From the NCBI RefSeq assembly GCF_016888005.1, contig NZ_JAFDVE010000016.1, positions 1 to 64,000 of the forward strand: 64,000 nt of DNA, written 5' to 3'. The position numbers and the translations under genes are program-made. Shown here in pieces: positions 1 through 64,000 of this stretch; position 1 is the stretch's first letter; each line of letters opens with the position of its first letter. The stretch is from Phycicoccus sp. CSK15P-2. Lineage in GTDB: Bacteria; Actinomycetota; Actinomycetes; Actinomycetales; Dermatophilaceae. The notes under the pieces are model-generated. The model made no database searches. It saw only the letters and a program-made list of their open reading frames with translations, and was not told where the DNA came from.

Positions 1-86
<86 letters not shown>

Positions 87-156
87 GTCTCGAGCCGGGT
101 CGAGGGACTCGGACGATCTGGGCGCCCGCGACCGAGGACGGCCGCGGACCGGCGGG

Positions 157-540
157 TCAGCCCCGCGGGATGACGAGCTCCTGGCCCGTCGAGATCTGGG
201 CGGTGTTGAGACCGTTGGCCAGCTGGATCGCGAGCACGCCCTCGGTCACCGTGAGACCCGGCATCTCCGTGGCCGCGATCTCGCTGAGGGTCTCCCCCGC
301 GGAGACGGTCACGACCCGCTCCGCCTCGGCCGCGCCGGCACCCCCGGTGCCCCGCACGCCCACGACACCGGCGACGAGCAGCGCCGCGAGCACGAGGAGA
401 ACGACCCGCCCGCGGGCAGTGAGGCGCAGCGCAGGACGCGCCGGAGCGGACACGGCCGGGTCGGGAACGACGGTGAGCCGCGGGCGTCGTGGAGCCGGTG
501 CGGGGTAGCCGGTCGTGGGCTCCCAGGCGATCGCGCTCAT
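157..540 (-). CDS. LysM-domain membrane protein, DivS/ChiZ/YneA-like SOS cell-division inhibitor
   Basis: A protein of 127 residues: a short cytoplasmic N-terminus, one membrane segment near residues 42-60 (VVLLVLAALLVAGVVGV), then a C-terminal LysM domain (VTVSAGETLSEIAATEMPG ... LANGLNTAQISTGQELVIP). The start at 540 was chosen because GGAGG lies five bases upstream; ATGs at 543 and 552 are alternatives. The gene is divergent from lexA with LexA boxes in the shared promoter. In Corynebacterium (divS), Mycobacterium (chiZ, Rv2719c) and Bacillus (yneA) the gene divergent from lexA is a LysM or similar small membrane protein that blocks division after DNA damage. By position and architecture this is its likely counterpart; the inhibitor activity is inferred. 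The usual downstream neighbour nrdR is not visible because the window begins in a homopolymer tract. Confidence 0.8.
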   Translation of the reverse strand: MSAIAWEPTTGYPAPAPRRPRLTVVPDPAVSAPARPALRLTARGRVVLLVLAALLVAGVVGVRGTGGAGAAEAERVVTVSAGETLSEIAATEMPGLTVTEGVLAIQLANGLNTAQISTGQELVIPRG

Positions 541-572
541 CATGTCCTCCATCCCGGCGGCCAGCGCCGCCG

Positions 573-588
573 TCGAACCGGTGTTCGA
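573..588. promoter_or_regulatory. LexA SOS box (perfect palindrome)
   Basis: TCGAAC-CGGT-GTTCGA is a perfect 16-base palindrome that matches the actinobacterial/Gram-positive SOS box (CGAAC-N4-GTTCG). It lies 33 bases upstream of the LysM gene start and downstream of that gene's predicted -10, so LexA bound here would block its transcription. Confidence 0.9.
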
Positions 589-604
589 TAGAACGTCTGT
601 ACGA

Positions 605-633
605 GTTGTAGCACGGATGTTCGAGCCGGACAA
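605..633 (-). promoter_or_regulatory. Promoter of the divergent LysM gene
   Basis: On the minus strand TTGTCC (633-628) is followed, after 17 bases, by TACAAC (610-605), a reasonable sigma-70-type promoter. A second, degenerate SOS-like site (609-624, one perfect half GTTCGA) lies inside the spacer. Confidence 0.5.
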
Positions 634-641
634 GACACACG

Positions 642-657
642 TCGTAAGAATGTTTGA
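642..657. promoter_or_regulatory. Degenerate LexA box overlapping the lexA -35
   Basis: TCGTAA-GAAT-GTTTGA keeps the SOS-box spacing with one good half (GTTTGA). It overlaps the predicted -35 of lexA, as expected for LexA autoregulation. It is weaker than the perfect box at 573-588. Confidence 0.5.
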
Positions 658-682
658 ATCATCTGTACGACTCCCGTACGCT
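654..682 (+). promoter_or_regulatory. lexA promoter
   Basis: TTGAAT (654-659), 17-base spacer, TACGCT (677-682): a good sigma-70-type promoter about 105 bases before the lexA start codon. The long 5' leader contains no obvious open reading frame. Confidence 0.6.
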
Positions 683-788
683 GTTCTCATGGCAGGAAGC
701 CTGCACGGGACCACCGACAGGCCCTCTGACCTGCGATAACACCACGGGTTCGGGCGATGACGCGCCGGGCCGGAGCGAAGGGGTCGAC

Positions 789-1511
789 ATGGCACGTCCC
801 AGGAACGCCGACATCCACGAGATGCCGGACCGCGGAGACGGCGGGGAGCTGACGCACCGCCAGCGGAAGGTCCTCGAGGTCATCCGCAACTCCGTCGACC
901 GCCGCGGCTACCCGCCGAGCATGCGCGAGATCGGCGACGCCGTGGGCCTCACCTCCCCCAGCTCCGTGGCGCACCAGCTCTCCGCGCTCGAGCGCAAGGG
1001 GTACCTCCGCCGCGACCCCAACCGGCCCCGCGCCATCGAGGTCGTCTCCCCCGACACCCCGAGCGACGGCTCCGGCTACCGGCGCGCCCCCGAGCACGAC
1101 GACGTCGACGTCACGGGCATCGGTGACGAGCGGCCCGAGGCCTCCTACGTCCCCGTCCTCGGCCGGATCGCCGCCGGCGTGCCCATCACCGCCGAGGAGG
1201 TCGTCGACGACATCTTCCCGCTCCCCAAGCAGATCGTCGGCGAGGGCTCGCTATTCCTCCTCAAGGTCGTCGGCGACTCCATGGTCGACGCCGCCATCTG
1301 CGACGGCGACTGGGTCGTCGTGCGGCAGCAGTCGGCCGCCGAGAACGGCGACATCGTGGCCGCGATGCTCGACAACGAGGCCACCGTCAAGACCTTCAAG
1401 CGCCGCGACGGCAAGGTCTGGCTCATGCCGCACAACCCGGCCTTCGAGCCGATCGACGGCGACCACGCGACCGTCCTCGGCAAGGTCACCGCGGTCCTGC
1501 GCCGCGTCTGA
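789..1511 (+). CDS. lexA: LexA, SOS transcriptional repressor (self-cleaving)
   Basis: The protein has 240 residues. An N-terminal winged helix (about residues 20-85, [12 protein letters not shown] ... [22 protein letters not shown]) is followed by a linker and a C-terminal S24 peptidase domain. The Ala-Gly cleavage site lies in RIAAGVPI (near residue 129), the catalytic serine in GDSMVD (Ser164) and the catalytic lysine in TVKTFKR (Lys201), so it should be competent for RecA-stimulated self-cleavage. The ATG at 789 follows GGAGCGAAGG and gives the normal family length; the frame is open further upstream but without homology. It is divergent from the LysM inhibitor gene and shares SOS boxes with it, consistent with autoregulation. 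Its stop lies only four bases from the convergent tctA stop. Confidence 0.97.
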
Positions 1512-1515
1512 CGTC

Positions 1516-3015
1516 CTACGCCGCGCGCGCCGCCCTCCTGGACGCCACCAGCCGCGCCACGGGCGGCAGCAGGACCGCCGCGGCGGCGACCACGTACAAC
1601 CCGATGCACAGCGGGGTGGAGACGAGCACGCCGAGGTCCCCCTGCGAGATCGCCAGCGAGCGCCGCAGCTGCTCCTCGGCCAGCGGGCCCAGGATCAGCC
1701 CCACGACGGCCGGCGCCACGGGCACGTCCGTCAGCCGCAGCAGGAAGCCCAGCGCGCCGATGACGTAGAGGATGAACAGGTCGACCGTGCTACCCCCGAT
1801 CGCGTACGTCCCCAACGTCGCGAACACCGCGATGCCCGCGTAGAGGTAGTACGGCGGGATCTGGAGCAGCCGCACCCAGATCCCCACCAGGGGGAGGTTC
1901 AGCACGAGCAACAGCACGTTCCCGATGTACAGGCTCGCGATGAGCGTCCAGACGAGCGCGTCGTTCGAGCTGAACAACAACGGGCCCGGCTGGATCCCGT
2001 AGTTCTGGAACCCGGCGAGGATCACCGCCGCTGTCGCGGACGTGGGCAGGCCGAGCGCGAGCAGCGGCACCAGCACCCCGGCCGCCGACGCGTTGTTCGC
2101 GGCCTCCGGACCGGCCACGCCCTCGATCGCCCCGTGACCGAACTCCTCCGGATGCTTGGTCAGCCGCTTCTCCGCGCTGTAGCTGAGGAACGTGGGGATC
2201 TCCGCACCACCGGCGGGCAGCGCCCCGATCGGGAAACCCAGCGCCGTACCCCGGAGCCACGGACGCCAGCTGCGGCGCAGGTCGACGCGGGAGAGCCACC
2301 GCGAGCCCTTCACCGGGGTCACCGTGCTGCGCCGCTCACCGCTGGACAGGACGGCGATCGCCTCCCCGATCGCGAACAGGCCGACCACGACGATGACGAC
2401 GTCGACGCCGTCGAGCAGCTGCGGCACACCCAACGTCAGTCTCGCCTGGCCGGACTGGACGTCGATGCCGACGAGACCCACCGTGACGCCGATGACCAGC
2501 CCGACGAGGCCGCGCAGCACGGACGAGCCGAGCACCGCGGCGACGGTCGTGAACGCCACGATCATCAGGGCGAAGTACTCGGGAGGGCCGAAGCTCAGGG
2601 CGACGTCGACCATGAACGGCGCGACGAAGGACAGCCCGACGGTGGCGATCGTGCCGGCGACGAACGAGCCGATCGCCGCGGTGGCCAGGGCGGCCGCGCC
2701 TCTCCCGGCGCGTGCCATCTTGTTGCCCTCCAGCGCCGAGATGATCGACGCGCTCTCCCCCGGGGTGTTGAGCAGGATGGAGGTCGTCGACCCGCCGTAC
2801 ATGCCGCCGTAGTAGATGCCCGCGAACATGATGAGCGAGCTCGTCGCCTCGAGCTTGAAGGTCAACGGCAGGAGCAGCGCGACGGTCAGCGCCGGCCCGA
2901 TGCCGGGCAGCACGCCCACGGCGGTGCCGAGGACCACCCCGATGAGGGCGAAGAGCAGGTTCTCGGGGCTCAGCGCCGCCCCGAAGCCGGCCATCAGCTC
3001 GGCGAAGCCGTCCAT
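1516..3015 (-). CDS. tctA: TctA, large permease subunit of a tripartite tricarboxylate transporter
   Basis: A protein of 499 residues with about 11-12 hydrophobic segments. Family hallmarks are the N-terminal [17 protein letters not shown] loop, [18 protein letters not shown] and the second copy [15 protein letters not shown] followed by [13 protein letters not shown]; TctA proteins are built from two such repeats. With TctB and the periplasmic-type lipoprotein TctC it forms a secondary, ion-driven importer of citrate or other tricarboxylates. The ATG overlaps the tctB stop (ATGA), so translation is probably coupled. It is last in the tctC-tctB-tctA operon. Substrate is not fixed by sequence; the nearby TcuA-like dehydrogenase suggests tricarballylate or a similar tricarboxylate. 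Confidence 0.93.
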
Positions 3016-3762
3016 CAACGGCCCCCGAGGTCGGGCAGGGCCAGGCCCAGGCCGAGCCGGAACGCGTAGAAGACGACGAGGGCCAGCACGAGGCCGATGA
3101 GCACGGTGCGGAGCAGCCGCGGTGCCCCGAACGCGATGGCCACGGCGACGAAGAGCACGAGGGCTGCGACGACGTAACCGGCGGTGTTCGCGAGGAGGGC
3201 GTGGGCGACGAGCCCCGCGACGAAGACGGCCACCCGCACCGCCGGGCGCGCCCGGAGCACCGGTGGCCGGTCCTCGCCGACGGGGACCCCCGGTTCGGAC
3301 GTCTCCGGGGTGTCGAGCACGCCGGACGCACCGGCGTCGCCGTTCACCCCGCTGTCCGGTCCAGCATCCACCTCGCCGGTCCCGTCCGCGCCGGCACCCC
3401 TCCGGCCGACGTCCAGGGACTCGCCGCCGTCCGCAGGCGTCGCGACGGGAGCCGCGCCGTGGCGCCCCCGGAGCGAGACCGAGCCCAGCACGACACCCAG
3501 GGCCAGCAGCATCGCGGAGACGGCCCAAGGGAACGGGCCGGCCCGAGGCTCCCGCCGCCACGAGGAGCCTTGATCGTGCTGGCGTCGACGGCCAGCACCA
3601 CGCCCATGACCACGAGCAGGCCGGCGAGCACCAGCGACGGCACGTCGACGCGGGAGGCTCCGCGTCGACGTGCCGGCGCGGGGGGCCGCCCCCCCCCCCC
3701 CCCCCCCCCCCCCCGCCCCCCCGTGCCGTCGCGGCGTCCGGCACCCCGGACGCCGCGCTCAC
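3015..3762 (-). pseudogene. tctB: TctB, small permease subunit; reading frame broken, probably by sequence error
   Basis: Three reading frames are needed. A GTG at 3762, overlapping the tctC stop as GTGA, begins [15 protein letters not shown]. The frame then enters a poly-G/C tract (3681-3722) and continues in another frame with the first membrane segment ([18 protein letters not shown]). Near 3543 a one-base slip separates the conserved GSLG from its continuation [11 protein letters not shown]. The last part (3512-3015) holds a long Gly/Asp-rich insert and three hydrophobic segments ending in [10 protein letters not shown]. TctB proteins normally have about 150-190 residues with four membrane helices, and all parts are present. 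Since both breaks fall in G/C runs and the flanking tctC and tctA are intact, sequencing or assembly error is more likely than true decay. Confidence 0.75.
3681..3722. repeat. Poly-G/C tract inside tctB, probable artefact
   Basis: GGGGG-CC-G followed by 26 C, one G and seven C. The tract breaks the tctB frame and on the coding strand would encode a pure Gly run. It resembles the tract at the window start. Confidence 0.7.
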
Positions 3763-4784
3763 GACCCGACCAGCCCCAGGTCCTCGAGCACTCCGCGGAT
3801 GCGCTCCTGCTCGTCACCGACGAACTGCTCGAACTCGTCACCGGCCATGAACTGGTCCTCCCAGCCGCGGTCGGCGAGTACCTGCTGCCACTCCTCGCTC
3901 TGGGCCATCTCGGCGAGAGCGTCCTCGATGGCCTGCTCGTCGGCCTCGTCGATACCTGGCGCGGCGACCATGCCCCGCCAGTTGGACAGCTCGATGTCCA
4001 GACCCGCCTCGGTCAGGGTGGGTGCGTCGATCCCCTCGATGCGCTCCGGCGACGAGACCGCCAGGGCGCGGACCTGGCCGGCCTTGATCTGCTCGATGAT
4101 CTCGTTGATGCCGGAGATGCCCGCCTGGACACGGCCCGACAGGATCGTCGCCAGGGCCTCCCCGCCACCACTGTGCGGGATGTAGTTGACGGCGGCCGGG
4201 TCGGCGCCGATCTCCTTCGCCATGAGCCCGGCCAGGATCTGCTCGATCCCGCCGGCGGAGCCGCCCGCGATCGCGACCCCGCCCAGGTCCTCCTCCATCG
4301 CGGCGACCATGTCGTCGACGGTCTGGAAGGGCGAGCTCTCGGGGGCGACGATGACCTCGTACTCGCCGATCAGCCTGGCCAGGGGGGTCACCTGGTCCAG
4401 GGTGACCGGGGAGTCGTTGGTCTCGATCGCGCCGACCATGATCGAGCCCATCGTCATGAGCTCGTTCGGGTCGCCCTCGTTGCCGACGAACTGCGCGATC
4501 CCCACCGTGCCGCCGGCACCGCCGACGTTGTAGACCTCGACCGAGGTCCCGAGCTGGCCCCCGAGGACCTCCTGGACGGCGCGGGAGGTCTGGTCCCAGC
4601 CACCACCGGGGTCGGCGGGTGCCATGACCCGGACCGCCCCCGTCGGCCAGCTGCTCGACCCTCCCGACGCGCTCGTCCCACCGTCGTCGCCCGCCGGAGC
4701 GCACGCGCTCATCGCCAGGCCGGCTGCGAGCAGCACCCCGGCTGCTGCCCGTCGTCGCCCCGTGTTGCGTGGGTGCCGTGCCAT
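3759..4784 (-). CDS. tctC: TctC, tricarboxylate-binding lipoprotein
   Basis: A protein of 341 residues with a twin-arginine-rich N-terminus, hydrophobic core and lipobox LAMSAC (Cys near residue 28), so a membrane-anchored extracytoplasmic substrate-binding protein of the Bug/TctC family. Family motifs: [20 protein letters not shown] (ligand-binding N-terminal loop), [15 protein letters not shown], and the central [13 protein letters not shown]. The start at 4784 was chosen because GAGGAGG precedes it; an ATG at 4814 lies upstream inside the promoter area. It is first in the operon with tctB and tctA and stands downstream of a GntR-type palindrome, so it is likely induced by substrate. Exact ligand unknown. 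Confidence 0.93.
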
Positions 4785-4818
4785 GAGGCCTCCTCGTCGA
4801 GGTTCCATCTGCATCCGA

Positions 4819-4836
4819 CTGTATCCAAACGGATAC
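4819..4836. promoter_or_regulatory. Putative GntR operator in front of tctC
   Basis: GTATCC-AAAC-GGATAC (4821-4836) is a perfect inverted repeat. Its left part, CTGTATCCAA (4819-4828), matches 8 of 10 bases of the TTGTATACAA palindrome at 7129-7138 in front of the flavoprotein gene. Both fit operators of FCD-type GntR regulators, and the regulator gene lies between them. Confidence 0.6.
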
Positions 4837-4933
4837 CGTCGCGTGCAGCCTCACAGGTGGAGCCGGGGACGTCAACCCCCCGGCGGCCTCTCGGCCGGCC
4901 ACGACCGCGCCACGGCCCCGAGGTGCCGTCGCG

Positions 4934-5602
4934 TCAGGTCCCGGGGGCGTCCGGCCGTGCGGCCGCGGTGCGCAGCAGGCTCAGCCGGATCTGTCGTGCG
5001 CGCCCCATGTGCGCTGCCGCGACCTCGGCCGCCCCGTCCGCGTCTCCCTCGCCGACCGCTCGCAGGAGCCGCTCGTGCTCGTCCAGGGCCTCGGCCCAGC
5101 GACCCGGGGCGGACAGCGTCGAGTGCGGCGTGCGGACCAGGTGGATCGTCAGGTGCTCCAGGAGATCCTGCAGCACAGGGTTGTGCGTGGCGACCCACAC
5201 CGCGGCGTGGAACTCGACGTTCGTCCGTGCCCGCAGCTGGTCGGGTGGGTCGACCAGCGCGCGGTCCCGCGCCAACAGCCCCTCGAGCATCGCGAGGTCG
5301 GCCGTCGTCCGGGCACGCGCGGCCTCGCGTGCGGCCTGGGCCTCGAGCAGGATCCGGATGTCGTAGACCTGCACGACCTCGTGCGGGTCGACAGTGCGCA
5401 CCTGCAGCCCGCGGGTCCCGGGCACGAGCATCCGGTCGTGCTGCAGCCGGCGGAGCGCCTCGCGCACCGGGGTACGGGAGACCCCGAAGCGGGTGGCCAG
5501 CGCGACCTCCCGCAGCGGGGTGCCGGCCGCCAGCTCACCCGAGGTGATGTCCGCTCGCAGCCGGTCGTAGATCGAGTCGGCGTCCACCCGGGCGGCGCTC
5601 AC
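4934..5602 (-). CDS. GntR-family transcriptional regulator, FCD (FadR-like) subfamily
   Basis: A protein of 222 residues. An N-terminal winged helix (about residues 8-75, SIYDRLRADITSGELAAG ... FGVSRTPVREALRRL, the GntR signature) is followed by an all-helical FCD ligand-binding domain with the metal/acid-binding pattern (D..RILLEAQAA, NVEFHAAVW, EHERLLRAV, HMGRAR). FCD domains commonly bind organic acids through a metal ion. The GTG start overlaps the stop of the flavoprotein gene (GTGA), so the two are cotranscribed. Inferred role: substrate-responsive repressor of both its own operon and tctCBA through the palindromes at 7129-7138 and 4819-4836. Confidence 0.9.
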   Translation of the reverse strand: MSAARVDADSIYDRLRADITSGELAAGTPLREVALATRFGVSRTPVREALRRLQHDRMLVPGTRGLQVRTVDPHEVVQVYDIRILLEAQAAREAARARTTADLAMLEGLLARDRALVDPPDQLRARTNVEFHAAVWVATHNPVLQDLLEHLTIHLVRTPHSTLSAPGRWAEALDEHERLLRAVGEGDADGAAEVAAAHMGRARQIRLSLLRTAAARPDAPGT

Positions 5603-7068
5603 GCCGCCCTCCCGGCCCGGCGTCCGAAGACCGCTCCGGCCGTGAGGCCCGCACCCCCCGGATAGTTGCCGCTGAAGAGGCCGCCGAGCATCTCGCCACA
5701 GACGAACAGCCCCGGAATCCGGGCGCCGGACGGGTCGAGCACCCGCGCGCCGGTGTCGGCTCGCACGCCACCGAACGTGAAGGTGATGCCGCACGTGACC
5801 GGGAACGCGTAGAACGGAGGCGTCTCCAGCGGGACCGCCCAGTTGCTCTTCGGCGGGTCTGCGTGCGAGGCACGGCCGTCCTTGACCGCGGGGTCGAACG
5901 GGACGGACCGGTCGATGCCGGCGTTGAACTCCTCGACCGTGGCGACGAGCGTGCCGCGGTCCACGTCCATCGCCGACGCCAGCTCGGGCACCGTGTCCGC
6001 GACGACGACCGACGCGCCCGGCATGTCGTACTCCTCCGTCCGGAGCCGAGCCCGGGTGGTGGCGTCGAACACCTGGAAGGCCTGCCCGCCCGGCTGCTCG
6101 AGGATGGCCGCCCCGTACTTGGCGTAGGTGTAGTTGCGGTAGTCGGCGCCCTCGTCGAGGAACCGCTCGCCCCGGGCGTTCACGACGATGCCCAACGGGT
6201 ACCCGCCGCGGGTCAGCCGGTTGGTCAGCTCGCGGTTGCTCTCGTTGTCGGGGAAGCACGCGTCCCACGCCACGCTGTGACAGGTTCCCCAGTCGCCCGA
6301 GGACGCGGCACCGGCCACCATCGCCGAGCGGATCATGTCGCCGGTGTTGAGCGGCGTGCCGCGGACCTTGGCGTGCTCCCAGGGCGCTCCGAGATGCTCG
6401 GCGCGCATCTCGGCGTCCGCCTCGAACCCACCGGCCGCGAGCACGACCGACTCGGCCCGGACCGTGCCTCTGCCGCCGGAGTCGTCGCGCCAGGTCACAC
6501 CACGGACACGCCCGTCCTCCAGCACGAGATCCCCGGCCCGTGTGCCGTACCGGATCTGCACCCCTGCGGCGCGCGCGGCCCTCGTGTGCTCCGCCACGAG
6601 CCCCTTGCCGCCCTCGGTGCTGCCGACGGCCAGGCCGCCCCAGAACATGTACCGGCCGGTGGCGTCGTCCCGGTAGGCCTGCCGCTCGTAGAGGAGCCGG
6701 AAACGCAGCCCGAGCCCGTGCAGCCAGCGCATGACGTCCCGGCTGTCCTCGATGAGCGCCTCCGTGAGCTCACGGTCGTTGCGGCCCGAGGTGACCTTCT
6801 CCATGTCGGCCCGGAACGCCTCGGGCGGGTAGCTCGGCAGGACGGAGACGGGGAGCCGCTCGTCGTCGTCGAGCAGGTCGGCGATGTCGGGGATGCCGTC
6901 GTGCACGAACCGGAACGCTCCCGCCGTGTAGAAGCTGTTGCCCCCCGACGACTCGGCGTCGCCCTTCTCCAGGACGAGGACCCCGCGCCCCCGCTCCGCC
7001 GCGGCGTGCGCCGCGCTGAACCCGGCGTTGCCTCCGCCGACGACGACCACGTCGACCTGCGTGTCCAT
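5599..7068 (-). CDS. tcuA: FAD-dependent tricarballylate dehydrogenase (TcuA)-like flavoprotein
   Basis: A protein of 489 residues of the FAD_binding_2 (fumarate reductase/succinate dehydrogenase flavoprotein) family. The N-terminus DVVVVGGGNAGFSAAHAAA is the FAD dinucleotide-binding fold; SSGGNSFYTAGAFR and the C-terminal GGLFSGNYPGGAGLTAGAVFGR with GITFTFGGVRADTGARVL closely follow TcuA. TcuA oxidises tricarballylate to cis-aconitate. AGGAG precedes the ATG at 7068. It is the first gene of an operon with the GntR regulator and stands next to a TctABC-type importer, which strengthens a tricarboxylate role. No tcuB-like electron-transfer gene is in the window. A related 2-enoate or ketosteroid dehydrogenase activity cannot be excluded. 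Confidence 0.82.
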   Translation of the reverse strand: MDTQVDVVVVGGGNAGFSAAHAAAERGRGVLVLEKGDAESSGGNSFYTAGAFRFVHDGIPDIADLLDDDERLPVSVLPSYPPEAFRADMEKVTSGRNDRELTEALIEDSRDVMRWLHGLGLRFRLLYERQAYRDDATGRYMFWGGLAVGSTEGGKGLVAEHTRAARAAGVQIRYGTRAGDLVLEDGRVRGVTWRDDSGGRGTVRAESVVLAAGGFEADAEMRAEHLGAPWEHAKVRGTPLNTGDMIRSAMVAGAASSGDWGTCHSVAWDACFPDNESNRELTNRLTRGGYPLGIVVNARGERFLDEGADYRNYTYAKYGAAILEQPGGQAFQVFDATTRARLRTEEYDMPGASVVVADTVPELASAMDVDRGTLVATVEEFNAGIDRSVPFDPAVKDGRASHADPPKSNWAVPLETPPFYAFPVTCGITFTFGGVRADTGARVLDPSGARIPGLFVCGEMLGGLFSGNYPGGAGLTAGAVFGRRAGRAA

Positions 7069-7128
7069 GCCGCCACTCCTCCGCACTCGTCGACACACCG
7101 CGCACCACGCACGAGATGTTGGATGCAA

Positions 7129-7138
7129 TTGTATACAA
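7129..7138. promoter_or_regulatory. Putative GntR operator in front of the flavoprotein-gntR operon
   Basis: TTGTATACAA, a perfect palindrome 60 bases upstream of the flavoprotein start codon, in a locally AT-rich stretch. It is a typical FCD/FadR-type operator and resembles the tctC upstream site. Confidence 0.6.
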
Positions 7139-7255
7139 GTGAGCGCCGGGCGTCCGGGCTCCGCCGCATCCGCCACCCGTCGCCCTGCGCGACGTCGTGC
7201 CGGCATCGTCGCGCACCTCGCCTGGGTCGGCTCGGCACCCGGGCGCGGCTCCGGA

Positions 7256-7310
7256 CCGGAACCTTCGGCTTCACACCGGGAACTTCGCGGTGCGAAGCCG
7301 AAGGTTCCGG
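7256..7310 (-). terminator. Large perfect hairpin after the aspartoacylase gene
   Basis: CCGGAACCTTCGGCTTC (7256-7272) is exactly complementary to 7294-7310, a 17-base stem, with a further partial stem (ACACC/GGTGC) inside. It begins two bases after the stop codon of the gene ending at 7313. No T run follows. It may act as terminator; the large palindrome could also be a dispersed REP-like element. Confidence 0.7.
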
Positions 7311-7312
7311 CA

Positions 7313-8305
7313 TCAGGCGGGAACGTCGGGAGAAGCGGGATCGTCGCCGGTCTCGGCGATGTGTACGAGGGCGTCCCCCGAGGTGACGAGCGGCGCCTCC
7401 GTCCGCCCCACGACGACGCCGGTGCGGTTCGCGTGGACGAGACGCACCCGCTTGCCGAACGAGTCGAACAGCCCACCGAGCCGCTCCCCCGCCTCGACCC
7501 GCTGCCCGAGACCCGCCTCGAGGTGCAGCATCCCGGTGCCGCGCGCCCGCACCCACCCGCTGCGCCACGACACGACCGACGGCGCCGGCGGCTCCTCGTC
7601 CACGGAGTCCGTCATCCCGAGGGCGGCGAGTACCCGGCGCACCCCGAGGACACCGGCCAGCACCGCCCAGTCGTCCATCCGCCAGGCCTCCCCCGCCTCG
7701 TAGAGGAGCACCTTGGCCCCGCGTTCACGGGCGGCGTACCGCAACGAGCCGTCCCGCAGCCGGGCGTGCAGCATGACCGGCGCGGCGAACGCCTCCGCGA
7801 GCTGCCGGGTCCGGGGGTCCTCGAGGTCGGCCCGCACCTGCGGCAGGTTGGTCCGCCGGTCCGAGCCGGTGTGGAGGTCGATGCCGACCTCGCACTGGTC
7901 GACCACCTCGGTCATGAACAGGTGCGCGATCCGCCCGGCGAGCGACCCCCGCGGCGCGCCGGGGAAGGACCGGTTGAGGTCGCGGCGGTCCGGCAGGTAC
8001 CGGTCGCCCGTCATGAACCCCAGCACGTTGACGATCGGCACGGCGATCACGGTGCCGCGCAACGTCTTCGCGTCGAGTCCGGCCAGCACCTGCCGGACGA
8101 CCTCGACCCCCACGGCCTCGTCACCGTGGATCGCCGCGTTGACCCACACCGTCGGGCCGTCCTCGCGGCCGTGGACCACCCGTACCGGCAGGTCGACGTC
8201 GGCGCCCGTGACGAGACGGGTGATCGGCAGCGACAGCGCCTGCGTCCGGCCGGCGCGCACCCGCACCGACCCGATCTCGAACGAGGGTCGCAGTGCCCGC
8301 GCCAT
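7313..8305 (-). CDS. Succinylglutamate desuccinylase/aspartoacylase family zinc hydrolase
   Basis: A protein of 330 residues. The zinc-binding motif HGDE (in AAIHGDEAVG), the conserved DLNRSFPG and DLHTGSDRR (third zinc ligand), and the C-terminal beta domain are those of the M14-like AstE/aspartoacylase family, which removes acyl groups from N-acyl amino acids or small peptides. The ATG overlaps the stop of the zinc-protease gene (ATGA) and the pair is divergent from a RimK-like ligase. This trio recurs in bacteria, suggesting one pathway that builds and trims an amino-acid or peptide modification. The substrate is unknown. A long perfect hairpin follows the stop. Confidence 0.87.
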   Translation of the reverse strand: MARALRPSFEIGSVRVRAGRTQALSLPITRLVTGADVDLPVRVVHGREDGPTVWVNAAIHGDEAVGVEVVRQVLAGLDAKTLRGTVIAVPIVNVLGFMTGDRYLPDRRDLNRSFPGAPRGSLAGRIAHLFMTEVVDQCEVGIDLHTGSDRRTNLPQVRADLEDPRTRQLAEAFAAPVMLHARLRDGSLRYAARERGAKVLLYEAGEAWRMDDWAVLAGVLGVRRVLAALGMTDSVDEEPPAPSVVSWRSGWVRARGTGMLHLEAGLGQRVEAGERLGGLFDSFGKRVRLVHANRTGVVVGRTEAPLVTSGDALVHIAETGDDPASPDVPA

Positions 8306-8799
8306 CAGCCCTTCCCCCGGTTGCGGCGCCGCAGCCGCAGGGGCGGCCGACCGCCGAGGTAGGACCGTGCCGGGTCGACGGCGAACCCCTGGCGCAGCGC
8401 CTCGCGCCCGATGAGCATCCGGAACCCCATCTCGTCGCGGTTCGCGAGCGTGACCTCGGCGGTCACCACCTGACCCACGAGCGAGACCTCGAGCTCGACG
8501 ACGAGCCGCTCCTCGGCGTGCCCGGACGAGGAACGCACCTCCCGGACGTCGAGCACCGGCCGCTCCAGGACGACCGCGTCGTCGTCCGAGCGCTGCCACG
8601 GGTGCACCGAGAAGCGCACCCAGCGATCACCGTCCCGGGTCTCCTCGGCGAGGTCGAAGGCGTGGATGGCCGAGGAGCGGGCCCCGGTGTCCAGCTTCGC
8701 CTTGACCCAGGGAACATCCGCTCCCGGAAGGCTGACCCACTCGCGCCAGCCTGCAAGGATGAGGGGGCTGTCAGTCGTCGTCCGACCGCTGTCGGTCAC
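8305..8799 (-). CDS. ATP-dependent zinc protease family protein (RimB-like, retropepsin fold)
   Basis: A protein of 164 residues. KAKLDTGARSSAIHA carries the D-T-G-A aspartic-protease-like motif, and EMGFRMLIGREALRQGF is the conserved second half of the PF05618 family. These single-domain pepsin-like proteins are usually encoded beside RimK-type ATP-grasp ligases, as here (27 bases to the divergent ligase start). The start is a GTG at 8799 chosen by homology (VTDSGRTTTDSP); no strong ribosome-binding site is visible. Despite the family name, ATP dependence is not shown by sequence. Inference: hydrolysis of a product made by the neighbouring ligase. Confidence 0.85.
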   Translation of the reverse strand: MTDSGRTTTDSPLILAGWREWVSLPGADVPWVKAKLDTGARSSAIHAFDLAEETRDGDRWVRFSVHPWQRSDDDAVVLERPVLDVREVRSSSGHAEERLVVELEVSLVGQVVTAEVTLANRDEMGFRMLIGREALRQGFAVDPARSYLGGRPPLRLRRRNRGKG

Positions 8800-8826
8800 G
8801 CGTCCGTCCTCTCCGACCGGGAAGTC

Positions 8827-10026
8827 ATGAAGCTCGCGATCCTCTCCCGCGCACCTCGTGCGTACAGTACGCAGCGCCTGCGCACCGCCGCCGCCGACCG
8901 GGGCCACGAGGTCAAGGTCCTCAACACCCTCCGCTTCGGCATCGACCTGGCCGGCGACGAGCCCGACCTGCAGTTCCGGGGCAAGCGCCTGTCCAGCTAC
9001 GACGCGATCCTGCCGCGGATCGGCAACTCGATCACGTACTTCGGCACCGCTGTCGTGCGGCAGTTCGAGCAGATGGACGTCTACACGCCCAACACGTCGT
9101 GGGGCATCGCCAACTCGCGGGACAAGCTCCGTGCCACCCAGATCCTCTCCCGACACAACATCGGGATGCCCGCCACCACCTTCGTCCGGGACCGGGCGGA
9201 CGTCATCCCGGCCATCGAGCGGGTCGGCGGGGCCCCCGTCGTCATCAAGCTCCTCGAGGGCACCCAGGGCATCGGCGTCATCCTCGCCCCCGAGCTCAAG
9301 GTGGCCGAGGCGATCATCGAGACCCTGCAGTCGACGAAGCAGAACGTCCTCATCCAGCGCTTCGTCAAGGAGTCCAAGGGTCGCGACATCCGGGCCCTCG
9401 TCGTCGGCGACCGCGTCGTCGCCGCCATGCGCCGCGTGGCCAAGGGCGACGAGTTCCGTTCCAACGTGCACCGCGGCGGATCGGTCGAGGCCGTCGAGCT
9501 CGACCCCGAGTTCGAGAAGGCGGCCGTCCGCTCGGCGCAGATCATGGGCCTGCGGGTGGCCGGCGTCGACATGCTCGAGGGGGCCGACGGGCCGCAGGTC
9601 ATGGAGGTCAACTCCTCCCCCGGCCTCGAGGGCATCGAGACCGCGACCAAGCTCGACGTCGCCGGCGCGATCATCGACCACATCGACAACCAGGTCGCCT
9701 TCCCCGAGATCGACGTCCGGCAACGGCTCACGGTCTCCACCGGCTACGGCGTCGCCGAGATCGCGGTCCTCGACGCGTCCGACCTCGTCGGCAAGGCGCT
9801 CGGCGACTCCGGGCTGCGCGAGCGGGACATCACCGCGCTCACGCTGCACCGCGGCACGTCGGTCATCCCCAACCCGAACCCCCGTCACGTGCTCGAGGCC
9901 GGCGACCGGCTGCTCTGCTTCGGCAGGCTCGAGGAGATGCGCTCGATGATCCCGAGCCGCCGCCGGCGCTCCCGCAAGGTGAAGAGGCTCCCGAAGGAGC
10001 CGATCCACGAGCCGCGCCCCGAGTAG
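8827..10026 (+). CDS. rimK: RimK-like ATP-grasp ligase with C-terminal RCK_C (TrkA-C)-like domain
   Basis: A protein of 399 residues. Residues 1-290 form a RimK/LysX ATP-grasp enzyme: MKLAILSRAPRAYSTQRL, the nucleotide-binding PVVIKLLEGTQGIGVILA, RDIRALVVGDRVVAAMRR and the metal-binding VMEVNSSPGLEGIE. Such enzymes add amino acids, often glutamate, to a carboxyl group. The last 95 residues (VSTGYGVAEIAVLDASDLVGKALGDSG ... RHVLEAGDRLLCFGRLEEM) look like a TrkA-C/RCK_C regulatory domain, which binds small ligands in ion channels and transporters, followed by a basic tail. Standard RimK of about 300 residues lacks this part. The ATG at 8827 gives the canonical N-terminus. The acceptor is unknown; the paired hydrolase genes support a reversible peptide modification. 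Confidence 0.9.
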   Translation: MKLAILSRAPRAYSTQRLRTAAADRGHEVKVLNTLRFGIDLAGDEPDLQFRGKRLSSYDAILPRIGNSITYFGTAVVRQFEQMDVYTPNTSWGIANSRDKLRATQILSRHNIGMPATTFVRDRADVIPAIERVGGAPVVIKLLEGTQGIGVILAPELKVAEAIIETLQSTKQNVLIQRFVKESKGRDIRALVVGDRVVAAMRRVAKGDEFRSNVHRGGSVEAVELDPEFEKAAVRSAQIMGLRVAGVDMLEGADGPQVMEVNSSPGLEGIETATKLDVAGAIIDHIDNQVAFPEIDVRQRLTVSTGYGVAEIAVLDASDLVGKALGDSGLRERDITALTLHRGTSVIPNPNPRHVLEAGDRLLCFGRLEEMRSMIPSRRRRSRKVKRLPKEPIHEPRPE

Positions 10027-10071
10027 CGCCAGGGCAGCGGCCTTCCTGGAACCACTGCCGCACAAGGGCTT

Positions 10072-10605
10072 TCAGGACATCTGCGCAGATGTCTCCCAGG
10101 ACGGCCGCATCCGCTGCCAGAGGGCGGTGTCCACCCGGCCGCCGAACTTGTGTCCGACCTCGCGCAGCGTGCCCACGTGCTCGAAGCCGAACGCGGCGTG
10201 CAGGGCTTCGCTCGCGGGGTTCGGCTGGGCGATGACCGCGATGCAGGTGTGCACGCCGTCGGCGTCGACCCGGGCGAGCAGCTCGGCGTAGAGCCGGCGG
10301 CCGAGACCCCGCCCACGGGCCGCCTCGGCGAGGTACACCGAGACCTCCCGGGTCCCGTCGTACGCCGGCCGTGGCCGGTAGGTGGTGCTGAAGGCGTACC
10401 CGAGCAGCCCCAGCGCAACGTCCTCGGCGACGAGCACGTGGTCACCCGGGCGGGCCGAGGCCACGTGGGCGGCGTAGTGGTCGTCCGGCCGGGTCTCGAC
10501 GTCGAAGGTCGCGAGCGAGTGCAGCACGGCGTCGTTGTACACCGCCGCCATCGCCGCGAGGTCCGAGGGCTCGGCCGGACGGACCACCGTCCCGGCATCC
10601 GTCAT
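10072..10605 (-). CDS. GNAT-family N-acetyltransferase (phosphinothricin acetyltransferase-like)
   Basis: A protein of 177 residues. VVRPAEPSDLAAMAAVYNDAV at the N-terminus, the acetyl-CoA loop EAARGRGLGRRLYAELL (Q/RxxGxG/A) and ALHAAFGFEHVGTLREVGHKFG are typical of the Pat/bar group, which N-acetylates small amine substrates. The ATG overlaps the stop of the sirtuin gene (ATGA), so the two are cotranscribed. It is convergent with rimK, with a weak hairpin in between. An acetyltransferase next to a deacetylase suggests opposing reactions, but the Pat-like sequence fits small-molecule acetylation better than protein acetylation. Confidence 0.86.
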   Translation of the reverse strand: MTDAGTVVRPAEPSDLAAMAAVYNDAVLHSLATFDVETRPDDHYAAHVASARPGDHVLVAEDVALGLLGYAFSTTYRPRPAYDGTREVSVYLAEAARGRGLGRRLYAELLARVDADGVHTCIAVIAQPNPASEALHAAFGFEHVGTLREVGHKFGGRVDTALWQRMRPSWETSAQMS

Positions 10606-11564
10606 GCGGCCGCGGCCCACCGGACGAGCCGGTCGAGCGTCGGCGCCAGCTCTGCGTCGACCCGCAGGCTCATGTGCTCGTCGCCCCGCGTGGGCCCCCG
10701 GGTGACCCCGATGACGGGGACGCCACGCCGTGCCGCGTGCCGGACGAACCGCAGCCCGGACATCACGGCGAGCGAGGAGCCGAGGACCAGCAGCGCCGGT
10801 GCCGCGTCGGTGAGGGCGTAGCACCGCTCGACGCGGTCCTTGGGGACCGAGCCGCCGAAGAACACGACGTCGGGCTTCAGGGCGTCGCCACCGCAGGCGA
10901 GACAGGTCGGCAGCACGAAGCGCCGGGCGGCGGTGTCGGGGAGGTCGACGTCGCCGTCGGGGCGGATCTGGCTGCTCACCTGCGAGCCGTCCGGCGTTTC
11001 GCCGCGCACGAGCGCGACGAACCCGGGGTTCTCGAGTTCCATCCGCGCCTGGAGGCCCTCACGGTCACTGCGGTCGCCGCACGTGAGGCACACGACGTGT
11101 GCCAGGCTGCCGTGCAGCTCCGTGACGTCCGCACTGCCGGCCGCCTGGTGCAGGCCGTCGACGTTCTGGGTGACGACCGCCCCGAGCAGCCCCCGCTGCT
11201 GCAGCCTGGCGACCGCGCGGTGCCCCGTGTTGGGCTTCGCCCGGGAGAACCGCTGCCAGCCGACGTAGGAGCGCGCCCAGTACCGGCGCCGGTTCTCGCT
11301 CGTGGCGCAGAACTCGCCGTGCTGCATCGGCAGCACCCTGCGCGTGCCGTCCGGTCCGCGGTAGTCGGGGATGCCCGAGTCCGTGGACATCCCGGCCCCG
11401 GTGAGGACGAGCGTCCCGGGGTGGTCGCGCAGCGTCGAGGCGAGCCGGGCCAGCGCGGCGGGGTCGCGACACTCGGGAGGCATCGTGCGCTCCGCCCAGG
11501 CCGGTGGACGGGCCGGAGCGAGCACCCGGGGCGTCCCCGGGGTCCGGTCGGGGGCGAGGTCCAT
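10602..11564 (-). CDS. SIR2-family NAD-dependent protein deacylase
   Basis: A protein of about 320 residues (start at 11564; an in-frame ATG at 11576 is equally possible). GAGMSTDSGIPDYRG is the NAD-binding motif, TQNVDGLHQAAG the catalytic loop and ELHGSLAHVVCL contains the catalytic His. Two Cys pairs (CLTCG and CLACGG) form the zinc ribbon, and VLGSSLAVMSG is conserved. It removes acyl groups from lysine using NAD. An insert between the Cys pairs (about 40 residues, GETPDGSQVSSQIRPDGDVD) is typical of actinobacterial members. It shares an operon with the GNAT gene and is divergent from a LysR regulator, which may control it. Confidence 0.92.
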   Translation of the reverse strand: MDLAPDRTPGTPRVLAPARPPAWAERTMPPECRDPAALARLASTLRDHPGTLVLTGAGMSTDSGIPDYRGPDGTRRVLPMQHGEFCATSENRRRYWARSYVGWQRFSRAKPNTGHRAVARLQQRGLLGAVVTQNVDGLHQAAGSADVTELHGSLAHVVCLTCGDRSDREGLQARMELENPGFVALVRGETPDGSQVSSQIRPDGDVDLPDTAARRFVLPTCLACGGDALKPDVVFFGGSVPKDRVERCYALTDAAPALLVLGSSLAVMSGLRFVRHAARRGVPVIGVTRGPTRGDEHMSLRVDAELAPTLDRLVRWAAAA

Positions 11565-11637
11565 GACCCCGATCATCCCCCATCGGACGCGGGCGGTGCG
11601 CGTCGGTCGACGATGCGTCTCTCAGGAAGCACCTTTG

Positions 11638-11643
11638 TAGGAT
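11638..11643 (+). promoter_or_regulatory. -10 box of leaderless lysR-type gene
   Basis: TAGGAT seven bases before the ATG at 11651. The distance puts the transcription start at or next to the start codon. Confidence 0.55.
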
Positions 11644-11650
11644 GACCGCC

Positions 11651-12604
11651 ATGATCGACGCCGCGGGGCTGCGTGTCATGCGCGCCATCGCCCAGGAGGG
11701 CAGCTTCACCGCGGCCGCGGCCGCCCTCGGCTACACCCAGCCGGCCATCTCCCAGATGGTCCGCCGGCTCGAGCAGCGCACCGGCACGGTGCTCGTCGAG
11801 CGGGCCGGCCGCAGCGTGCGTCTCACCGAGGCCGGTGAGGTCCTCGCCCGGCATGCCGAGCCCGTGCTCGCGGCTCTCGACGCCGCCGAGGAGGAGGTCG
11901 CCGCGATCGCCGGGCTGCGCAGCGGCCGGGTCCGTCTCATGGCCTTCCCCTCCGCATCGGCCACCCTGGTCCCCCGTGCCCTCGCACTGGTCAAGCAGCG
12001 TTTTCCCGACGTGAGCATCAGCTTCACCGAGGCCGAGCCCCGGGAGAGCCTCGCGGCCCTGCGGGCCGGTGAGTGCGACCTCGCGGTGGCGTTCGCCTAC
12101 GAGGGCACCGATGTGGCACGCGGCGAGGAGGACCTCGATCCGTTCGTCATCACCCCCCTCCTCGAGGACGACGTACGCCTGGCGGTGCCGCGCGGCCACA
12201 CCGTGGCCGACCGGGCCACCGCCCGGCTCGCCGACCTCGCCGACGAGCCGTGGATCGCCGGCTGCCCCCGGTGCCGCGGGCACCTCCTCGAGCTCGCCGA
12301 CGCCGCCGGGTTCCGCCCGCAGGTGGCCTATGAGACCGAGGACTACGTGGCCGTCATGGGACTCGTCGCCGAGGGGCTCGGTGTCGCGCTCATCCCCGAC
12401 CTCATCCTGCGCACCGTGCACCACGCCGATGTCGTGGCCCTGCCGATCGAGCCCGCGTCCCGCCGCACCATCATGGCCATCACGACCCCGGACCTCAGCC
12501 GTGTCCCGGCGGTCTCGGCCACCCTCGACGCCCTCACCGAGAGCGCGAAGGGCCAGTCGACCGCGCCGACGACACACATGCCGGACCCCGCCTGGTCGAT
12601 CTGA
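11651..12604 (+). CDS. LysR-family transcriptional regulator
   Basis: A protein of 317 residues. The N-terminal HTH (residues 1-60, LRVMRAIAQEGSFTAAAAALGYTQPAISQMVRRLE) is followed by a periplasmic-binding-like effector domain with a Cys pair (GCPRCRGHLLELADAAGF) common in actinobacterial LysR proteins. An upstream ATG at 11642 exists, but a -10 box (11638-11643) overlaps it, so the ATG at 11651 is preferred. It is divergent from the sirtuin-GNAT operon, a usual LysR target arrangement. Effector unknown. The stop codon lies inside a perfect terminator hairpin. Confidence 0.9.
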   Translation: MIDAAGLRVMRAIAQEGSFTAAAAALGYTQPAISQMVRRLEQRTGTVLVERAGRSVRLTEAGEVLARHAEPVLAALDAAEEEVAAIAGLRSGRVRLMAFPSASATLVPRALALVKQRFPDVSISFTEAEPRESLAALRAGECDLAVAFAYEGTDVARGEEDLDPFVITPLLEDDVRLAVPRGHTVADRATARLADLADEPWIAGCPRCRGHLLELADAAGFRPQVAYETEDYVAVMGLVAEGLGVALIPDLILRTVHHADVVALPIEPASRRTIMAITTPDLSRVPAVSATLDALTESAKGQSTAPTTHMPDPAWSI

Positions 12605-12617
12605 CCAGGCGGGGTCC
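12583..12617. terminator. Bidirectional terminator between lysR-type gene and MHYT gene
   Basis: GGACCCCGCCTGGTC (12583-12597), loop GATCT, GACCAGGCGGGGTCC (12603-12617): a perfect 15-base stem between two convergent genes. The LysR stop codon (12602-12604) is within it. No T run on either side. Confidence 0.85.
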
Positions 12618-12646
12618 GCAAGGGCTGACGCGAGAGACGGGTCCGG

Positions 12647-13513
12647 TCAGACCGTGGCCTTCTCCGGCGTGGCGACCACCGTCGGCGGCTCCTCCGGCGT
12701 GCCTTCGGCCGAGGGCGCGCCCTCGTGGTCGATCCCGTCCACCTGCTCCTCCGGCCGCTCCGGGGCGAGCATGATGGCCGTGATCGGGACGGCCAGCGCG
12801 ATCAAGCCGAGGATGAGGACCGGGAAGAGGAAGGTGAAGACGTCGAAGCCGCTGGGGACCGGTGCGGCCTCGTCGATGTCGACGTGCAGCGCCGCCATGC
12901 CCGTGTAGTGCATGCCGACCACCGCGACGCCCATGACGAGACCCGCGGCGACGCGGGCGGGCTTGCCCCGGAGGGTCAGGCTGAACCAGAGCGCGACGGT
13001 CGCCGCGGCGACCGCGATGACGACCGACAGCGCCACGAGGAACATGTTGTACCCCATCTGGCCCTGGATCCCGACCGCCATCATGCCGGTGTAGTGCATG
13101 AGCGCCACCGCGACGCCCATGATGATGCCGGCGGGGACGAGCCGGGCCCACTGGACGGTCCGGCCGATCATGAGGAGGCCGAGGTAGGTGGCCCCGATGG
13201 CCAGCAGCGCGGAGAATGCCGTCCAGCCCAGGTCGTAGCGGGCGATGGTGTCGGGAACGCGCATCCCGAGCATCGCGATGAAGTGCATGAGCCACACCCC
13301 GATGCCGCCGATGGAGACGGCCGCGAGAGCGAGCCATCGCTGCCTCGGCGCCCCGTCCACCGCGAGTGCCGACTGACGCGCGCAGGCCAGGCCGACGATC
13401 GAGCCGGCGACGGCGACGGCGTAGGACAGGACCACGAGCCACGGCCCGAGGCTGAAGTGCTCGATCACGGCGTGGCCGTGGTCGGCTGCGGAGAGGAAGG
13501 GGGTCATCGTCAT
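12647..13513 (-). CDS. MHYT-domain seven-transmembrane sensor protein
   Basis: A protein of 288 residues with seven hydrophobic segments and three copies of the MHYT-type motif: WLMHFIAMLGM, ALMHYTGMMAV and VGMHYTGMAAL. The conserved Met and His residues face the outer membrane side and are predicted to coordinate a metal, probably copper, to sense oxygen, CO or NO. Most MHYT proteins carry a GGDEF, EAL or kinase domain; here only an acidic Pro/Glu-rich tail of about 45 residues follows. The start (13513) lies seven bases after the stop of the conservon GTPase, so it is cotranscribed with cvnABCD and may be a membrane partner of that system. Confidence 0.9.
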   Translation of the reverse strand: MTMTPFLSAADHGHAVIEHFSLGPWLVVLSYAVAVAGSIVGLACARQSALAVDGAPRQRWLALAAVSIGGIGVWLMHFIAMLGMRVPDTIARYDLGWTAFSALLAIGATYLGLLMIGRTVQWARLVPAGIIMGVAVALMHYTGMMAVGIQGQMGYNMFLVALSVVIAVAAATVALWFSLTLRGKPARVAAGLVMGVAVVGMHYTGMAALHVDIDEAAPVPSGFDVFTFLFPVLILGLIALAVPITAIMLAPERPEEQVDGIDHEGAPSAEGTPEEPPTVVATPEKATV

Positions 13514-13520
13514 GCTCCTG

Positions 13521-14117
13521 TCAGGCGGACTCGATGCGAGAGGTTGCGGTCAGCTGTTCCAGGGCGAACTCGGCGACGCGGATGAGGGCATGCTTGGCCG
13601 ACTCACGCTCGCGCGCGTCGATCGTCATGATCGGGATGCCGGGCGAGATCGCGAGGGCCTCGCGGATCTGGTCCGGCGTGTAGCGTTGTCCACCGTCGAA
13701 CTCGTTGATGGCGACGATGAACGGGAGCTTCTTGGCCTCGAAGTAGTCGACGACCGAGAAGCTGTCCTCCAGCCGGCCGGTGTCGACGATGACGATCGCA
13801 TCCACGGCACCGCGGATGAGGTCGTCCCACATGAACCAGAAGCGACGCTGGCCGGGGGTACCGAAGAGGTACAGGACGAGGTCGTTGCTCAGGGTGATGC
13901 GGCCGAAGTCCATCGCGACGGTGGTCGTCGCCTTGTCCGGCGTCGAGTCCATGTCGTCGATGCCGACCGACTCGGTCGTCACGAGAGCTTCGGTGCGGAG
14001 CGGGACGATCTCGGACACGGCACCGACCAGCGTGGTCTTGCCGACACCGAAACCCCCCGCCACGATGATCTTGGTCGAGGCGATGCGAGGCGCCTCGTCA
14101 AAGCGCACGGAGTCCAC
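13521..14117 (-). CDS. cvnD: CvnD-type Ras-like GTPase of the conservon
   Basis: A protein of 198 residues. P-loop GGFGVGKTTLVG (near residue 21), TTVAMDFGRI (switch region), FGTPGQRRFWFMW (G3-like) and AINEFDGG (G4-like, NxxD) mark the MglA/CvnD family of small GTPases. In Streptomyces conservons, CvnD works with the kinase CvnA, roadblock CvnB and DUF742 protein CvnC in a membrane complex likened to a G-protein-coupled system. It overlaps the DUF742 gene by 20 bases. Followed directly by the MHYT gene rather than the P450 (CvnE) found in some conservons. Confidence 0.93.
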   Translation of the reverse strand: MDSVRFDEAPRIASTKIIVAGGFGVGKTTLVGAVSEIVPLRTEALVTTESVGIDDMDSTPDKATTTVAMDFGRITLSNDLVLYLFGTPGQRRFWFMWDDLIRGAVDAIVIVDTGRLEDSFSVVDYFEAKKLPFIVAINEFDGGQRYTPDQIREALAISPGIPIMTIDARERESAKHALIRVAEFALEQLTATSRIESA

Positions 14118-14493
14118 GGAGAGTCCTTTCGATGAGATCGTGTCGCTGCCGGTCCGTTGCCCGGTCAGTCAGGGTGGCGCGCACGGAGACTGCTCCGACG
14201 TCCACGAGGTCAGCCAGCAGCACCCGGGTCACACCGAGTGGTTGCCGCAGCTGTGCGGCGATCTCTGCCACAGAGGGGTTCTGTGCGGCGCAGAGGTCGA
14301 GGATGGAGCGGCCGATGTCGTCTCCCACCTTCTCCGCCGAGACGACCTCGATGGTCGCCTCGACCGGCAGGTCGACGCGTGGCGCGGTGCGGCCCTTCGT
14401 GAGGGCGTACGGGCGGACGATGCTGGCGACGTGGATGGAGTCCCCGTCGTCGACGTCGGCCACCGGTGCGTCCGGCGGGTCGATGCCCACCAC
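14098..14493 (-). CDS. cvnC: CvnC-type DUF742 protein
   Basis: A protein of 131 residues. SIVRPYALTKGRT (the family's RPY-T-GRT signature) is followed by a winged-helix-like region (AAQNPSVAEIAAQLRQPLGVTRVLLADLVDVGAVSV). DUF742 proteins are the third component of conservons. The GTG start overlaps the roadblock gene's TAG stop by one base and the gene's end overlaps the GTPase start, so translation is coupled. Its precise role is not known; a DNA-binding-like fold has been suggested for the family. Confidence 0.92.
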   Translation of the reverse strand: MVGIDPPDAPVADVDDGDSIHVASIVRPYALTKGRTAPRVDLPVEATIEVVSAEKVGDDIGRSILDLCAAQNPSVAEIAAQLRQPLGVTRVLLADLVDVGAVSVRATLTDRATDRQRHDLIERTLRGLRAL

Positions 14494-14906
14494 TACGGGC
14501 TCACGGGTGTCCGGGTCCCGGGCTCGACCACGCGACCGACGCGCTCGACGAGCACGGCCATCTGGTAGCCGACCTGGCCGATGTCCGCCGAGGTGCTCGT
14601 GAGGACCGCGAGGTGAGAGCCGTCACCGACACTCATGAGGAGCATGTAGCCGTTCTGCATCTCGACGATCGACTGCAGCACGGTGCCACCGTCGAAGAGA
14701 CGGGCCGCACCGGTGGAGAGGCTCGCGAGACCGGAGGTGACGGCAGCCATCTGCTCGGCACGCTCGGTGGGGAGTCGTCGGCTGGCCGCCATGAGGAGGC
14801 CGTCCGCCGAGACGAGCACGGCGTGTGCAACGCCGGGAACGTCGTCGACGAACTTGCTGACGAGCCAGCCGAGGTTGCCGCTGGCGTCTGACGGTTGTGC
14901 ACTCAT
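14493..14906 (-). CDS. cvnB: CvnB-type roadblock/LC7 domain protein
   Basis: A protein of 137 residues with a single roadblock/LC7 domain ([32 protein letters not shown] ... [33 protein letters not shown]). Roadblock proteins regulate small Ras-like GTPases, here presumably the CvnD-type protein encoded two genes downstream. The ATG overlaps the stop of the sensor kinase gene (ATGA). Confidence 0.94.
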
Positions 14907-17900
14907 GCGAAGTCCTTCTCTGCGGTGTGGGTGCTCTGGTCGTCGGCGTCCTCGCCGTGGTGGAGCCGGGCGGCCTCTCGACCGCGTCGGACCCCGTTGA
15001 GGTGGGAGGTCAAGGCCCGACGGACCTCGCCCGGGTCACGTCGACCCAGGCCGTCCAGGCCGGACAGGGCGTCCGCCTCGGCCGAACCCGGCACGAGGAA
15101 CGATCCGGGACGGCGGCTCGGGAGGCCCGCCGACGTGCGCTCGACGGGGGCGGAGGCGGTGGCGGCCTCCGCCGCGCGCCAGCCCTCGTCGATCTCGACC
15201 GACGCCCAGGCGCTCTCGCCGTTGGCGGCCGGCTCGCTGTCGAGCCACTTCGAGCGCAGCTGCCGGAAGATCGGCGTGGCCTCGGAGGTGGCCCAGTCGC
15301 CGGTGACGTTCGCCGGCTGCGCGGGGGGCGCGAACGCTGCCGGCGCCGCCGGGGCTGCGGGCACGGACGGCTCGGCCGGCGCGAACGGCTCGGCCGGGGC
15401 GGCGGGAGCGAACGGCGCCGCCGGAGGGGCGGGCTCGACGGGCGCGGGCGCCCCGAACGAGTCGCTCTGCTCGGCCTCCGCCGTGGGCTGCGGACGCGAG
15501 GAGAAGAACGCACCGATGCTGGCACGGCTCGCCGTGTCCTCGGGGCGGACCCGGACCCGGAGGTCGTCGTGCTCGGCAGCAGGGGCGGACTCGGCTGTGA
15601 CGGGCTCGCTGACGGCGGGCTCGGCAGGCACCTCGGCGGACCAGCTCTCCGCGGCGGCGGGCACCTCGACGGCGGGTTCGGCAGGAGCCTCGGCCGGGAG
15701 CTCGACGACGGGGATCTCGGCGGTGGCCGCGACGTCGGGGGTCTCGGTGACGGGCTCGACGGGGGTCTCGCTCGTCTCCGTGGCCTCGTGGACCTCCGGG
15801 GCGTCCGTGGCCTCGGCAGCGGCCGCGTCGGCCTGTGCCTCGGCGGGGGGCTCGGTGGCCGCCTCCTCGACGGACTCGGTCTGCGCCGGGGCGTCGGTCT
15901 CCTCCGGAGCCGTGACGTCGGCAGCCTGCTCGGCGGGGACCTCGTCGACGGGCGCGGCGTCGGCCGACTGCTCGGCCTCCTCCGCTGCCGCCCGCTCGCT
16001 CTCCTTCGCCTGGGCGGCGAGGCGGGCCAGGGGGCTCATCGCGGTGTGGCTCGTGCCGTTGCGCTTCGGGGCCTCGGCGGGAGCCGGGCCCAGACCGAAG
16101 GGGTCGGCACCGGCGCCGCTGGCTCCGGGGCGACGCTGCGGCAGCCCACCGGACGTGGCGACCGGGAACGGGCTGGGCGCGGGGAGCGCCGGGGGCATCT
16201 CCGGGGCCGCGGTCTCGAGCGGAGCGGTCTGCGTGGCGCGCGCCGCCGGGGCGACCGGCGCAGCAGGAGCGACCGGCGCAGGAGGAGCGACCGGCGCCGC
16301 CGGGGCAGCGGGCGCAGCAGGGGCCGCGGGCGTGGCGGACGCGGCAGGCGCCGCGGAGGCCGCCGGGGCCAGGGCGGACAGCGCCGGGGTCGCGGGGGCC
16401 GCGGCAGCGACCGGAGCGACCGCCTCGGTCCGGGGCAGCGCCCGGATGAGGCTGGCGGGGATGTGGACCGACGCGGTCACACCGGAGTGCTGGGCGTCGG
16501 AGTTGCTGCGCAGCCGGACGGTGATGCCGTGCCGCTGCGCGAGGCGCCCGACCACGAACAGACCCATTCGACGGGCCGTACCGACGGTGACCTCACCACC
16601 GGACTCGAGGTCGCCGTTGGCGATGTCCATGGCGTCCGCGGACATACCCAGACCGCCGTCGCGGATCTCGACGAGGTGGCCACCGTCCCAGGCGCGGGAG
16701 CCCTCGACGGCGACGTCGCTCGTCGGCGGCGAGAAGGCGAGCGCGTTGTCCATGAGCTCGGCGAAGAGGTGCGCGAGGTCGGCGGCAGCGGCGCCACCGA
16801 CGGTCGAGGCCGAGGCGTCCACCTGGAGGTTCAGGCGCTCGTAGCCCTGCACCTCGGACATCGCGGCGCGCAGGATGTCGGCAAGCGGCAGGTCGGCGCT
16901 ACCGGTCGACCGCTGCGACGCACCCGCGAGGACCAGGAGGCTCTGACCGTTCCGGCGCATACGGGCGGCGAGGTGGTCGAGGCGGAACAGGCGGGACAGC
17001 CGGTCCGGGTCCTCCTCGTCGCGCTCCAGCTCGTCGATGAGGGAGAGCTGCTGGACGACGAGGGACGAGCTACGCCGGGAGAGCGTCTCGAACATGTCGT
17101 TGAGCTGGCTCCGGAGTCGAGCCTGGTCACCCGCCAGGTGAAGGGCCTGGCCGTGCATCTCCTCGACCGCACGGGCGAGCTGGCCGGTCTCCTCGTGGGT
17201 GACGATCGGGATCGGGCGGACCGGTGGGGCGGCCTCGCCACGGAGGATCCGCTCGACCGCGTCCGGAAGGTCGCGGTTCGCGATCGAGAGCGTCGACTCA
17301 CGCACCTGGCTCAGCGGGCGGACCAGCATGCGGGCCACGAGCAGCGCCAGGGCGAGAGCGCCGAGGAGGGCGGCGACGACGAAGGTCGCGTCACGGAGGG
17401 CCACGGCGCGGGTGTCGAGCGTGGCCCTGCTCAGGCGTGAGTTCGCGTCGTCCGTGACCTGGCCGACCAGCGCCGAGTAGGACTCCTGGCTGGCCTCCGC
17501 GTTCGCCGCGGTGCCCAGGGTGGTCTCGGTGACCAGCGCCGAGAAGCGCGCGACGTTGGCGGCACGCAGCTGGCCGAGCACGGACGGGTCGACGAGGCTC
17601 ATCGAGTCGAGGGAGGCGGCCTCACGGCCCATGGCGCTGAGCGCCGCGGCCTGGAACCCGGCCTGGAGGAACGAGCTGCTGGAGCTCAGGTAGACCTGCT
17701 GCTCCGTGAGGGCCACCTGCGCCTCGACGAGGAGGATGAGCTCGGCGAGCTCCGGCTCCGACACCCTGGTCTCGGCGTCGAGGGCCTCGAGGAAGTCGAC
17801 GACCTGCGTCTCCACCGCACGTAGCGGCTGGATGACGTCGGCGGGCGCACGAGCGCCGCGCTCGGCGACGCGCTCGAGCTGCTGGCCGGCGTCGACCGCC

Positions 17901-18277
17901 GCCGAGAGCCGTGCGACCTGCTCCGGCGGGAGGTCGGAGGTGGCGAGCGCGGCCCGGGACTGGGACACCAGCTGCAGGAACTCGCTCGTGTCGATCCCGC
18001 CCTCGGCGTTGGCCGCCTCGACGGCGAGCTGCTCGGTCGCCGCGATGGTGCTGAACACCTGGGGCAGGGTCTGCGCCTGGATCTCGGCGGCGCCGTACTC
18101 GGCGGCGAGGTCGAGCGACTCCTGGACCCGGAGGCCACCGAAGGCGGCAGCGAGCAGCGCGGGGAGGATCAGAACGACCGCGACCTTCCGGGCGATCGGC
18201 CAGTCGGCGATCGACCAGAGGGACGGGACCTTCCGCGACAGCTCCCGTGTGCGGTGCCACAGACTGTTCGTAGCCAC
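14903..18277 (-). CDS. cvnA: CvnA-type sensor histidine kinase with nitrate/nitrite-sensing (NIT) domain
   Basis: A protein of 1124 residues. First membrane segment near residues 27-45, an extracytoplasmic helical NIT-like sensing domain (about 45-300), second membrane segment (about 302-322), a HAMP-like linker, then a kinase core with N box [15 protein letters not shown] (near 512), [15 protein letters not shown] (near 540) and the G2 box [14 protein letters not shown]. No canonical phospho-accepting His box is obvious, as in other CvnA proteins. The last 480 residues are a low-complexity Ala/Pro/Glu region. The GTG at 18277 follows GGGAGGGAAC. It heads the cvnABCD-MHYT operon and has its own promoter. 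The signal is unknown. Confidence 0.92.
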
Positions 18278-18384
18278 CAGTTGTTCCCTCCCGGTTAGGC
18301 CTGGAGTCAGATGTAGAGCGGCAAGGATGCGTAATCGCCGCAATGTCGGAGCCTTCCTCGTCGGCTCCTGTGTGTTGCCGGTGG

Positions 18385-18414
18385 ACCGTAGCAACCCATG
18401 GGCTGCGAGCGTAA
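18385..18414 (-). promoter_or_regulatory. Predicted promoter of the conservon operon
   Basis: On the minus strand TTACGC (18414-18409), 18-base spacer, TACGGT (18390-18385), about 108 bases before the cvnA start codon. The stretch 18278-18507 between comEC and cvnA is less GC-rich than its surroundings and holds no gene. Confidence 0.45.
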
Positions 18415-18507
18415 GCCCCATTCGTCACTTGTCGACCGTTTGGCGGATGAGTTGTCACATTCGGTCGACCCGTGCGACACCGAGCGGGCCATGGCATGCA
18501 GGAGTCC

Positions 18508-20931
18508 TTACATGCCCCCGGGGGTTGCGCTACGCGTCCCCACCTGGACGCCTCCGGCGCGGGCGACGACGGCGATGTCTCCCCGCTGGTCGGTACGGTA
18601 GACCACCGATCCCAGCCGGTGGAGGAGCGCGAGGTGCTCCGGCGTGGGGTGCCCGTAGTCGTTGTCCGCTCCGACACTGACGATGGCCACCGGCGCGCGG
18701 ACCGCCTCCATGAACGCCGCATCGAGGTTGGAGCTGCCGTGGTGCGGGGTCTTGACGACCTCGAACCCCCGAGCCGCGGCGGACATCTCCGGGTCCCGCC
18801 GCAGCCGGAGCAGGAGGTCGTGGGCGGCCTCCCGCTCGACGTCCCCGAGCAGCAGGACGTCGATGTCGCCGGTGCGGGCCGCGAGGACGACGCTGGCGTT
18901 GTTCGGCACCGACCCCGCGGCGATCCGACGTGAGGGGCTCCAGACGGTCGCCTCGAGCTCGCCGGCCCGCAGCCTGTCCCCCGCCGTCAGGGTCGCGACG
19001 GGGATGCCGTGCGCGCCGGCCGTGGCGTCGACGGCCCGGGCGGCCGCCTCGGGCTCGCGCACCGGCGTCACGAGCACCTGCCGCACGGTCCGCCCCCGGA
19101 CGACCCCGGAGAGCCCGTCGACGTGGTCGGCGTGGAAGTGGGTGAGGACCACGGCGTCGACCGACTCGACGTCCAGCCGGTGGAGGCAGGCGTCGACCGG
19201 GTTCGGGTCCGGGCCGGTGTCGACGACAACGGCGGAACGGGGACCGCTGCGCAGGACGAGCGCGTCCCCCTGGCCGACGTCGCAGGCGACGACCCTCCAG
19301 TCCGCTGGGGGCCAGGTGACGACACGCGTGGGCACGAGGAGGGCGCCGGCCAGGGCGACGACACCGAAGGAGACCACCGGATGGGCGGCGACGACGGCGA
19401 CGAGTGCCCGCCCGGTCAGCAGGAGCACGACGAGGAGGGCGGCGAGCAGCAGGGCCCCGGGTGGCCCGTCCGGCCATGGCAGCGTGCCACCGGGCACGTC
19501 CGCGAAGAGCCGCGCGACCCGGGCGATGAGCGTGGTCGGGACGATGCCGACCCACGCGACGAGGGCGGCACCCCGTTCCGAGACGAGCGAGAAGAGCGCC
19601 GCGGCCACGCCTGCGACGGTGGCCGGCGGGACGAGCGGCGCGGCGAGCAGGTTGGCGACGACGCCGACGAGGCTCACCGAGCCCTGGAGCAGCACGACGA
19701 CCGGGGCTGTCGCCGCCTGTGCCGCGACCGGGACGGCGAAGGCCGGGCCGAGCGGCGCCAGCCGGGACGGCAGGCGCCGCGCGACGGCGTCGCCCCACGG
19801 GCGGGTGAAGAGGAGCAGGCCGAGCGTCGCGAGCGTGGAGAGCGCGAAGCCGTAGGAGCGTGCCAGCCAGGGGTCGACGACGAGCACGACGACGACGGCC
19901 GCCCCGAGCACGGGGATCCCGGCCGACCGGCGGGAGCGGCTGAGGCCGATCAGGCCGATCGCGCCCATCGCCGCGGCGCGCACGACGCTCGGCTCGGGTC
20001 GCGCGAGGACCACGAAACCCGCCAGGGCGAGACCGGCGAGCACCGGGCGGGCCCTGCGTGGCACGCCGACCACGGCGCAGCCACCGAGGACGAGGCCCAC
20101 GACGACCGCGACGTTGCTGCCCGAGACGGCGGTCAGATGCGTCATCCCGGTGGCGAGCATCGCGTCGGTGAGGTCGGCGGGCGTCCGGCTCGTGTCCCCG
20201 ATGACGAGGCCGGGCAACAGCCCACGGGCGTCGGCGGGCGCGTCGTCGACGGCGTGGCGCAGCCCGGACCGCAGCCGCTCCGCACCCCGGGCGACGGCCC
20301 CCGGCGGACGGACCACCTCCACGGGCCCCGCGACGGACAGGACGGCGACCCGGGCGTCACCGGGGTCTCCCGGTGCCAGGCGTCCGTCGAGCCGCACCGT
20401 CGCGTGCCACCCGGGGCCGGCGAGCTCCTGCCCTCCGGTGAGCAGCACGGGCGCGGCCGTGGACCGACGCGTCCCGCGCCCCTCGATCACGCGCACCGTT
20501 CCGGTCCGAAGGACCCGCTCTCCCCCACCGCGGTCGGCGACGCGCACGGGGTCGCCCGTGACGAGCACCTCTGCCGTCACGCGGGCCCGCAGCTCGGCGA
20601 GCTCGAGCACCCCACCCCGCGTGCGCAGGGCGTCCTGAGTGAGGGCCGCCAGCTGGAGCAGGACGACGAGGACGAGAAGGAGCAGCACCGGCCCGTGAAG
20701 CGGTGTGAGCCACCGGCCCCGAGACGCACCGTCGACCTCACGGCGTCCGGTGCGGGCGAGTGCGACACCCGCACCGAGGACGGCGCACCCGGCGACGAGG
20801 GCACCGCGGGCCGGCCCGCTCCACGCCAGCGTCGCGGCCGCGACGGCCCACGCTCCGACAGCCGGCGCGGCGAGGCGGAGGTCGACACCGGACGCCGGTG
20901 GCCCCGCGTCCGCTCCCCCGGTGGGGGTCAC
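18508..20931 (-). CDS. comEC: ComEC/Rec2 family DNA-uptake channel protein
   Basis: A protein of 807 residues with an N-terminal DUF4131-like region, a central competence domain of about 8-10 membrane helices (LLPGLVIGDTSRTPADLTDAMLATGMTHLTAVSGSNVAVVVG is characteristic) and a C-terminal metallo-beta-lactamase domain (ACDVGQGDALVLRSG, HFHADHVDG, KTPHHGSSN). ComEC forms the inner-membrane pore for single-stranded DNA during transformation; the C-terminal domain is a probable nuclease. The GTG start overlaps the comEA stop (GTGA). Many non-competent actinomycetes keep this pair, so natural transformation is possible but not proven. Confidence 0.95.
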   Translation of the reverse strand: MTPTGGADAGPPASGVDLRLAAPAVGAWAVAAATLAWSGPARGALVAGCAVLGAGVALARTGRREVDGASRGRWLTPLHGPVLLLLVLVVLLQLAALTQDALRTRGGVLELAELRARVTAEVLVTGDPVRVADRGGGERVLRTGTVRVIEGRGTRRSTAAPVLLTGGQELAGPGWHATVRLDGRLAPGDPGDARVAVLSVAGPVEVVRPPGAVARGAERLRSGLRHAVDDAPADARGLLPGLVIGDTSRTPADLTDAMLATGMTHLTAVSGSNVAVVVGLVLGGCAVVGVPRRARPVLAGLALAGFVVLARPEPSVVRAAAMGAIGLIGLSRSRRSAGIPVLGAAVVVVLVVDPWLARSYGFALSTLATLGLLLFTRPWGDAVARRLPSRLAPLGPAFAVPVAAQAATAPVVVLLQGSVSLVGVVANLLAAPLVPPATVAGVAAALFSLVSERGAALVAWVGIVPTTLIARVARLFADVPGGTLPWPDGPPGALLLAALLVVLLLTGRALVAVVAAHPVVSFGVVALAGALLVPTRVVTWPPADWRVVACDVGQGDALVLRSGPRSAVVVDTGPDPNPVDACLHRLDVESVDAVVLTHFHADHVDGLSGVVRGRTVRQVLVTPVREPEAAARAVDATAGAHGIPVATLTAGDRLRAGELEATVWSPSRRIAAGSVPNNASVVLAARTGDIDVLLLGDVEREAAHDLLLRLRRDPEMSAAARGFEVVKTPHHGSSNLDAAFMEAVRAPVAIVSVGADNDYGHPTPEHLALLHRLGSVVYRTDQRGDIAVVARAGGVQVGTRSATPGGM

Positions 20932-21950
20932 GTCGTGACGAGGGGTCGCAGCCGGGACAGCAGCTTCTCCCCGATCCCGCTGACCTCCGCCAGCTCGTCG
21001 ACGGTCGTGAACCGGCCGTGCTCGGTGCGCCAGTCGACGATCCGCTGCGCCAGGACGGGCCCGATGCCCGGGAGCGCGTCGAGGGCCGTGAGGTCGGCCG
21101 TGTTGAGAGGGACGAGCCCGCCCCCTGGCGTGGCCGCGCCTCCGCCGGCCGGTGCGTCGCCGCCGGGAGCCGCCGCGACCACCTCGCCCGGTTTCGGCAC
21201 CCGCACCTGCTCGCCGTCGACGAGCGGCCTGGCGAGGTTCACCGCCGCGAGGTCGGCGGACCGGGTGGCCCCACCTGCCGCCTCGACCGCGTCGGCGACC
21301 CGGGCACCCACGGGGAGGTGGAGCACTCCGGGACGCGCCACCTGGCCGACGACGTGGACGACGACGTCCGGGTCGCCGGCGTCGTCCACGCCGGCGGTGT
21401 GCGACCCGTCCGCCGGCTCACCGGCGGACGGGTCGCCCGGCTCGCCGGCCCCCGCCTCGGGACCGTGCACCACCGTCGGGGGCGCGCCCGCCCCCACGGG
21501 CCCCCCCCCCCCGCCCGCCCCCCGGGCGACCCAACACGCAAACCCCCCCGCCCCGCTGGCATCCCCGGGGACGACGATCTCGGCATCCGCCGCGGCCCGT
21601 GCCCACGCGACCCGCAGGCCGAACACGGCGACCGCGACGACGGTGACGAGGAGCACCCCGAGCACGGCCCGCCGCCCGGGCTGCCAGGACGCACCGGTGA
21701 ACGCCGACGGCAGGCGTACCCAGCCCGCGAGAGCCGTCCTCCGGTGCCGGCCGTGGCCCCGCGGCTCCGGGGCGGTGTCGTGCTCACCGTCGTCGTGCGC
21801 CTCCGGCGCGACGTCCAAGGATCCCCCGTCGCGCTCCGGGGGCGCCGCTCCGCCGAGCGTGGCGGCCACCGGGACCCATCCCGCCCGCACCGGGCGGAGG
21901 CGGGCCAGGGCCCGCGGTGACACGGGCTCGGGCGGGGGTCTGCGTCGCAT
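20928..21950 (-). CDS. comEA: ComEA-like helix-hairpin-helix DNA-binding protein
   Basis: A protein of about 340 residues. A cytoplasmic N-terminus, a membrane segment (AVLGVLLVTVVAVAVFGLRVAW), a Gly/Pro-rich linker, an SLBB domain (VVVHVVGQVARPGVLHLPVGARVADAVEAAGG) and a C-terminal helix-hairpin-helix pair (PLNTADLTALDALPGIGPVLAQRIVDWR) that binds double-stranded DNA before ComEC takes up one strand. The start at 21950 is supported by a -10 box seven bases upstream; an in-frame ATG at 21971 would lie upstream of that promoter. A G/C homopolymer at 21501-21559 falls in the linker (GGFACWVARGAGGGGG) and may distort the reading there. Confidence 0.9.
   Translation of the reverse strand: MRRRPPPEPVSPRALARLRPVRAGWVPVAATLGGAAPPERDGGSLDVAPEAHDDGEHDTAPEPRGHGRHRRTALAGWVRLPSAFTGASWQPGRRAVLGVLLVTVVAVAVFGLRVAWARAAADAEIVVPGDASGAGGFACWVARGAGGGGGPVGAGAPPTVVHGPEAGAGEPGDPSAGEPADGSHTAGVDDAGDPDVVVHVVGQVARPGVLHLPVGARVADAVEAAGGATRSADLAAVNLARPLVDGEQVRVPKPGEVVAAAPGGDAPAGGGAATPGGGLVPLNTADLTALDALPGIGPVLAQRIVDWRTEHGRFTTVDELAEVSGIGEKLLSRLRPLVTT
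21501..21559. repeat. C-rich homopolymer stretch within comEA, possible artefact
   Basis: Twelve C followed by C runs broken by single G or A bases. The encoded linker (ACWVARGAGGGGG) is unlike the surrounding Ala/Asp/Gly-rich sequence. Resembles the tracts at 1-84 and 3681-3722, though here the frame stays open. Confidence 0.5.
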
Positions 21951-21957
21951 ACCGGCG

Positions 21958-21963
21958 ACGCTA
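21958..21963 (-). promoter_or_regulatory. -10 box of leaderless comEA
   Basis: TAGCGT on the minus strand, seven bases before the ATG at 21950. Confidence 0.5.
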
Positions 21964-22016
21964 GGAAGCAACCCCCCTGCCGGTCACCGCCGGAAGGGCG
22001 CCCTGTGGACGACACC

Positions 22017-22053
22017 GTCCGTCCGCCGGCCTGTGGACGGCCGGCGGACGGAC
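22017..22053 (-). terminator. Terminator after the GH16-like gene
   Basis: GTCCGTCCGCCGGCC (22017-22031), loop of seven, GGCCGGCGGACGGAC (22039-22053): a perfect 15-base stem ten bases after the stop of the gene ending at 22064. No T run. Confidence 0.85.
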
Positions 22054-22063
22054 GAGCACGGGG

Positions 22064-23065
22064 TCAGCCGCAGGCCCCCAGGTCATCGGTGTGGGAGACA
22101 CCCGAGGCCCGGTAGGAGTCCACGTCCTCGCGCACCTGCTCCGGGGAGCTCGCGGTCCCGGCGTGGTAGAGCACCCAGTCGACGTGCTCCTGGTACTCCA
22201 CCGGCCCACGCGAGCCGTCGTCGCCCAGGTCGATGAACCAGTGGTTGAAGGCCAGCTGCATGTCGCTACGAGGGAAGACGTCGTAGTCGGCGCTGTCCCG
22301 GTCGTGCACCGCGATCTCCTCACCGTCGAGGGAGTAGCGGATGACGCCGTCGGTGGCCGTCGCGGAGATGACGTGCCAGCCGTCCAGGCTGCCGTACCGC
22401 ACGTCCGAGACGTTCTGGGCCTCCCACGGGTCCGCCTGGTAGCTGTGGTACGACGTCGTGAACAGGGCCGGTCCGTCGGAGCCCCATCCGCCACGGGAGA
22501 GGTACTCGGCGAAGTCCAGCTCGCTGTACTCGGGGTCCCAGTCGTAGCGCAGCGGGCTCAGGGCGTAGAACGTCTGGTTCGGACGTGCCGTGCCCGACCC
22601 GCTGACCGGACGGTCGGAGAAGCGGATACGGGCCGCGTAGGTGCCCTCGCGGAAACGGAACTCTCGCTGGGCCAGCTCTGCCTGGGAGGTGCCGGCCGAG
22701 GTGCCGTCGGTACGAGCGGTGAGGCGGGCAGCGCTCTGACCGTCGACGTCGACGAAGTCGACCCGGTCGCGCGACCAGCCGTCGCCGCCCCCGACCCCCG
22801 GTCCGCCGCCGCCGGAGCGCAGGGTCCAGCCGTGGTCGGCGAGAGCGGGGTCGTCACGGCCCGAGTAGTCGAAGTCGTCGAAGAGGGTTCCGCACCCCGG
22901 TGCGCTCGACGCGACCGTGGTGGGTGCGCCGCCGGCGTCGGGTACGGGCTGGGCCCGAGCGGCACCCGTCCCCAGACCGGCGAGCGCCGTCAGCGTGAGA
23001 ACGAGGGTCGGTGCACAGCGGCGGTACCCCTGCCGCGGTGTCGTCGAGAACGATGTGCGGTGCAT
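22064..23065 (-). CDS. Secreted glycoside hydrolase family 16-like protein
   Basis: A protein of 333 residues with a signal peptide (RCAPTLVLTLTALAGLGTGAARAQP, cleavage near residue 37). The mature part begins with a beta-sandwich start (GTLFDDFDYSGRDDPALADHGW) and carries the GH16 catalytic motif E-x-D-x-x-E as ELDFAE within EYSELDFAEYLSRGG. It also has HVISATATDGVIRYSLDGEEI and MQLAFNHWFIDL, as in laminarinase or licheninase-type enzymes. It probably cleaves an extracellular beta-glucan or galactan; substrate cannot be told. AAAGGA precedes the ATG at 23065. It stands alone, with a strong terminator after it. Confidence 0.85.
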   Translation of the reverse strand: MHRTSFSTTPRQGYRRCAPTLVLTLTALAGLGTGAARAQPVPDAGGAPTTVASSAPGCGTLFDDFDYSGRDDPALADHGWTLRSGGGGPGVGGGDGWSRDRVDFVDVDGQSAARLTARTDGTSAGTSQAELAQREFRFREGTYAARIRFSDRPVSGSGTARPNQTFYALSPLRYDWDPEYSELDFAEYLSRGGWGSDGPALFTTSYHSYQADPWEAQNVSDVRYGSLDGWHVISATATDGVIRYSLDGEEIAVHDRDSADYDVFPRSDMQLAFNHWFIDLGDDGSRGPVEYQEHVDWVLYHAGTASSPEQVREDVDSYRASGVSHTDDLGACG

Positions 23066-23205
23066 GATGCGTCCTTTCCCTGCAGTGCGAGTGGTGCATC
23101 GGCGCACCACTCGAGGAGCACTTCTCGACGCTAGCGAGACCGTCTGCCCACCGCGAGCGCGGAGTCCCGTCGACGCTGAGGGTCCGCACAGGCCGTCCGC
23201 CCGAC

Positions 23206-23231
23206 CACCGCGCACACGCCGGCGCGCGGTG
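23206..23231 (-). terminator. Hairpin after plsY
   Basis: CACCGCGC (23206-23213), ten-base loop, GCGCGGTG (23224-23231), two bases beyond the plsY stop. An eight-base stem without T run; likely the terminator of the degV-plsY operon. Confidence 0.55.
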
Positions 23232-23233
23232 CT

Positions 23234-23833
23234 TCAGCCACGGACCCGTGACCACCACGCCCGCACGTTGCGGCGGTGCCGGGAGACGACCACCCCCGCC
23301 ACCGCCGCGAGCCACGCTCCCGTCCACCGTCCGACCCCCGGCACCAGGCCCATCGCGCCCGTCACGCCCACCGCCGCGATGGCGAGCGTGCCCAGGACGG
23401 AGGCCTCCCCGATCACCCGGACGACCGCGAACGCGAGGGCGAAGGTGACGAGGGCGGCGACGGCGACGACCGGCTCGACGGCGAGGACGGCCCCCACGGC
23501 GCAGGCGACACCCTTGCCGCCCCGGCCCCGGAGGAACGGGCTGTAGACGTGGCCGAGCACCACGGCGAGACCCGCGACGAGCCCTGCGGTCTGCCCGAAC
23601 CAGGTCGACGCGAGGAGCGTCGGTGCGAACGCCTTCGCGACGTCGAGGACCAGGACGAGGACGCCCCACTTCCGGCCGAGCACGCGGCCGGCGTTCGCCG
23701 CTCCCGGGTTGCCCGACCCGGACGAGCGCAGGTCGCGACCGAGGGTCCCGGCGACGATCGTCGCCGGGTTGACGGCACCGAGGAGGAACGCCACGAGCGC
23801 CACCGCGCCGAGGACGAGCAGGTCGGCGGGCAC
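23234..23833 (-). CDS. plsY: PlsY, acyl-phosphate:glycerol-3-phosphate acyltransferase
   Basis: A protein of 199 residues with five or more membrane segments. Motifs of the PlsY family: SGNPGAANAGRVLGRKWG (motif 1), GHVYSPFLRGRGGKGVACAVG (motif 2, GHxxPxFLxFKGGKG) and a third region near VVRVIGEASVLGTLA. It transfers an acyl group from acyl-phosphate to glycerol-3-phosphate, the first step in phospholipid synthesis. Starts with a GTG four bases after the degV stop; both are probably one operon with the fatty-acid-binding DegV, which fits a lipid role. Confidence 0.92.
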   Translation of the reverse strand: MPADLLVLGAVALVAFLLGAVNPATIVAGTLGRDLRSSGSGNPGAANAGRVLGRKWGVLVLVLDVAKAFAPTLLASTWFGQTAGLVAGLAVVLGHVYSPFLRGRGGKGVACAVGAVLAVEPVVAVAALVTFALAFAVVRVIGEASVLGTLAIAAVGVTGAMGLVPGVGRWTGAWLAAVAGVVVSRHRRNVRAWWSRVRG

Positions 23834-23837
23834 GGGC

Positions 23838-24701
23838 TCAGGCGGTCGCCCGCGGCACGACCGCGACGGCGAGCGTCCCCGGGCCGACGTGGGCACCGAC
23901 GACGGCCCCGAGCTCGACGACGCGCACTCCTGCGGCCGGACATCGGGACGAGAGCCGACCGGCGAGCCGCTCCGCCCGCTCCCCCGAGTCGAGGTGGTGC
24001 ACGGCGATGTCGACGCCGGGACCACCGTCCCGCTCGGCCGCCGAGACGGCGTCGACCGCCAGCTCCTCCAGGAGGGCGATGGCTCGGGTGGAGGTCCGCA
24101 CCCGCTCGAGCGGCACGATCTGTCCCTCGCGCAGCCCGAGGAGGGGCTTGATCGCGAGAGCGGACCCGACGAGCGCCCCGGCGCGCCCGATCCTCCCCCC
24201 GCGCCGGAGGTACTCCAGGGTGTCGACGTAGAAGACGACGGTGGCTCCGGCACAGGTCCGTCGCACGACCTCCGCGACGTCCTCCACCGGCGCGCCGTCC
24301 GCGGCGGCACGCGCCCCCGCGAGCACCGCGTGTCCCATGACCATGCCCAGCGCGCGGGAGTCGACGACGGTCACCGGGAGCGGTGCCTCCTCCGCCGCGA
24401 GGAGCGCTCCGGCGGTGGTGCTGGAGAGCTCGGCGGAGATGTGGACCGACACGACGGCGTCCGCTCCCGCGCGGGCGGCCGCGTCGTAGGCCTCGAGGAA
24501 CGCGGCGGGCGCGGGGCGGGAGGTCGAGACCGGGGTGTAGGAACGCAGCGCCTCGGCGACCGCGGCCGCGTCGACGTCCACCCCCTCCCGGTGCTCGGTC
24601 CCCCCGATCACGACGTGCAGCGGGACGACCCGGACGTCGAGGCTCCCGACGAGGTCGCCGGGCAGGTAGGCCGTCGAGTCGGTGACGATGACAGTGGGCA
24701 C
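23838..24701 (-). CDS. DegV family fatty-acid-binding protein
   Basis: A protein of 287 residues. TVIVTDSTAYLPGDLV at the N-terminus, TSRPAPAAFLEAYDAA (conserved TSxPSP-like lipid head-group loop), DSRALGMVMGHAVLAG and VDTLEYLRRGGRIGRAGALVGSALAIKPLL are hallmarks. DegV/FakB proteins bind a fatty acid and present it to a kinase (FakA), giving acyl-phosphate, the substrate of PlsY encoded next to it. No fakA-like gene is in the window. GTG start with a -10 box six bases upstream, so probably leaderless. Confidence 0.93.
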   Translation of the reverse strand: MPTVIVTDSTAYLPGDLVGSLDVRVVPLHVVIGGTEHREGVDVDAAAVAEALRSYTPVSTSRPAPAAFLEAYDAAARAGADAVVSVHISAELSSTTAGALLAAEEAPLPVTVVDSRALGMVMGHAVLAGARAAADGAPVEDVAEVVRRTCAGATVVFYVDTLEYLRRGGRIGRAGALVGSALAIKPLLGLREGQIVPLERVRTSTRAIALLEELAVDAVSAAERDGGPGVDIAVHHLDSGERAERLAGRLSSRCPAAGVRVVELGAVVGAHVGPGTLAVAVVPRATA

Positions 24702-24707
24702 GCCCGC

Positions 24708-24713
24708 AGGCTA
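24708..24713 (-). promoter_or_regulatory. -10 box of leaderless degV
   Basis: TAGCCT on the minus strand, six bases before the GTG at 24701. Confidence 0.5.
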
Positions 24714-24751
24714 GTCGGCCGCTCCCGAGGGGGACGACTCCACGGAGCGCT

Positions 24752-25522
24752 TCAGCGAGGCTTCGCGGCAGGTGCGTCCGCGGCCGGCGCCGGCGTCGAC
24801 CGCATCGTGGCCTCCCGGCCCTTCTTCTTGGACGTCTTGCGACCGGTCTGCTCCGGCTTGCCACCGACACAGGAGATCTCGATGGTCACCGTGGAGCCCG
24901 AGCCACTGTTCGCGAACGTCACGGACACCCGGTCGGAGCGACCGGCGGTCTTCGTGTCGAAGCTCCAGCCGTCGGCCACCCGGATCGAGTCGACGGTGAT
25001 CTTCTTGCCGCGGCACGTCGCCGTCACGCTGCCGCCCGCCTCGTTGAAGGAGGAGGTACGGCTCGGCGACGGTGTCGGCGTCGGCGAGGAGCCGCCTCTG
25101 GTCGGCGTCCCGGGGTCCGCCGGGGTGGTCGGGGCGGGGTCGGCCGGCTCCGGGCGGTCCGGTCCGGGGGGCTCGGGCGTCGACGGGGCGTCCTTTCCCG
25201 CTCCTGGCGCGCCGGGACCACCGGGGACGTCGGGACCGTCCGGGTCGGGCGGGTCCTGCGTGGCGGAGGGCGCCGTCGTGCCGGACGGTGCGTCGGTCCC
25301 GCTCTGCGTGCCCTGACCCCCCGGGTCGCCGGGCGACGGAGCCCCCGCGGAGCCGGGCACCGTCCGGGTCGCCGTGGGGCCCGTGGCGCGGACGTCACGC
25401 CCGACGATGTCACCGGCGTACCCCACGACCACGAAGGTCACCGCGGCGAGTGTGCCGGCGACGATGACCCAGCCGACGAGCATCGGAACGACGTTGCGCA
25501 CCGCGGGCCTCACGGCGCCCAC
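24752..25522 (-). CDS. Membrane-anchored Pro/Thr-rich hypothetical protein
   Basis: Not recognised. A protein of up to 256 residues. One membrane segment near residues 14-36 (MLVGWVIVAGTLAAVTFVVVGY), a low-complexity Pro/Gly/Asp/Thr region (about 40-155), then a small compact domain with two cysteines (TATCRGKKITVDSIRVADGWSF ... TVTIEISCVGGK) that may form a disulfide outside the cell, and a basic tail. AGGAAGG lies two bases before the GTG at 25522 and eleven before an alternative GTG at 25513. It is divergent from the response-regulator gene, so it may be a target or accessory of that two-component system; this is inference from position only. Confidence 0.75.
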   Translation of the reverse strand: MGAVRPAVRNVVPMLVGWVIVAGTLAAVTFVVVGYAGDIVGRDVRATGPTATRTVPGSAGAPSPGDPGGQGTQSGTDAPSGTTAPSATQDPPDPDGPDVPGGPGAPGAGKDAPSTPEPPGPDRPEPADPAPTTPADPGTPTRGGSSPTPTPSPSRTSSFNEAGGSVTATCRGKKITVDSIRVADGWSFDTKTAGRSDRVSVTFANSGSGSTVTIEISCVGGKPEQTGRKTSKKKGREATMRSTPAPAADAPAAKPR

Positions 25523-25535
25523 CGCCTTCCTGGAC

Positions 25536-25541
25536 TAACGT
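25536..25541 (+). promoter_or_regulatory. -10 box of leaderless response-regulator gene
   Basis: TAACGT seven bases before the GTG at 25549. Confidence 0.55.
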
Positions 25542-25548
25542 CCCGACC

Positions 25549-26250
25549 GTGACACATGTGCTGGTGATCGAGGACGACCCGTCGATCCGCAGCAGCCTGG
25601 TCCGGTCGCTGACCGCTCGGGGCCACGCTGTGGCGAGCGCCCCGTCGGGGATGGTCGGCCTGCAACAGGCCCTCGACGACCAGCCGGACGTCGTCCTCCT
25701 CGACCTCGGCCTGCCCGACCTCGACGGGCTCAGCCTGCTCAGCATGCTTCGCGCGGTGCGGAACACGCCGGTGATCGTCGTCACCGCACGCGACGACGAC
25801 CCGACGGTCGTCAAGGCCCTGGACAACGGGGCCGACGACTACGTCGTGAAGCCCTTCGGCATGGACCAGCTCGAGGCGCGCATCCGTGCCGTGCTGCGGC
25901 GCAGCGACGCCGGGAGCGACAGCCAGGTGAGCGAGGTCGGCGAGCTCGTCGTCGACGCCGGAGGTCGCGAGGCGCTCCTGGCCGGGGAGCGCCTGGACCT
26001 CACCCGGCGCGAGTTCGACCTGCTCCTGTACCTGGCGCAGCACGCGGGCGACGTCGTGACGAAGCGGGAGATCCTCGCAGAGGTGTGGAACCTGCCGTAC
26101 GGCGGCAGCGAGCGCACGGTCGACGTCCATCTGTCGTGGCTGCGACGCAAGCTGGGCGAGACCGCCGCTCATCCGGTGTACCTCCACAGCGTGCGCGGGG
26201 TCGGGGTGCGGCTCGTCGCGCCGAGCGGGGAGCCCGGCGACGCTCCATGA
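25549..26250 (+). CDS. OmpR-family response regulator
   Basis: A protein of 233 residues. Receiver domain (1-118) with acidic pocket IEDD, phospho-acceptor Asp in VVLLDLGLPDLDG (near residue 50), VVTARDDD and the lysine in YVVKPFG. The C-terminal winged helix (130-225) carries LTRREFDLLLYLAQHAGDVVTKREILAEVWN and RTVDVHLSWLRRKLGE. It starts with GTG and appears leaderless. The stop overlaps the histidine kinase ATG (ATGA), so kinase and regulator are made together. Target genes unknown; the divergent membrane protein is a candidate. Confidence 0.95.
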   Translation: MTHVLVIEDDPSIRSSLVRSLTARGHAVASAPSGMVGLQQALDDQPDVVLLDLGLPDLDGLSLLSMLRAVRNTPVIVVTARDDDPTVVKALDNGADDYVVKPFGMDQLEARIRAVLRRSDAGSDSQVSEVGELVVDAGGREALLAGERLDLTRREFDLLLYLAQHAGDVVTKREILAEVWNLPYGGSERTVDVHLSWLRRKLGETAAHPVYLHSVRGVGVRLVAPSGEPGDAP

Positions 26251-27536
26251 TCCGGCGCATCACGTGGCTCGTGGCGGCGTCGACCTCCGCGGTGGTCGTC
26301 GCGTTCGTGCTGCCGCTGGTGATCCTCATCTCCGGCCAGGCCGAGCAGCGGGCCGCGGAGTCCGCGCGTCAGCAGGCCGCGACCGTCGCCACGCTCGTCG
26401 CCACGCTGGACAACCCGGGCAACCTCGGTCGAGCCGTCGCCGACTCGTCCCTCCAGGGACCGGCGGTCATCGTCGTCCGCCCGGACGACACGACCGTCGG
26501 CAGCACCGTGCCGATGGACACGGGCCTTCGCCAGGACGTCGAGCAGGCGCGGCGGGAACGCGCGGCCTTCACCTCGCGTCACGGCAACGGCGTCGACGGT
26601 GTGGCGCCGGTGGCGCTCACCGACGGGATCCACGTCGTCGTGGCGCGGATTCCGTCCGACGAGCTGCGCAGCGGCGTGCCGGAGGCGACCGGCGTCGTCG
26701 TGCTCCTGGGTCTCGCGCTCGTCCTGCTGTCGGTGCTCGCCGCGCGCAACCTCGCACGCCGCATCGCCGTCCCGGTCATCGAGGTCGCCGACGTCGCCCA
26801 CCGTCTGCGCGAGGGGGACGCGGACGCCCGGGCGGTGCCCGGCGGGCCGGCCGAGACCCGTGAGCTCGGACGCGCCCTCAACGCCCTGGCCGACCGCATC
26901 CACGACCTCGTCGCCGCGGAGCGCGAGAACGTGGCGGACCTCGGACACCGGCTGCGGACGCCGGTGACGGCACTGCGCCTGGACGCCGACCTCGTGAGCG
27001 ACCCCGAGCTGAACCAGCGGCTTCGCGACCACGTGGACCACCTGCGTCGCAGCATCGACGACGTGGTCCGTGAGGCGCGGCGTCCGCTCGCGACGGAGCT
27101 GACCCGTGCCACCGAGCTCACGACGACCGTGCGGGACCGCGTGGCCTTCTGGAAACCGCTCGCGGAGGACTCGCACCGTCCGCTGACCCTCGACCAGTCC
27201 GGTGGCGATGCCTGGGTCTCGGTCGGCCGCGACGACGCCGACGAGCTCGTCGACACGTTGCTGGACAACGTCTTCGCGCACACGCCGGAGGGCACGAGGC
27301 TGCGGGTCGGGACCGTGGTGTCGGACGAGACGGCGCGTCTGGTGGTGGAGGACTCCGGGCCGGGCATGCCCCGGCCCTGGGCCGGCCGCGGCGACAGCGC
27401 CGCCGGGTCGACCGGGCTCGGCCTGGCCATCGTGCACCGGGTCGCCGAGGCGGCGGGTGGCAGCGTGCGGCTCGGCCGGTCGGACCTCGGCGGGCTGCGG
27501 GTCGAGGTGGACCTGCCCCTGGACTCGACCGCCTGA
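26247..27536 (+). CDS. Sensor histidine kinase
   Basis: A protein of 429 residues. First membrane segment (residues 5-28), a short extracytoplasmic sensing domain, second membrane segment (about 155-172, VVVLLGLALVLLSVLAA), HAMP domain (RNLARRIAVPVIEVADVAHRLREGD), dimerisation helix with the phospho-accepting His in NVADLGHRLRTPVTALRLD, and an ATPase domain with N box DELVDTLLDNVFAHTPEG, G1 VEDSGPGMP and G2 STGLGLAIVHRVAEAAGG. It phosphorylates the response regulator encoded just upstream. The signal cannot be told. No clear terminator directly follows. Confidence 0.95.
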   Translation: MIRRITWLVAASTSAVVVAFVLPLVILISGQAEQRAAESARQQAATVATLVATLDNPGNLGRAVADSSLQGPAVIVVRPDDTTVGSTVPMDTGLRQDVEQARRERAAFTSRHGNGVDGVAPVALTDGIHVVVARIPSDELRSGVPEATGVVVLLGLALVLLSVLAARNLARRIAVPVIEVADVAHRLREGDADARAVPGGPAETRELGRALNALADRIHDLVAAERENVADLGHRLRTPVTALRLDADLVSDPELNQRLRDHVDHLRRSIDDVVREARRPLATELTRATELTTTVRDRVAFWKPLAEDSHRPLTLDQSGGDAWVSVGRDDADELVDTLLDNVFAHTPEGTRLRVGTVVSDETARLVVEDSGPGMPRPWAGRGDSAAGSTGLGLAIVHRVAEAAGGSVRLGRSDLGGLRVEVDLPLDSTA

Positions 27537-27991
27537 CCGCGAGGCAGCACGAGGCCCGCAGCCGCTCGGCAGCAGGTGGCTCACGTGCCCTCCGGGGTGT
27601 CGGGTGGGAATGGCGCGGACCACCGGCCCGACACCTCGCCGACCGAGGATGCTCGCGCGCGTGCTAAGTGCATGTCGTCAGTTCGTCAAGAGACCGTCAA
27701 CGGTGGGCGTGTCGCGGTCCGCGCGATCCCTTCGGCGACGGGCCCGTCCCGGCGGTCGGGTGAACGACGAACTCGCAGGTCCCGATACCCATGAGGGTTT
27801 CTTAACATCGGGATGACGTCGCGTTGTCGTGGCGCGGGAGATGCTCTTTCTCGTCACCGGGTACATGAGCGGTCTCGGTGGCTGCCATGAGTCCACCCCC
27901 GCCCGCGGGACGGCCGGAACCGGGCGCGTCGGAACCCCTGCACCGACGCTCCTTCGGGACCGACCCGCGAGGCGGGGGTGGCGTCATTACG
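27537..27991. other. Gene-free stretch between convergent genes
   Basis: No convincing gene. The part 27660-27830 is locally less GC-rich (TTTCTTAACATCGGGATGACG and a segment near 27680 rich in GTCAA) and could hold a promoter or a small RNA, but no complete -35/-10 pair with a downstream coding frame was found. Short open frames here lack start signals and normal codon use. Confidence 0.4.
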
Positions 27992-28022
27992 GGCTCCTCC
28001 TGCGGTGCGGGCAGGAGGAGCC
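27992..28022. terminator. Terminator of the aminotransferase gene
   Basis: GGCTCCTCCTGC (27992-28003), seven-base loop, GCAGGAGGAGCC (28011-28022): a perfect 12-base stem nine bases after the stop of the minus-strand gene ending at 28032. It would also stop transcripts arriving from the kinase gene. Confidence 0.8.
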
Positions 28023-28031
28023 GGTGTCACC

Positions 28032-29396
28032 TCACCAGGGCAGCTCGACCGACAGGTCGCGGGGGTCGTCGGCCACGACCCAGCCCCCGTCGACATCCCG
28101 GGTGTACTCCACCCCGGGCCCCGTCGTGGCGAGTGCTCGGACGGCCGCGAGAAGGCGCTCCACGTGCTCCGGGGTCGTCGCCAGACCCGCGCTGACCCGC
28201 ACGGCGGTCGTGTGCTCGGGGGTGCTCGCGAGCAGTGCGTCGACGAGCAGGTGCGCACAGAACTTCCCGGCGCGGACCCCGATGCCGTACTCCGCCGACA
28301 GCGCCGCGGCGACGAGGTGGGCGTCGAGACCGTCGACCGTGAAGGCGACGACGGGGCCGCGGTCGGTGTCCGGCCCGAAGATCGACGACGTCCGCACACC
28401 GGGAATGTCCCGCAGCCCGTCCGACAGCCGTTCGGTGAGCACGTGCTCGTGCTGCTCGACGGCGGTCCGGTGCTCGCGCACCGCGGCGCAGGCGGCGGCC
28501 AGGGCCACGGCACCGAGCACGTTGGGGCTACCGCCCTCGTGCCGTGCCGGGCCCGTCGACCAGCGGATCGCATCCCGGGTGACCTCCGCGCTGGCCCCGC
28601 CGCCTGCGAGGTAGGGGTCGGCGGCGTCGAGCCAGTCCCGGCGACCCACGAGCGCTCCGGCGCCATAGGGCGCGTAGAGCTTGTGACCGGAGAAGGCGAC
28701 CCAGTCGGCACCGAGGGAGCCGAGGTCGACCGGCCGGTGGGCGACGAGCTGGGCGGCGTCGACGAGCACCCGCGCTCCGTGTCGCTGCGCGGTGCGGACC
28801 ACCTGGTCGAGCGGCCAGAGCTCACCGGTGACGTTGGACGCGCCCGCGACGACGACGAGCGGTGTCGGACCGTCCTCCAGGGCGGACAGCCGGGCGTCGA
28901 GCGCGGTCAGCGCCGACGCGACCCCCGCAGCGGGGACCGGGAGCCGGTGGACGTCCTCCGGCTGCCACGGGAGCAGCGACGCGTGGTGCTCGGACTCGAA
29001 CACGACCACCGGCGTCCCCGTGGGCAGCGCGCGGGCGAGGAGGGTCACCGCGTCGGTCGTGTTCCGGGTGAGGACGACGACGTCGTCCCGGCGGGCACCG
29101 ACGAACCGGGCGACCTCCTCCCGGGCCGCCTCGTAGTGGGCGCTGGTCACCCGGGAGAGCCAGCCCTGACCGCGGTGCACCGAGGAGTACGTCCGCACGG
29201 CCGTGTCGACGGCACGCACGACAGACTCCAGAGCCGGCGTGGAGGCCCCGTGGTCGAGGGCGGCGTAGTCGACCCAGGTGCCGTGGACGGTGGGCACCGG
29301 GCCGGGCCGCACGACGGCGGGGACCGGGACGTCGGGGGTGGTCAGCCGGTGGGCGAGGTGCAGGGCGGACTCGTCGACAGGTCGGATGCTGGACAT
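28032..29396 (-). CDS. Class V aminotransferase, cysteine desulfurase/selenocysteine lyase-like, under a SAM-IV riboswitch
   Basis: A protein of 454 residues. Fold type I PLP enzyme: substrate loop YAALDHGASTPAL, NTTDAVTLLARAL, ESEHHASLLPW (His stacking on PLP), VDAAQLVAHRPVDL and the PLP lysine in FSGHKLYAPYGAGALVG. The C-terminal GIGVRAGKFCAHLLVD has a cysteine where SufS-type desulfurases carry the catalytic one. The ATG at 29396 follows GAGGAGCC; the frame is open upstream but crosses the riboswitch. It has no suf/isc neighbours, and control by S-adenosylmethionine suggests a role in sulfur amino-acid metabolism, such as releasing sulfide from cysteine, rather than Fe-S cluster assembly. 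The reaction is inferred from family only. Confidence 0.9.
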   Translation of the reverse strand: MSSIRPVDESALHLAHRLTTPDVPVPAVVRPGPVPTVHGTWVDYAALDHGASTPALESVVRAVDTAVRTYSSVHRGQGWLSRVTSAHYEAAREEVARFVGARRDDVVVLTRNTTDAVTLLARALPTGTPVVVFESEHHASLLPWQPEDVHRLPVPAAGVASALTALDARLSALEDGPTPLVVVAGASNVTGELWPLDQVVRTAQRHGARVLVDAAQLVAHRPVDLGSLGADWVAFSGHKLYAPYGAGALVGRRDWLDAADPYLAGGGASAEVTRDAIRWSTGPARHEGGSPNVLGAVALAAACAAVREHRTAVEQHEHVLTERLSDGLRDIPGVRTSSIFGPDTDRGPVVAFTVDGLDAHLVAAALSAEYGIGVRAGKFCAHLLVDALLASTPEHTTAVRVSAGLATTPEHVERLLAAVRALATTGPGVEYTRDVDGGWVVADDPRDLSVELPW

Positions 29397-29401
29397 CGAG
29401 G

Positions 29402-29437
29402 CTCCTCGAGGGCCGAAGGACCCTCGGCCGCACCGGG
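29402..29437 (-). promoter_or_regulatory. Expression platform: alternative hairpins next to the ribosome-binding site
   Basis: Between the riboswitch and the ATG, CGAGGG (29426-29421) can pair with CCCTCG (29412-29407), whose last base is the first of the GAGGAG ribosome-binding site (29407-29402). A competing hairpin GGCCGA/TCGGCC shares bases with it. The two structures exclude each other, suggesting control of translation initiation. Confidence 0.45.
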
Positions 29438-29551
29438 ATCCCGCGCTTGCCGACGCCACCTCGGCGCCGACCAGGTCGTCACCCGGAGCACCCCACCGCG
29501 GAGGAGGGTTGCCGGCCAGCGAGCCGGGGCTTGGCGCTGGCACTCATGACC
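29438..29551 (-). promoter_or_regulatory. SAM-IV riboswitch
   Basis: Read on the minus strand, the segment has the successive conserved blocks of the SAM-IV class as I know them. These are GGTCATGAGTGCCAGCG, CAAGCCCCGGCTCGCTGG, CCGGCAACCCTCC, GCGGTGGGGTGC, CCGGGTGACGACC and the pseudoknot-side end GGCAAGCGCGGGATC. The P1 strands GGTC/GACC pair. The element binds S-adenosylmethionine; it lies about 40 bases upstream of the aminotransferase start. SAM-IV elements occur mainly in Actinobacteria upstream of sulfur-metabolism genes. A covariance-model search would settle the call. Confidence 0.9.
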
Positions 29552-29605
29552 TACGCCGACAGTGTGCCCTCGCCGAGGGGCGCCCGTCAGCCGCCGTCCG
29601 CTGGA

Positions 29606-29631
29606 CGAGAGAACCCCCGGGGGTTCTCTCG
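29606..29631 (-). terminator. Terminator after leuS
   Basis: A perfect 26-base palindrome with arms CGAGAGAACCCCC / GGGGGTTCTCTCG, ten bases after the leuS stop. It also separates leuS from the riboswitch transcript. Confidence 0.8.
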
Positions 29632-29641
29632 CCCGTCCGCC

Positions 29642-32548
29642 TCAGGCCGGGACGACGTTGACGAGCCCGGGCGCCCGCACGATGACGGTGCGCACTCCCC
29701 CGGCCGTCGCCTCCTGCACCTTGGGACGGGCCAGCGCCAGCTCGCGCAGCGCGTCCTCGGCGATGTCGCTCGGGACCTCGATGCGGTCGCGGACCTTGCC
29801 CTTGATCTGGACGACACAGGTGACCGTGTCGTCGACGAGCAGGCCGGGGTCGGCCACCGGGAAGGGCTGGTACACGAGCGAGCGGTCGTGCCCGAGACGG
29901 GCCCAGAGCTCCTCGGCGATGTGCGGCGCGAGCGGCGCGACCATGAGGACGAGCGCCTCGGCCGCCTCGCGGGGCACACCGCCCTCGAGCTTGGTCAGCG
30001 CGTTGTTGAGCTCGGTGAGCCGCGCGATGGCGGTGTTGAACCCGAGCGAGCCGAAGTCGGTGCGGACGGCGTCGACCGTGCGGTGCAGCACCCGGGTCGT
30101 GGCGTCGTCGAGCGGGGTGTCGACGACGCGCAGGGCGCCGGTCTCCTCGTCGACGACGTTGCGCCACAGCCGCTGGAGGAAGCGCTGGCTGCCGACGACG
30201 GCACGGGTGTCCCACGGCTTGCTCTGCTCGAGCGGGCCGAGACCCATCTCGTAGAGCCGGAAGGTGTCGGCGCCGAACGCCGCGTACATGTCGTCCGGGC
30301 TGACCATGTTCTTCAGCGACTTGCCGATCTTCCCGAACTCACGCGAGACCGGGGCACCGCCGTGGGTGAAGGTCTGCCGGCCGTCGTCGTCGACGTGCTC
30401 CTCGACCTCACCGGCCTCGACGTACTGGCCGCGGGCGTCGGTGTAGGCGGGGGCCTGGATGTAGCCCTGGGCGAAGTACGTGCGGAACGGCTCGCCCGAG
30501 GCGAGGTGCCCGAGGTCGTGCAGCACCTTGTGCCAGAACCGGGCGTAGAGCAGGTGCAGCACGGCGTGCTCGACGCCACCGACGTAGAGGTCGACGCCAC
30601 CCGGGTCGCGGGTCCCGGCCGGCGCGCCGGCGACCGGCTCGGGGCGCGGGCCCATCCAGTAGGCCTCGTTCTCGGGGTCGACGAGCGCGGCGTCGTTCGC
30701 CGGGTCGAGGTAGCGCAGGTAGTACCAGCAGGAGCCGGCCCACTGCGGCATGACGTTGGTGTCCCGGCGGAAGGTGCGCGGGCCCCGGCCGTCACCGAGG
30801 TCGAGCTCGACGGTGACCCACTCGTGGTCGCGGGCGAGCGGCGGTTCCGGCTCGCTGTGGGCGTCCTGCGGGTCGTAGACCTTCGGGCTGTAGTCGGGGA
30901 CGTCCGGCAGCTCGACGGGCAGCTGGTCCTCGGGCACTCCGTGGGCGATGCCGTCCTCGTCGAAGACGACGGGGAAGGGCTCGCCCCAGTAGCGCTGGCG
31001 GGCGAAGAGCCAGTCGCGCAGCTTGTACGTGACGGCACCCTCGCCGAGGCCCTCGGCCTCCAGCCAGCCGATGATCCGCTCCTTGGCCTCGGCGACGCCG
31101 AGGCCGTCGAGGCTCACCTCGTCGTTGGCGGAGTTCATCGCCGGGCCGTCGCCGGTGTAGGCCGTGGACTCGTCGTGGCCCTCGGGGGGTCGCACGGTGC
31201 GGACGACGGGCAGGGCGTAGGCGGCCGCGAAGTCCCAGTCGCGCTCGTCCTGGGCCGGCACGGCCATGATCGCCCCGGTGCCGTAGCCCATGAGGACGTA
31301 GTCGGCGACGAACACCGGCACCCGGGCTCCGTTCACCGGGTTGACGGCCCATCCGCCCGTGAAGACACCGGTCTTGGCCTTGCCCTCGTCCTGGCGCTCG
31401 GCGTCGGTCTTGGCCGCGGCGGCGGCCCGGTAGCCGGCGACCGCCTCGGCCGGGGTGGCCGCACCGCCGGTCCAGGCGTCCTTGGTGCCCTCGGGCCAGC
31501 CGCCCTCGGGCACGAGGGTCTCGACGAGCGGGTGCTCGGGGGCGAGCACCATGAAGGTGGCGCCGAACAGCGTGTCCGGGCGGGTGGTGAAGACCTCGAT
31601 GCCGGCGCCTTCGCCGGCATCGACGGCGAACGTCACCCGGGCGCCCTGGCTGCGCCCGATCCAGTTGCGCTGCATCGTCTTGACCTTCTCGGGCCACTCG
31701 ACGCGGTCGAGGTCGTCGGCGAGACGGTCGGCGTACTCGGTGATCCGCATGACCCACTGGCGCAGGTTGCGCTTGAAGACCGGGTAGTTGCCGCGGTCGG
31801 AGCGGCCCTCGTTCGTGACCTCCTCGTTGGCCAGCACGGTGCCGAGGCCGGGACACCAGTTGACCTCGGCCTCGACCGACTGCACGAGCCGGCGGGCGTC
31901 GAGCAGCGCGGCCCGCTCGGTGTGGGAGAGGTCGTCCCAGGCGCGGCCGTCGGGCGTGGGCCGGGCGCCGCCGCGGTACTCCTCGACGAGCTCGGCGATG
32001 GGGCGGGCCCGGCCGGTGCCGCCGTCCGCGCGCTCGGCCTCCGGGTCGTACCAGGAGTCGAAGATCTGGAGGAAGATCCACTGCGTCCAGCGGTAGTAGT
32101 CGGGGTCGATGGTGCGGATGGCGCGGCGGTCGTCGTGGCCGAGGCCGAGGCGGCGCAGCTGGCGCGCCATGATCGTGATGTTCTCCTCGGTGGTCTTGCG
32201 CGGGTGCTGTCCGGTCTGCACGGCGTACTGCTCGGCGGGCAGGCCGAAGGCGTCGTAGCCGAGGCAGTGCAGGACGTTGCGGCCGAGCATCCGGTTGTAC
32301 CGGGCGTAGACGTCGGTGGCGATGTAGCCGAGGGGGTGCCCGACGTGCAGGCCCGCACCACTCGGGTACGGGAACATGTCGAGGACGAGCAGGTGGCCCC
32401 CCGGGTGCTCGGCGACGCCGGCGGGGTCGGCCCACGGGCCGGCCGGGTTGGGGGCGCGGAAGGTGCCCTGCTCCTCCCAGCGGTCCTGCCACGCGACCTC
32501 GATCTGTCCGGCCAGCTCGGCGGTGTAGCGGTACGGGGTCTCGCTCAT
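29642..32548 (-). CDS. leuS: Leucyl-tRNA synthetase
   Basis: A protein of 968 residues, a class I synthetase charging tRNA-Leu. The HIGH-type motif is HVGHPLGY (in [16 protein letters not shown]), the editing domain (CP1) lies about 230-430 ([34 protein letters not shown]) and the KMSKS-type motif is [14 protein letters not shown]. The C-terminus holds the anticodon-binding helices and a short tail domain ending in VNVVPA. The ATG at 32548 (GAGGACG upstream) gives [14 protein letters not shown]; an in-frame ATG at 32593 lies within the attenuator's T run and is rejected. Expression is predicted to depend on leucine-tRNA charging through the leader upstream. Alone in its transcription unit. 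Confidence 0.97.
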
Positions 32549-32594
32549 CTCGTCCTCGTCGGTTCGTCTCGGTGTCGGGTGTCCCGCAGCCATG

Positions 32595-32619
32595 AAAAAA
32601 CCCCTCGCACAGGAGGGGT
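32595..32619 (-). terminator. Intrinsic terminator (attenuator) in the leuS leader
   Basis: On the minus strand ACCCCTC (32619-32613), six-base loop CTGTGC, GAGGGGT (32606-32600) followed by an uninterrupted run of T (32600-32595). A true Rho-independent terminator with U tract, unusual in this window, located between the leader peptide and leuS. Confidence 0.9.
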
Positions 32620-32620
32620 C

Positions 32621-32648
32621 GCCGCGCGGGCCGTGGGGCCGGCGCGGC
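32621..32648 (-). promoter_or_regulatory. Leader hairpin between leader peptide and terminator
   Basis: GCCGCGCCGGCC and GGCCCGCGCGGC pair at 11 of 12 positions around a four-base loop. The 5' arm starts at the last base of the leader stop codon. GGCCCC inside it could alternatively pair with GGGGUU of the terminator (two G-U pairs), a possible antiterminator. Confidence 0.6.
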
Positions 32649-32674
32649 TAGGGAAGAAGCAGGAACCTCGCCAC
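32648..32674 (-). CDS. leuS leader peptide (Leu-Leu-Leu), leaderless
   Basis: GTG GCG AGG TTC CTG CTT CTT CCC TAG encodes (M/V)ARFLLLP. Three leucine codons in a row, two of them CTT, which is rare in DNA of this GC content, are followed by proline and stop. A -10 box (TACCCT, 32686-32681) lies six bases before the GTG, so the transcript probably begins at the start codon. Slow translation at the Leu codons when charged tRNA-Leu is scarce would disturb the following hairpin (32621-32648) and prevent the terminator at 32595-32619, allowing leuS transcription. This is the layout of ribosome-mediated attenuation; its operation here is inferred. Confidence 0.82.
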   Translation of the reverse strand: MARFLLLP

Positions 32675-32680
32675 GGGCTC

Positions 32681-32686
32681 AGGGTA
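32681..32686 (-). promoter_or_regulatory. -10 box of the leuS leader transcript
   Basis: TACCCT on the minus strand, six bases before the leader GTG. No good -35 was found about 17 bases further upstream. Confidence 0.55.
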
Positions 32687-32734
32687 CCGCAGCGGCGGCA
32701 CGACCGCGGTCGGCGACCGTGCCGCCCGGCGGGC

Positions 32735-33205
32735 TCAGTGCATCCCGTGGACGACGGCGTGCCCGCGGCCCCGGGAGATGAGCCACCGGTTGACGGGCAC
32801 CGTGACGACGAACGCCACCGCGAGCGAGAACGCCAGCGCGGCCCAGAACAGCACCGTGACCGGGCCGGCGTCCATGGCGCCGGGCACGAGGACCATCACC
32901 GCGTTGTCGACGACCTCCATGACGGCGATGGAGACCGTGTCGGCCGCGACGGTCAGCCCGAGGGCCGAGCCGAGCGCCACGCCGGCCCGCAGGATCGGGG
33001 TGAGGGTGAGCGCGTAGCCGAAGACGAAGGCGAGCGCCACCGACAGCACGACGGTGGCGCCGGTCGAGAACCCGGCTGCGGTCCCCACGACCATGCCGAG
33101 GACCTCGCCGATGGCGCATCCCGTGAGGCAGTGCAGCGTCGCGCTGGCCGCCTGTCCCCAGGTGGCCGGTCCGTGGTCGGTGGTCGGGTGCGTGTGCTCG
33201 CTCAT
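32735..33205 (-). CDS. DUF4396 membrane protein, probably copper-regulated
   Basis: A protein of 156 residues with four hydrophobic segments. The first holds a His/Cys-rich motif, SATLHCLTGCAIGEVLGMVVG, that marks DUF4396; the helices end in VNRWLISRGRGHAVVHGMH. The N-terminus is His-rich (EHTHPTTDHG) and the C-terminus also has several His and Met, suggesting metal contact. A perfect CsoR-type operator stands 16 bases upstream of the ATG, so copper-responsive expression is likely. DUF4396 has no established function; the guess is copper handling at the membrane. Confidence 0.88.
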   Translation of the reverse strand: MSEHTHPTTDHGPATWGQAASATLHCLTGCAIGEVLGMVVGTAAGFSTGATVVLSVALAFVFGYALTLTPILRAGVALGSALGLTVAADTVSIAVMEVVDNAVMVLVPGAMDAGPVTVLFWAALAFSLAVAFVVTVPVNRWLISRGRGHAVVHGMH

Positions 33206-33220
33206 GCGCGCGACAACGAG

Positions 33221-33237
33221 ATACCCCTATGGGGTAT
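33221..33237. promoter_or_regulatory. CsoR/RicR-type copper operator
   Basis: ATACCCC-TAT-GGGGTAT is a perfect inverted repeat containing TACCC...GGGTA, the core recognised by CsoR-family copper repressors. It lies 16 bases before the DUF4396 start codon, where a bound repressor would cover the promoter. No csoR gene is in the window. Confidence 0.75.
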
Positions 33238-33273
33238 TCCTGTCCGCGGCATCGTGCCGGCCGCGCCTGGCGC

Positions 33274-34746
33274 TCAGCGCAGCTCGAGGACGCCGTCGTC
33301 GACGCGGCCGAGCCGGGTCGTCGCGAGGTCGTACGCGTAGCTCTGCACGACCCGCCACGGCGCGTGCTCGCCCTGCCGCGGAAGGAGGTGCCGCCCCCGA
33401 CGGATGTAGCCCGAGGTGAGGTCGAGCAGCGGACGGTCGGCACCGCCCGAGCCGTCCCACCGGGGCACCGCCACGGTCCGGCCGTGCCGCTCCATCCACC
33501 GGCGCAGCGAGCCGAACCACCGGGCCGTGAGGTCGGCGCGCAGCGTCCAGCTCGCGTTGGTGTACCCGACCGCGAGGACGAGGTTCGGCACGTCGGAGAG
33601 CATGCAGCCCTTGTAGACATGTCTCGTGGGGACGTCGACCGGACAGCCGTCGACGACGAGCTCCGCTCCTCCGCAGATCTCTAGCCGCAGCCCGGTGGCC
33701 GTGACCACGACGTCGGCCCCGACCACCGTCCCGTCGGTGAGCCGTACCCCCTCGGGGACGAGCCGGTCGACCGTGCCCGTCACGACCTCGGCGTCGCCCG
33801 ACGCGAGCACCTCGAGGAGGTCGCCGTCCGGTGCGACGCAGACCCGCTGGTCCCACGGGTCGTACGCGGGCGAGAAGTGGACGTCCACCGGGTAGCCCTC
33901 CGGCAGCCGGGCGACGAGCCGGTCGCGCAGGACCCGGCGGCCGCCCTCGGGGTAGCGCCGCAGCAGCTGGTACGTGAGCGTCGACAGCGCGACGTTCTTG
34001 GCCCGGACGGCGCGGTGTGCAGCCCCGGCCGGCAGCAGGCGCCGGGCGAGGTCGGCGAGCCCGTCGGTGTTGGGCAGCGCCACGACGTAGCCCGGGCTGC
34101 GCTGCAGCATCGTCACGTGCGCGGCGCCGGCCTCGACGATCGCGGGGAGGAGGGTGACCGCCGTCGCGCCGCTCCCGATGACGACGACGCGTCTCCCGTC
34201 GAGCGCGAGGTCCTCCGGCCAGTGCTGCGGGTGCACGACCGGGCCGGCGAAGTCGTCCCGGCCCGGGAAGTCGACCACGTACCCGGACTCGTAGCTGTAG
34301 TAGCCCGTCGCGAGGTGGACGAAGCGCGCGCGATGGGTGAGCACCTCACCGTCGCCGCGCCGCGCCGTCACCGTCCAGCGACGGTCGTGCGCGGACCACT
34401 CGAGACCGGTGACCCGCTGCCCGAGGTGGATGCGCTCGGTCACCCCGTACGCCTCCGCCGTCTCGTGCACGTACCGGAGGATCTCCTCGGCACGGGCGAT
34501 CGACGTCGCACCCCGCCACGGCCGGAACGGGAACCCGAGCGTGTACATGTCCGAGTCCGAGCGGACGCCCGGGTACCGGAAGAGGTCCCACGTGCCGCCG
34601 ATGGCGTCGCGCGCCTCGAGGAGGGCCCAGGACGGTGCGGGGTCCTCCATCGCGAGCCGGCAGCCGGCGTCGACACCCGAGATGCCCGCCCCGACGACGA
34701 GGACGTCGACGTCCAGGGGTGGTGGGGCCGGGGGGTCGTGGCGCAT
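33274..34746 (-). CDS. Flavin-containing monooxygenase, EthA/Baeyer-Villiger type
   Basis: A protein of 490 residues. FAD-binding VLVVGAGISGVDAGCRL, then GGTWDLFRYPGVRSDSDMYTLGFPF, which is the signature region of EthA-type Baeyer-Villiger enzymes, NADPH-binding VVVIGSGATAVTLLPAI and the late VTATGLRL. EthA-like enzymes insert oxygen next to ketones or oxidise thioamides. The ATG at 34746 has a -10 box seven bases upstream, so the mRNA is probably leaderless. Divergent from the glutathione-peroxidase operon. Physiological substrate unknown. Confidence 0.9.
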   Translation of the reverse strand: MRHDPPAPPPLDVDVLVVGAGISGVDAGCRLAMEDPAPSWALLEARDAIGGTWDLFRYPGVRSDSDMYTLGFPFRPWRGATSIARAEEILRYVHETAEAYGVTERIHLGQRVTGLEWSAHDRRWTVTARRGDGEVLTHRARFVHLATGYYSYESGYVVDFPGRDDFAGPVVHPQHWPEDLALDGRRVVVIGSGATAVTLLPAIVEAGAAHVTMLQRSPGYVVALPNTDGLADLARRLLPAGAAHRAVRAKNVALSTLTYQLLRRYPEGGRRVLRDRLVARLPEGYPVDVHFSPAYDPWDQRVCVAPDGDLLEVLASGDAEVVTGTVDRLVPEGVRLTDGTVVGADVVVTATGLRLEICGGAELVVDGCPVDVPTRHVYKGCMLSDVPNLVLAVGYTNASWTLRADLTARWFGSLRRWMERHGRTVAVPRWDGSGGADRPLLDLTSGYIRRGRHLLPRQGEHAPWRVVQSYAYDLATTRLGRVDDGVLELR

Positions 34747-34753
34747 CGGCCCA

Positions 34754-34759
34754 AGGGTA
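34754..34759 (-). promoter_or_regulatory. -10 box of leaderless monooxygenase gene
   Basis: TACCCT on the minus strand, seven bases before the ATG at 34746. Confidence 0.5.
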
Positions 34760-34825
34760 GATGGCGCCCCGCCCACGAGGGCCCGGTCAGGAGAACGTGT
34801 GGGCACCGCGTGCGACGATGACGCC

Positions 34826-35326
34826 ATGACGACCCTGCACGACTTCTCCGCCCGGACCCTGAACGGCGAGGACCGCTCGCTCGCCGACTACGCCGGGAAG
34901 GTCGTGCTCGTCGTCAACACCGCGAGCAAGTGCGGCTTCACCCCGCAGTACGCCGGCCTCGAGGCGCTGTACGAGGAGCTCGAGGAGGACGGCTTCGTCA
35001 TCCTCGGCTTCCCGTGCAACCAGTTCGGCTCGCAGGAGCCCGGCGGCGAGGACGAGATCGGCGAGTTCTGCCAGCTCAACTACGGCGTCAGCTTCCCGAT
35101 GTTCGCCAAGGTCGACGTCAACGGCGACGACGAGCACCCGCTCTACGGATGGCTGAAGTCCGAGAAGAAGGGGCTGCTGGGCGGTCGGATCAGGTGGAAC
35201 TTCACGAAGTTCCTCGTCGGGCGGGACGGCCGGGTCGTCGGACGCTACTCCCCCAGGACCGAGCCGGCCGACCTCGCGGGCGACGTGCGCGCAGCTCTGG
35301 TCGACGGGACCGGCTCCGACGGATGA
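34826..35326 (+). CDS. Glutathione peroxidase family thiol peroxidase
   Basis: A protein of 166 residues. VVNTASKCGFTPQYAGLE contains the peroxidatic Cys (no selenocysteine), ILGFPCNQFGSQEPG holds the Gln and a second Cys and WNFTKFLVGRDGRVVGRY the Trp-Asn of the catalytic tetrad. Actinobacteria lack glutathione, so thioredoxin or a similar thiol is the probable reductant. It reduces hydrogen or organic peroxides in the cytoplasm. A -10-like GACGAT lies six bases before the ATG. Its stop overlaps the next gene's ATG (ATGA), beginning a three-gene operon. Confidence 0.93.
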   Translation: MTTLHDFSARTLNGEDRSLADYAGKVVLVVNTASKCGFTPQYAGLEALYEELEEDGFVILGFPCNQFGSQEPGGEDEIGEFCQLNYGVSFPMFAKVDVNGDDEHPLYGWLKSEKKGLLGGRIRWNFTKFLVGRDGRVVGRYSPRTEPADLAGDVRAALVDGTGSDG

Positions 35327-36468
35327 CCTGGCTCCAGGCCCTCGTGCCGATCGGGGTCTTCCTCGGCTTCCTGGCGTTCGTCTGGCACCGGCTCGCCGTC
35401 GCACCCCGCTGGGGTCGTCGGTGGGTGCCCTGGCTCGTCGCGGTCGTCCTGGCCGCGCTGTTCGCCGCCCTCCTCGTCCAGTTCGACGTCTGGGGCGGTC
35501 GCTGGAGTCCGGACACGATGCGCCCGGTCGCCTGGACCGGGGCGGCGTTCCTCGCGACGTGCCTGTACCTCTTCCTCGGTCTCGTCACCGCGTGGGCGCT
35601 CTCCGTCATCCTGTGGCTGTTCCGGTGGCGCCACGGGCACGGTTCGGACGGGCGGCGTCGGCTGAACCGCGTCACGTCACCGCTCGTCGCCGCGCTGGCC
35701 GTCGGCCTCACCGGGTACGGCGCGTGGGAGGCGAGCCGCCCGGCCGTGACCACGGTCGAGGTCTCCTCGCCGCAGCTCCCGGCCGCGTTCGACGGCACCC
35801 GGGTCGCACTGCTCACCGACCTCCACGCGGGCGCCGTCCGGAGCGCCGCCTTCACGCGGAAGGTCGTCGACCTCACCAACGCCCAGCGGCCGGACCTCGT
35901 CGTCATCGCCGGCGACCTCGTCGACGGCCGCGCCGAGCGGTACGCCCAGGAGGTCGCCCCACTCGCCGACCTCGAGGCACCGCTCGGGGTCTACGTCACG
36001 ACCGGCAACCACGAGATGTACCGGGACACCGCGAACTGGGTCGCGGCCTTCGAGGAGCTCGGGCTGCGCGTCCTGCGCAACGAGTCGGTGCCGCTCGAGC
36101 GCGACGGCGAGCGGGTCGACCTCGTCGGGGTGCACGACTACAGCGGTGACGGCCCGTTCGCCCCCGACTACGACGCCGCCCTGGCCGGCACCGAGCCCGG
36201 CCGGTTCTCGCTCATGTCAGCCCACCAACCGCGCCAGGCGCTCGCCCTCGAGGGCCGCGGCGTCGACCTCCAGCTCTCCGGTCACACCCACGGCGGACAG
36301 CTGTGGCCACTGCGCTACCTCGTGCCGTTCCAGCAGCCGATGGTCGACGGCCTCGCGACCGTGGGCGACGTCCCCGTCGTCACCTCCCGGGGAGCCGGCG
36401 CCTGGGGCCCCGCCGTCCGCGTGCTCGCGCCACCGGAGGTTCCGGTCGTCACCCTGAGACGTTCATGA
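35323..36468 (+). CDS. Membrane-anchored metallophosphoesterase (YkuE-like)
   Basis: A protein of 381 residues with four hydrophobic segments in the first 140 residues, then a calcineurin-like phosphoesterase domain. The metal-binding motifs are LLTDLHAGAV (DxH), VIAGDLVDG (GDxxD), TTGNHEMY (GNHE) and the late LSGHTHGGQLWP (GHxH). Such proteins hydrolyse phosphoesters at the membrane face, possibly lipid-linked; substrate unknown. The ATG overlaps the gpx stop and its own end overlaps the DNA glycosylase start, so all three genes are translationally coupled. Confidence 0.92.
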   Translation: MTWLQALVPIGVFLGFLAFVWHRLAVAPRWGRRWVPWLVAVVLAALFAALLVQFDVWGGRWSPDTMRPVAWTGAAFLATCLYLFLGLVTAWALSVILWLFRWRHGHGSDGRRRLNRVTSPLVAALAVGLTGYGAWEASRPAVTTVEVSSPQLPAAFDGTRVALLTDLHAGAVRSAAFTRKVVDLTNAQRPDLVVIAGDLVDGRAERYAQEVAPLADLEAPLGVYVTTGNHEMYRDTANWVAAFEELGLRVLRNESVPLERDGERVDLVGVHDYSGDGPFAPDYDAALAGTEPGRFSLMSAHQPRQALALEGRGVDLQLSGHTHGGQLWPLRYLVPFQQPMVDGLATVGDVPVVTSRGAGAWGPAVRVLAPPEVPVVTLRRS

Positions 36469-37064
36469 CGGGCGTCGTCGTCGGGGACGACGGGCTCGCC
36501 CGTCCCGCCTGGGCCGCCATCGACCCCCTGCTGCAGGAGTACTACGACACCGAGTGGGGCATGCCGGTGCGTGACGAGCGGGGCGTGTTCGAGCGGCTCT
36601 CGCTCGAGGCCTTCCAGTCCGGCCTGTCCTGGGCGACGATCCTGCGCAAGCGGCCGGCCTTCCGGGCCGCCTTCGCCGGATTCGACCCGGACACCGTCGC
36701 CGCCTACGGCGACACGGAGGTCGAACGCCTGCTCGCGGACGCCGGCATCGTCCGCAACCGCGCCAAGGTCCTCGCGACCCTGACCAACGCCCGGGCCACC
36801 CTGGCGCTGCGGGACGACCCGGACGGCGACCTCTCGGCCTTCGTCTGGTCCTTCCGCCCAGCCGAGACGCCCCGGCCGCGAACCCATGCCGAGGTCCCGA
36901 CGACCTCACCGGAGTCGGTAGCGCTCAGCAAGGGCCTCAAGCGCAAGGGCTTCGCCTTCGTCGGCCCCACGACGATGTTCGCCCTCATGGAGGCCATCGG
37001 CATCGTCGACACCCATCTGCTCGACAGCCACCGCCGCGGCTCGTCCGGCATCTGGCCCGGCTGA
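36465..37064 (+). CDS. tag: DNA-3-methyladenine glycosylase I
   Basis: A protein of 199 residues of the TagA/Tag family. YYDTEWGMPVRDERGVFERLSLEAFQSGLSW carries the conserved catalytic/base-binding Trp and Glu residues, IVRNRAKVLATLTNA is the helix-hairpin region, and KRKGFAFVGPTTMFALMEAIGIVDTH is typical. It removes 3-methyladenine from alkylated DNA. Family members carry zinc ligands at both ends, normally Cys and His; here the N-terminal Cys usually found is absent and the C-terminal His are in VDTHLLDSHRRG. ATGA overlap with the preceding phosphoesterase gene. Confidence 0.93.
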   Translation: MTGVVVGDDGLARPAWAAIDPLLQEYYDTEWGMPVRDERGVFERLSLEAFQSGLSWATILRKRPAFRAAFAGFDPDTVAAYGDTEVERLLADAGIVRNRAKVLATLTNARATLALRDDPDGDLSAFVWSFRPAETPRPRTHAEVPTTSPESVALSKGLKRKGFAFVGPTTMFALMEAIGIVDTHLLDSHRRGSSGIWPG

Positions 37065-37207
37065 CCTCCGCCCGACCACGGATCGTCCGGCATCCCGCCC
37101 GGCTGTCACGCTGCCTGACGACGAGAGTGCGAGACACGCCGGGTTCCGGCTCGGATGCTCCGCATGTCGCGCATCCTCGTCAGGCATCCGCCGGTTCCAC
37201 GCACGGC
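37065..37207. other. Gene-free stretch with imperfect secondary structure
   Basis: GCCTGACGA (37113-37121) and TCGTCAGGC (37177-37185) are exact complements enclosing a second pair, GGATGC (37154-37159) and GCATCC (37171-37176). The structure could terminate transcripts of the glycosylase operon or be part of a small RNA; no coding sequence seen. Confidence 0.4.
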
Positions 37208-37242
37208 TCGAGGCCCGGACGACAAGCGTGTCCGGGCCTCGA
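37208..37242 (-). terminator. Second tRNA-type terminator hairpin
   Basis: TCGAGGCCCGGAC (37208-37220), nine-base loop, GTCCGGGCCTCGA (37230-37242): a perfect 13-base stem. It follows the truncated tRNA tail copy at 37243-37264 in the same way as the hairpin at 37321-37359 follows the intact tRNA. Confidence 0.75.
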
Positions 37243-37264
37243 CTGGTCTGTGGAGCTGAGGGGA
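37243..37264 (-). repeat. Duplicated 3' end of the tRNA-Ala gene
   Basis: These 22 bases are identical to 37358-37379, which span the acceptor 3' strand, part of the T arm and the first bases downstream of tRNA-Ala. The rest of a tRNA is missing upstream of this copy. With its own terminator it looks like the remnant of a tandem tRNA copy or a recombination scar. Confidence 0.75.
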
Positions 37265-37320
37265 CCCCGCCGTCCTCGCTCCGCTGCGGCGGCTCCTCGA
37301 ATCACTCTGCCCGATAACGC

Positions 37321-37359
37321 AGTACGGGACCGGACGAAAAGCATGTCCGGTCCCGTACT
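37321..37359 (-). terminator. Terminator of tRNA-Ala
   Basis: AGTACGGGACCGGAC (37321-37335), nine-base loop containing CTTTT, GTCCGGTCCCGTACT (37345-37359): a perfect 15-base stem starting seven bases after the mature tRNA end. Confidence 0.85.
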
Positions 37360-37365
37360 GGTCTG

Positions 37366-37438
37366 TGGAGCTGAGGGGATTCGAACCCCTGACCCCCTCC
37401 ATGCCATGGAGGTGCGCTACCAACTGCGCTACAGCCCC
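37366..37438 (-). tRNA. tRNA-Ala (anticodon GGC)
   Basis: Seven-base acceptor stem GGGGCTG/CAGCTCC (one G-U pair), D arm GTAGCGCAGTTGGTAGCGC, anticodon stem CCTCC/GGAGG around ATGGCAT (anticodon GGC), T arm with GGTTCGAATCC, discriminator A. The 3' CCA is not encoded. Reads alanine codons GCC and GCT. Followed by a strong terminator and a partial duplicate of its own 3' end. Confidence 0.97.
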
Positions 37439-37504
37439 GAGTGGGTGACCCCCGCAGGGGCGTCGGCGAGTCTACCCACGCCTCCGCGCTCCCCCAAATC
37501 GCCC

Positions 37505-38158
37505 CTACGTGCGCATCGTGGGGTCGGATGCGGCCGGCTCGGCCGAGGCGTTCCACGTCCGCAGGAACCACCCGCGCCGCCCTTCGACGACCTCTGCCCA
37601 GTGGCAGTTGCCCAGCCCGCCGAGCATCCGAAGTGCGCTCGGGACGTCGAGCCCGAGCAGGTGCGCGACGATCATCCGGCCGGCCATACCGTGGGTCGAC
37701 AGCACCACGCACTCCCCCGCGGCGGCCTGGGCGAGCACGTCGTCCACGGCCGGCCCGACGCGGTCGCGCACGTCCGCGAGCGACTCCCCACCACCGGGTC
37801 TGCGGACGTCCTCACCGGCCCGCAGGGCGGCATGCTCCTCGGGCCACTCCCGGACGATCTCGTCGTTGGTCAGCCCCTGCCACGCGCCCGCGTGGATCTC
37901 GCGTAGCCGCGGGTCGTCGACGATCGGGACCCCGGCCGTCGCCGCGACACTCTCGCCCGTGTGCCGGGCCCGCTGGAGGTCGGAGGTGACGACCCGGACC
38001 GGCCCGAGCGCCGCGACCGCCGCGCCCGCCCGCATCACCTGCTGCTCCCCGAGCTCGGACAACGGACTGTCGAGCTGGCCCTGCCAGACCCCGGCGGCGT
38101 TGTGCGTGGTCTCCCCGTGCCGGAGGACGACGAGCCGTCGGGAGCCCCCGCCGCTCAC
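37505..38158 (-). CDS. Histidine phosphatase family protein (phosphoglycerate mutase-like)
   Basis: A protein of 217 residues. The N-terminal RHG motif LVVLRHGETTHNAAGVWQG holds the catalytic His, RARHTGESVA the Arg-His, and VLSTHGMAGRMI the second catalytic His. These enzymes remove phosphate from small molecules; some homologues at this locus are annotated as glucosyl-3-phosphoglycerate phosphatase, which is possible but not proven. The GTG start overlaps the rsfS stop (GTGA), so it belongs to the nadD-rsfS operon. Confidence 0.88.
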   Translation of the reverse strand: MSGGGSRRLVVLRHGETTHNAAGVWQGQLDSPLSELGEQQVMRAGAAVAALGPVRVVTSDLQRARHTGESVAATAGVPIVDDPRLREIHAGAWQGLTNDEIVREWPEEHAALRAGEDVRRPGGGESLADVRDRVGPAVDDVLAQAAAGECVVLSTHGMAGRMIVAHLLGLDVPSALRMLGGLGNCHWAEVVEGRRGWFLRTWNASAEPAASDPTMRT

Positions 38159-38535
38159 CGCCCGCCCTGCTCGGTGCCGAGTGCCCCGAGGTCGAGCGAA
38201 GGGCAGTCCTTCCACAGCCGTTCGAGCTCGTAGTACTCGCGCTCGTCGTCGTGCTGGACGTGCACGACGATGTCGGCGAAGTCGATGAGCACCCAGCGCC
38301 CTTCACGCTGGCCCTCGCGCCGGACGGGCTTGGCCCCGAGCCCGCGCAGGGTGTCCTCGATCTCGTCGACGATCGACCCGACCTGCCGCTCGGACTCCGC
38401 CGAGACGATGACGAAGACGTCGGTGAGGGCCAGCTGGTCGGAGACGTCGATGCCGGAGATGGTCGTCGCCAGCTTGTCGGCGGCTGCCCCGGCGGCGGCC
38501 CGGGCGAGCTCGAGCGATCTGTCGGATGCGGTCAC
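38155..38535 (-). CDS. rsfS: RsfS (Iojap), ribosome silencing factor
   Basis: A protein of 126 residues, DUF143 family. [37 protein letters not shown] and the late [35 protein letters not shown] are diagnostic. It binds ribosomal protein L14 and blocks 30S-50S joining in starvation. GTG start overlaps the nadD stop (GTGA). nadD-rsfS-phosphatase is a common order. Confidence 0.95.
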
Positions 38536-39116
38536 GGTGCTCCTCGGTACAGGCGGTGCTTGGAGATGTACTGGACGACGCCGTCCGGCACGAGGTACCA
38601 GACCGGCGTCCCACCACGGACCCGCTCGCGGCAGTCCGTCGACGAGATGGCCATCGCGGGGACCTCCTGCAGGGTGACCCGGTCGGCGGGCAGCCCGAGC
38701 TCGCTCAGGACGTACCCGGGTCGGGTGACACCGACGAAGTGGGCGAGCTCCCACAGCTCGTCGGCGTCCTTCCACGACAGGATCTGGGCCAGGGCATCGG
38801 CGCCGGTGATGAAGAACAGCTCGGCGTCCGGACGCTCGGCGCGCAGGTCCCGCAGCGTGTCGACGGTGTAGGTGGGCCCGTCACGGTCGACGTCCACACG
38901 GGACACGGTGAAGCGCGGGTTGGAGGCCGTCGCGATGACGGTCATGAGGTAGCGGTCCTCGGCCGACGAGACCTCGCGGGCGTCCTTCTGCCAGGGCCGC
39001 CCGGTGGGGACGAACACGACCTCGTCGAGGCCGAAGCGGGTCTGCACCTCGGAGGCGGCGACGAGGTGACCGTGGTGGACGGGGTCGAAGGTCCCGCCCA
39101 TGACGCCCAGCCGCAC
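38532..39116 (-). CDS. nadD: Nicotinate-nucleotide adenylyltransferase
   Basis: A protein of 194 residues. The N-terminus [20 protein letters not shown] carries the nucleotidyltransferase GGTFDPxHxGH motif, VPTGRPWQK the substrate-binding loop, and [13 protein letters not shown] the C-terminal ISSTxxR motif. It makes nicotinate adenine dinucleotide from NaMN and ATP in NAD synthesis. GTG start. First of the overlapped trio nadD-rsfS-phosphatase; 11 bases separate it from the small membrane protein upstream. Confidence 0.96.
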
Positions 39117-39127
39117 GCGGCGCTCGC

Positions 39128-39349
39128 TCAGTGGTGCCCCGGGTGCTCGGGCCAGTGCGGCTCGTCCTCACCCTTCGACGGCGCCGCCGGCACCGGGTAC
39201 TTGTACGCGGTGCCCCTGAAGGACCAGGTGACCCCGAGGAGCGCGGCGAACACGACGAGCGCGATCAGGCCGATGAGCCACGGTGGGATGGGCAGCTCGT
39301 GGTGAGCGGCTTCCTCGGCGGCGACGACGACGGTGGAGATGCTCGGCAT
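39128..39349 (-). CDS. Small single-pass membrane protein
   Basis: Not recognised as a named family. A protein of 73 residues: N-terminal 22 residues polar, one membrane helix ([22 protein letters not shown]), then a His/Pro-rich tail ([13 protein letters not shown]). The ATG at 39349 has a -10 box seven bases upstream and appears leaderless, making it the first gene of the nadD operon. Similar small membrane proteins are common next to nadD in actinomycetes. Function unknown. Confidence 0.82.
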
Positions 39350-39356
39350 GTGGGCC

Positions 39357-39362
39357 AGCGTA
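39357..39362 (-). promoter_or_regulatory. -10 box of the leaderless small membrane protein gene
   Basis: TACGCT on the minus strand, seven bases before the ATG at 39349. Confidence 0.5.
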
Positions 39363-39884
39363 CCCGTCCGTTGTCCACGGATTTCGTCCACAGGGCTGTG
39401 CACGACAAGGGCCCCGAGCACCCCCGGCTGTGGACGACACGCCCGTCCTCGACGAGGCCTCGACTTTCTTCTCGGAACGGGTTGCCGGGGTGCCGTCCGA
39501 CGACTACAACTGTCCACGCGCCCCCTCGGCGGAGCACGGCCGGAACGTTCCGGTCGGGTCTCGTCCTGGGGGTGGGTCGATCGGATAACGGCACGTCGCC
39601 CCACGCCCCGGGTCTCTCGGAGCGAGGGCCGTGTACCTCCTTCTGTGGGTGCACGCCGCGCGCGACGGCGCGGGTGCTGCGGCCGACGGCCCGAGTCGAA
39701 GTCCGTCTCCTCACGGGGCGGCGCCACCGTCGCGTGGCAGACCTTGTGCGGTACGCCGCAGGGACCGACCGGCTCGACACCCGGCCGGCAGGGTGCCGGC
39801 GGGGGCCCCCGACCTCATACTCGGGGGCCCTCCGCCGCACAGGCGGTTCACGGCATCCCACGGGTCCCCCACAGGCACGCCATC

Positions 39885-39890
39885 TACCCT
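39885..39890 (+). promoter_or_regulatory. -10 box of leaderless glycosyltransferase gene
   Basis: TACCCT seven bases before the ATG at 39898. Confidence 0.55.
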
Positions 39891-39897
39891 TGATCCC

Positions 39898-40968
39898 ATG
39901 CCTGACTCCCCCATCGACCTCACGGTCGTCGTCCCGATGTACAACGAGCAGGAGGTCATCCCCCTGTTCGTGGAGCGGCTCCGGCCGCTGGCGGAGTCCT
40001 GGGGAGCCACCTACGAGGTCCTCTGCGTCGACGACGGCTCGACCGACGCCACCCCCGTCCTCCTCCAGCGCCTGCGCCGGGAGTGGGACGCGGTGCGGGT
40101 CGTGCGGCTCCGCGCCAACGCCGGGCACCAGGCCGCCATCTCGGCCGGTCTGGCGCTCGCCCGTGGCCGGTACGTCGTGACGATCGACGCCGACCTGCAG
40201 GACCCGCCCGAGACGATCGGCGAGATGCTCCAGGTCGCCCGCGAGGAGGACGTCGACGTCGTGTACGGCGTCCGCGAGGACCGCTCCACCGACACCGCCT
40301 TCAAGCGCCTCTCCGCCCGCGCGTTCTACCGCTCCATCCGTGCCCTCTCGGACGTCGACGCGCACGTCGACGCGGGCGACTTCCGGCTGATGTCCCGGGC
40401 CACGGTCGACGCCGTCAACGCGCTGCCCGAGCACAACCGCGTGCTGCGCCTCGTCGTCCCGGCGCTCGGCTTCCCCAACGCGTCCGTGGGCTACCGGCGC
40501 GAAGCGCGCGCCGCGGGCGAGTCCAAGTACCCCTTCTCCAAGATGGTGCGGCTGTCGGTGGACGCCGTCACCGGCTTCTCCACCGCGCCGCTGCGCTTCG
40601 CCACGTGGCTCGGGCTGATCGGCGGCGTCGCGGCCGCGGTCGTCCTCGTCTACGCGGTCATCGCGATGTGGGTCGGCAACACCCTCCCCGGCTGGACGTC
40701 CACGGTCGTCATCGTCGCGGCCGTCGGGGCGGTGCAGCTGCTCGCCCTCGGCATCCTCGGCGAGTACGTCGGGCGCACCTACTCGGCCCTGCAGGCCAGG
40801 CCCGCGTACTTCGTCGCGCACGACAGCCTCGACCTCGCGGGCGCCGACCCCGCGCCGAGCCGCCCACACGTCGTGCCGGTGCGCGACGCCGAGGACGAGA
40901 CCGGCGACACCCGGTCCGGCGCCACCGAGCGGCCCCGGAAGGCCTCGGCGGGTCAGACCCGGATCTGA
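39898..40968 (+). CDS. Family 2 glycosyltransferase, polyprenyl-phosphate sugar transferase type
   Basis: A protein of 356 residues. A GT-A domain ([53 protein letters not shown] with the DxD-type motif, [10 protein letters not shown]) is followed by two membrane helices near residues 235-290 and a polar tail of about 60 residues. The layout matches DPM1/GtrB/ArnC-like enzymes that put a sugar on a polyprenyl phosphate carrier at the inner membrane face, for later use outside the cell. Its 3' end overlaps the 3' end of convergent proA by 16 bases. Confidence 0.93.
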
Positions 40969-42245
40969 CCGTCGCCTTCCACGACCCACTTCGTCGTCGT
41001 CAGCTCGGGCAGGGCCATCGGGCCCCGGGCGTGCAGCTTCTGGGTCGAGATGCCGATCTCGGCACCGAACCCGAACTCGCCGCCGTCGGTGAACCGGGTG
41101 CTCGCGTTGACCATGACCGCGGCAGCGTCGACCTCGGCGGTGAACCTGCGGGCCACGGCACGGTCCTCGGTGACGACCGCCTCGGTGTGCCCGGAGCCGA
41201 AGCGCCGGATGTGGGCGAGCGCGGCGTCGAGGTCGTCGACGACCCCGACCGACATCTCGAGGCCGTGGAACTCCGTGGCGAAGTGCTCGTCGGTGGCCGC
41301 GTCGTGGAGGACTCCGGCCGCCTCGGCCGCCCGTCCGGCGGCGGCGTCGGTGTGCAGGGTCACGCCCTCGGCCGAGAGCGCCGCGAGCACCTTGGGGAGG
41401 AACGCGTCGGCGACCGCGCGGTGCACGAGGAGTGACTCGGCCGCGTTGCACACGCTCGGCCGGTGCGTCTTGGCGTTGACGGCGATGGCGAGGGCACGGT
41501 CGACGTCCGCGGCGGCGTCGACGTACACGTGGCAGTTGCCGACGCCGGTCTCGATGACGGGGACGGTGGAACCGGTGACGACGGCCTGGATGAGGTCCGC
41601 TCCCCCGCGTGGGATGAGGAGGTCGACCAGGCCCCGGGCGGTCATCAGGGCGCGTACGACGCCGTGGCCGCCCTCGAGCAGGCTCACCGCGTCGGCCGGG
41701 AGGCCGTGCGCCTCGAGCGCCGCACGGAGTACCCGGACGGTGGCGCGGTTGGTCTCCTGGGCGGCGCTGCCACCGCGCAGGACGACGGCGTTGCCGGACT
41801 TCAGGCCGAGCCCGGCGGCGTCGACGGTGACGTTCGGGCGGGCCTCGTAGATCATCCCGACGACCCCCATCGGCACCCGCACCTGGCGGATCTGCAGACC
41901 GTTGGCGAGGGTGGAGCCCCGCACGACCTCGCCGACCGGGTCGGGCAGACCGGCGACGTCGCGCAGCGCCTGTGCGACGGCGGCGACACGTGCCGGGTCG
42001 AGCCGCAGCCGGTCCTGGAGGCTCTCGGCCATCCCCTGCTCACGGCCGCGCGCGAGGTCGGCCGAGTTTCCCTCGACAACCTCGTCGGTGGCGGCCTCGA
42101 AGGCGTCGGCCAGCGCGTGGAGGGCGGCGTCCTTCTCGGCGCGGGAGAGCAGGGCGAGCCGGCGGGCGGCGCTGCGGGCGGACTCGGCGACGACGCGGAC
42201 CTGCTCGACGTCCGCGGGGTCGATGTCGGTGACGCTCTCGGGCAT
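40953..42245 (-). CDS. proA: Glutamate-5-semialdehyde dehydrogenase (gamma-glutamyl phosphate reductase)
   Basis: A protein of 430 residues of the aldehyde dehydrogenase superfamily. [23 protein letters not shown] and [19 protein letters not shown] bind NADPH; the catalytic Cys is in [47 protein letters not shown] is typical of ProA. It reduces gamma-glutamyl phosphate, made by ProB, in proline synthesis. The ATG at 42245 has TACCCT six bases upstream (leaderless). Separated from proB by the divergent pdxY. Confidence 0.97.
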
Positions 42246-42251
42246 GCCCCA

Positions 42252-42257
42252 AGGGTA
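42252..42257 (-). promoter_or_regulatory. -10 box of leaderless proA
   Basis: TACCCT on the minus strand, six bases before the ATG at 42245. Confidence 0.55.
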
Positions 42258-42403
42258 GGCGCGTCCGCCGATGACGGGCACTCGCGGTCATGAGGTGAGC
42301 CGTGGAGCCCCGGGCCCCACCGGGTGGGCCCCCGGAGCCCCGGCGGCACCTCCCGGCCCCCCCCGCGCGCGAGCCGTGGACGACCGTGGAAGGATGGTCC
42401 GCC

Positions 42404-43258
42404 GTGACGACGATCCTGTCCATCCAGTCCTCCGTCGCGTACGGCCACGTCGGCAACAGCGCGGCGGTGTTCCCGCTCCAGCGGCTCGGCGTCGAGGTCT
42501 GGCCGGTACACACGGTGCACTTCTCCAACCACACCGGCTACGGGGCGTGGCGCGGGCCGCTCATGCCCGCCGACGACGTCCGCGAGGTCGTGACCGGAGT
42601 CGAGGAGCGCGAGGCGCTGGGCGAGGTCGACGCCGTGCTCTCCGGCTACCAGGGTGGCGAGGAGATCGGCGAGGTCATCCTCGACGCCGTCGCGCGGACC
42701 AAGGCCGCGAACCCGTCGGCCATCTACGCCTGCGACCCGGTGATGGGCAACGCGACGTCGGGATGCTTCGTCCACCCGGCCATCCCGGTGCTGCTCCGCG
42801 AGAAGGTCGTCCCGCAGGCCGACCTCATCACCCCGAACCAGTTCGAGCTCGGCTTCCTCACCGAGACCGGTCCGGGCGACCTGGACTCGACGCTGGCGTC
42901 GGTCGAGGCGGCGCGGGCGATGGGGCCGTCGACGGTGCTCGTCACGTCGGTGCTGCGCCCGGACCGCCCGGCGGACACCATCGAGATGCTCGCGGTCCAC
43001 GGCGACGGTGCATGGGTCGTGCGCACCCCGCAGCTGCCGCTCAAGGCCAACGGCTCGGGGGACGTCACCGCCGCGCTCTTCATGGCCCACCTGCTGCGCA
43101 CCGGGGATGCCGGCGAGGCGCTCGGCCGGACGGTGTCGTCGGTGTTCGACCTGCTGCAGCGCACGCTCGACTCCGGCCGGCGCGAGCTGCAGCTCGTACA
43201 GAGCCAGGACGAGATCGCGAACCCGCGGATGCAGTTCGAGGTCGAGCGCCTCCACTGA
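42404..43258 (+). CDS. pdxY: Pyridoxal kinase PdxY
   Basis: A protein of 284 residues of the ribokinase-like PdxY/PdxK family: ILSIQSSVAYGHVGNSAAVFPLQRLG at the N-terminus (substrate loop), TVHFSNHTGYG, YACDPVMGNATSGCFV, and the anion hole with catalytic Asp in LPLKANGSGDVTAALFMAHLL. It phosphorylates pyridoxal or pyridoxine to give PLP. GTG start after GGAAGGATGG. It is inserted between proA and proB in the opposite orientation, so it has its own promoter. Confidence 0.94.
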   Translation: MTTILSIQSSVAYGHVGNSAAVFPLQRLGVEVWPVHTVHFSNHTGYGAWRGPLMPADDVREVVTGVEEREALGEVDAVLSGYQGGEEIGEVILDAVARTKAANPSAIYACDPVMGNATSGCFVHPAIPVLLREKVVPQADLITPNQFELGFLTETGPGDLDSTLASVEAARAMGPSTVLVTSVLRPDRPADTIEMLAVHGDGAWVVRTPQLPLKANGSGDVTAALFMAHLLRTGDAGEALGRTVSSVFDLLQRTLDSGRRELQLVQSQDEIANPRMQFEVERLH

Positions 43259-43273
43259 GGCCCCCGAGGAGGG

Positions 43274-44407
43274 TCAGAGGACGACGAGGTCGTCGCGGTG
43301 GACGACCTCCCGCTCGTACTCCGGGCCGAGCTCGCGGGCGAGCTCGTACGTCGAGCGGCCGAGCAGGCGGGGCAGCTCGCCGGACGCGAAGTTGACCAAC
43401 CCGCGGGCGATGACGGTGCCGTCGGCCGCGCAGACGTCGACGGCGTCCCCCGCGGCGAACGAGCCGGTGACCTCGACGATCCCGGCCGGCAGGAGCGACT
43501 TGCGGCGCACCGTGACGGCCTCGACGGCGCCGTCGTCGAGGACGAGCCGGCCACGGGCAGTCGTCGCGTGCGCCAGCCAGCGCTTGCGGGAGGCGCGGGT
43601 CGCGGCAGCCGGCGCGAAGACGGTCCCGAGATCCGCACCGTCCAGCGCCCGGCGGACGTCCGGCAGCCGGGTGAGCAGGGTCGGAACACCCGCCGACCCG
43701 ACGATCCCGGCGGCCTCGACCTTGGTGACCATGCCGCCGCTGCCGACCGACGAGCCGGTGCCGCCGATCGTCACGGCGTCGAGGTCCGACGGCTGCGCGA
43801 CGAAGGGCACCCGGCGTGACCCCGCGCGGGACGGCGGACCGTCGTGGAGCGCGTCGACGTCGGTGAGCAGGACCAGCCCGTCCGCACCGACGAGGTCGGC
43901 GACGAGCGCCGCGAGCCGGTCGTTGTCGCCGAACCGGATCTCCTGGGTCGCCACGGTGTCGTTCTCGTTGACGATGGGCACGATGCCGAGCTCGAGCAGG
44001 CGCTCGAGGGTGCGCCGGGCGTTCGTGTAGTGGCTGCGGCGGGTCGTGTCGTCGGCCGTGAGCAGGACCTGCCCCACGGTCAGCCCGTGACCCGAGAACG
44101 CGGCCTGGTAGGCCGCCACGAGCGCACCCTGGCCGACGGACGCCGCCGCCTGCTGCGTCGCGAGGTCGGACGGCCGGCGCGCCAGCCCGAGCGGGCCGAT
44201 GCCCGCCGCGATGGCACCGGAGGAGACGAGGACCACCTGACGGCCGGAGGCCCGCCGCTCGGCGAGGACGTCGACCAGCGCGGTCAGGGCGTCGAGGTCG
44301 AGCGACCCGCCGTCGACGCTGGTCAGCGACGACGACCCGACCTTGACGACGAGCCGCCGGGCCGCTCCGAGATCGCGGCGCAGCCGAGCGGCGGTGTCGT
44401 CGGCCAC
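43274..44407 (-). CDS. proB: Glutamate 5-kinase
   Basis: A protein of 377 residues. An amino-acid kinase domain (VVKVGSSSLTSVDGG, VVLVSSGAIAAGIGPLG, PIVNENDTVATQEIRFGDNDRLAALVA, VTKVEAAGIV) is followed by a C-terminal PUA domain (about 285-365). It phosphorylates glutamate, the first step of proline synthesis, and is normally inhibited by proline. GTG start five bases after the obg stop, so it belongs to the rplU-rpmA-obg-proB chain. Confidence 0.97.
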   Translation of the reverse strand: MADDTAARLRRDLGAARRLVVKVGSSSLTSVDGGSLDLDALTALVDVLAERRASGRQVVLVSSGAIAAGIGPLGLARRPSDLATQQAAASVGQGALVAAYQAAFSGHGLTVGQVLLTADDTTRRSHYTNARRTLERLLELGIVPIVNENDTVATQEIRFGDNDRLAALVADLVGADGLVLLTDVDALHDGPPSRAGSRRVPFVAQPSDLDAVTIGGTGSSVGSGGMVTKVEAAGIVGSAGVPTLLTRLPDVRRALDGADLGTVFAPAAATRASRKRWLAHATTARGRLVLDDGAVEAVTVRRKSLLPAGIVEVTGSFAAGDAVDVCAADGTVIARGLVNFASGELPRLLGRSTYELARELGPEYEREVVHRDDLVVL

Positions 44408-44412
44408 CGGCC

Positions 44413-45936
44413 TCAGTCCTCGTCCGCCACGCTCGACCAGTGCCCGGCACGGCGCTCGGCGGCGAGCTCGTCCCGGGCGGCCGTGGCGGCGTCCTTGCGG
44501 GCGTGGAACTCGTCACGCTTCTCGGCCCGGGTCTTGCGTCCGGAGTCCTCGAACCGGACGTCGGTCCCGCGGGGGCCGGACAGCAGCTCGGCACCGCCGG
44601 CCATCGTCGGCTCCCAGTCGAAGACGACGGCGTCGTCCTCGGGCCCGATGAGCACGGTCGAGCCCGCGACGGCGCCGGCCTCGAGGAGAGCCTCCTCGAC
44701 GCCGAGCCGGGCCAGCCGGTCGGCGAGATAGCCGACGGCCTCGTCGTTGCTGAAGTCGGTCTGGCGCACCCAGCGCGTGGGACGCTCGCCGATCACCCGG
44801 AACGCCTCCCCCTCGGGCGTGCTCTCGCGACGGACGTGGAAGCCGCTGTCGTCGACCGCACGCGGCCGCAGGACGACGCGGGGCGGCGGAGGGGCGTCCG
44901 CCTCGGTCTGCGCCCGGGCCTCGGCGACGCGCCGGGACAGGGCGAAGGTGAGCTCCTTGAGCCCGACGTGGGCGACGGCAGAGACGACGTGGACCTCCAG
45001 CCCCTTCTCCTCGAGCATCGGCACGACCATCTCCGCGAGCTCTCGGGCCTCGGGGACGTCGGCCTTGTTGAGGACCACGATGCGGGTCCGCTCGGACAGC
45101 GGGCGCCCGCCGAGGCTGTCGTCGGTGACGTACGCCGCGAGCTCGGCCTCGATGACGTCGAGGTCGGTGAGTGGGTCACGGCCCGGCTCGAGCGTCGCGC
45201 AGTCGACGACGTGGACGAGGACCGAGCAGCGCTCGACGTGCCGGAGGAACTCCAGGCCGAGGCCCTTGCCCTCGCTCGCCCCCGGGATGAGGCCGGGCAC
45301 GTCGGCGACGGTGTAGCGCTCGTTGCCGGCGGTCACGACGCCGAGGTTCGGGACGAGCGTCGTGAACGGGTAGTCGGCGATCTTCGGCTTCGCGGCCGAC
45401 AGGACCGACACGAGCGAGGACTTGCCGGCGCTCGGGAACCCGATGAGCGCGACGTCCGCGAGGGACTTGAGCTCGAGGACGACGTCCTGCCCCTCCCCCG
45501 GCTCGCCGAGGAGCGCGAAGCCGGGAGCCTTGCGGCGCGGGCTCGCCAGCGCCTTGTTGCCCAACCCGCCACGACCGCCGCGGGCCACGGTGAACGTCGT
45601 GCCGGAACCGACGAGGTCGGCCAGGACCTCGCCGTGGGCGTCCTTGACGACCGTGCCCTCGGGCACGGGGAGGACGAGGTCGGAGCCGTCGGCACCGTTA
45701 CGCTCGTCGCCGGCGCCCGGGGCCCCGTTCTCGGCCTTGCGGTGCGGGCTGTGGTGGTAGTCGAGGAGCGTCGTGGCCTGCGGGTCGACCGCGAGGACGA
45801 CCGAGCCGCCGCGTCCGCCGTTGCCACCGTCGGGCCCGCCGAGCGGCTTGAACTTCTCGCGGCGCACCGAGGCGACCCCGTGCCCGCCGTTCCCGGCGGA
45901 GACGTGGAGGACGACACGGTCGACGAAGGTCGCCAT
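44413..45936 (-). CDS. obg: Obg (CgtA), ribosome-associated GTPase
   Basis: A protein of 507 residues: Gly-rich Obg fold (1-158), GTPase domain with G1 [13 protein letters not shown]3 [23 protein letters not shown]4 NKADVPEA, an OCT domain (about 340-425, typical of Gram-positive and actinobacterial Obg), and a variable C-terminal tail rich in Lys/Arg/Glu. It takes part in 50S maturation, the stringent response and cell-cycle control. GAGGAG precedes the ATG. Encoded downstream of rplU-rpmA with a perfect hairpin in the gap. Confidence 0.97.
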
Positions 45937-45964
45937 CGGTTCTGCTCCTCGGGTCGTGGGATGC

Positions 45965-45998
45965 GTGAGGGGCGGGCCGATCGCGGCCCGCCCCTCAC
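45965..45998 (-). terminator. Perfect hairpin between rpmA and obg
   Basis: GTGAGGGGCGGGCC (45965-45978), loop GATCGC, GGCCCGCCCCTCAC (45985-45998): a 14-base stem without T run, 37 bases after the rpmA stop. Probably a partial terminator or processing site that makes obg-proB less abundant than the ribosomal-protein mRNA. Confidence 0.75.
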
Positions 45999-46035
45999 CG
46001 TGGTGCGTGGTGCCGGGCGGTGGCCCGGCGGCGCG

Positions 46036-46302
46036 TCACTCGGCGGCGGCACCCGCCGGGACGACGTTGACGACCTTGCGGCCGCGCTTGCTGCCGAACT
46101 CGACGGCGCCCGCGACGAGCGCGAAGAGGGTGTCGTCGCCACCGCGGCCGACACCGTCGCCCGGGTGGAAGTGGGTGCCGCGCTGGCGGACGAGGATCTC
46201 GCCGGCCTTGACGACCTGGCCGCCGTAGCGCTTGACGCCGAGGTACTGCGCGTTCGAGTCGCGACCGTTCCGGGTCGAGGACGCGCCCTTCTTGTGTGCC
46301 AT
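46036..46302 (-). CDS. rpmA: Ribosomal protein bL27
   Basis: A protein of 88 residues. It begins [19 protein letters not shown] and continues [29 protein letters not shown], the full bL27 signature. Its N-terminus reaches the peptidyl-transferase centre of the 50S subunit. No cleavable N-terminal extension of the Firmicutes type. Second gene of the rplU operon. Confidence 0.98.
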
Positions 46303-46338
46303 GTCAGAAAGTCCTGTTCGTGAGGTCCGAGCGTGGGC

Positions 46339-46647
46339 TCAGGCGTCGATCGCGGTGATCTTGACCTGGGTGAGCGGCTGACGGTGGCCCTGGCGCTTCC
46401 GGTAGCCGGTCTTGTTCTTGTACTTGAGGATCGTGATCTTCGGGCCCTTGGCGGGCTTGACGACCTCGGCGGTGACGGTGACCTTCGCGAGCTTGCTCGC
46501 GTCGCTGGTCACGGTTCCGCCGTCGACCACGAGCAGCGGCTGGAGCTGGATCTTGTCGCCGGCCTCACCGGTCTGCTTGTCGATGAGCAGGGTGTCGCCC
46601 ACGGAGACCTTCTCCTGGCGACCGCCTGCGCGCACAATCGCGTACAC
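46339..46647 (-). CDS. rplU: Ribosomal protein bL21
   Basis: A protein of 102 residues: [24 protein letters not shown] at the start and [27 protein letters not shown] at the end, standard bL21. The GTG at 46647 gives the normal length and AGGAAG lies about 11 bases upstream; a GTG at 46659 is too close to that site. It is the first gene of the ribosomal operon, with its own promoter about 100 bases upstream. Confidence 0.97.
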
Positions 46648-46748
46648 GTTCGTACTCACTTCCTGTTCGGGCGCGCTCGCTCGTGACCGGCCGGTCGCGA
46701 CCCCGTGGACGACACGGGACACCGACGCGGTGGGCGCACCGACGTCGA

Positions 46749-46778
46749 AGCCTACCGGCGGCGAGGGCGGGCGGCCAA
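46749..46778 (-). promoter_or_regulatory. Promoter of the rplU-rpmA-obg-proB operon
   Basis: On the minus strand TTGGCC (46778-46773), 18-base spacer, TAGGCT (46754-46749). The start site should be near 46742, giving a leader of about 95 bases containing GGTCGCGACC- and ACCGGCCGGT-type palindromes. Confidence 0.6.
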
Positions 46779-46803
46779 ATCGCCGTAGCCTCGCCGGGGG
46801 CGG

Positions 46804-49509
46804 TCAGCCCACCTGGTCGGACGTCTCCGGGCCGGCCTCGTCGGCGGGCGACGGCTCGGCCGCCGTGGGCGGTCCTGCCGGGGCGACGACGCGTCCGCGA
46901 CGCCGGCGTGGGCGGGCCGGCGCCTCCTCCACCGAGGCCTCCTCGGTAGCGGCCCGGGTGGTCTCGTCCGCCGCGGCGTCCTGGGTGGGCGCCGGCGCGT
47001 CGGGAGCGGGAGGCGTGTCGTCCTCCGGCGGGGCCGGGGCGGAGACGTCGGCGCCGTCCTCGAGCTCGACGGCCACGTCGTCGGCCGCGACATCGTGGTC
47101 GGTGTGCTTGAGCGCCGCGGCGTGGGCGGCGGCCGCGATCTGCGCAGCGGTGGGCCCGTTCTGCTGCTTGTCGTCGCTCGCAGCGCTCGACGCGCCGTCC
47201 TCCTGGCCGCCCGCACGGCCACCACGGCGCCCCCGGGACCGGCCGGACCCGCCGTCGCCGCTGCCGGAGCTGCGCTCGACCGGCTCGGCGTGGACGACGA
47301 TGCCGCGCCCGCTGCAGTGCTCGCAGGGCTCGGAGAAGACCTCGATGAGGCCCGAGCCGACCCGCTTGCGGGTCATCTGGACCAGGCCGAGCGAGGTGAC
47401 CTCGGCGACCTGGTGCTTCGTGCGGTCCCGGCCCAGGCACTCGAGGAGGCGCCGGACGACGAGGTCGCGGTTGGACTCCAGGACCATGTCGATGAAGTCG
47501 ATGACGATGATGCCGCCGATGTCGCGCAACCGGAGCTGGCGGACGATCTCCTCGGCGGCCTCGAGGTTGTTCTTCGTCACCGTCTCCTCGAGGTTGCCCC
47601 CGGAGCCGACGAACTTGCCGGTGTTGACGTCGACGACGGTCATCGCCTCGGTGCGGTCGATGACGAGCGAGCCACCCGAGGGCAACCAGACCTTGCGGTC
47701 CATCGCCTTGGCGATCTGCTCGTCGATCCGGTGTGCGGCGAAGACGTCCTGCTCGTCGGTCCAGCGGGTGAGCCGCTGGGCGAGGTCGGGGGCGACGTCC
47801 TCGACGTACTCGCTGACCTCGCCCCACGCCTTGTCGCCGGAGACGACGAGCGAGGCGAAGTCCTCGGTGAAGACGTCGCGGATGACCCGGATGGTGAGGT
47901 CGGGCTCGCCGTGCAGCAGCGCCGGCGCTCCCCCGCTGCCGGACTTCTTCGACGAGGCCTTGTCGGCCTTGCTCCTGATCCGGTCCCACTGCTTCGTGAG
48001 GCGCTCGACGTCGGCCTTGAGCTCATCCTCCGAGGCCCCCTCGGCGGCGGTGCGCACGATGACGCCGGCGCCGTCGGGCACGACCTCCTTGAGGATGGCC
48101 TTGAGCCGGGCGCGCTCGGTGTCGGGCAGCTTGCGGGAGATCCCCGTCATCGAGCCCTCGGGCACGTAGACGACGTAGCGGCCCGGCAGCGAGATCTGCG
48201 AGGTGAGCCGGGCCCCCTTGTGGCCGATCGGGTCCTTGGTCACCTGGACCAGGACCGTGTCGCCGGAGGAGAGGGCGTTCTCGATGCGCTTCGCCTGGCC
48301 GCCCTCGAGGCCCGCGGCGTCCCAGTTGACCTCACCCGCGTAGAGCACGGCGTTGCGGCCCTTGCCGATGTCGACGAACGCGGCCTCCATCGACGGCAGG
48401 ACGTTCTGGACCCGGCCGAGGTAGACGTTGCCCGCCATCGAGGCGGTCGTCTCGCGCGAGACGTAGTGCTCGACGAGCACGCCGTCCTCGAGGACGCCGA
48501 TCTGGGTCCGGCCGTCGCGGTCCCGGACGACCATCGAACGCTCGACGCTCTCGCGGCGGGCCAGGAACTCGGCCTCGGTGATGACCGTGCGCCGACGGCC
48601 GGCCTCGCGACCCTCACGACGCCGCTGCTTCTTCGCCTCGAGGCGGGTCGAGCCCTTGACGGCCGTGGGCTCGTCACGGCCGGAGCGTGGCTGACGCACC
48701 TTGGTGACGGTGCCGGGCGGGTCGTCGCCGTCGGCGCCCGAGGACCCGCGGCGGCGCCGGCGCCGACGACGGCTCGACGAGCTCTCGCCGTCGTCGCCGG
48801 AGTCGTCCGTGGACCCCTCGCTCGTGCCGCTCTCGCCGTCGCCCCTGCCCGTGGCGTCGGTCTTGCCCTTGCCGTCGCCGGCGTCGGCCGAGGCGTCGTC
48901 ACCGGACGAGCCGGTCTGGTCGTCGTCACCCTTGCCGCGACCGCGGCGGCCTCGACCACCCCGGCGCCGGCGGCGCGACCCCCCGTCGCCGTCTCCGGCC
49001 TCCCCGCCGTCGCCGGTGTCGTCCGCATCGGACGACGCGGTCTCGGGCGCCTCGGCCGGGGCGACGTCGGCAGGCCGCTCGGCAGGGGCCTGCGCCGGCG
49101 CGCTGGCCCGGCGGCGGCGTGGGGCGACCGTGGGCTCCGGAGCCTGGAACAGCAGCCCGAACGAGGTGCCGGCACCGGTCGCCTCACCGGTGGAGTCGAC
49201 GGAGCCCTCCGGAGCCGGGTCGGCGGCGGCGCTGTCCTGCGCGGCGGACCCGTCGACCTCGGCGGCCTTGCTCCTCCTGCCGGACCGCTTGGCCTTCGCG
49301 GGCTGGTCGGCCGTCGCGGGGTCGTCCGGCTTCTCGGAGCCGTCGGCCGCGTCCGGCTCCGGGGCAGGGTCGGCCTTCTTCGACGCCCGCTTTCGCGTGG
49401 CCTTCTTCGGAGCCGTGGACTTGTCGTCGCTGTCCGCCGGTGAGGCCGCAGGAGCGGACGTGGTGGGTTCGGCGGCCTCGGGGGTCGCAGTGTCGTTCTC
49501 GGAAGCCAT
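46804..49509 (-). CDS. rne: Ribonuclease E/G
   Basis: A protein of 901 residues. The first 310 residues are disordered with acidic, Ala/Pro and Arg-rich blocks (RRRRRGGRGRRGRGKG; eight Arg in a row near residue 255). The catalytic core (about 315-760) has the S1 domain GNVYLGRVQNVLPSMEAAFVDIGKGR, the acidic active site MTVVDVNTGKFVG and GGIIVIDFIDM, and the zinc-link EPCEHCSGRG. A further disordered tail of about 140 residues ends in PRRRRGRVVAPAG. The core embedded between two disordered arms is the actinobacterial layout, where arms bind degradosome partners and RNA. AAGGGG precedes the ATG. Confidence 0.95.
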   Translation of the reverse strand: MASENDTATPEAAEPTTSAPAASPADSDDKSTAPKKATRKRASKKADPAPEPDAADGSEKPDDPATADQPAKAKRSGRRSKAAEVDGSAAQDSAAADPAPEGSVDSTGEATGAGTSFGLLFQAPEPTVAPRRRRASAPAQAPAERPADVAPAEAPETASSDADDTGDGGEAGDGDGGSRRRRRGGRGRRGRGKGDDDQTGSSGDDASADAGDGKGKTDATGRGDGESGTSEGSTDDSGDDGESSSSRRRRRRRRGSSGADGDDPPGTVTKVRQPRSGRDEPTAVKGSTRLEAKKQRRREGREAGRRRTVITEAEFLARRESVERSMVVRDRDGRTQIGVLEDGVLVEHYVSRETTASMAGNVYLGRVQNVLPSMEAAFVDIGKGRNAVLYAGEVNWDAAGLEGGQAKRIENALSSGDTVLVQVTKDPIGHKGARLTSQISLPGRYVVYVPEGSMTGISRKLPDTERARLKAILKEVVPDGAGVIVRTAAEGASEDELKADVERLTKQWDRIRSKADKASSKKSGSGGAPALLHGEPDLTIRVIRDVFTEDFASLVVSGDKAWGEVSEYVEDVAPDLAQRLTRWTDEQDVFAAHRIDEQIAKAMDRKVWLPSGGSLVIDRTEAMTVVDVNTGKFVGSGGNLEETVTKNNLEAAEEIVRQLRLRDIGGIIVIDFIDMVLESNRDLVVRRLLECLGRDRTKHQVAEVTSLGLVQMTRKRVGSGLIEVFSEPCEHCSGRGIVVHAEPVERSSGSGDGGSGRSRGRRGGRAGGQEDGASSAASDDKQQNGPTAAQIAAAAHAAALKHTDHDVAADDVAVELEDGADVSAPAPPEDDTPPAPDAPAPTQDAAADETTRAATEEASVEEAPARPRRRRGRVVAPAGPPTAAEPSPADEAGPETSDQVG

Positions 49510-49594
49510 GATGGCCCCTTTCGTCACCCGACGGCCGGTGCCCACACCGGTCCGCCGGAGGCGGAGCCGCACCGACCGCGGTGTGCGATCGCAT

Positions 49595-49615
49595 CGTGTG
49601 GGCGAACCCCACACG
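49595..49615 (-). promoter_or_regulatory. Hairpin in the rne 5' leader
   Basis: CGTGTGGG (49595-49602), loop CGAAC, CCCACACG (49608-49615): perfect eight-base stem in the roughly 130-base 5' leader of rne. RNase E genes are known to be autoregulated through their 5' leader in other bacteria; whether this stem plays that part is inference. Confidence 0.4.
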
Positions 49616-49657
49616 GAAGTCAGCAGCTACCCCGGGACGGCTCGCGCGGGCGGCGCG

Positions 49658-50416
49658 TCACCCTCCGGGGCCGACAGCCTCCCGGTCGGTGGCCAACGGG
49701 TCGGCCACCCCGTCAGCATCCGCGGTCAGAAGGCCTTGAGCCATCCTGGTCACCAGGGGTGGGACCGGGGGGCCGAAGCCGGTGACCGCGTGGAGTGCGG
49801 TCAGGATGTCGTCGGGGCGTACGGACGGTGTGGTGTGCCGTACGACCATCCGCAGTATCGCACATCCGTCGTCGTCGACCCCGGTCACCTGCATCCGGAG
49901 CACCGGTTCGCGCGTGTCGAACGTCTTCGGCCCGCGCTTGAACGTGCGCGTCGTCTCGGCCCGGTCGACGGCGAGGTAGGCGGTCACGGCGCGCTCGACC
50001 TCGGCCGGGTCGGCACCCCGGACGACGAGCCGCCACTCGCTCGCCTCGAGGCGGTCGGCGAGCGACCCCGGACCGGCCTCGACGACCTCGACGACGGCGA
50101 GGTCCTGGGGCAGCGCCTCGTCGAGGGCCGCGCGCAGGGCCTCGGGGTCGACGCGTTCGGCGACCCGGATCTCGAAGTACTCGGCCTCGCTGGCGGTGCC
50201 GGTGGGAGCCGCGTTCGCGTACGAGATGAGCGGATGGGGGTGGAAGCCGGCGGAGTACGCCATCGGGACCCCGGCCCGGCGCAGCGCGCGCTCCAGCGCC
50301 CGGGAGAAGTCCCGCGTCGAGGAGAACCGCAGCCGGCCGCGCTTGGCGTACCGGATGCGCAGCTTCTGGACCGCAGGGGGTGGCGGTGGTCCCTCGGGGG
50401 TGCGCTGGCGGGCCAT
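49658..50416 (-). CDS. TIGR03936/DUF2344 radical-SAM-associated protein
   Basis: A protein of 252 residues. VQKLRIRYAKRGRLRFSSTRDFSRALERALRRAGVPMAYSAGFHPHPLISYANA is the DUF2344 signature, otherwise found fused to or beside TIGR03960 radical SAM proteins, one of which lies 640 bases upstream on the same strand. A tRNA- or RNA-modification role is suspected because of the constant link to rne and rplU-rpmA, but no reaction is established. TAGGCT six bases before the ATG suggests leaderless transcription. Confidence 0.92.
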   Translation of the reverse strand: MARQRTPEGPPPPPAVQKLRIRYAKRGRLRFSSTRDFSRALERALRRAGVPMAYSAGFHPHPLISYANAAPTGTASEAEYFEIRVAERVDPEALRAALDEALPQDLAVVEVVEAGPGSLADRLEASEWRLVVRGADPAEVERAVTAYLAVDRAETTRTFKRGPKTFDTREPVLRMQVTGVDDDGCAILRMVVRHTTPSVRPDDILTALHAVTGFGPPVPPLVTRMAQGLLTADADGVADPLATDREAVGPGG

Positions 50417-50422
50417 GCCGTC

Positions 50423-50428
50423 AGCCTA
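50423..50428 (-). promoter_or_regulatory. -10 box of leaderless DUF2344 gene
   Basis: TAGGCT on the minus strand, six bases before the ATG at 50416. Confidence 0.5.
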
Positions 50429-50510
50429 GGAGCGCCCCGGGCGCGGGCCCAATCGTCACCGTCCGGCCCCCGTGGGACGGTCTGCACACGACAGCGCCGC
50501 GCGTGAGGGC

Positions 50511-50975
50511 TCAGAGGTCGAGGCGCATGAGGTCGGCAGCGTCGACGAAGCCGACGGCGCGGTAGAGCGGGACCGAGACCTCGCTGGGGTTGATCACGAC
50601 GCGGACCATCCCCTGCGACCGGCACCAGTCGAGCAGAGCGTCCACGAGGAGGCGGCCGACGCCTCGCCGGCGGTGCGCGGGGTCGGTCCAGACGTTCGCG
50701 ACGTAGGCCCACCGGGTGTCCGGGCGGCCGGGGCGCGGCATCCGGTCGAAGACCTGGAGGTTGGCCATCCCCACGGGCTCACCGGCCGGGGCGCGGACCA
50801 CCCAGGCGTGTCGGGCGCCACCCTGCTGCCGCCACCAGGCGCCGAGCCGGTCGACGAAGCCGTCCTCGGCGGCGTCGTCCTGCTCGAGCATCCACGCGGT
50901 GCGCATCGCGGCGAGCTCGGCAAGGGCCTGCGGACGAGCGGGGTCGAGCCGCTCGACCCGATACTTCTCGGGCAC
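50511..50975 (-). CDS. GNAT-family N-acetyltransferase
   Basis: A protein of 154 residues. YRVERLDPARPQALAELAAMRTAWMLEQD, then WVVRAPAGEPVGMANLQVF, the acetyl-CoA site ANVWTDPAHRRRGVGRLLVDALLDWC, and VVINPSEVSVPLYRAVGF. The substrate cannot be told. GTG start at 50975 with TAGGGT seven bases upstream. It lies between the radical SAM gene and its DUF2344 partner on the same strand but seems to have its own promoter, so it may be an unrelated insertion. Confidence 0.87.
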   Translation of the reverse strand: MPEKYRVERLDPARPQALAELAAMRTAWMLEQDDAAEDGFVDRLGAWWRQQGGARHAWVVRAPAGEPVGMANLQVFDRMPRPGRPDTRWAYVANVWTDPAHRRRGVGRLLVDALLDWCRSQGMVRVVINPSEVSVPLYRAVGFVDAADLMRLDL

Positions 50976-50982
50976 GTCCGGC

Positions 50983-50988
50983 ACCCTA
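50983..50988 (-). promoter_or_regulatory. -10 box of leaderless GNAT gene
   Basis: TAGGGT on the minus strand, seven bases before the GTG at 50975. Confidence 0.5.
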
Positions 50989-51057
50989 GCCGTCGCCCGC
51001 CGGTCCGGCCGCTCGTCCCCCGACACCCCGAAATGTCCACGCGGGTGGGGCGCGCGG

Positions 51058-53025
51058 TCAGGAGGTGTGCTCGGCCATCCGCTCGCGGCCGGAGCCGAGG
51101 ACGGTGAGTGGGAGCAGCGTCTTGCCGGTGGGTCCGATCTCGATCTCGGTCCCCATCTGCGGGCAGACGCCACAGTCGAAACACGGCGTCCAGCGGCAGT
51201 CCTCGACCTCGGTCTCGTCGAGGGCGTCGAGCCAGTCCTGCCAGAGCCACTCCTTGTCGAGCCCGGAGTCGATGTGGTCCCAGGGCAGGACCTCGGCCTC
51301 ATCGCGCTCGCGTGTGGTGTACCAGTCGACGTCCAGGCCGAACGCCGGCAGCTCCGCGGCGCACGCGGCCATCCATGCGTCGTAGGAGAAGTGCTCGGAC
51401 CAGCCGTCGAACCGGCCGCCGCCGCGCCACACGGCCTCGATGACCCGGCCGACCCGGCGGTCGCCGCGGGACAGCAGGCCCTCGACGATGCCCGGCTTGC
51501 CGTCGTGGTAGCGGAAGCCGATGGACGACCCGTAGCGACGGTCGGAGCGGATGGCCTCGCGCAGCCTCTCGAGCCGGGCGTCGGTGGCGTCGGCGCCGAG
51601 CTGGGCCGCCCACTGGAACGGCGTGTGCGGCTTGGGCACGAAGCCTCCGATGGACACGGTGCAGCGGATGTCCCGGCGGCCGCTGACCTCACGACCGGTC
51701 TCGATGACCCGCTTGGCGAGCTCGGCGATCTGGAGGACGTCCTCGTCGGTCTCGGTGGGCAGGCCGCACATGAAGTAGAGCTTGACCTGCCGCCAGCCCG
51801 CGCCGTACGCGGCCGAGACGGTCCGGATGAGGTCGTCCTCGCTGACCATCTTGTTGATGACCTTGCGGATGCGCTCCGAGCCGCCCTCGGGGGCGAAGGT
51901 CAGGCCCGACCGGCGCCCGTTCCGGGTCAGCTCGTTGGCCAGGTCGATGTTGAACGCGTCGACGCGGGTCGACGGGAGCGACAGCCCGGTGTTCGTTCCC
52001 TCGTAGCGGTCGGCCAGCCCCTTGGTCACCTGGGCGATCTCGCTGTGGTCGGCCGAGGACAGCGACAGCAGCCCGACCTCCTCGAACCCGGTGGCCGACA
52101 GGCCCTGCTCGACCATCTCGCCGATCCCGGTGATGGACCGCTCGCGCACCGGCCGGGTGATCATCCCGGCCTGGCAGAACCGGCAGCCGCGGGTGCAGCC
52201 GCGGAAGATCTCGACCGACATCCGCTCGTGCACCGACTCGGCGAGCGGCACGAGCGGCTGCTTCGGGTACGGCCACGCGTCGAGGTCCATGACGGTGTGC
52301 TTGCTGACCCGCCACGGCACCCCCGGCCGGTTCGGAGCGACACGCCGGATGCGGCCGTCCGGCAGGTAGGTGACGTCGTAGAAGCGCGGGACGTACACGC
52401 CGCCGGTACGGGCCAGGCGCAGAAGCAGCTCGTCGCGGCCGCCCGGGCGACCCTCGCCCTTCCAGTCCCGGACGATGTCGGTGACCGCGAGCACGGCCTC
52501 CTCGCCGTCGCCGACGACCGCGGCGTCGACGAAGTCGGCGACCGGCTCGGGGTTGAACGCGGCGTGCCCGCCGGCGACGACCACCGGATGCGACTCGTCA
52601 CGGTCCGCCGCGTGCAGCGGGATGCCGGCGAGGTCGAGCGCGGTGAGCAGGTTGGTGTAGCCGAGCTCGGTGGAGAAGGAGACGCCGAGCAGGTCGAAGT
52701 CCCCGACCGGACGGTGGGCGTCGACGGTGAACTGGGGGACGCCGTGCTCGCGCATCAGCGCCTCGAGGTCCGGCCACACGGCGTAGGTGCGCTCGGCGAG
52801 CGCGTCCGGGCGCTCGTTGAGCACCTCGTAGAGGATCATGACGCCCTGGTTCGGCACGCCGACCTCGTAGGCGTCGGGGTACATGAGCGACCAGCGGACA
52901 GTCCCGTCCCCGGCGACGTCCCAGGGCTTGACCGTCGAGTTGAGCTCGCCGCCGACGTACTGGACGGGCTTGCCGACCTGCTCGAGCAGCGGCTCGAGGG
53001 CGGGGAAGACGGACCGACCGGGCAT
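51058..53025 (-). CDS. TIGR03960 family B12-binding-domain radical SAM protein
   Basis: A protein of 655 residues. An N-terminal cobalamin-binding-like domain (about 40-200, GVPNQGVMILYEVLN, FDLLGVSFSTELGYTNLL) is followed by a radical SAM core with the [4Fe-4S] motif GCTRGCRFCQAG (Cys-x3-Cys-x2-Cys) and the late FAPEGGSERIRKVINKMVSEDDL. A C-terminal Cys-rich part, CRWTPCFDCGVCPQMG, may bind another cluster. The family works with DUF2344 proteins; the reaction is unknown. The ATG at 53025 has TACTCT six bases upstream, so it appears leaderless. Confidence 0.94.
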   Translation of the reverse strand: MPGRSVFPALEPLLEQVGKPVQYVGGELNSTVKPWDVAGDGTVRWSLMYPDAYEVGVPNQGVMILYEVLNERPDALAERTYAVWPDLEALMREHGVPQFTVDAHRPVGDFDLLGVSFSTELGYTNLLTALDLAGIPLHAADRDESHPVVVAGGHAAFNPEPVADFVDAAVVGDGEEAVLAVTDIVRDWKGEGRPGGRDELLLRLARTGGVYVPRFYDVTYLPDGRIRRVAPNRPGVPWRVSKHTVMDLDAWPYPKQPLVPLAESVHERMSVEIFRGCTRGCRFCQAGMITRPVRERSITGIGEMVEQGLSATGFEEVGLLSLSSADHSEIAQVTKGLADRYEGTNTGLSLPSTRVDAFNIDLANELTRNGRRSGLTFAPEGGSERIRKVINKMVSEDDLIRTVSAAYGAGWRQVKLYFMCGLPTETDEDVLQIAELAKRVIETGREVSGRRDIRCTVSIGGFVPKPHTPFQWAAQLGADATDARLERLREAIRSDRRYGSSIGFRYHDGKPGIVEGLLSRGDRRVGRVIEAVWRGGGRFDGWSEHFSYDAWMAACAAELPAFGLDVDWYTTRERDEAEVLPWDHIDSGLDKEWLWQDWLDALDETEVEDCRWTPCFDCGVCPQMGTEIEIGPTGKTLLPLTVLGSGRERMAEHTS

Positions 53026-53031
53026 CCCTCA

Positions 53032-53037
53032 AGAGTA
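53032..53037 (-). promoter_or_regulatory. -10 box of leaderless radical SAM gene
   Basis: TACTCT on the minus strand, six bases before the ATG at 53025. Confidence 0.5.
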
Positions 53038-53070
53038 GGTGCGTCCCGGCGCGCACCCAAACGGCGCGAG

Positions 53071-53661
53071 TCACGCCCCGATGGTTCCCTCGGCCGGGAC
53101 GTAGGGCTCGAAGAACTGGTTGGCGGGCATGCCGGCCATACTCATGACCAGGGCCGGCACGGCCATGCCGTCGACCTGCTCACGGATGATGTCGGCGTGC
53201 CCCGCGTGCCGGGCCAGCTCCTCGACCTGGTGGCCGAGGTAGTACCTCGCGTGGATGGGGAGTGCCTCGTGGATGCCGTACCAGGGCGCGGCCGGGGCGA
53301 GCCGCTCCGCCCCGGGGTCTGCCGCGGCGAGGGCGGCGAGGTAGCGGGGCCGCAGCTCGTCGAAGGCGGTCAGGACGTCCTCGACGGACTCGTCGTCGGT
53401 GAGCGAGAACTGGGCGAGGTACTCCGCGTAGGCCGACGGGTCGAGGGGCGGCGGCTCGGGCGCGGCGAGGACCTCGATGGCGCCGCGCATGACGTGGACG
53501 ACGTGCTTGAGGATGCCCGCGACGGACAGGACGCTGCGACACGGGGTGGCGCGGGCCTGGGCCTCGGTGAGGCCGTACGGGGCGGCCCGTAGCGCGTCGA
53601 GCTGCTGGTCGACGTACGCGACGAGGGTCTCCGACTCGTCGTGGACCGTGGGTGGGTACAT
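53071..53661 (-). CDS. DinB-like (DUF664) protein
   Basis: A protein of 196 residues. A four-helix DinB/YfiT-like fold: LVAYVDQQLDALRAAPYGLTEAQARATPCRSVLSVAGILKHVVHVMRGAIEVL with a metal-binding His, LPIHARYYLGHQVEELARHAGHADIIREQVDG with the two further His. Such proteins are thiol-dependent metalloenzymes (mycothiol- or bacillithiol-dependent) in many actinomycetes; the reaction here is unknown. GAGAAGGAGA precedes the ATG at 53661. Single gene, divergent from the reductase gene. Confidence 0.88.
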   Translation of the reverse strand: MYPPTVHDESETLVAYVDQQLDALRAAPYGLTEAQARATPCRSVLSVAGILKHVVHVMRGAIEVLAAPEPPPLDPSAYAEYLAQFSLTDDESVEDVLTAFDELRPRYLAALAAADPGAERLAPAAPWYGIHEALPIHARYYLGHQVEELARHAGHADIIREQVDGMAVPALVMSMAGMPANQFFEPYVPAEGTIGA

Positions 53662-53829
53662 GGGGTCTCCTTCTCGACGCGGGTCGGACACCGACGACAC
53701 CTCTGTTGTAGCGCTCGGCACCGACATCCGGAAGCCGGCGCCGCTCTCCCCCGCCCCGAACCTGTCGTGGTCGTGACGAAGCTCCGCCGGACGGCTGCGT
53801 GACCTGGGCCTTCGTGCTTGGCTGGACCC

Positions 53830-55209
53830 ATGAGCACAGAGCAGCAGGTCGACCTCGTCGTCCTCGGCCTCGGGCCGGGCGGAGAGGCGGTGGCCACCGA
53901 AGCGTCCCGGGCGGGCCTCGACGTCGTCGGCGTCGACGAGCGGCTCGTCGGCGGGGAGTGCCCGTACTTCGGATGCATCCCGAGCAAGATGGTCGTCCGT
54001 GCGGCGGGCGCCCTCGCCGAGGCCCGCCGGGTCGGCTCCCTCGCCGGAACGGCCGAGGTGAGCCCGGACTTCTCCGTGGTCGCGCGACGGATCCGGGACG
54101 AGGCGACGTCCGACTGGGACGACACGGCCGCCGTCCGGCGCCTCGAGGAGGCCGGCGTCACGTTCGTCCGCGGACACGGGCGACTCGCCGGTGCCGGTGT
54201 CGTCGAGGTCGGGGACCGTCGCTTCGTCGCCTCCGTGGGGGTCGTCCTCAACACCGGGACCGCTCCGGCCGCACCACCCGTCGACGGTCTGGCCGACACG
54301 CCCTACTGGACCAACCGCGAGGTGCTGCGGGCCACCGAGGCCCCGGCGACGCTCGTCGTGATGGGTGCCGGCGCGATCGGCGCCGAGCTCGCCCAGGCCT
54401 TCGCCCGCTTCGGGACCCGGGTCACGCTCGTCGAGGCGGCGGAGCACGTGCTGTCCGTCGAGGAGCCCGAGGCCTCCGCCGTCGTCGAGCAGGCCTTCGC
54501 CGCCGACGGCGTCCAGGTGCTCACCGGCACGCGCGTGGGGTCCGTCTCGCACGCCGACGGCCGGTTCACCGTCTCGGTGACCGACGCCGGGGGCACCGCC
54601 ATGGACCTCGCCGCCGACCGCCTGCTCGTGGCGGCCGGTCGCCGGCCGAACCTCTCGGACATCGGCCTCGAGACCGTCGGGCTCGACCCGTCCGCGCGTT
54701 CGGTCGAGACGGACGAGCGGATGCGCGCCGGCGAGCGGCTGTGGGCCGTCGGCGACATCACCGCGAAGGGGCCGTTCACCCACCTGTCGATGTACCAGGC
54801 GGCGGTCGCCGTCCGGGACCTCACCGGGGGCGACGGCCCCTGGGCCAGCTACCACGCGGTCCCCCGCGTGACCTTCACCGACCCCGAGGTCGGTGCGGTC
54901 GGGCTGACCGAGCGTCAGGCACGCGAGGCCGGACTCGACGTCCGGACCGGGAGCGCGCCCCTCGAGGAGAGCACCCGCGGATGGCTGCACGGGCCCGGTG
55001 GTGAGGGGGTCGTCAAGGTCGTCGAGGACCGCGCCGCCGGACACCTCGTCGGCGCGACGGCCGTGGGGCCGGCCGGTGGCGAGGTCCTCTCGATGCTCGC
55101 GACGGCCGTCCACGCACGCGTCCCCACCGCGGTCCTGCGCGAGCAGGTGCTCGCGTTCCCCACCTTCCACCGCGCGGTCTCGACCGCGCTGGGCGCCCTC
55201 GACGGCTGA
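53830..55209 (+). CDS. Dihydrolipoamide dehydrogenase/mercuric reductase-family flavoprotein disulfide reductase
   Basis: A protein of 459 residues. FAD-binding LVVLGLGPGGEAVATEA, redox-active disulfide GGECPYFGCIPSKM (Cys-x4-Cys), NAD(P)-binding VVMGAGAIGAELAQAF, the second FAD motif RLWAVGDITAKGPFTH and the C-terminal interface with the active His in LAFPTFHRAVSTAL. The AFPTFHRAV ending is closer to actinobacterial MerA/Lpd-like reductases of unknown partner than to true lipoamide dehydrogenase (HPHPTLSE). It may serve a small thiol or quinone substrate. The next gene, PIMT-like, follows by four bases, forming an operon. Confidence 0.9.
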   Translation: MSTEQQVDLVVLGLGPGGEAVATEASRAGLDVVGVDERLVGGECPYFGCIPSKMVVRAAGALAEARRVGSLAGTAEVSPDFSVVARRIRDEATSDWDDTAAVRRLEEAGVTFVRGHGRLAGAGVVEVGDRRFVASVGVVLNTGTAPAAPPVDGLADTPYWTNREVLRATEAPATLVVMGAGAIGAELAQAFARFGTRVTLVEAAEHVLSVEEPEASAVVEQAFAADGVQVLTGTRVGSVSHADGRFTVSVTDAGGTAMDLAADRLLVAAGRRPNLSDIGLETVGLDPSARSVETDERMRAGERLWAVGDITAKGPFTHLSMYQAAVAVRDLTGGDGPWASYHAVPRVTFTDPEVGAVGLTERQAREAGLDVRTGSAPLEESTRGWLHGPGGEGVVKVVEDRAAGHLVGATAVGPAGGEVLSMLATAVHARVPTAVLREQVLAFPTFHRAVSTALGALDG

Positions 55210-55213
55210 TCCG

Positions 55214-55804
55214 GTGCCCGGCCCCGACGCCCTCGACATCGCGTTCGCGGCGCACCCCCGTGAGCACTTCCTGCCCCGCGCGGTCGTGGCCGAGGCCGGC
55301 ACCGACGGCCCGTTGTCGATCGGGTACGGACAGACGAACAGCCAGCCCCGGACGGTCCGTGCGATGCTCGAGCTCCTCGACGTCCGGCCCGGCCACCGCG
55401 TCCTCGACGTCGGGGCGGGCTCGGGCTGGACCACCGCTCTGCTCGCCGAGCTCACCGGCTCCGGGGGCGTCGTCATCGGGGTCGAGCGCGTCCCCCAGCT
55501 CGTCGAGCGGGCCGCCGCGGCCGTCGGCGGTGCACTGCTCGGTTGGGCGTCGGTCCGGTCCGCGCAGCCCGGAAGGCTCGGCGCGCCGGACGACGGGCCC
55601 TTCAACCGCATCCTCGTCTCGGCGATGGCCGAGACGCTGCCGACCGAGCTCGTGGCGCAGCTGACCCCGGGCGGCGTGCTCGTCGTCCCGGTGGCAGGCC
55701 GGATGCTGCGCGTCGTGCGAGGCGAGCAGCCGGACGACGACCCGGCGGCGCCCTCAGTGACCGAGCACGGGACCTACCGGTTCGTCCCGCTGGTGAGCGA
55801 CTGA
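55214..55804 (+). CDS. Protein-L-isoaspartate O-methyltransferase-like protein
   Basis: A protein of 196 residues. FLPRAVVAEAGTDGPLSIGYGQTNSQPRTVRAMLELL matches the PIMT substrate loop (IGxGQTxSQP), and VLDVGAGSGWTTALLAELTG is the S-adenosylmethionine-binding motif. PIMT methylates damaged isoaspartyl residues so they can be repaired. GTG start four bases after the reductase stop. It is convergent with the DUF1501 gene. Confidence 0.9.
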   Translation: MPGPDALDIAFAAHPREHFLPRAVVAEAGTDGPLSIGYGQTNSQPRTVRAMLELLDVRPGHRVLDVGAGSGWTTALLAELTGSGGVVIGVERVPQLVERAAAAVGGALLGWASVRSAQPGRLGAPDDGPFNRILVSAMAETLPTELVAQLTPGGVLVVPVAGRMLRVVRGEQPDDDPAAPSVTEHGTYRFVPLVSD

Positions 55805-55842
55805 CCTCCGCCGGGACCGCGGTTCCGGGACCACGTGGCCGG

Positions 55843-57177
55843 TCAGGCCATGACTCCCGGCGCGTCGACCTTCCATCCGGAGAACACCGAGGACGCCTCC
55901 GCGGCGGACAGGCCCATCCGCTTCATGACGACCTCGCCGAGGACGTTGCGGAAGTCGTTGGCTCCCGGCAGGTCGCCGCTCGCCAGAGCGTCCGGAGCCA
56001 GCCCGCCCCACCGCCCGTGCACTCCCCCGCGCACCCCACCGCCGAGGAGGAGAGCGAGGCTCCCGTGCCCGTGGTCGGTGCCGCCGCTGGCGTTCTGCTG
56101 GACGCGCCGGCCGAACTCCGTCATGAGTACGACGGTCGTCGTCGAGGCCTTGTCCCCGAGGGCGTCGAAGAAGGCCGCGAGCCCACCACCGAGCCCGGTC
56201 AGCGCGTTCTTCATGTCCCCGGACTCCACCGTGCCCTGCTGGGTGTGCATGTCCCAGCCGCCGACGTCGACCGTCGCGACCCGCACCGCCGCACCGCCCA
56301 CGACGAGCGAGGCGAGCATCTGCAGGTCCCGGCCGAACGGGTTGTCCGGGAACGATCCGGAGACGGTCGTCGACTCCTTGATCGACGCCAGCTGCGCACC
56401 GGCGTCGAGCGCCACCTGCGCCTGGGTCGCGAACGGGTGGTCGACCCCGGTGTAGAGGCGGCCCAGCGCGGTCCGCGTCCGCTCGGCCATGCCCTTGTCG
56501 GTCTTGACCGTCAACGCGTCGAGCGAGCGCGCGACCAGGGCGCCCTCGGTGCCGAGCAACGAGCGGGTGAGGTTGTTCGTCACCGACATGCCCCGGAAGG
56601 TCGTGCCCGGACCGGACTGCTCGAGGGCGCGGTCGAGCCAGCCCCGCTGGTCGGCGGACGTCGAGCCCCCGCGCTCCAGGCACTCCTGGGCCTGGAAGTG
56701 GCTGCGCGACAGGTCCGGGGTCGAGACGTCGTGCACCGCGCCCACGCGACCGGCGTCGACGAGCGGGCGCAGCGCCCCGAGGGCCGGGTGCAGCCCGAAG
56801 CGGTCGTCGAGGCGGATCAGGCCGGAGCGTACGGCGATGCCCGGCCGGGCGGACGCGAGGTGCGGGTCGGACGCCGGGACCAGCACCGAGAGGCCGTCCA
56901 TGGCTCCCCGGAGGAACACGACGACGAGGGTGCCCGTGGCCTCCGCCGCGTACGACACGCGCGTCGTGACGAGCTGCTGCGCGAAGCTCGCCACCCCGAC
57001 CCCGAGACCCCCGGCGAGCAGCCGGCGCCGGCTGAAGCCGCGTGACCAGGCGTCCTTCCGGGCGAACTCGTCGGCGTCGGCGACGTCCGCGAGGGCACGG
57101 ACCGCGGCGTCGGGCGCGGTGGGCCCGAGGCGGCGCCAGTCGGGGCACTCGGGGTGGATCCAGCTCGGGGTGTTCAC
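55843..57177 (-). CDS. Exported DUF1501 protein (Tat substrate)
   Basis: A protein of 444 residues. A twin-arginine signal in SRGFSRRRLLAGGLGVG (near residue 45) and then the DUF1501 domain: TLVVVFLRGAMDGLSVLVPASDP, SRSHFQAQECLERG, VDVGGWDMHTQQG and MTEFGRRVQQNASGGTDHGHGS, a sulfatase-like metal fold. DUF1501 and DUF1800 proteins are nearly always encoded together and exported; their joint function is unknown. GTG start at 57177. Lies 49 bases downstream of the DUF1800 gene on the same strand. Confidence 0.93.
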   Translation of the reverse strand: MNTPSWIHPECPDWRRLGPTAPDAAVRALADVADADEFARKDAWSRGFSRRRLLAGGLGVGVASFAQQLVTTRVSYAAEATGTLVVVFLRGAMDGLSVLVPASDPHLASARPGIAVRSGLIRLDDRFGLHPALGALRPLVDAGRVGAVHDVSTPDLSRSHFQAQECLERGGSTSADQRGWLDRALEQSGPGTTFRGMSVTNNLTRSLLGTEGALVARSLDALTVKTDKGMAERTRTALGRLYTGVDHPFATQAQVALDAGAQLASIKESTTVSGSFPDNPFGRDLQMLASLVVGGAAVRVATVDVGGWDMHTQQGTVESGDMKNALTGLGGGLAAFFDALGDKASTTTVVLMTEFGRRVQQNASGGTDHGHGSLALLLGGGVRGGVHGRWGGLAPDALASGDLPGANDFRNVLGEVVMKRMGLSAAEASSVFSGWKVDAPGVMA

Positions 57178-57226
57178 GGACGGCCTCCTGGGGCGACGGG
57201 CACCGCGGCGGGCGGCGCGCACCGTG

Positions 57227-59089
57227 TCAGCGGATGAGGTAGGACGGGGAGTCGAAGACGAGACGCGCGAGCTCGGGCGCCGTCGTGCCGCGGGGGTCCT
57301 CGGCCGGGGCGTCGGCCGCGGCGTCGAGGTAGGCGAGGAGACCCGCCGTGGTACTCGCGGTGGGTGCCCGCCCGGTGAGCAGCGTGGTCACCGCTGCCAC
57401 CCACTCGGCGTTCGTGGCACCGTCCGCCGGGGCGAGGTCCGCCGCGAGCGCCTTCCGGGGAGCCATGCCGTCGACCCAGCCGCGCACGAGCCGGCGGTGC
57501 AGGTTCCAGCGGGCCACCATCGAGCTGGCCGACGCCCAGGCCGCCGCGACGTCGGGGTAGCCGTTGGGGGCGGGCCAGGCGAGCGGGGCGTGCCCGAGGT
57601 CACGCATCTGCCAGTACATGTCGCGCACCGCGCCGGCCGTGACCGTGCGGCCGTCGACGCCCAGCGCGCGGACGACACCGGCGAGGTCCTCGACCGGTCT
57701 GCGCCCCTTGGTCCCCGTCGACGACCAGAACTCCTCGTCCCCGAAGAGCGTCTCGAGCACGGGCAGGATCTGGGTGCCGGCGTCGAGGTAGGACTGCGAC
57801 AGGACGTCGAGGAGGCGGTCGGAGGGGGTGTCGGAGACGAAGCGGACGGCCAGCCGCCGCGCGACCGTCCGTGCCGTGGCGGGGTGTCGGGCCAGGTAGG
57901 TGAGGAGGTCGTCGCCGACCGCCAGGCCGCCACCGGCGGAGCTGTTGGCCGAGGACCAGCCGAGCACCGACACCGCACCGGTGGCGTGGTGCTCGGGCTC
58001 GTACACGAACTCGTGCTGGCCGGTGATCCGGCGCCCCGACATCACCCGGGCGCAGTCGACGACGTCGGACTCGGAGTAGCCGGACGCCACGCCGAGCGTG
58101 TGCAGCTCCAGGAGCTCTCGGCCGTAGTTCTCGTTGACGTGCGCCTTCGTGGACGAACGGTTGTCGAGGTAGACGAGCATCGCCGGGTGCCGGGCCGAGG
58201 CGAGCAGCATGTCGGTGAACGAGCCGAACGCGTGCCGGCGGATGACCCGCTCCTCGTAGTCCGGCCCGCTGGCCCACAGGCCGTCGCTCGGGATGGTGAC
58301 CTGCAACAGGTTGTGGAAGACGTCGACGACCGCCTCGTACACCTCGCGCGCGCTGAACATCTGCCGGCCGAGCGAGGCGTACCCCGTCTGGTACATCGCG
58401 TCCCAGGAGAACTCCTTCACCCGCGCACGCACCGTGGCGATCGGCGCCCCCGCGAGCGGGAAGAGCGAGGCGACGTGGTCGCCGGCGGGGTCATCGAGCG
58501 AGGGGTCGAGCTGCTCGGCGAGCCATCCGTCCAGCCCCGCCGCCTTGACGGCGGCGACCGCGGGCGCACCGGACGAGAGGCCGGCGCGCCGCACGACGTG
58601 GGCACGGGAGGCAGGGGTGTCGGCGACGGGGAGGGCCAGCCGGCCGGCCCTGCGCCTGCCGACCTCCGGCGCGTCGTCGCCGGGCACGGGGTCGGTCAGC
58701 GATGAGTAGCTGGCGTCGCGGTCCGGCGTCGTCGCGCCGTCCGCGGGAGTCCCCGCGCCGGGCCCTGCGGGTGGCGCCGAGGTCGTGGGGTCCGGCGAGG
58801 GCTGCGGCGCGGAGGTGGAGGTGCTGTCCGCGGTCGTGGACGGTGAGGGGGTCCCGCCCGGTGGACGACGGGCCGGGGCCGGCGCTCCCGCGGCAGTCTG
58901 GCGCTCCGGGCCGCCGAGCAGCCCATGGACGCCCACGGCGCCGGCACCGAGCAGCGCCGCGGCGCCCGCGCCGATGGTCGAGCGGCGCACGACGGACGTC
59001 GGCGCGCGGTGGCGCCCTCCGTCCCACTCCTCGAGGAACGCGGTGTCCTCACCGGTTCCGGGCATGGCGGACGAGTCGAGATCGGACAT
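57227..59089 (-). CDS. Exported DUF1800 protein
   Basis: A protein of 620 residues. A Tat-like N-terminus (VVRRSTIGAGAAALLGAGAVGVHG, residues 33-56), a Pro/Thr/Ser-rich linker (to about 140), then the DUF1800 domain: HVVRRAGLSSGAPAVAAVKAAGLDGWLAEQLDP, MLVYLDNRSSTKAHVNENYGRELLELHTLGV and RVMSGRRITGQHEF, ending in LARLVFDSPSYLIR. It belongs with the DUF1501 gene downstream. The pair's role is not established; partners in other bacteria are exported and often appear in secreted or surface fractions. The ATG at 59089 is preceded by a weak AGGG site. Confidence 0.92.
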   Translation of the reverse strand: MSDLDSSAMPGTGEDTAFLEEWDGGRHRAPTSVVRRSTIGAGAAALLGAGAVGVHGLLGGPERQTAAGAPAPARRPPGGTPSPSTTADSTSTSAPQPSPDPTTSAPPAGPGAGTPADGATTPDRDASYSSLTDPVPGDDAPEVGRRRAGRLALPVADTPASRAHVVRRAGLSSGAPAVAAVKAAGLDGWLAEQLDPSLDDPAGDHVASLFPLAGAPIATVRARVKEFSWDAMYQTGYASLGRQMFSAREVYEAVVDVFHNLLQVTIPSDGLWASGPDYEERVIRRHAFGSFTDMLLASARHPAMLVYLDNRSSTKAHVNENYGRELLELHTLGVASGYSESDVVDCARVMSGRRITGQHEFVYEPEHHATGAVSVLGWSSANSSAGGGLAVGDDLLTYLARHPATARTVARRLAVRFVSDTPSDRLLDVLSQSYLDAGTQILPVLETLFGDEEFWSSTGTKGRRPVEDLAGVVRALGVDGRTVTAGAVRDMYWQMRDLGHAPLAWPAPNGYPDVAAAWASASSMVARWNLHRRLVRGWVDGMAPRKALAADLAPADGATNAEWVAAVTTLLTGRAPTASTTAGLLAYLDAAADAPAEDPRGTTAPELARLVFDSPSYLIR

Positions 59090-59324
59090 GAGAACCCTGC
59101 TTCTGCGTGTCCAACGGAAAAATGAGCGACCGGCACGGGGACGGGTGCGAGAGCCTGCATCCGGGCCGGTATGGGGGACAAAAATACTGAAACCCGGCGA
59201 GCGCGCAAGACCCTGGACCCGTGTTTCTCACACAGGCGGCGAGTTCGTGCGTCTCCGCACCGCGCTGCGGGCGCCCCCGAAGGGCCGCGCGTCGGGCGAC
59301 GTCGGCAGGGGGCGACCTCGCGGG

Positions 59325-61193
59325 TCAGCCGTCGTAGTGGGCGTCCAGGAGAGGCTTGTACTTGTCGGCGACGACCCGGCGCTTGAGCTTCAGGCTGGGA
59401 GTCAGCTCGCCGCTCTCGACGGTGAGGTCGGACTCGAGGATGGTGAACCTTTTGACCGTCTCCCACCGGTTGAGCCCCGCGTTGAGCTCGTCGACGTAGC
59501 CCTGGACCATCTCTCGGCACGCGTCCGAGGTGACGACCTCGGTGTATGAGCGGCCCTCCATCCCGTGCTGCGCCGCCCATCCGGCGATGGCGTCGGGGTC
59601 GAGCGTCACGAGGGCCGAGACGAAGTTCCGGTCGGCGCCGTGGACGACGAGCTGGCTCGCGTAGGGGCACAGCCCCTTGAAGGTCGACTCGATGACCGAG
59701 GGTGCGACGTACTTGCCGCCGCTCGTCTTGAAGAGGTCCTTCTTGCGGTCGGTGATCCGCAGGAAGCCCCGGTCGTCGAGCTCGCCGATGTCCCCGGTGT
59801 GCAGCCAACCCTCGGCGTCGATCGTCTCGGACGTGGCCGCGGGGTCGTTGTGGTAGCCCTCCATGTTGCCCGGGCCACGCATGAGCACCTCGCCGTCCTC
59901 GGCGATCTGCACCTCGATGCCCGGCAGCGGCCACCCGACCGTGCCGTAGCGGTAGGCCTTGACCCGGTTCACGAACGACGCCGCGCTGGTCTCGGTCAGT
60001 CCGTAGCCCTCGGCGACGAGCATCCCCATGCCGTCGAACCAGCGGGCGACGTCCTGGTTGAGGGCCGCGGAGCCGGAGATGAAGAACCGGACGTTGCCAC
60101 CGAAGCGCTCGCGGATCTTCGTCGCGACGAGCTTGTCGAGGACCGCGTGCTTGCGCGCCAGCAGCCCGGACGGCGACTTCCCCTGCTCGCGCAGGATGCT
60201 GACCTGCCGCCCGGTCTCGCTCGCGGCCGCGAACAGCTTGGCCTTCAGACCGCCCTCCGCCTCCATCATCATGTGGATCCGGGCGTGGGCCTTCTCGAAG
60301 ATCCGCGGGGCCGCGCCCATGAAGGTGGGCTTCACGACGGCGAGGTTCTCGACGATCTTGTCGATCCGCCCGTCGATGGCGGTCGGGAAGCCGATCTGGA
60401 GCGGCAGGGTGAGGAGGTTCTTGCCGAAGACGTGCGCGAGCGGGAGCCAGAGGTACTGCAGGTCGTCCTCGGAGAGGATGCTGATGGCCTCGACGGCGGC
60501 ACCTTCGTACGTCCAGGCGCTGTGCCGCAGCCGCACGCCCTTGGGCCGGCCCGTGGTGCCCGACGTGTAGATGATCGTCGCGAGCCGGTCGGGGGTGATG
60601 GCCTCGATCCGGGAGTCGATGACCTCGGGTTCCTCGGCGATCCGGGCCCGCCCCAGCTCGCGCAGGGCCTCGAACGTCGTCGTCCAGTCGTCGTCGGCCT
60701 CCCCCTCGAGGAGCACGACGTGCTGGACCCCGGGGATGCGGGACCGGATCGAGCGCAGCTTCTCGAGCTGCTCGGCGTTCTCGGCGAAGACGACCTTCGT
60801 CCCGGAGTCGTCGAGGATGAACGCGACGTCGTCGGCGATGGTCGTCGGGTAGATCGTCGTCGTCGCCGCGCCGGCCACCATCGTCGCGAGATCGGCCAGG
60901 GCCCACTCGTAGCGGGTGGACGAGGCGATCGCGACCCGGTCCTCGGCCTCGACCCCCAGGGCGACGAGCCCCGCGCCGAGCTCTCGGACCACGACATCGG
61001 CCTCGTTCCAGGACACCGTGACCCAGTCGTCCCCCGCAGCCGTGGTGACGGCGTGGAGGAAGGCGGGGCGGTCACCCGAGGCGGCGACGCGGTCGCGGAA
61101 GAGGTGCGCGACGCTCCGGGCCCGGTTCTCGAGGACCGCGTGGTCGACAGGCTCGTCGGCGGGAGAGTGGATCTGCGGGCTCACGGGCTGCAT
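59325..61193 (-). CDS. Long-chain fatty acid-CoA ligase (FadD15-like)
   Basis: A protein of 622 residues of the adenylate-forming family: A3 motif IIYTSGTTGRPKGVRLRH, the FadD signature YLPLAHV-like LWLPLAHVFGKNLLTLPL, A5 AEGYGLTETSAASF, A8 GWLHTGDIGELDDRGFLRITDRKKDLFKTSGGKYVAPS and the catalytic lysine in LTPSLKLKRRVVADKY. It activates fatty acids with ATP and transfers them to CoA. GAGGA lies eight bases before the ATG at 61193. Single gene, about 235 bases upstream of the DUF1800 gene. Confidence 0.94.
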   Translation of the reverse strand: MQPVSPQIHSPADEPVDHAVLENRARSVAHLFRDRVAASGDRPAFLHAVTTAAGDDWVTVSWNEADVVVRELGAGLVALGVEAEDRVAIASSTRYEWALADLATMVAGAATTTIYPTTIADDVAFILDDSGTKVVFAENAEQLEKLRSIRSRIPGVQHVVLLEGEADDDWTTTFEALRELGRARIAEEPEVIDSRIEAITPDRLATIIYTSGTTGRPKGVRLRHSAWTYEGAAVEAISILSEDDLQYLWLPLAHVFGKNLLTLPLQIGFPTAIDGRIDKIVENLAVVKPTFMGAAPRIFEKAHARIHMMMEAEGGLKAKLFAAASETGRQVSILREQGKSPSGLLARKHAVLDKLVATKIRERFGGNVRFFISGSAALNQDVARWFDGMGMLVAEGYGLTETSAASFVNRVKAYRYGTVGWPLPGIEVQIAEDGEVLMRGPGNMEGYHNDPAATSETIDAEGWLHTGDIGELDDRGFLRITDRKKDLFKTSGGKYVAPSVIESTFKGLCPYASQLVVHGADRNFVSALVTLDPDAIAGWAAQHGMEGRSYTEVVTSDACREMVQGYVDELNAGLNRWETVKRFTILESDLTVESGELTPSLKLKRRVVADKYKPLLDAHYDG

Positions 61194-61415
61194 GGGACGG
61201 TGTCCTCGGCGTCGGTGTCGGGGTCGCAGGAATCCTGGCATATCGCCTGCTCGCAGGGAACCGATTCGCCTCCGGCGAGTCGACATCGTGACCCTCGGGG
61301 ACCTCTCGCCCGCGTACGCATGGCGTGCAGCCGCCCACGACGAGCCGGGAGGAGGTCCTGGTCCGGTCCCGTGCCGCGGCGGCTGACGACCCGTCGTCCT
61401 GCCGTGCGAGCCCGC

Positions 61416-62378
61416 TCAGGCGGGCACGATCTTCGCGAGCAGCTCGCGGCACCGCTCGACGTCCCCGGCCATCGCGGCCGTGAGCTCCTCGACGCTGTCG
61501 AAGCGCAGCGTCGGACGGATGTGCTCGACGAACTCGACCATGACGGTCTCGTCGTAGAGGTCGAGGTCGTCCCGGTCCAGGACGTAGGCCTCCACGGTGC
61601 GGCGGTCCTCGGTGTCGAACGTCGGGTTCGTCCCGACGCTCAGGGCGGCCGGCAGCGTCCGGTCCGGCTCGCCGTCCTCGCGGTCGAGGCGGGTCAGCCA
61701 GCCGGCGTAGACACCCTCGGCCGGGACGAGCCCGAGGCTGTCCGGGCCGAGGTTGGCCGTGGGGTAGCCGAGGCCGCGACCGCGGTGGTTGCCGTGGACG
61801 ACCCCGCCGACGACCCGGTGCGGGCGGCCGAGGATGCGGGCCGCCTCGGCCACGTCGCCGTCGCGCAGCTCACGGCGGATGACGGTGGACGAGTACCGCT
61901 CCCCCTCACCGACGTCGTCGAGCGCGATGACCTCGAACCCGAGCCGTTCGCCGAGGTCGGCGAGGGTCGACACGTCTCCCGAGTTGCGGTAGCCGAACCG
62001 GGTGTCCATCCCGACGACGACGCACCGGGCGTCGAGGCCGCGGACGAACACCTCGCGGACGAAGTCCTCGGGGCTCTGCTGGGCGAACTCGGCCGTGAAG
62101 TCGATGACGAGCAGGCCGTCGACCCCCGTCTCGGCGATGAGCTCGTCCCGGACCCGGGACGGTGCGATGAGCTCCGGGGCGCTCTCGGGGTGGAGCACCG
62201 CGACGGGGTGGGGGTCGAAGGTGACGGCGACCGACGGCAGGCCCATCCGTGCACCGGCCTCGACGAGGGCGCCGAGGACGGCCTTGTGGCCACGGTGGAC
62301 ACCGTCGAAGTTGCCGAGGGAGAGGACGCACGGGCGCAGGGCCTCGGGCGTGCGGGTGTGGTCGGACCATCGATGCAC
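61416..62378 (-). CDS. ribF: Bifunctional riboflavin kinase/FAD synthetase
   Basis: A protein of 320 residues. The N-terminal FAD synthetase domain has VLSLGNFDGVHRGHKAVLG (nucleotidyltransferase motif) and FDPHPVAVLHP; the C-terminal riboflavin kinase domain has VVHGNHRGRGLGYPTANLG and the late TLRFDSVEELTAAMAGDVERCRELL. It makes FMN and FAD. The GTG at 62378 is chosen over the GTG at 62387 because TAGAGT lies seven bases upstream of it and the protein then begins VHRWSD, the usual RibF start. Eleven bases separate it from the truB stop. Confidence 0.96.
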   Translation of the reverse strand: MHRWSDHTRTPEALRPCVLSLGNFDGVHRGHKAVLGALVEAGARMGLPSVAVTFDPHPVAVLHPESAPELIAPSRVRDELIAETGVDGLLVIDFTAEFAQQSPEDFVREVFVRGLDARCVVVGMDTRFGYRNSGDVSTLADLGERLGFEVIALDDVGEGERYSSTVIRRELRDGDVAEAARILGRPHRVVGGVVHGNHRGRGLGYPTANLGPDSLGLVPAEGVYAGWLTRLDREDGEPDRTLPAALSVGTNPTFDTEDRRTVEAYVLDRDDLDLYDETVMVEFVEHIRPTLRFDSVEELTAAMAGDVERCRELLAKIVPA

Positions 62379-62385
62379 GAGGGAC

Positions 62386-62391
62386 ACTCTA
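62386..62391 (-). promoter_or_regulatory. -10 box of leaderless ribF
   Basis: TAGAGT on the minus strand, seven bases before the GTG at 62378; it overlaps the truB stop codon (62391-62389). Decides the ribF start. Confidence 0.5.
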
Positions 62392-63330
62392 CGAACTCGC
62401 CGGGGCGAAGACGACGAGGGAGCGCGCCTGGGCCCCGGACTCGTCGAGCAGCGCCACGAGCGTCCCGTCGGGGGCGAAGGCGGCGACCGGCTGTCCGTGG
62501 CCCGGGCGGGAGGACACGACCCGCTGCCCGAAGCCGACCGCCCGTGCCTCGTCGGCGGTGAGGGACCGGCCGAGGAACGAGGCGCGCGCGGCCTCGGCGA
62601 GCGCGACGACCGGCATCGGCGCTCCCTGCCGCGCCTCGAGGTCGGCGAGCGGATGTGCGGTGTCCGGGCCGAAGCCCCCGACCCGGGTCCGGCGCAGCGC
62701 CGTGAGGTGTCCCGCGCTGCCGACCGCGGTCCCGAGGTCGCGCGCGAGGGCCCGCACGTAGGTACCGGACGAGACGGTGACCTCGACGTCGACGTCGAGG
62801 ACCGGCGTCCCGTCCGCGTCGCCGGTCCGCAGGTCGCCCACCACGAAGCGCGACACGGTGACCGGACGGGCCGGGAGCTCGACGTCCTCCCCCGACCGCA
62901 CCCGGTGGTAGGCCCGCTCCCCCTTGACCTTGATGGCGCTCACCGCGCTCGGGACCTGCTGGATGTCACCGGTGAGCGCGGCGACAGCGCGCTCGACGTC
63001 GGCGCGGTCCACGCCGGACGCACCGGGCGCGGCGGTGACCTCGCCCTCCGCGTCGTCGGTCAGGGTCGCCTGCCCCAGACGGACGGTGGCGGTGTAGTCC
63101 TTGTCGCACCCGACGAGGTGGGTGAGCAGCCGGGTGGCCCTCCCAACGCCGAGGACGAGGACGCCCGTGGCCATCGGGTCCAGGGTCCCCGCGTGGCCGA
63201 CCTTGCGGGTGGCGCACAGCCGCCGGGCGCGCGCGACGACGTCGTGGCTCGTCCAGCCCGTGGGCTTGTCGACGACGAGCAGCCCGTCGGGCGTGGGCGC
63301 CGCGGCCGGGCGCTCAGCGCTCCCCGGCAT
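62389..63330 (-). CDS. truB: tRNA pseudouridine(55) synthase
   Basis: A protein of 313 residues. LLVVDKPTGWTSHDVVARARRL, KVGHAGTLDPMATGVLVLGVGRATRL (catalytic Asp in GTLDP), DKDYTATVRLGQATLTDDAEG and SSGTYVRALARDLG are the TruB signatures; the C-terminal PUA-like part follows. It makes pseudouridine 55 in the T loop of tRNAs. The ATG at 63330 lies within the last 17 bases of rbfA, so the two are translationally coupled. Confidence 0.96.
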   Translation of the reverse strand: MPGSAERPAAAPTPDGLLVVDKPTGWTSHDVVARARRLCATRKVGHAGTLDPMATGVLVLGVGRATRLLTHLVGCDKDYTATVRLGQATLTDDAEGEVTAAPGASGVDRADVERAVAALTGDIQQVPSAVSAIKVKGERAYHRVRSGEDVELPARPVTVSRFVVGDLRTGDADGTPVLDVDVEVTVSSGTYVRALARDLGTAVGSAGHLTALRRTRVGGFGPDTAHPLADLEARQGAPMPVVALAEAARASFLGRSLTADEARAVGFGQRVVSSRPGHGQPVAAFAPDGTLVALLDESGAQARSLVVFAPASS

Positions 63331-63775
63331 CCGGGACCTCGGCGTCCGCCGCCTCCTCGCGCTCGTGACGGTACGGGTCGGCCTCACCGGCGTAACGGGC
63401 TCCGGAGGCGGCCTTGGCGACCTCGGCGTCCCGCTCCCGCGCCTCGCGCAGGAGGTCCTCGACGTGCGCGGCGTTCTCGGGGATGCCGTCGGCGACGAAC
63501 TCCAGCGACGGGGTGAGCCGGATGCCGAGCTGCTTGCCGACGAACGAGCGCAGCCGGCCCTTGTTCTCCTCGAGGAGACGCGCGGTCCTCGCCCGCTGGT
63601 CCTCGTCGCCGAACACCGTGTAGAAGAGCGAGGCGTGCTGGAGGTCACCGGTGACCCGGACGTCCGTCACCGTGACGAACCCGAGGTCGGGGTCCTTGAC
63701 GATCGACTCCAGGTTGGCAGCGGTCACCGTCTTGATGCGGTCCGCGACGCGGCGGGCTCGGGCTTCGTCGGCCAC
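63314..63775 (-). CDS. rbfA: Ribosome-binding factor A
   Basis: A protein of 153 residues. RARRVADRIKTVTAANLESIVKDPDLGFVTVTDVRVTGDLQHASLFYTVFG and the KH-like LRSFVGKQLGIRLTPSLEFVADGIPENAAHVEDLLREA are typical, with an actinobacterial acidic extension of about 35 residues. It matures the 30S subunit and 16S rRNA 5' end. The GTG at 63775 follows AGGAGGAG; a TAGGGT box about 40 bases upstream may be its own -10. Order rbfA-truB-ribF is common; infB, often upstream, is not adjacent here. Confidence 0.96.
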   Translation of the reverse strand: MADEARARRVADRIKTVTAANLESIVKDPDLGFVTVTDVRVTGDLQHASLFYTVFGDEDQRARTARLLEENKGRLRSFVGKQLGIRLTPSLEFVADGIPENAAHVEDLLREARERDAEVAKAASGARYAGEADPYRHEREEAADAEVPDAGER

Positions 63776-63833
63776 GGCTCCTCCTCACGGTCGATGGGCG
63801 TCGGACCCGCCCACCCTAGTCGCGGCCGACGGG

Positions 63834-63839
63834 TAGCAT
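63834..63839 (+). promoter_or_regulatory. -10 box of leaderless gene at the window end
   Basis: TAGCAT seven bases before the GTG at 63847. Confidence 0.5.
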
Positions 63840-63846
63840 CGACCCC

Positions 63847-64000
63847 GTGCCGACGGCAGGACACGGAGTGCTGCGGGCGTCGCGTGCGGCGCTCGCGACG
63901 CTGCTCGTCCTCGGCCTCGCGGTCTCCGCGCACAGTGGCGGCGGCGGCCACGTCCCCGGGGTCGCGGCCTGGCTCGTCCTCGGCGCACTCGTCGCTCCCG
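63847..64000 (+). CDS. Hydrophobic membrane protein, partial (runs off the window)
   Basis: Only the first 51 residues are visible: a short polar start (VPTAGHGVLRAS), a membrane helix (AALATLLVLGLAVSAHS), a Gly/His loop (GGGGHVP) and the start of a second helix (GVAAWLVLGALVAP). The GTG at 63847 has a -10 box seven bases upstream. It is divergent from rbfA. The family cannot be recognised from this part. Confidence 0.65.
   Translation, partial: MPTAGHGVLRASRAALATLLVLGLAVSAHSGGGGHVPGVAAWLVLGALVAP

Follow-up and report, generated by a model that had tools for sequence, protein, structure and literature searches.

Leucine leader upstream of leuS

The stretch of DNA analysed here, referred to as the window, spans 64,000 nucleotides and carries leuS on its minus strand. 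Ahead of the gene lie a -10 element, a short ORF with successive Leu codons, a GC-rich hairpin and an intrinsic terminator, which read as follows in the direction of transcription:

32681..32686, minus strand: -10 element TACCCT, with the start codon of the leader six bases on
32648..32674, minus strand: leader ORF GTG GCG AGG TTC CTG CTT CTT CCC TAG, nine codons, peptide M-A-R-F-L-L-L-P, read from the sequence
32654..32662, minus strand: regulatory Leu codons CTG CTT CTT, read from the sequence; the final CTT recurs in 121 of 123 copies
32642..32648, minus strand: hairpin 5' arm GCCGCGC, its first base the G of TAG, 5 nt past the last Leu codon
32621..32627, minus strand: hairpin 3' arm GCGCGGC, adjoining the terminator
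32595..32620, minus strand: intrinsic terminator GACCCCTC-CTGTGC-GAGGGGTT, with the stem-loop at 32620-32599 and six T at 32600-32595
32553..32557, minus strand: GAGGA, the likely Shine-Dalgarno sequence of leuS, read from the sequence
29642..32548, minus strand: leuS, leucine--tRNA ligase, 968 aa, ATG at 32548; TIGR00396, 840 bits against a cut-off of 548

A sequence-only reading of this locus had placed a Leu-codon leader before leuS, with a GC-rich hairpin whose 5' arm lies on the stop codon and a terminator ending in six T. The letters bear out each of these features, and the family match identifies the gene as leuS. An alternative leuS start, the ATG at window position 32593 just past the T run (983-aa frame), was rejected, as its frame is not conserved in relatives.

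The leader RNA is more stable than its shuffles (z = -3.3; 2 of 200 shuffles equally stable), and its centroid fold consists of both hairpins plus one weak hairpin within the leader. Three terminator-like sites were found in 601 bases, against a mean of 0.1 in shuffles, and two of the three are the terminator of the leuS leader. By a strict rule that requires both hexamers, no sigma-70 promoter was found in the same 601 bases, and the -10 element of the window leader therefore rests on its conservation. The gap between this element and the start codon is 6 nt in 97, 7 nt in 25 and 8 nt in one of the 123 copies described below, in a search that allowed 5-8; this spacing agrees with the leaderless geometry proposed earlier. 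The window leader is probably translated from a leaderless transcript.

At gathering score, the only Rfam matches in the whole window are SAM-IV and tRNA. No T-box or other Rfam family was found at the element, either at gathering score or, over 501 bases, with permissive filters. At five further leuS loci the only matches were two to tRNA, and at six other leader loci there were none. The SAM-IV riboswitch (29438-29551, minus strand, 109.8 bits) lies at the 5' end of frame 28032-29543, downstream of leuS. This frame is a cysteine-desulfurase-like gene, whose best NCBIfam match, TIGR01979, falls below its cut-off.

Distribution in Actinomycetota

Upstream of leuS, 123 copies of the leader were collected in 32 partly overlapping groups, which are numbered families split by LeuS type together with named genera (f35, for example, overlaps with Streptomyces). 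The search demanded a -10 element, a Leu codon, a helix at +5 with 6 or more pairs, a gap of 5-8 and a terminator 0-5 nt past the helix, with shorter spacing scoring better, so that these features are conditioned in the 123 copies; the structure-free test is the set of 78 leader-only positives described next. Two of 125 rows were dropped, L179 for a spurious helix and L258 as the same site as L035. Twelve further copies complete the set, and 13 of 30 loci from an 18-base motif search joined the sample.

The leader-only detector (TANNNT, 5-8 nt, then a short ORF with two successive Leu codons) was positive in 78 of 177 leuS upstream regions, and the full element is present in 72 of these 78. 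A structural detector found the leader in 37 of 80 named genomes. All 12 sampled genomes of the window's genus, its own included, carry the element, as do 27 of the 31 sampled from its own family (26 by the leader-only detector plus L035), with no leader in the other 4. The leader of L035 has a single Leu codon (MASQQQRLIGPR, CTT) and retains both register and hairpin.

By the leader-only detector, three families carry the leader throughout: f35 (10/10), judged by its leader to be Streptomyces, f36 (10/10) and f12 (8/8). Others are mixed, f3 (1/9) and f44 (3/5) among them. The same detector found no leader among nine regions in each of f4, f7, f8, f9 and f22, nor in f20 (0/7), long-type f34 (0/8) or f31 (0/5).

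A scan for the whole architecture covered the window, 20 leuS neighbourhoods and 80 named leuS loci (1,646,692 bases, both strands). It returned 54 sites, 53 before leuS (51 assigned by script; L296 and L299 assigned by hand as leuS leaders) and one elsewhere (L200). Block-shuffled control regions gave 0 positives in 77, with a detector strict enough to miss f5, f44 and Pseudonocardiaceae (6 named loci, recovered by less stringent inspection). The occurrence of the full architecture before leuS exceeds chance.

We also built a covariance model, R1, from 30 leuS-leader copies, the window copy among them and none from f35 or Streptomyces. At E 0.01 it matches 88 of 138 class genomes, not all of the matches lying at leuS, and at E 0.001 it matches 19 of 296 phylum genomes. 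When the 61 class matches at E <= 1e-9 were paired with leuS positions by eye, 56 lay before leuS, 3 at contig ends and 1 before cimA, the remaining one being without an assigned gene. Two phylum matches from other classes also precede leuS, L376 by NCBIfam and L378 as read by eye. R1 scores ten f35 copies at 68.8-74.8 bits; the window copy scores 83.1, as one of the sequences from which the model was built. The 18-base leader motif occurs 53 times in 51 of 197 genomes, and its reversed pattern 11 times among the matches listed.

A fixed codon at a fixed distance

The last regulatory Leu codon is CTT in all but two of the 123 copies and in 30 of the 32 groups. The same codon accounts for 160 of 4,642 Leu codons (3.4%) in the LeuS genes of the named loci, with or without a leader, and for none of the 77 Leu codons in the window's leuS. 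CTT is fixed at one position only; neighbouring codons are variable, and those after it vary too. The sequence-only reading had named drifting Leu codons and stop beside a conserved hairpin as a finding that would count against it. The last Leu codon proved to be among the most constant features of the element, and it is the stop that drifts: TAG occupies the window's stop position in 27 of 123 leaders, and most others read through, typically ending at TGA three codons on.

In the window genome the tRNA-Leu anticodons are GAG, CAG, TAG, CAA and TAA (42 of 48 tRNA matches examined). Since CTC and CTT share the GAG tRNA, the tRNA set alone does not explain the preference for a U-ending codon; slower wobble reading or avoidance of structure would be our guesses.

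No structure had been demanded of the 78 leader-only positives, and in 86% of them the stretch beginning +5 past the last Leu codon finds a complementary 7-nt segment downstream. The same register test gives 31% at +4 and at most 9% at every offset from -12 to +3. Hairpin and terminator lie 0-3 nt apart in every one of the 123 copies, in a search that permitted 0-5 and gave preference to short spacing, and the hairpin loop, at 5-108 nt, is not conserved in length.

The hairpin arms covary, bearing out the conservation and compensatory change that the earlier reading had looked to relatives for. Of the 17 pairs in the two stems, 12 show changes on both sides in a 30-sequence alignment, none of 500 shuffles reaches any of five covariation measures, and 93.9% of cells are paired, against 41-54% when the arms are slid. 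One C-G pair of the hairpin is U-A in 10 copies from 8 groups, a compensated change that turns the peptide's last Arg codon, CGC, into the Cys codon TGC in nine of the ten; in the tenth, from Glycomyces, it lies beyond the stop. At the level of sequence, RNA pairing is preserved here while the leader peptide changes.

With CUU in the A site, counting from the first base of the P codon puts position +5 at nucleotide 12. According to excerpts of a published study (PMC7282821), the bacterial mRNA channel holds 11 nt, and a stem-loop 11-12 nt away from the P codon interferes with binding at the A site; by analogy, the leader hairpin itself might slow CUU decoding. When the copies were folded with an 11-nt channel and a ribosome placed on the last Leu codon, the hairpin had a probability above 0.5 in all 123; with the ribosome moved to the stop, it passed that value in none. 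If the footprint is widened to 15 nt, the hairpin mostly fails to form even at the last Leu codon (mean P 0.31).

Hairpin and terminator coexist

The terminator has a probability above 0.5 in at least 117 of 123 copies in every ribosome state, and the two hairpins coexist at equilibrium, also in free RNA. We compared six alternative pairings with shuffles in 107 representatives, and none is enriched overall. The antiterminator put forward in the sequence-only reading, between GGCCCC of the hairpin loop and GGGGUU of the terminator, did not survive this comparison, the complementarity of loop and terminator 3' arm being no greater than that of shuffled loops (mean p 0.59; p < 0.05 in 3.7%). Mean p is 0.76 for the loop with the terminator 5' arm, 0.38 for the leader with the 3' arm, 0.74 for the leader with the 5' arm and 0.61 for the leader with the hairpin 3' arm. 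The rejection is weakest for the hairpin 3' arm with the terminator loop (mean p 0.32; p < 0.05 in 13.1%), a pairing that may form in f35 and f36, with family means of 0.06 and 0.08.

These results bear on a classical attenuator, in which the hairpin loop or a leader segment would pair with the terminator 3' arm. Such a scheme has been proposed for Corynebacterium ilvB-II, with the P1 loop pairing with the terminator as antiterminator (PMC10272879, in part), and the window does offer a 6-bp match of hairpin loop and terminator 3' arm. However, the 107 representatives show no overall pairing excess over shuffles and the loop length is free to vary, which makes this scheme improbable for leuS. 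Because hairpin and terminator coexist and no alternative pairing is enriched overall, the mutual exclusion that defines a classical attenuator is absent; the element, as modelled, is attenuator-like by anatomy and has no shared-base antiterminator of the trp type. For the same reason, we suspect that the abutting hairpin hinders the terminator by position or kinetics.

Coexistence in free RNA would suit a response of the opposite sign, with the hairpin aiding the terminator and a stalled ribosome lowering leuS expression. The cell would then make less synthetase just when charged tRNA is short, and a reporter of the related ilvB-II leader is high in minimal and low in rich medium, as given in the consulted part of PMC10272879. 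We regard this sign as very improbable.

Many of the terminators have a CUGYGY-like loop, as expected if the first hairpin were a pause hairpin, at which RNA polymerase would wait within the terminator loop for the leading ribosome to arrive and melt the hairpin. Such pausing is known from the trp and his leaders. In 72 of 123 copies a Y-G step is found 10 nt past the helix base, in 64 at 12 nt and in 65 at 14 nt (raw counts), and the abutment would fix the distance from helix to Y-G. The loop motif is nevertheless absent in several groups (f14 and others), and pausing alone does not account for an on/off choice, so that we consider a pause hairpin unlikely; hindrance of the terminator by the abutting hairpin is the reading that we carry forward.

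Two LeuS clades behind one leader

In short-type LeuS regions the leader-only detector found the leader in 8 of the 23 that were fetched, which are part of all short-type LeuS matches, and the structural search added a ninth, L176. Short-type and long-type LeuS form separate parts of the tree (100/100), with the included LeuS of Bacteroidota, Cyanobacteriota and Planctomycetota on the long side. Across 21 neighbourhoods, both LeuS types share downstream degV, comEA-like and comEC-like genes, with an upstream GGDEF gene in some (10 proteins checked by Pfam). The loci compared, with the two LeuS clades in shared neighbourhoods and the same kind of leader, are L290, L297 and L299-L302 on one side and L289, L291, L292, L294 and L295 on the other.

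Because the same leader precedes two separate LeuS clades in a shared neighbourhood, it probably outlived a replacement of leuS. Replacement in place, with the leader kept, would fit these sequences best; separate capture of the leader by the two clades is a possible alternative. That two distant LeuS clades stand behind one leader hints that control sequences can be longer-lived than the genes under them.

Related leaders before branched-chain amino acid genes

R1, built from leuS leaders only, also matches, more weakly, before cimA, ilvA-like, ilvB and leuA genes. The codons fit the pathway, with Ile at cimA and the ilvA-like genes, Leu at leuA, and Leu, Val or Ile at ilvB. The Ile leaders, all from other actinobacteria, are:

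Before cimA: L358-L361, L363, L364, L366-L368, L370, L374, L379, L380, L384-L387, L392, L393
Before ilvA-like (threonine-ammonia-lyase-like) genes: L388, L389

Seven of the eight cimA frames compared with NCBIfam score above the TIGR00977 cut-off, the eighth (L367) having been taken in a wrong frame, and the others were read by eye. Both ilvA-like frames are closest to threonine ammonia-lyase models, below the cut-offs of these. The leuA leaders touched weakly by R1 are L390, L391 and L395, the gene of L390 being checked by family search. The same kind of Ile leader stands before a 117-aa frame at L373, which has no NCBIfam match at 1e-20. Another Ile leader, L398, lies in the window's own genome (contig C6, upstream of 114530-114721, minus strand) and reads ATC ATT ATC, with hairpin and terminator and the helix at +5; the gene behind it is citramalate-synthase-like. 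We found no published cimA leader, by title, among the matches listed. The Ile leaders before cimA and ilvA-like genes are concrete further targets.

At these genes the helix offset from the last regulatory codon was taken for the helix tied to the terminator. At cimA (n = 19) it is +5 in 10, +6 in 5, +4 in 2, +3 in 1 and +7 in 1; it is +5 in both ilvA-like leaders and +5 and +6 at leuA. Among nine ilvB leaders (L383 left out) it is +5 in 3, +6 in 1 and +2 in 1, and 4 have no assignable offset. Given this spread at cimA, leuA and ilvB, the spacing rule is looser outside leuS. Leaderless transcription is also less certain at cimA, because many of its leaders have CANNNT or an indistinct sequence at -10.

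The U-ending codon recurs in the Ile leaders: of the 45 Ile codons in the leaders of cimA and ilvA-like genes, 26 are ATT, compared with 4 of the 214 in 14 cimA frames (L373 left out). Such recurrence would be expected if U-ending codons merely kept the leader unstructured in a GC-rich genome and were no sensor, the peptide or its translation having another role. Yet at leuS CTT is fixed at a single position whose neighbours vary, and from gene to gene the amino acid encoded is the one that the pathway yields; we therefore give this explanation little credence.

Proposed mechanism

The leuS leader is likely, in our view, to control leuS by ribosome-mediated transcription attenuation, with charged tRNA-Leu as the signal that it senses. 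The leader, codon, register, hairpin, terminator and abutment are established by sequence comparison; from them we infer stalling, the direction of the response and antitermination by proximity. Transcription would start at or beside the GTG, as RNA-seq places it for the S. lividans relative, and a 70S ribosome would begin on the 5' end. When Leu-tRNA is short, the ribosome would halt with CUU in the A site. The hairpin, whose first base is nucleotide 12 from the P codon and thus lies immediately beyond the mRNA channel, would then stay folded; since it abuts the terminator, the intact hairpin would keep the latter from working, so that leuS would be transcribed. When Leu-tRNA is plentiful, the ribosome would reach the stop and melt the hairpin, upon which the terminator would act and transcription would end. 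Speaking for this reading are the conservation of the leader, its register, the covariation, the CTT codon, the toggling of the hairpin with an 11-nt channel and the match of leader codons to products; speaking against it are the coexistence of hairpin and terminator, the weakening of the hairpin at a 15-nt footprint, the published findings on ilvB and leuA of S. coelicolor and the many lineages without a leader. Put briefly, the element is a real, conserved leuS leader that most likely senses Leu-tRNA, of a kind already published in Streptomyces, and it probably switches leuS on when leucine runs short.

A broader proposal is more tentative, and we would put it at somewhat less than an even chance. 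Actinomycetota may share one old design, in which a leaderless leader places a U-ending codon one mRNA-channel length before an abutting, non-overlapping hairpin that blocks the terminator by position. By exchange of codons this design would serve leuS, cimA, ilvA, leuA and ilvB, and at leuS it would have outlived replacement of the synthetase. If true, leaders that sense amino acids could be predicted throughout Actinomycetota from the ruler (codon, 5 nt, helix, 0-3 nt, terminator), which would also provide a case in which antitermination without alternative base pairing can be tested.

Comparison with known systems

The leuS leader shares with trp-type attenuators a short ORF with cognate codons that match the product and a terminator before the gene; it differs from them in that their antiterminator excludes the terminator by shared bases. 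The T-box, as at ileS of Actinobacteria, likewise places a synthetase gene under the control of tRNA charging, but it has no Rfam match in the window. T-boxes sense uncharged tRNA directly.

The LEU element of leuA is also a Leu-codon leader of Actinobacteria, described in the consulted part of PMC1262725 as a pseudoknot without an obvious terminator, whereas the window element stands at leuS and has a terminator. The same source reports that mutation of the candidate codons in the S. coelicolor ilvB leader had no effect and that leuA did not show the behaviour of a classical attenuator (PMC1262725). The ilvB-II leader and other actinobacterial ilvB leaders resemble the leuS leader in having an ORF with branched-chain codons, a first stem and then a terminator; ilvB-II differs in gene and codons, and its antiterminator between P1 loop and terminator finds no support at leuS.

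Whether a leuS leader of this kind had been described was a question left by the sequence-only reading, and for Streptomyces the answer is yes. Classical attenuators before leuS were predicted in S. avermitilis and S. coelicolor in 2005 (PMC1262725), and in 2021 leuL2 of S. lividans was reported as a leucine leader, MRAVRLLLSEPR, before leuS, leaderless by RNA-seq and followed by a hairpin and a U run (PMC8079986). Judged by titles and abstract openings, we found no further published leuS leader, nor one in the consulted part of PMC9413887. The 2005 prediction, as far as the excerpt goes, names an antiterminator for Streptomyces leuS (PMC1262725), whereas our comparison of leuS leaders found no overlapping antiterminator. 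The Streptomyces copies have GAG, GGG or CGG where the window's genus has TAG, and the window peptide ends three codons earlier with the helix intact. In other respects the two agree: f35 and the named Streptomyces have the same gene, a Leu leader, a hairpin and U run directly before leuS, and the same register and helix. To this published kind of leader, the present comparison adds its extent in many other actinobacteria, the ruler, the finding that it precedes two LeuS clades, and the relationship to the Ile leaders.
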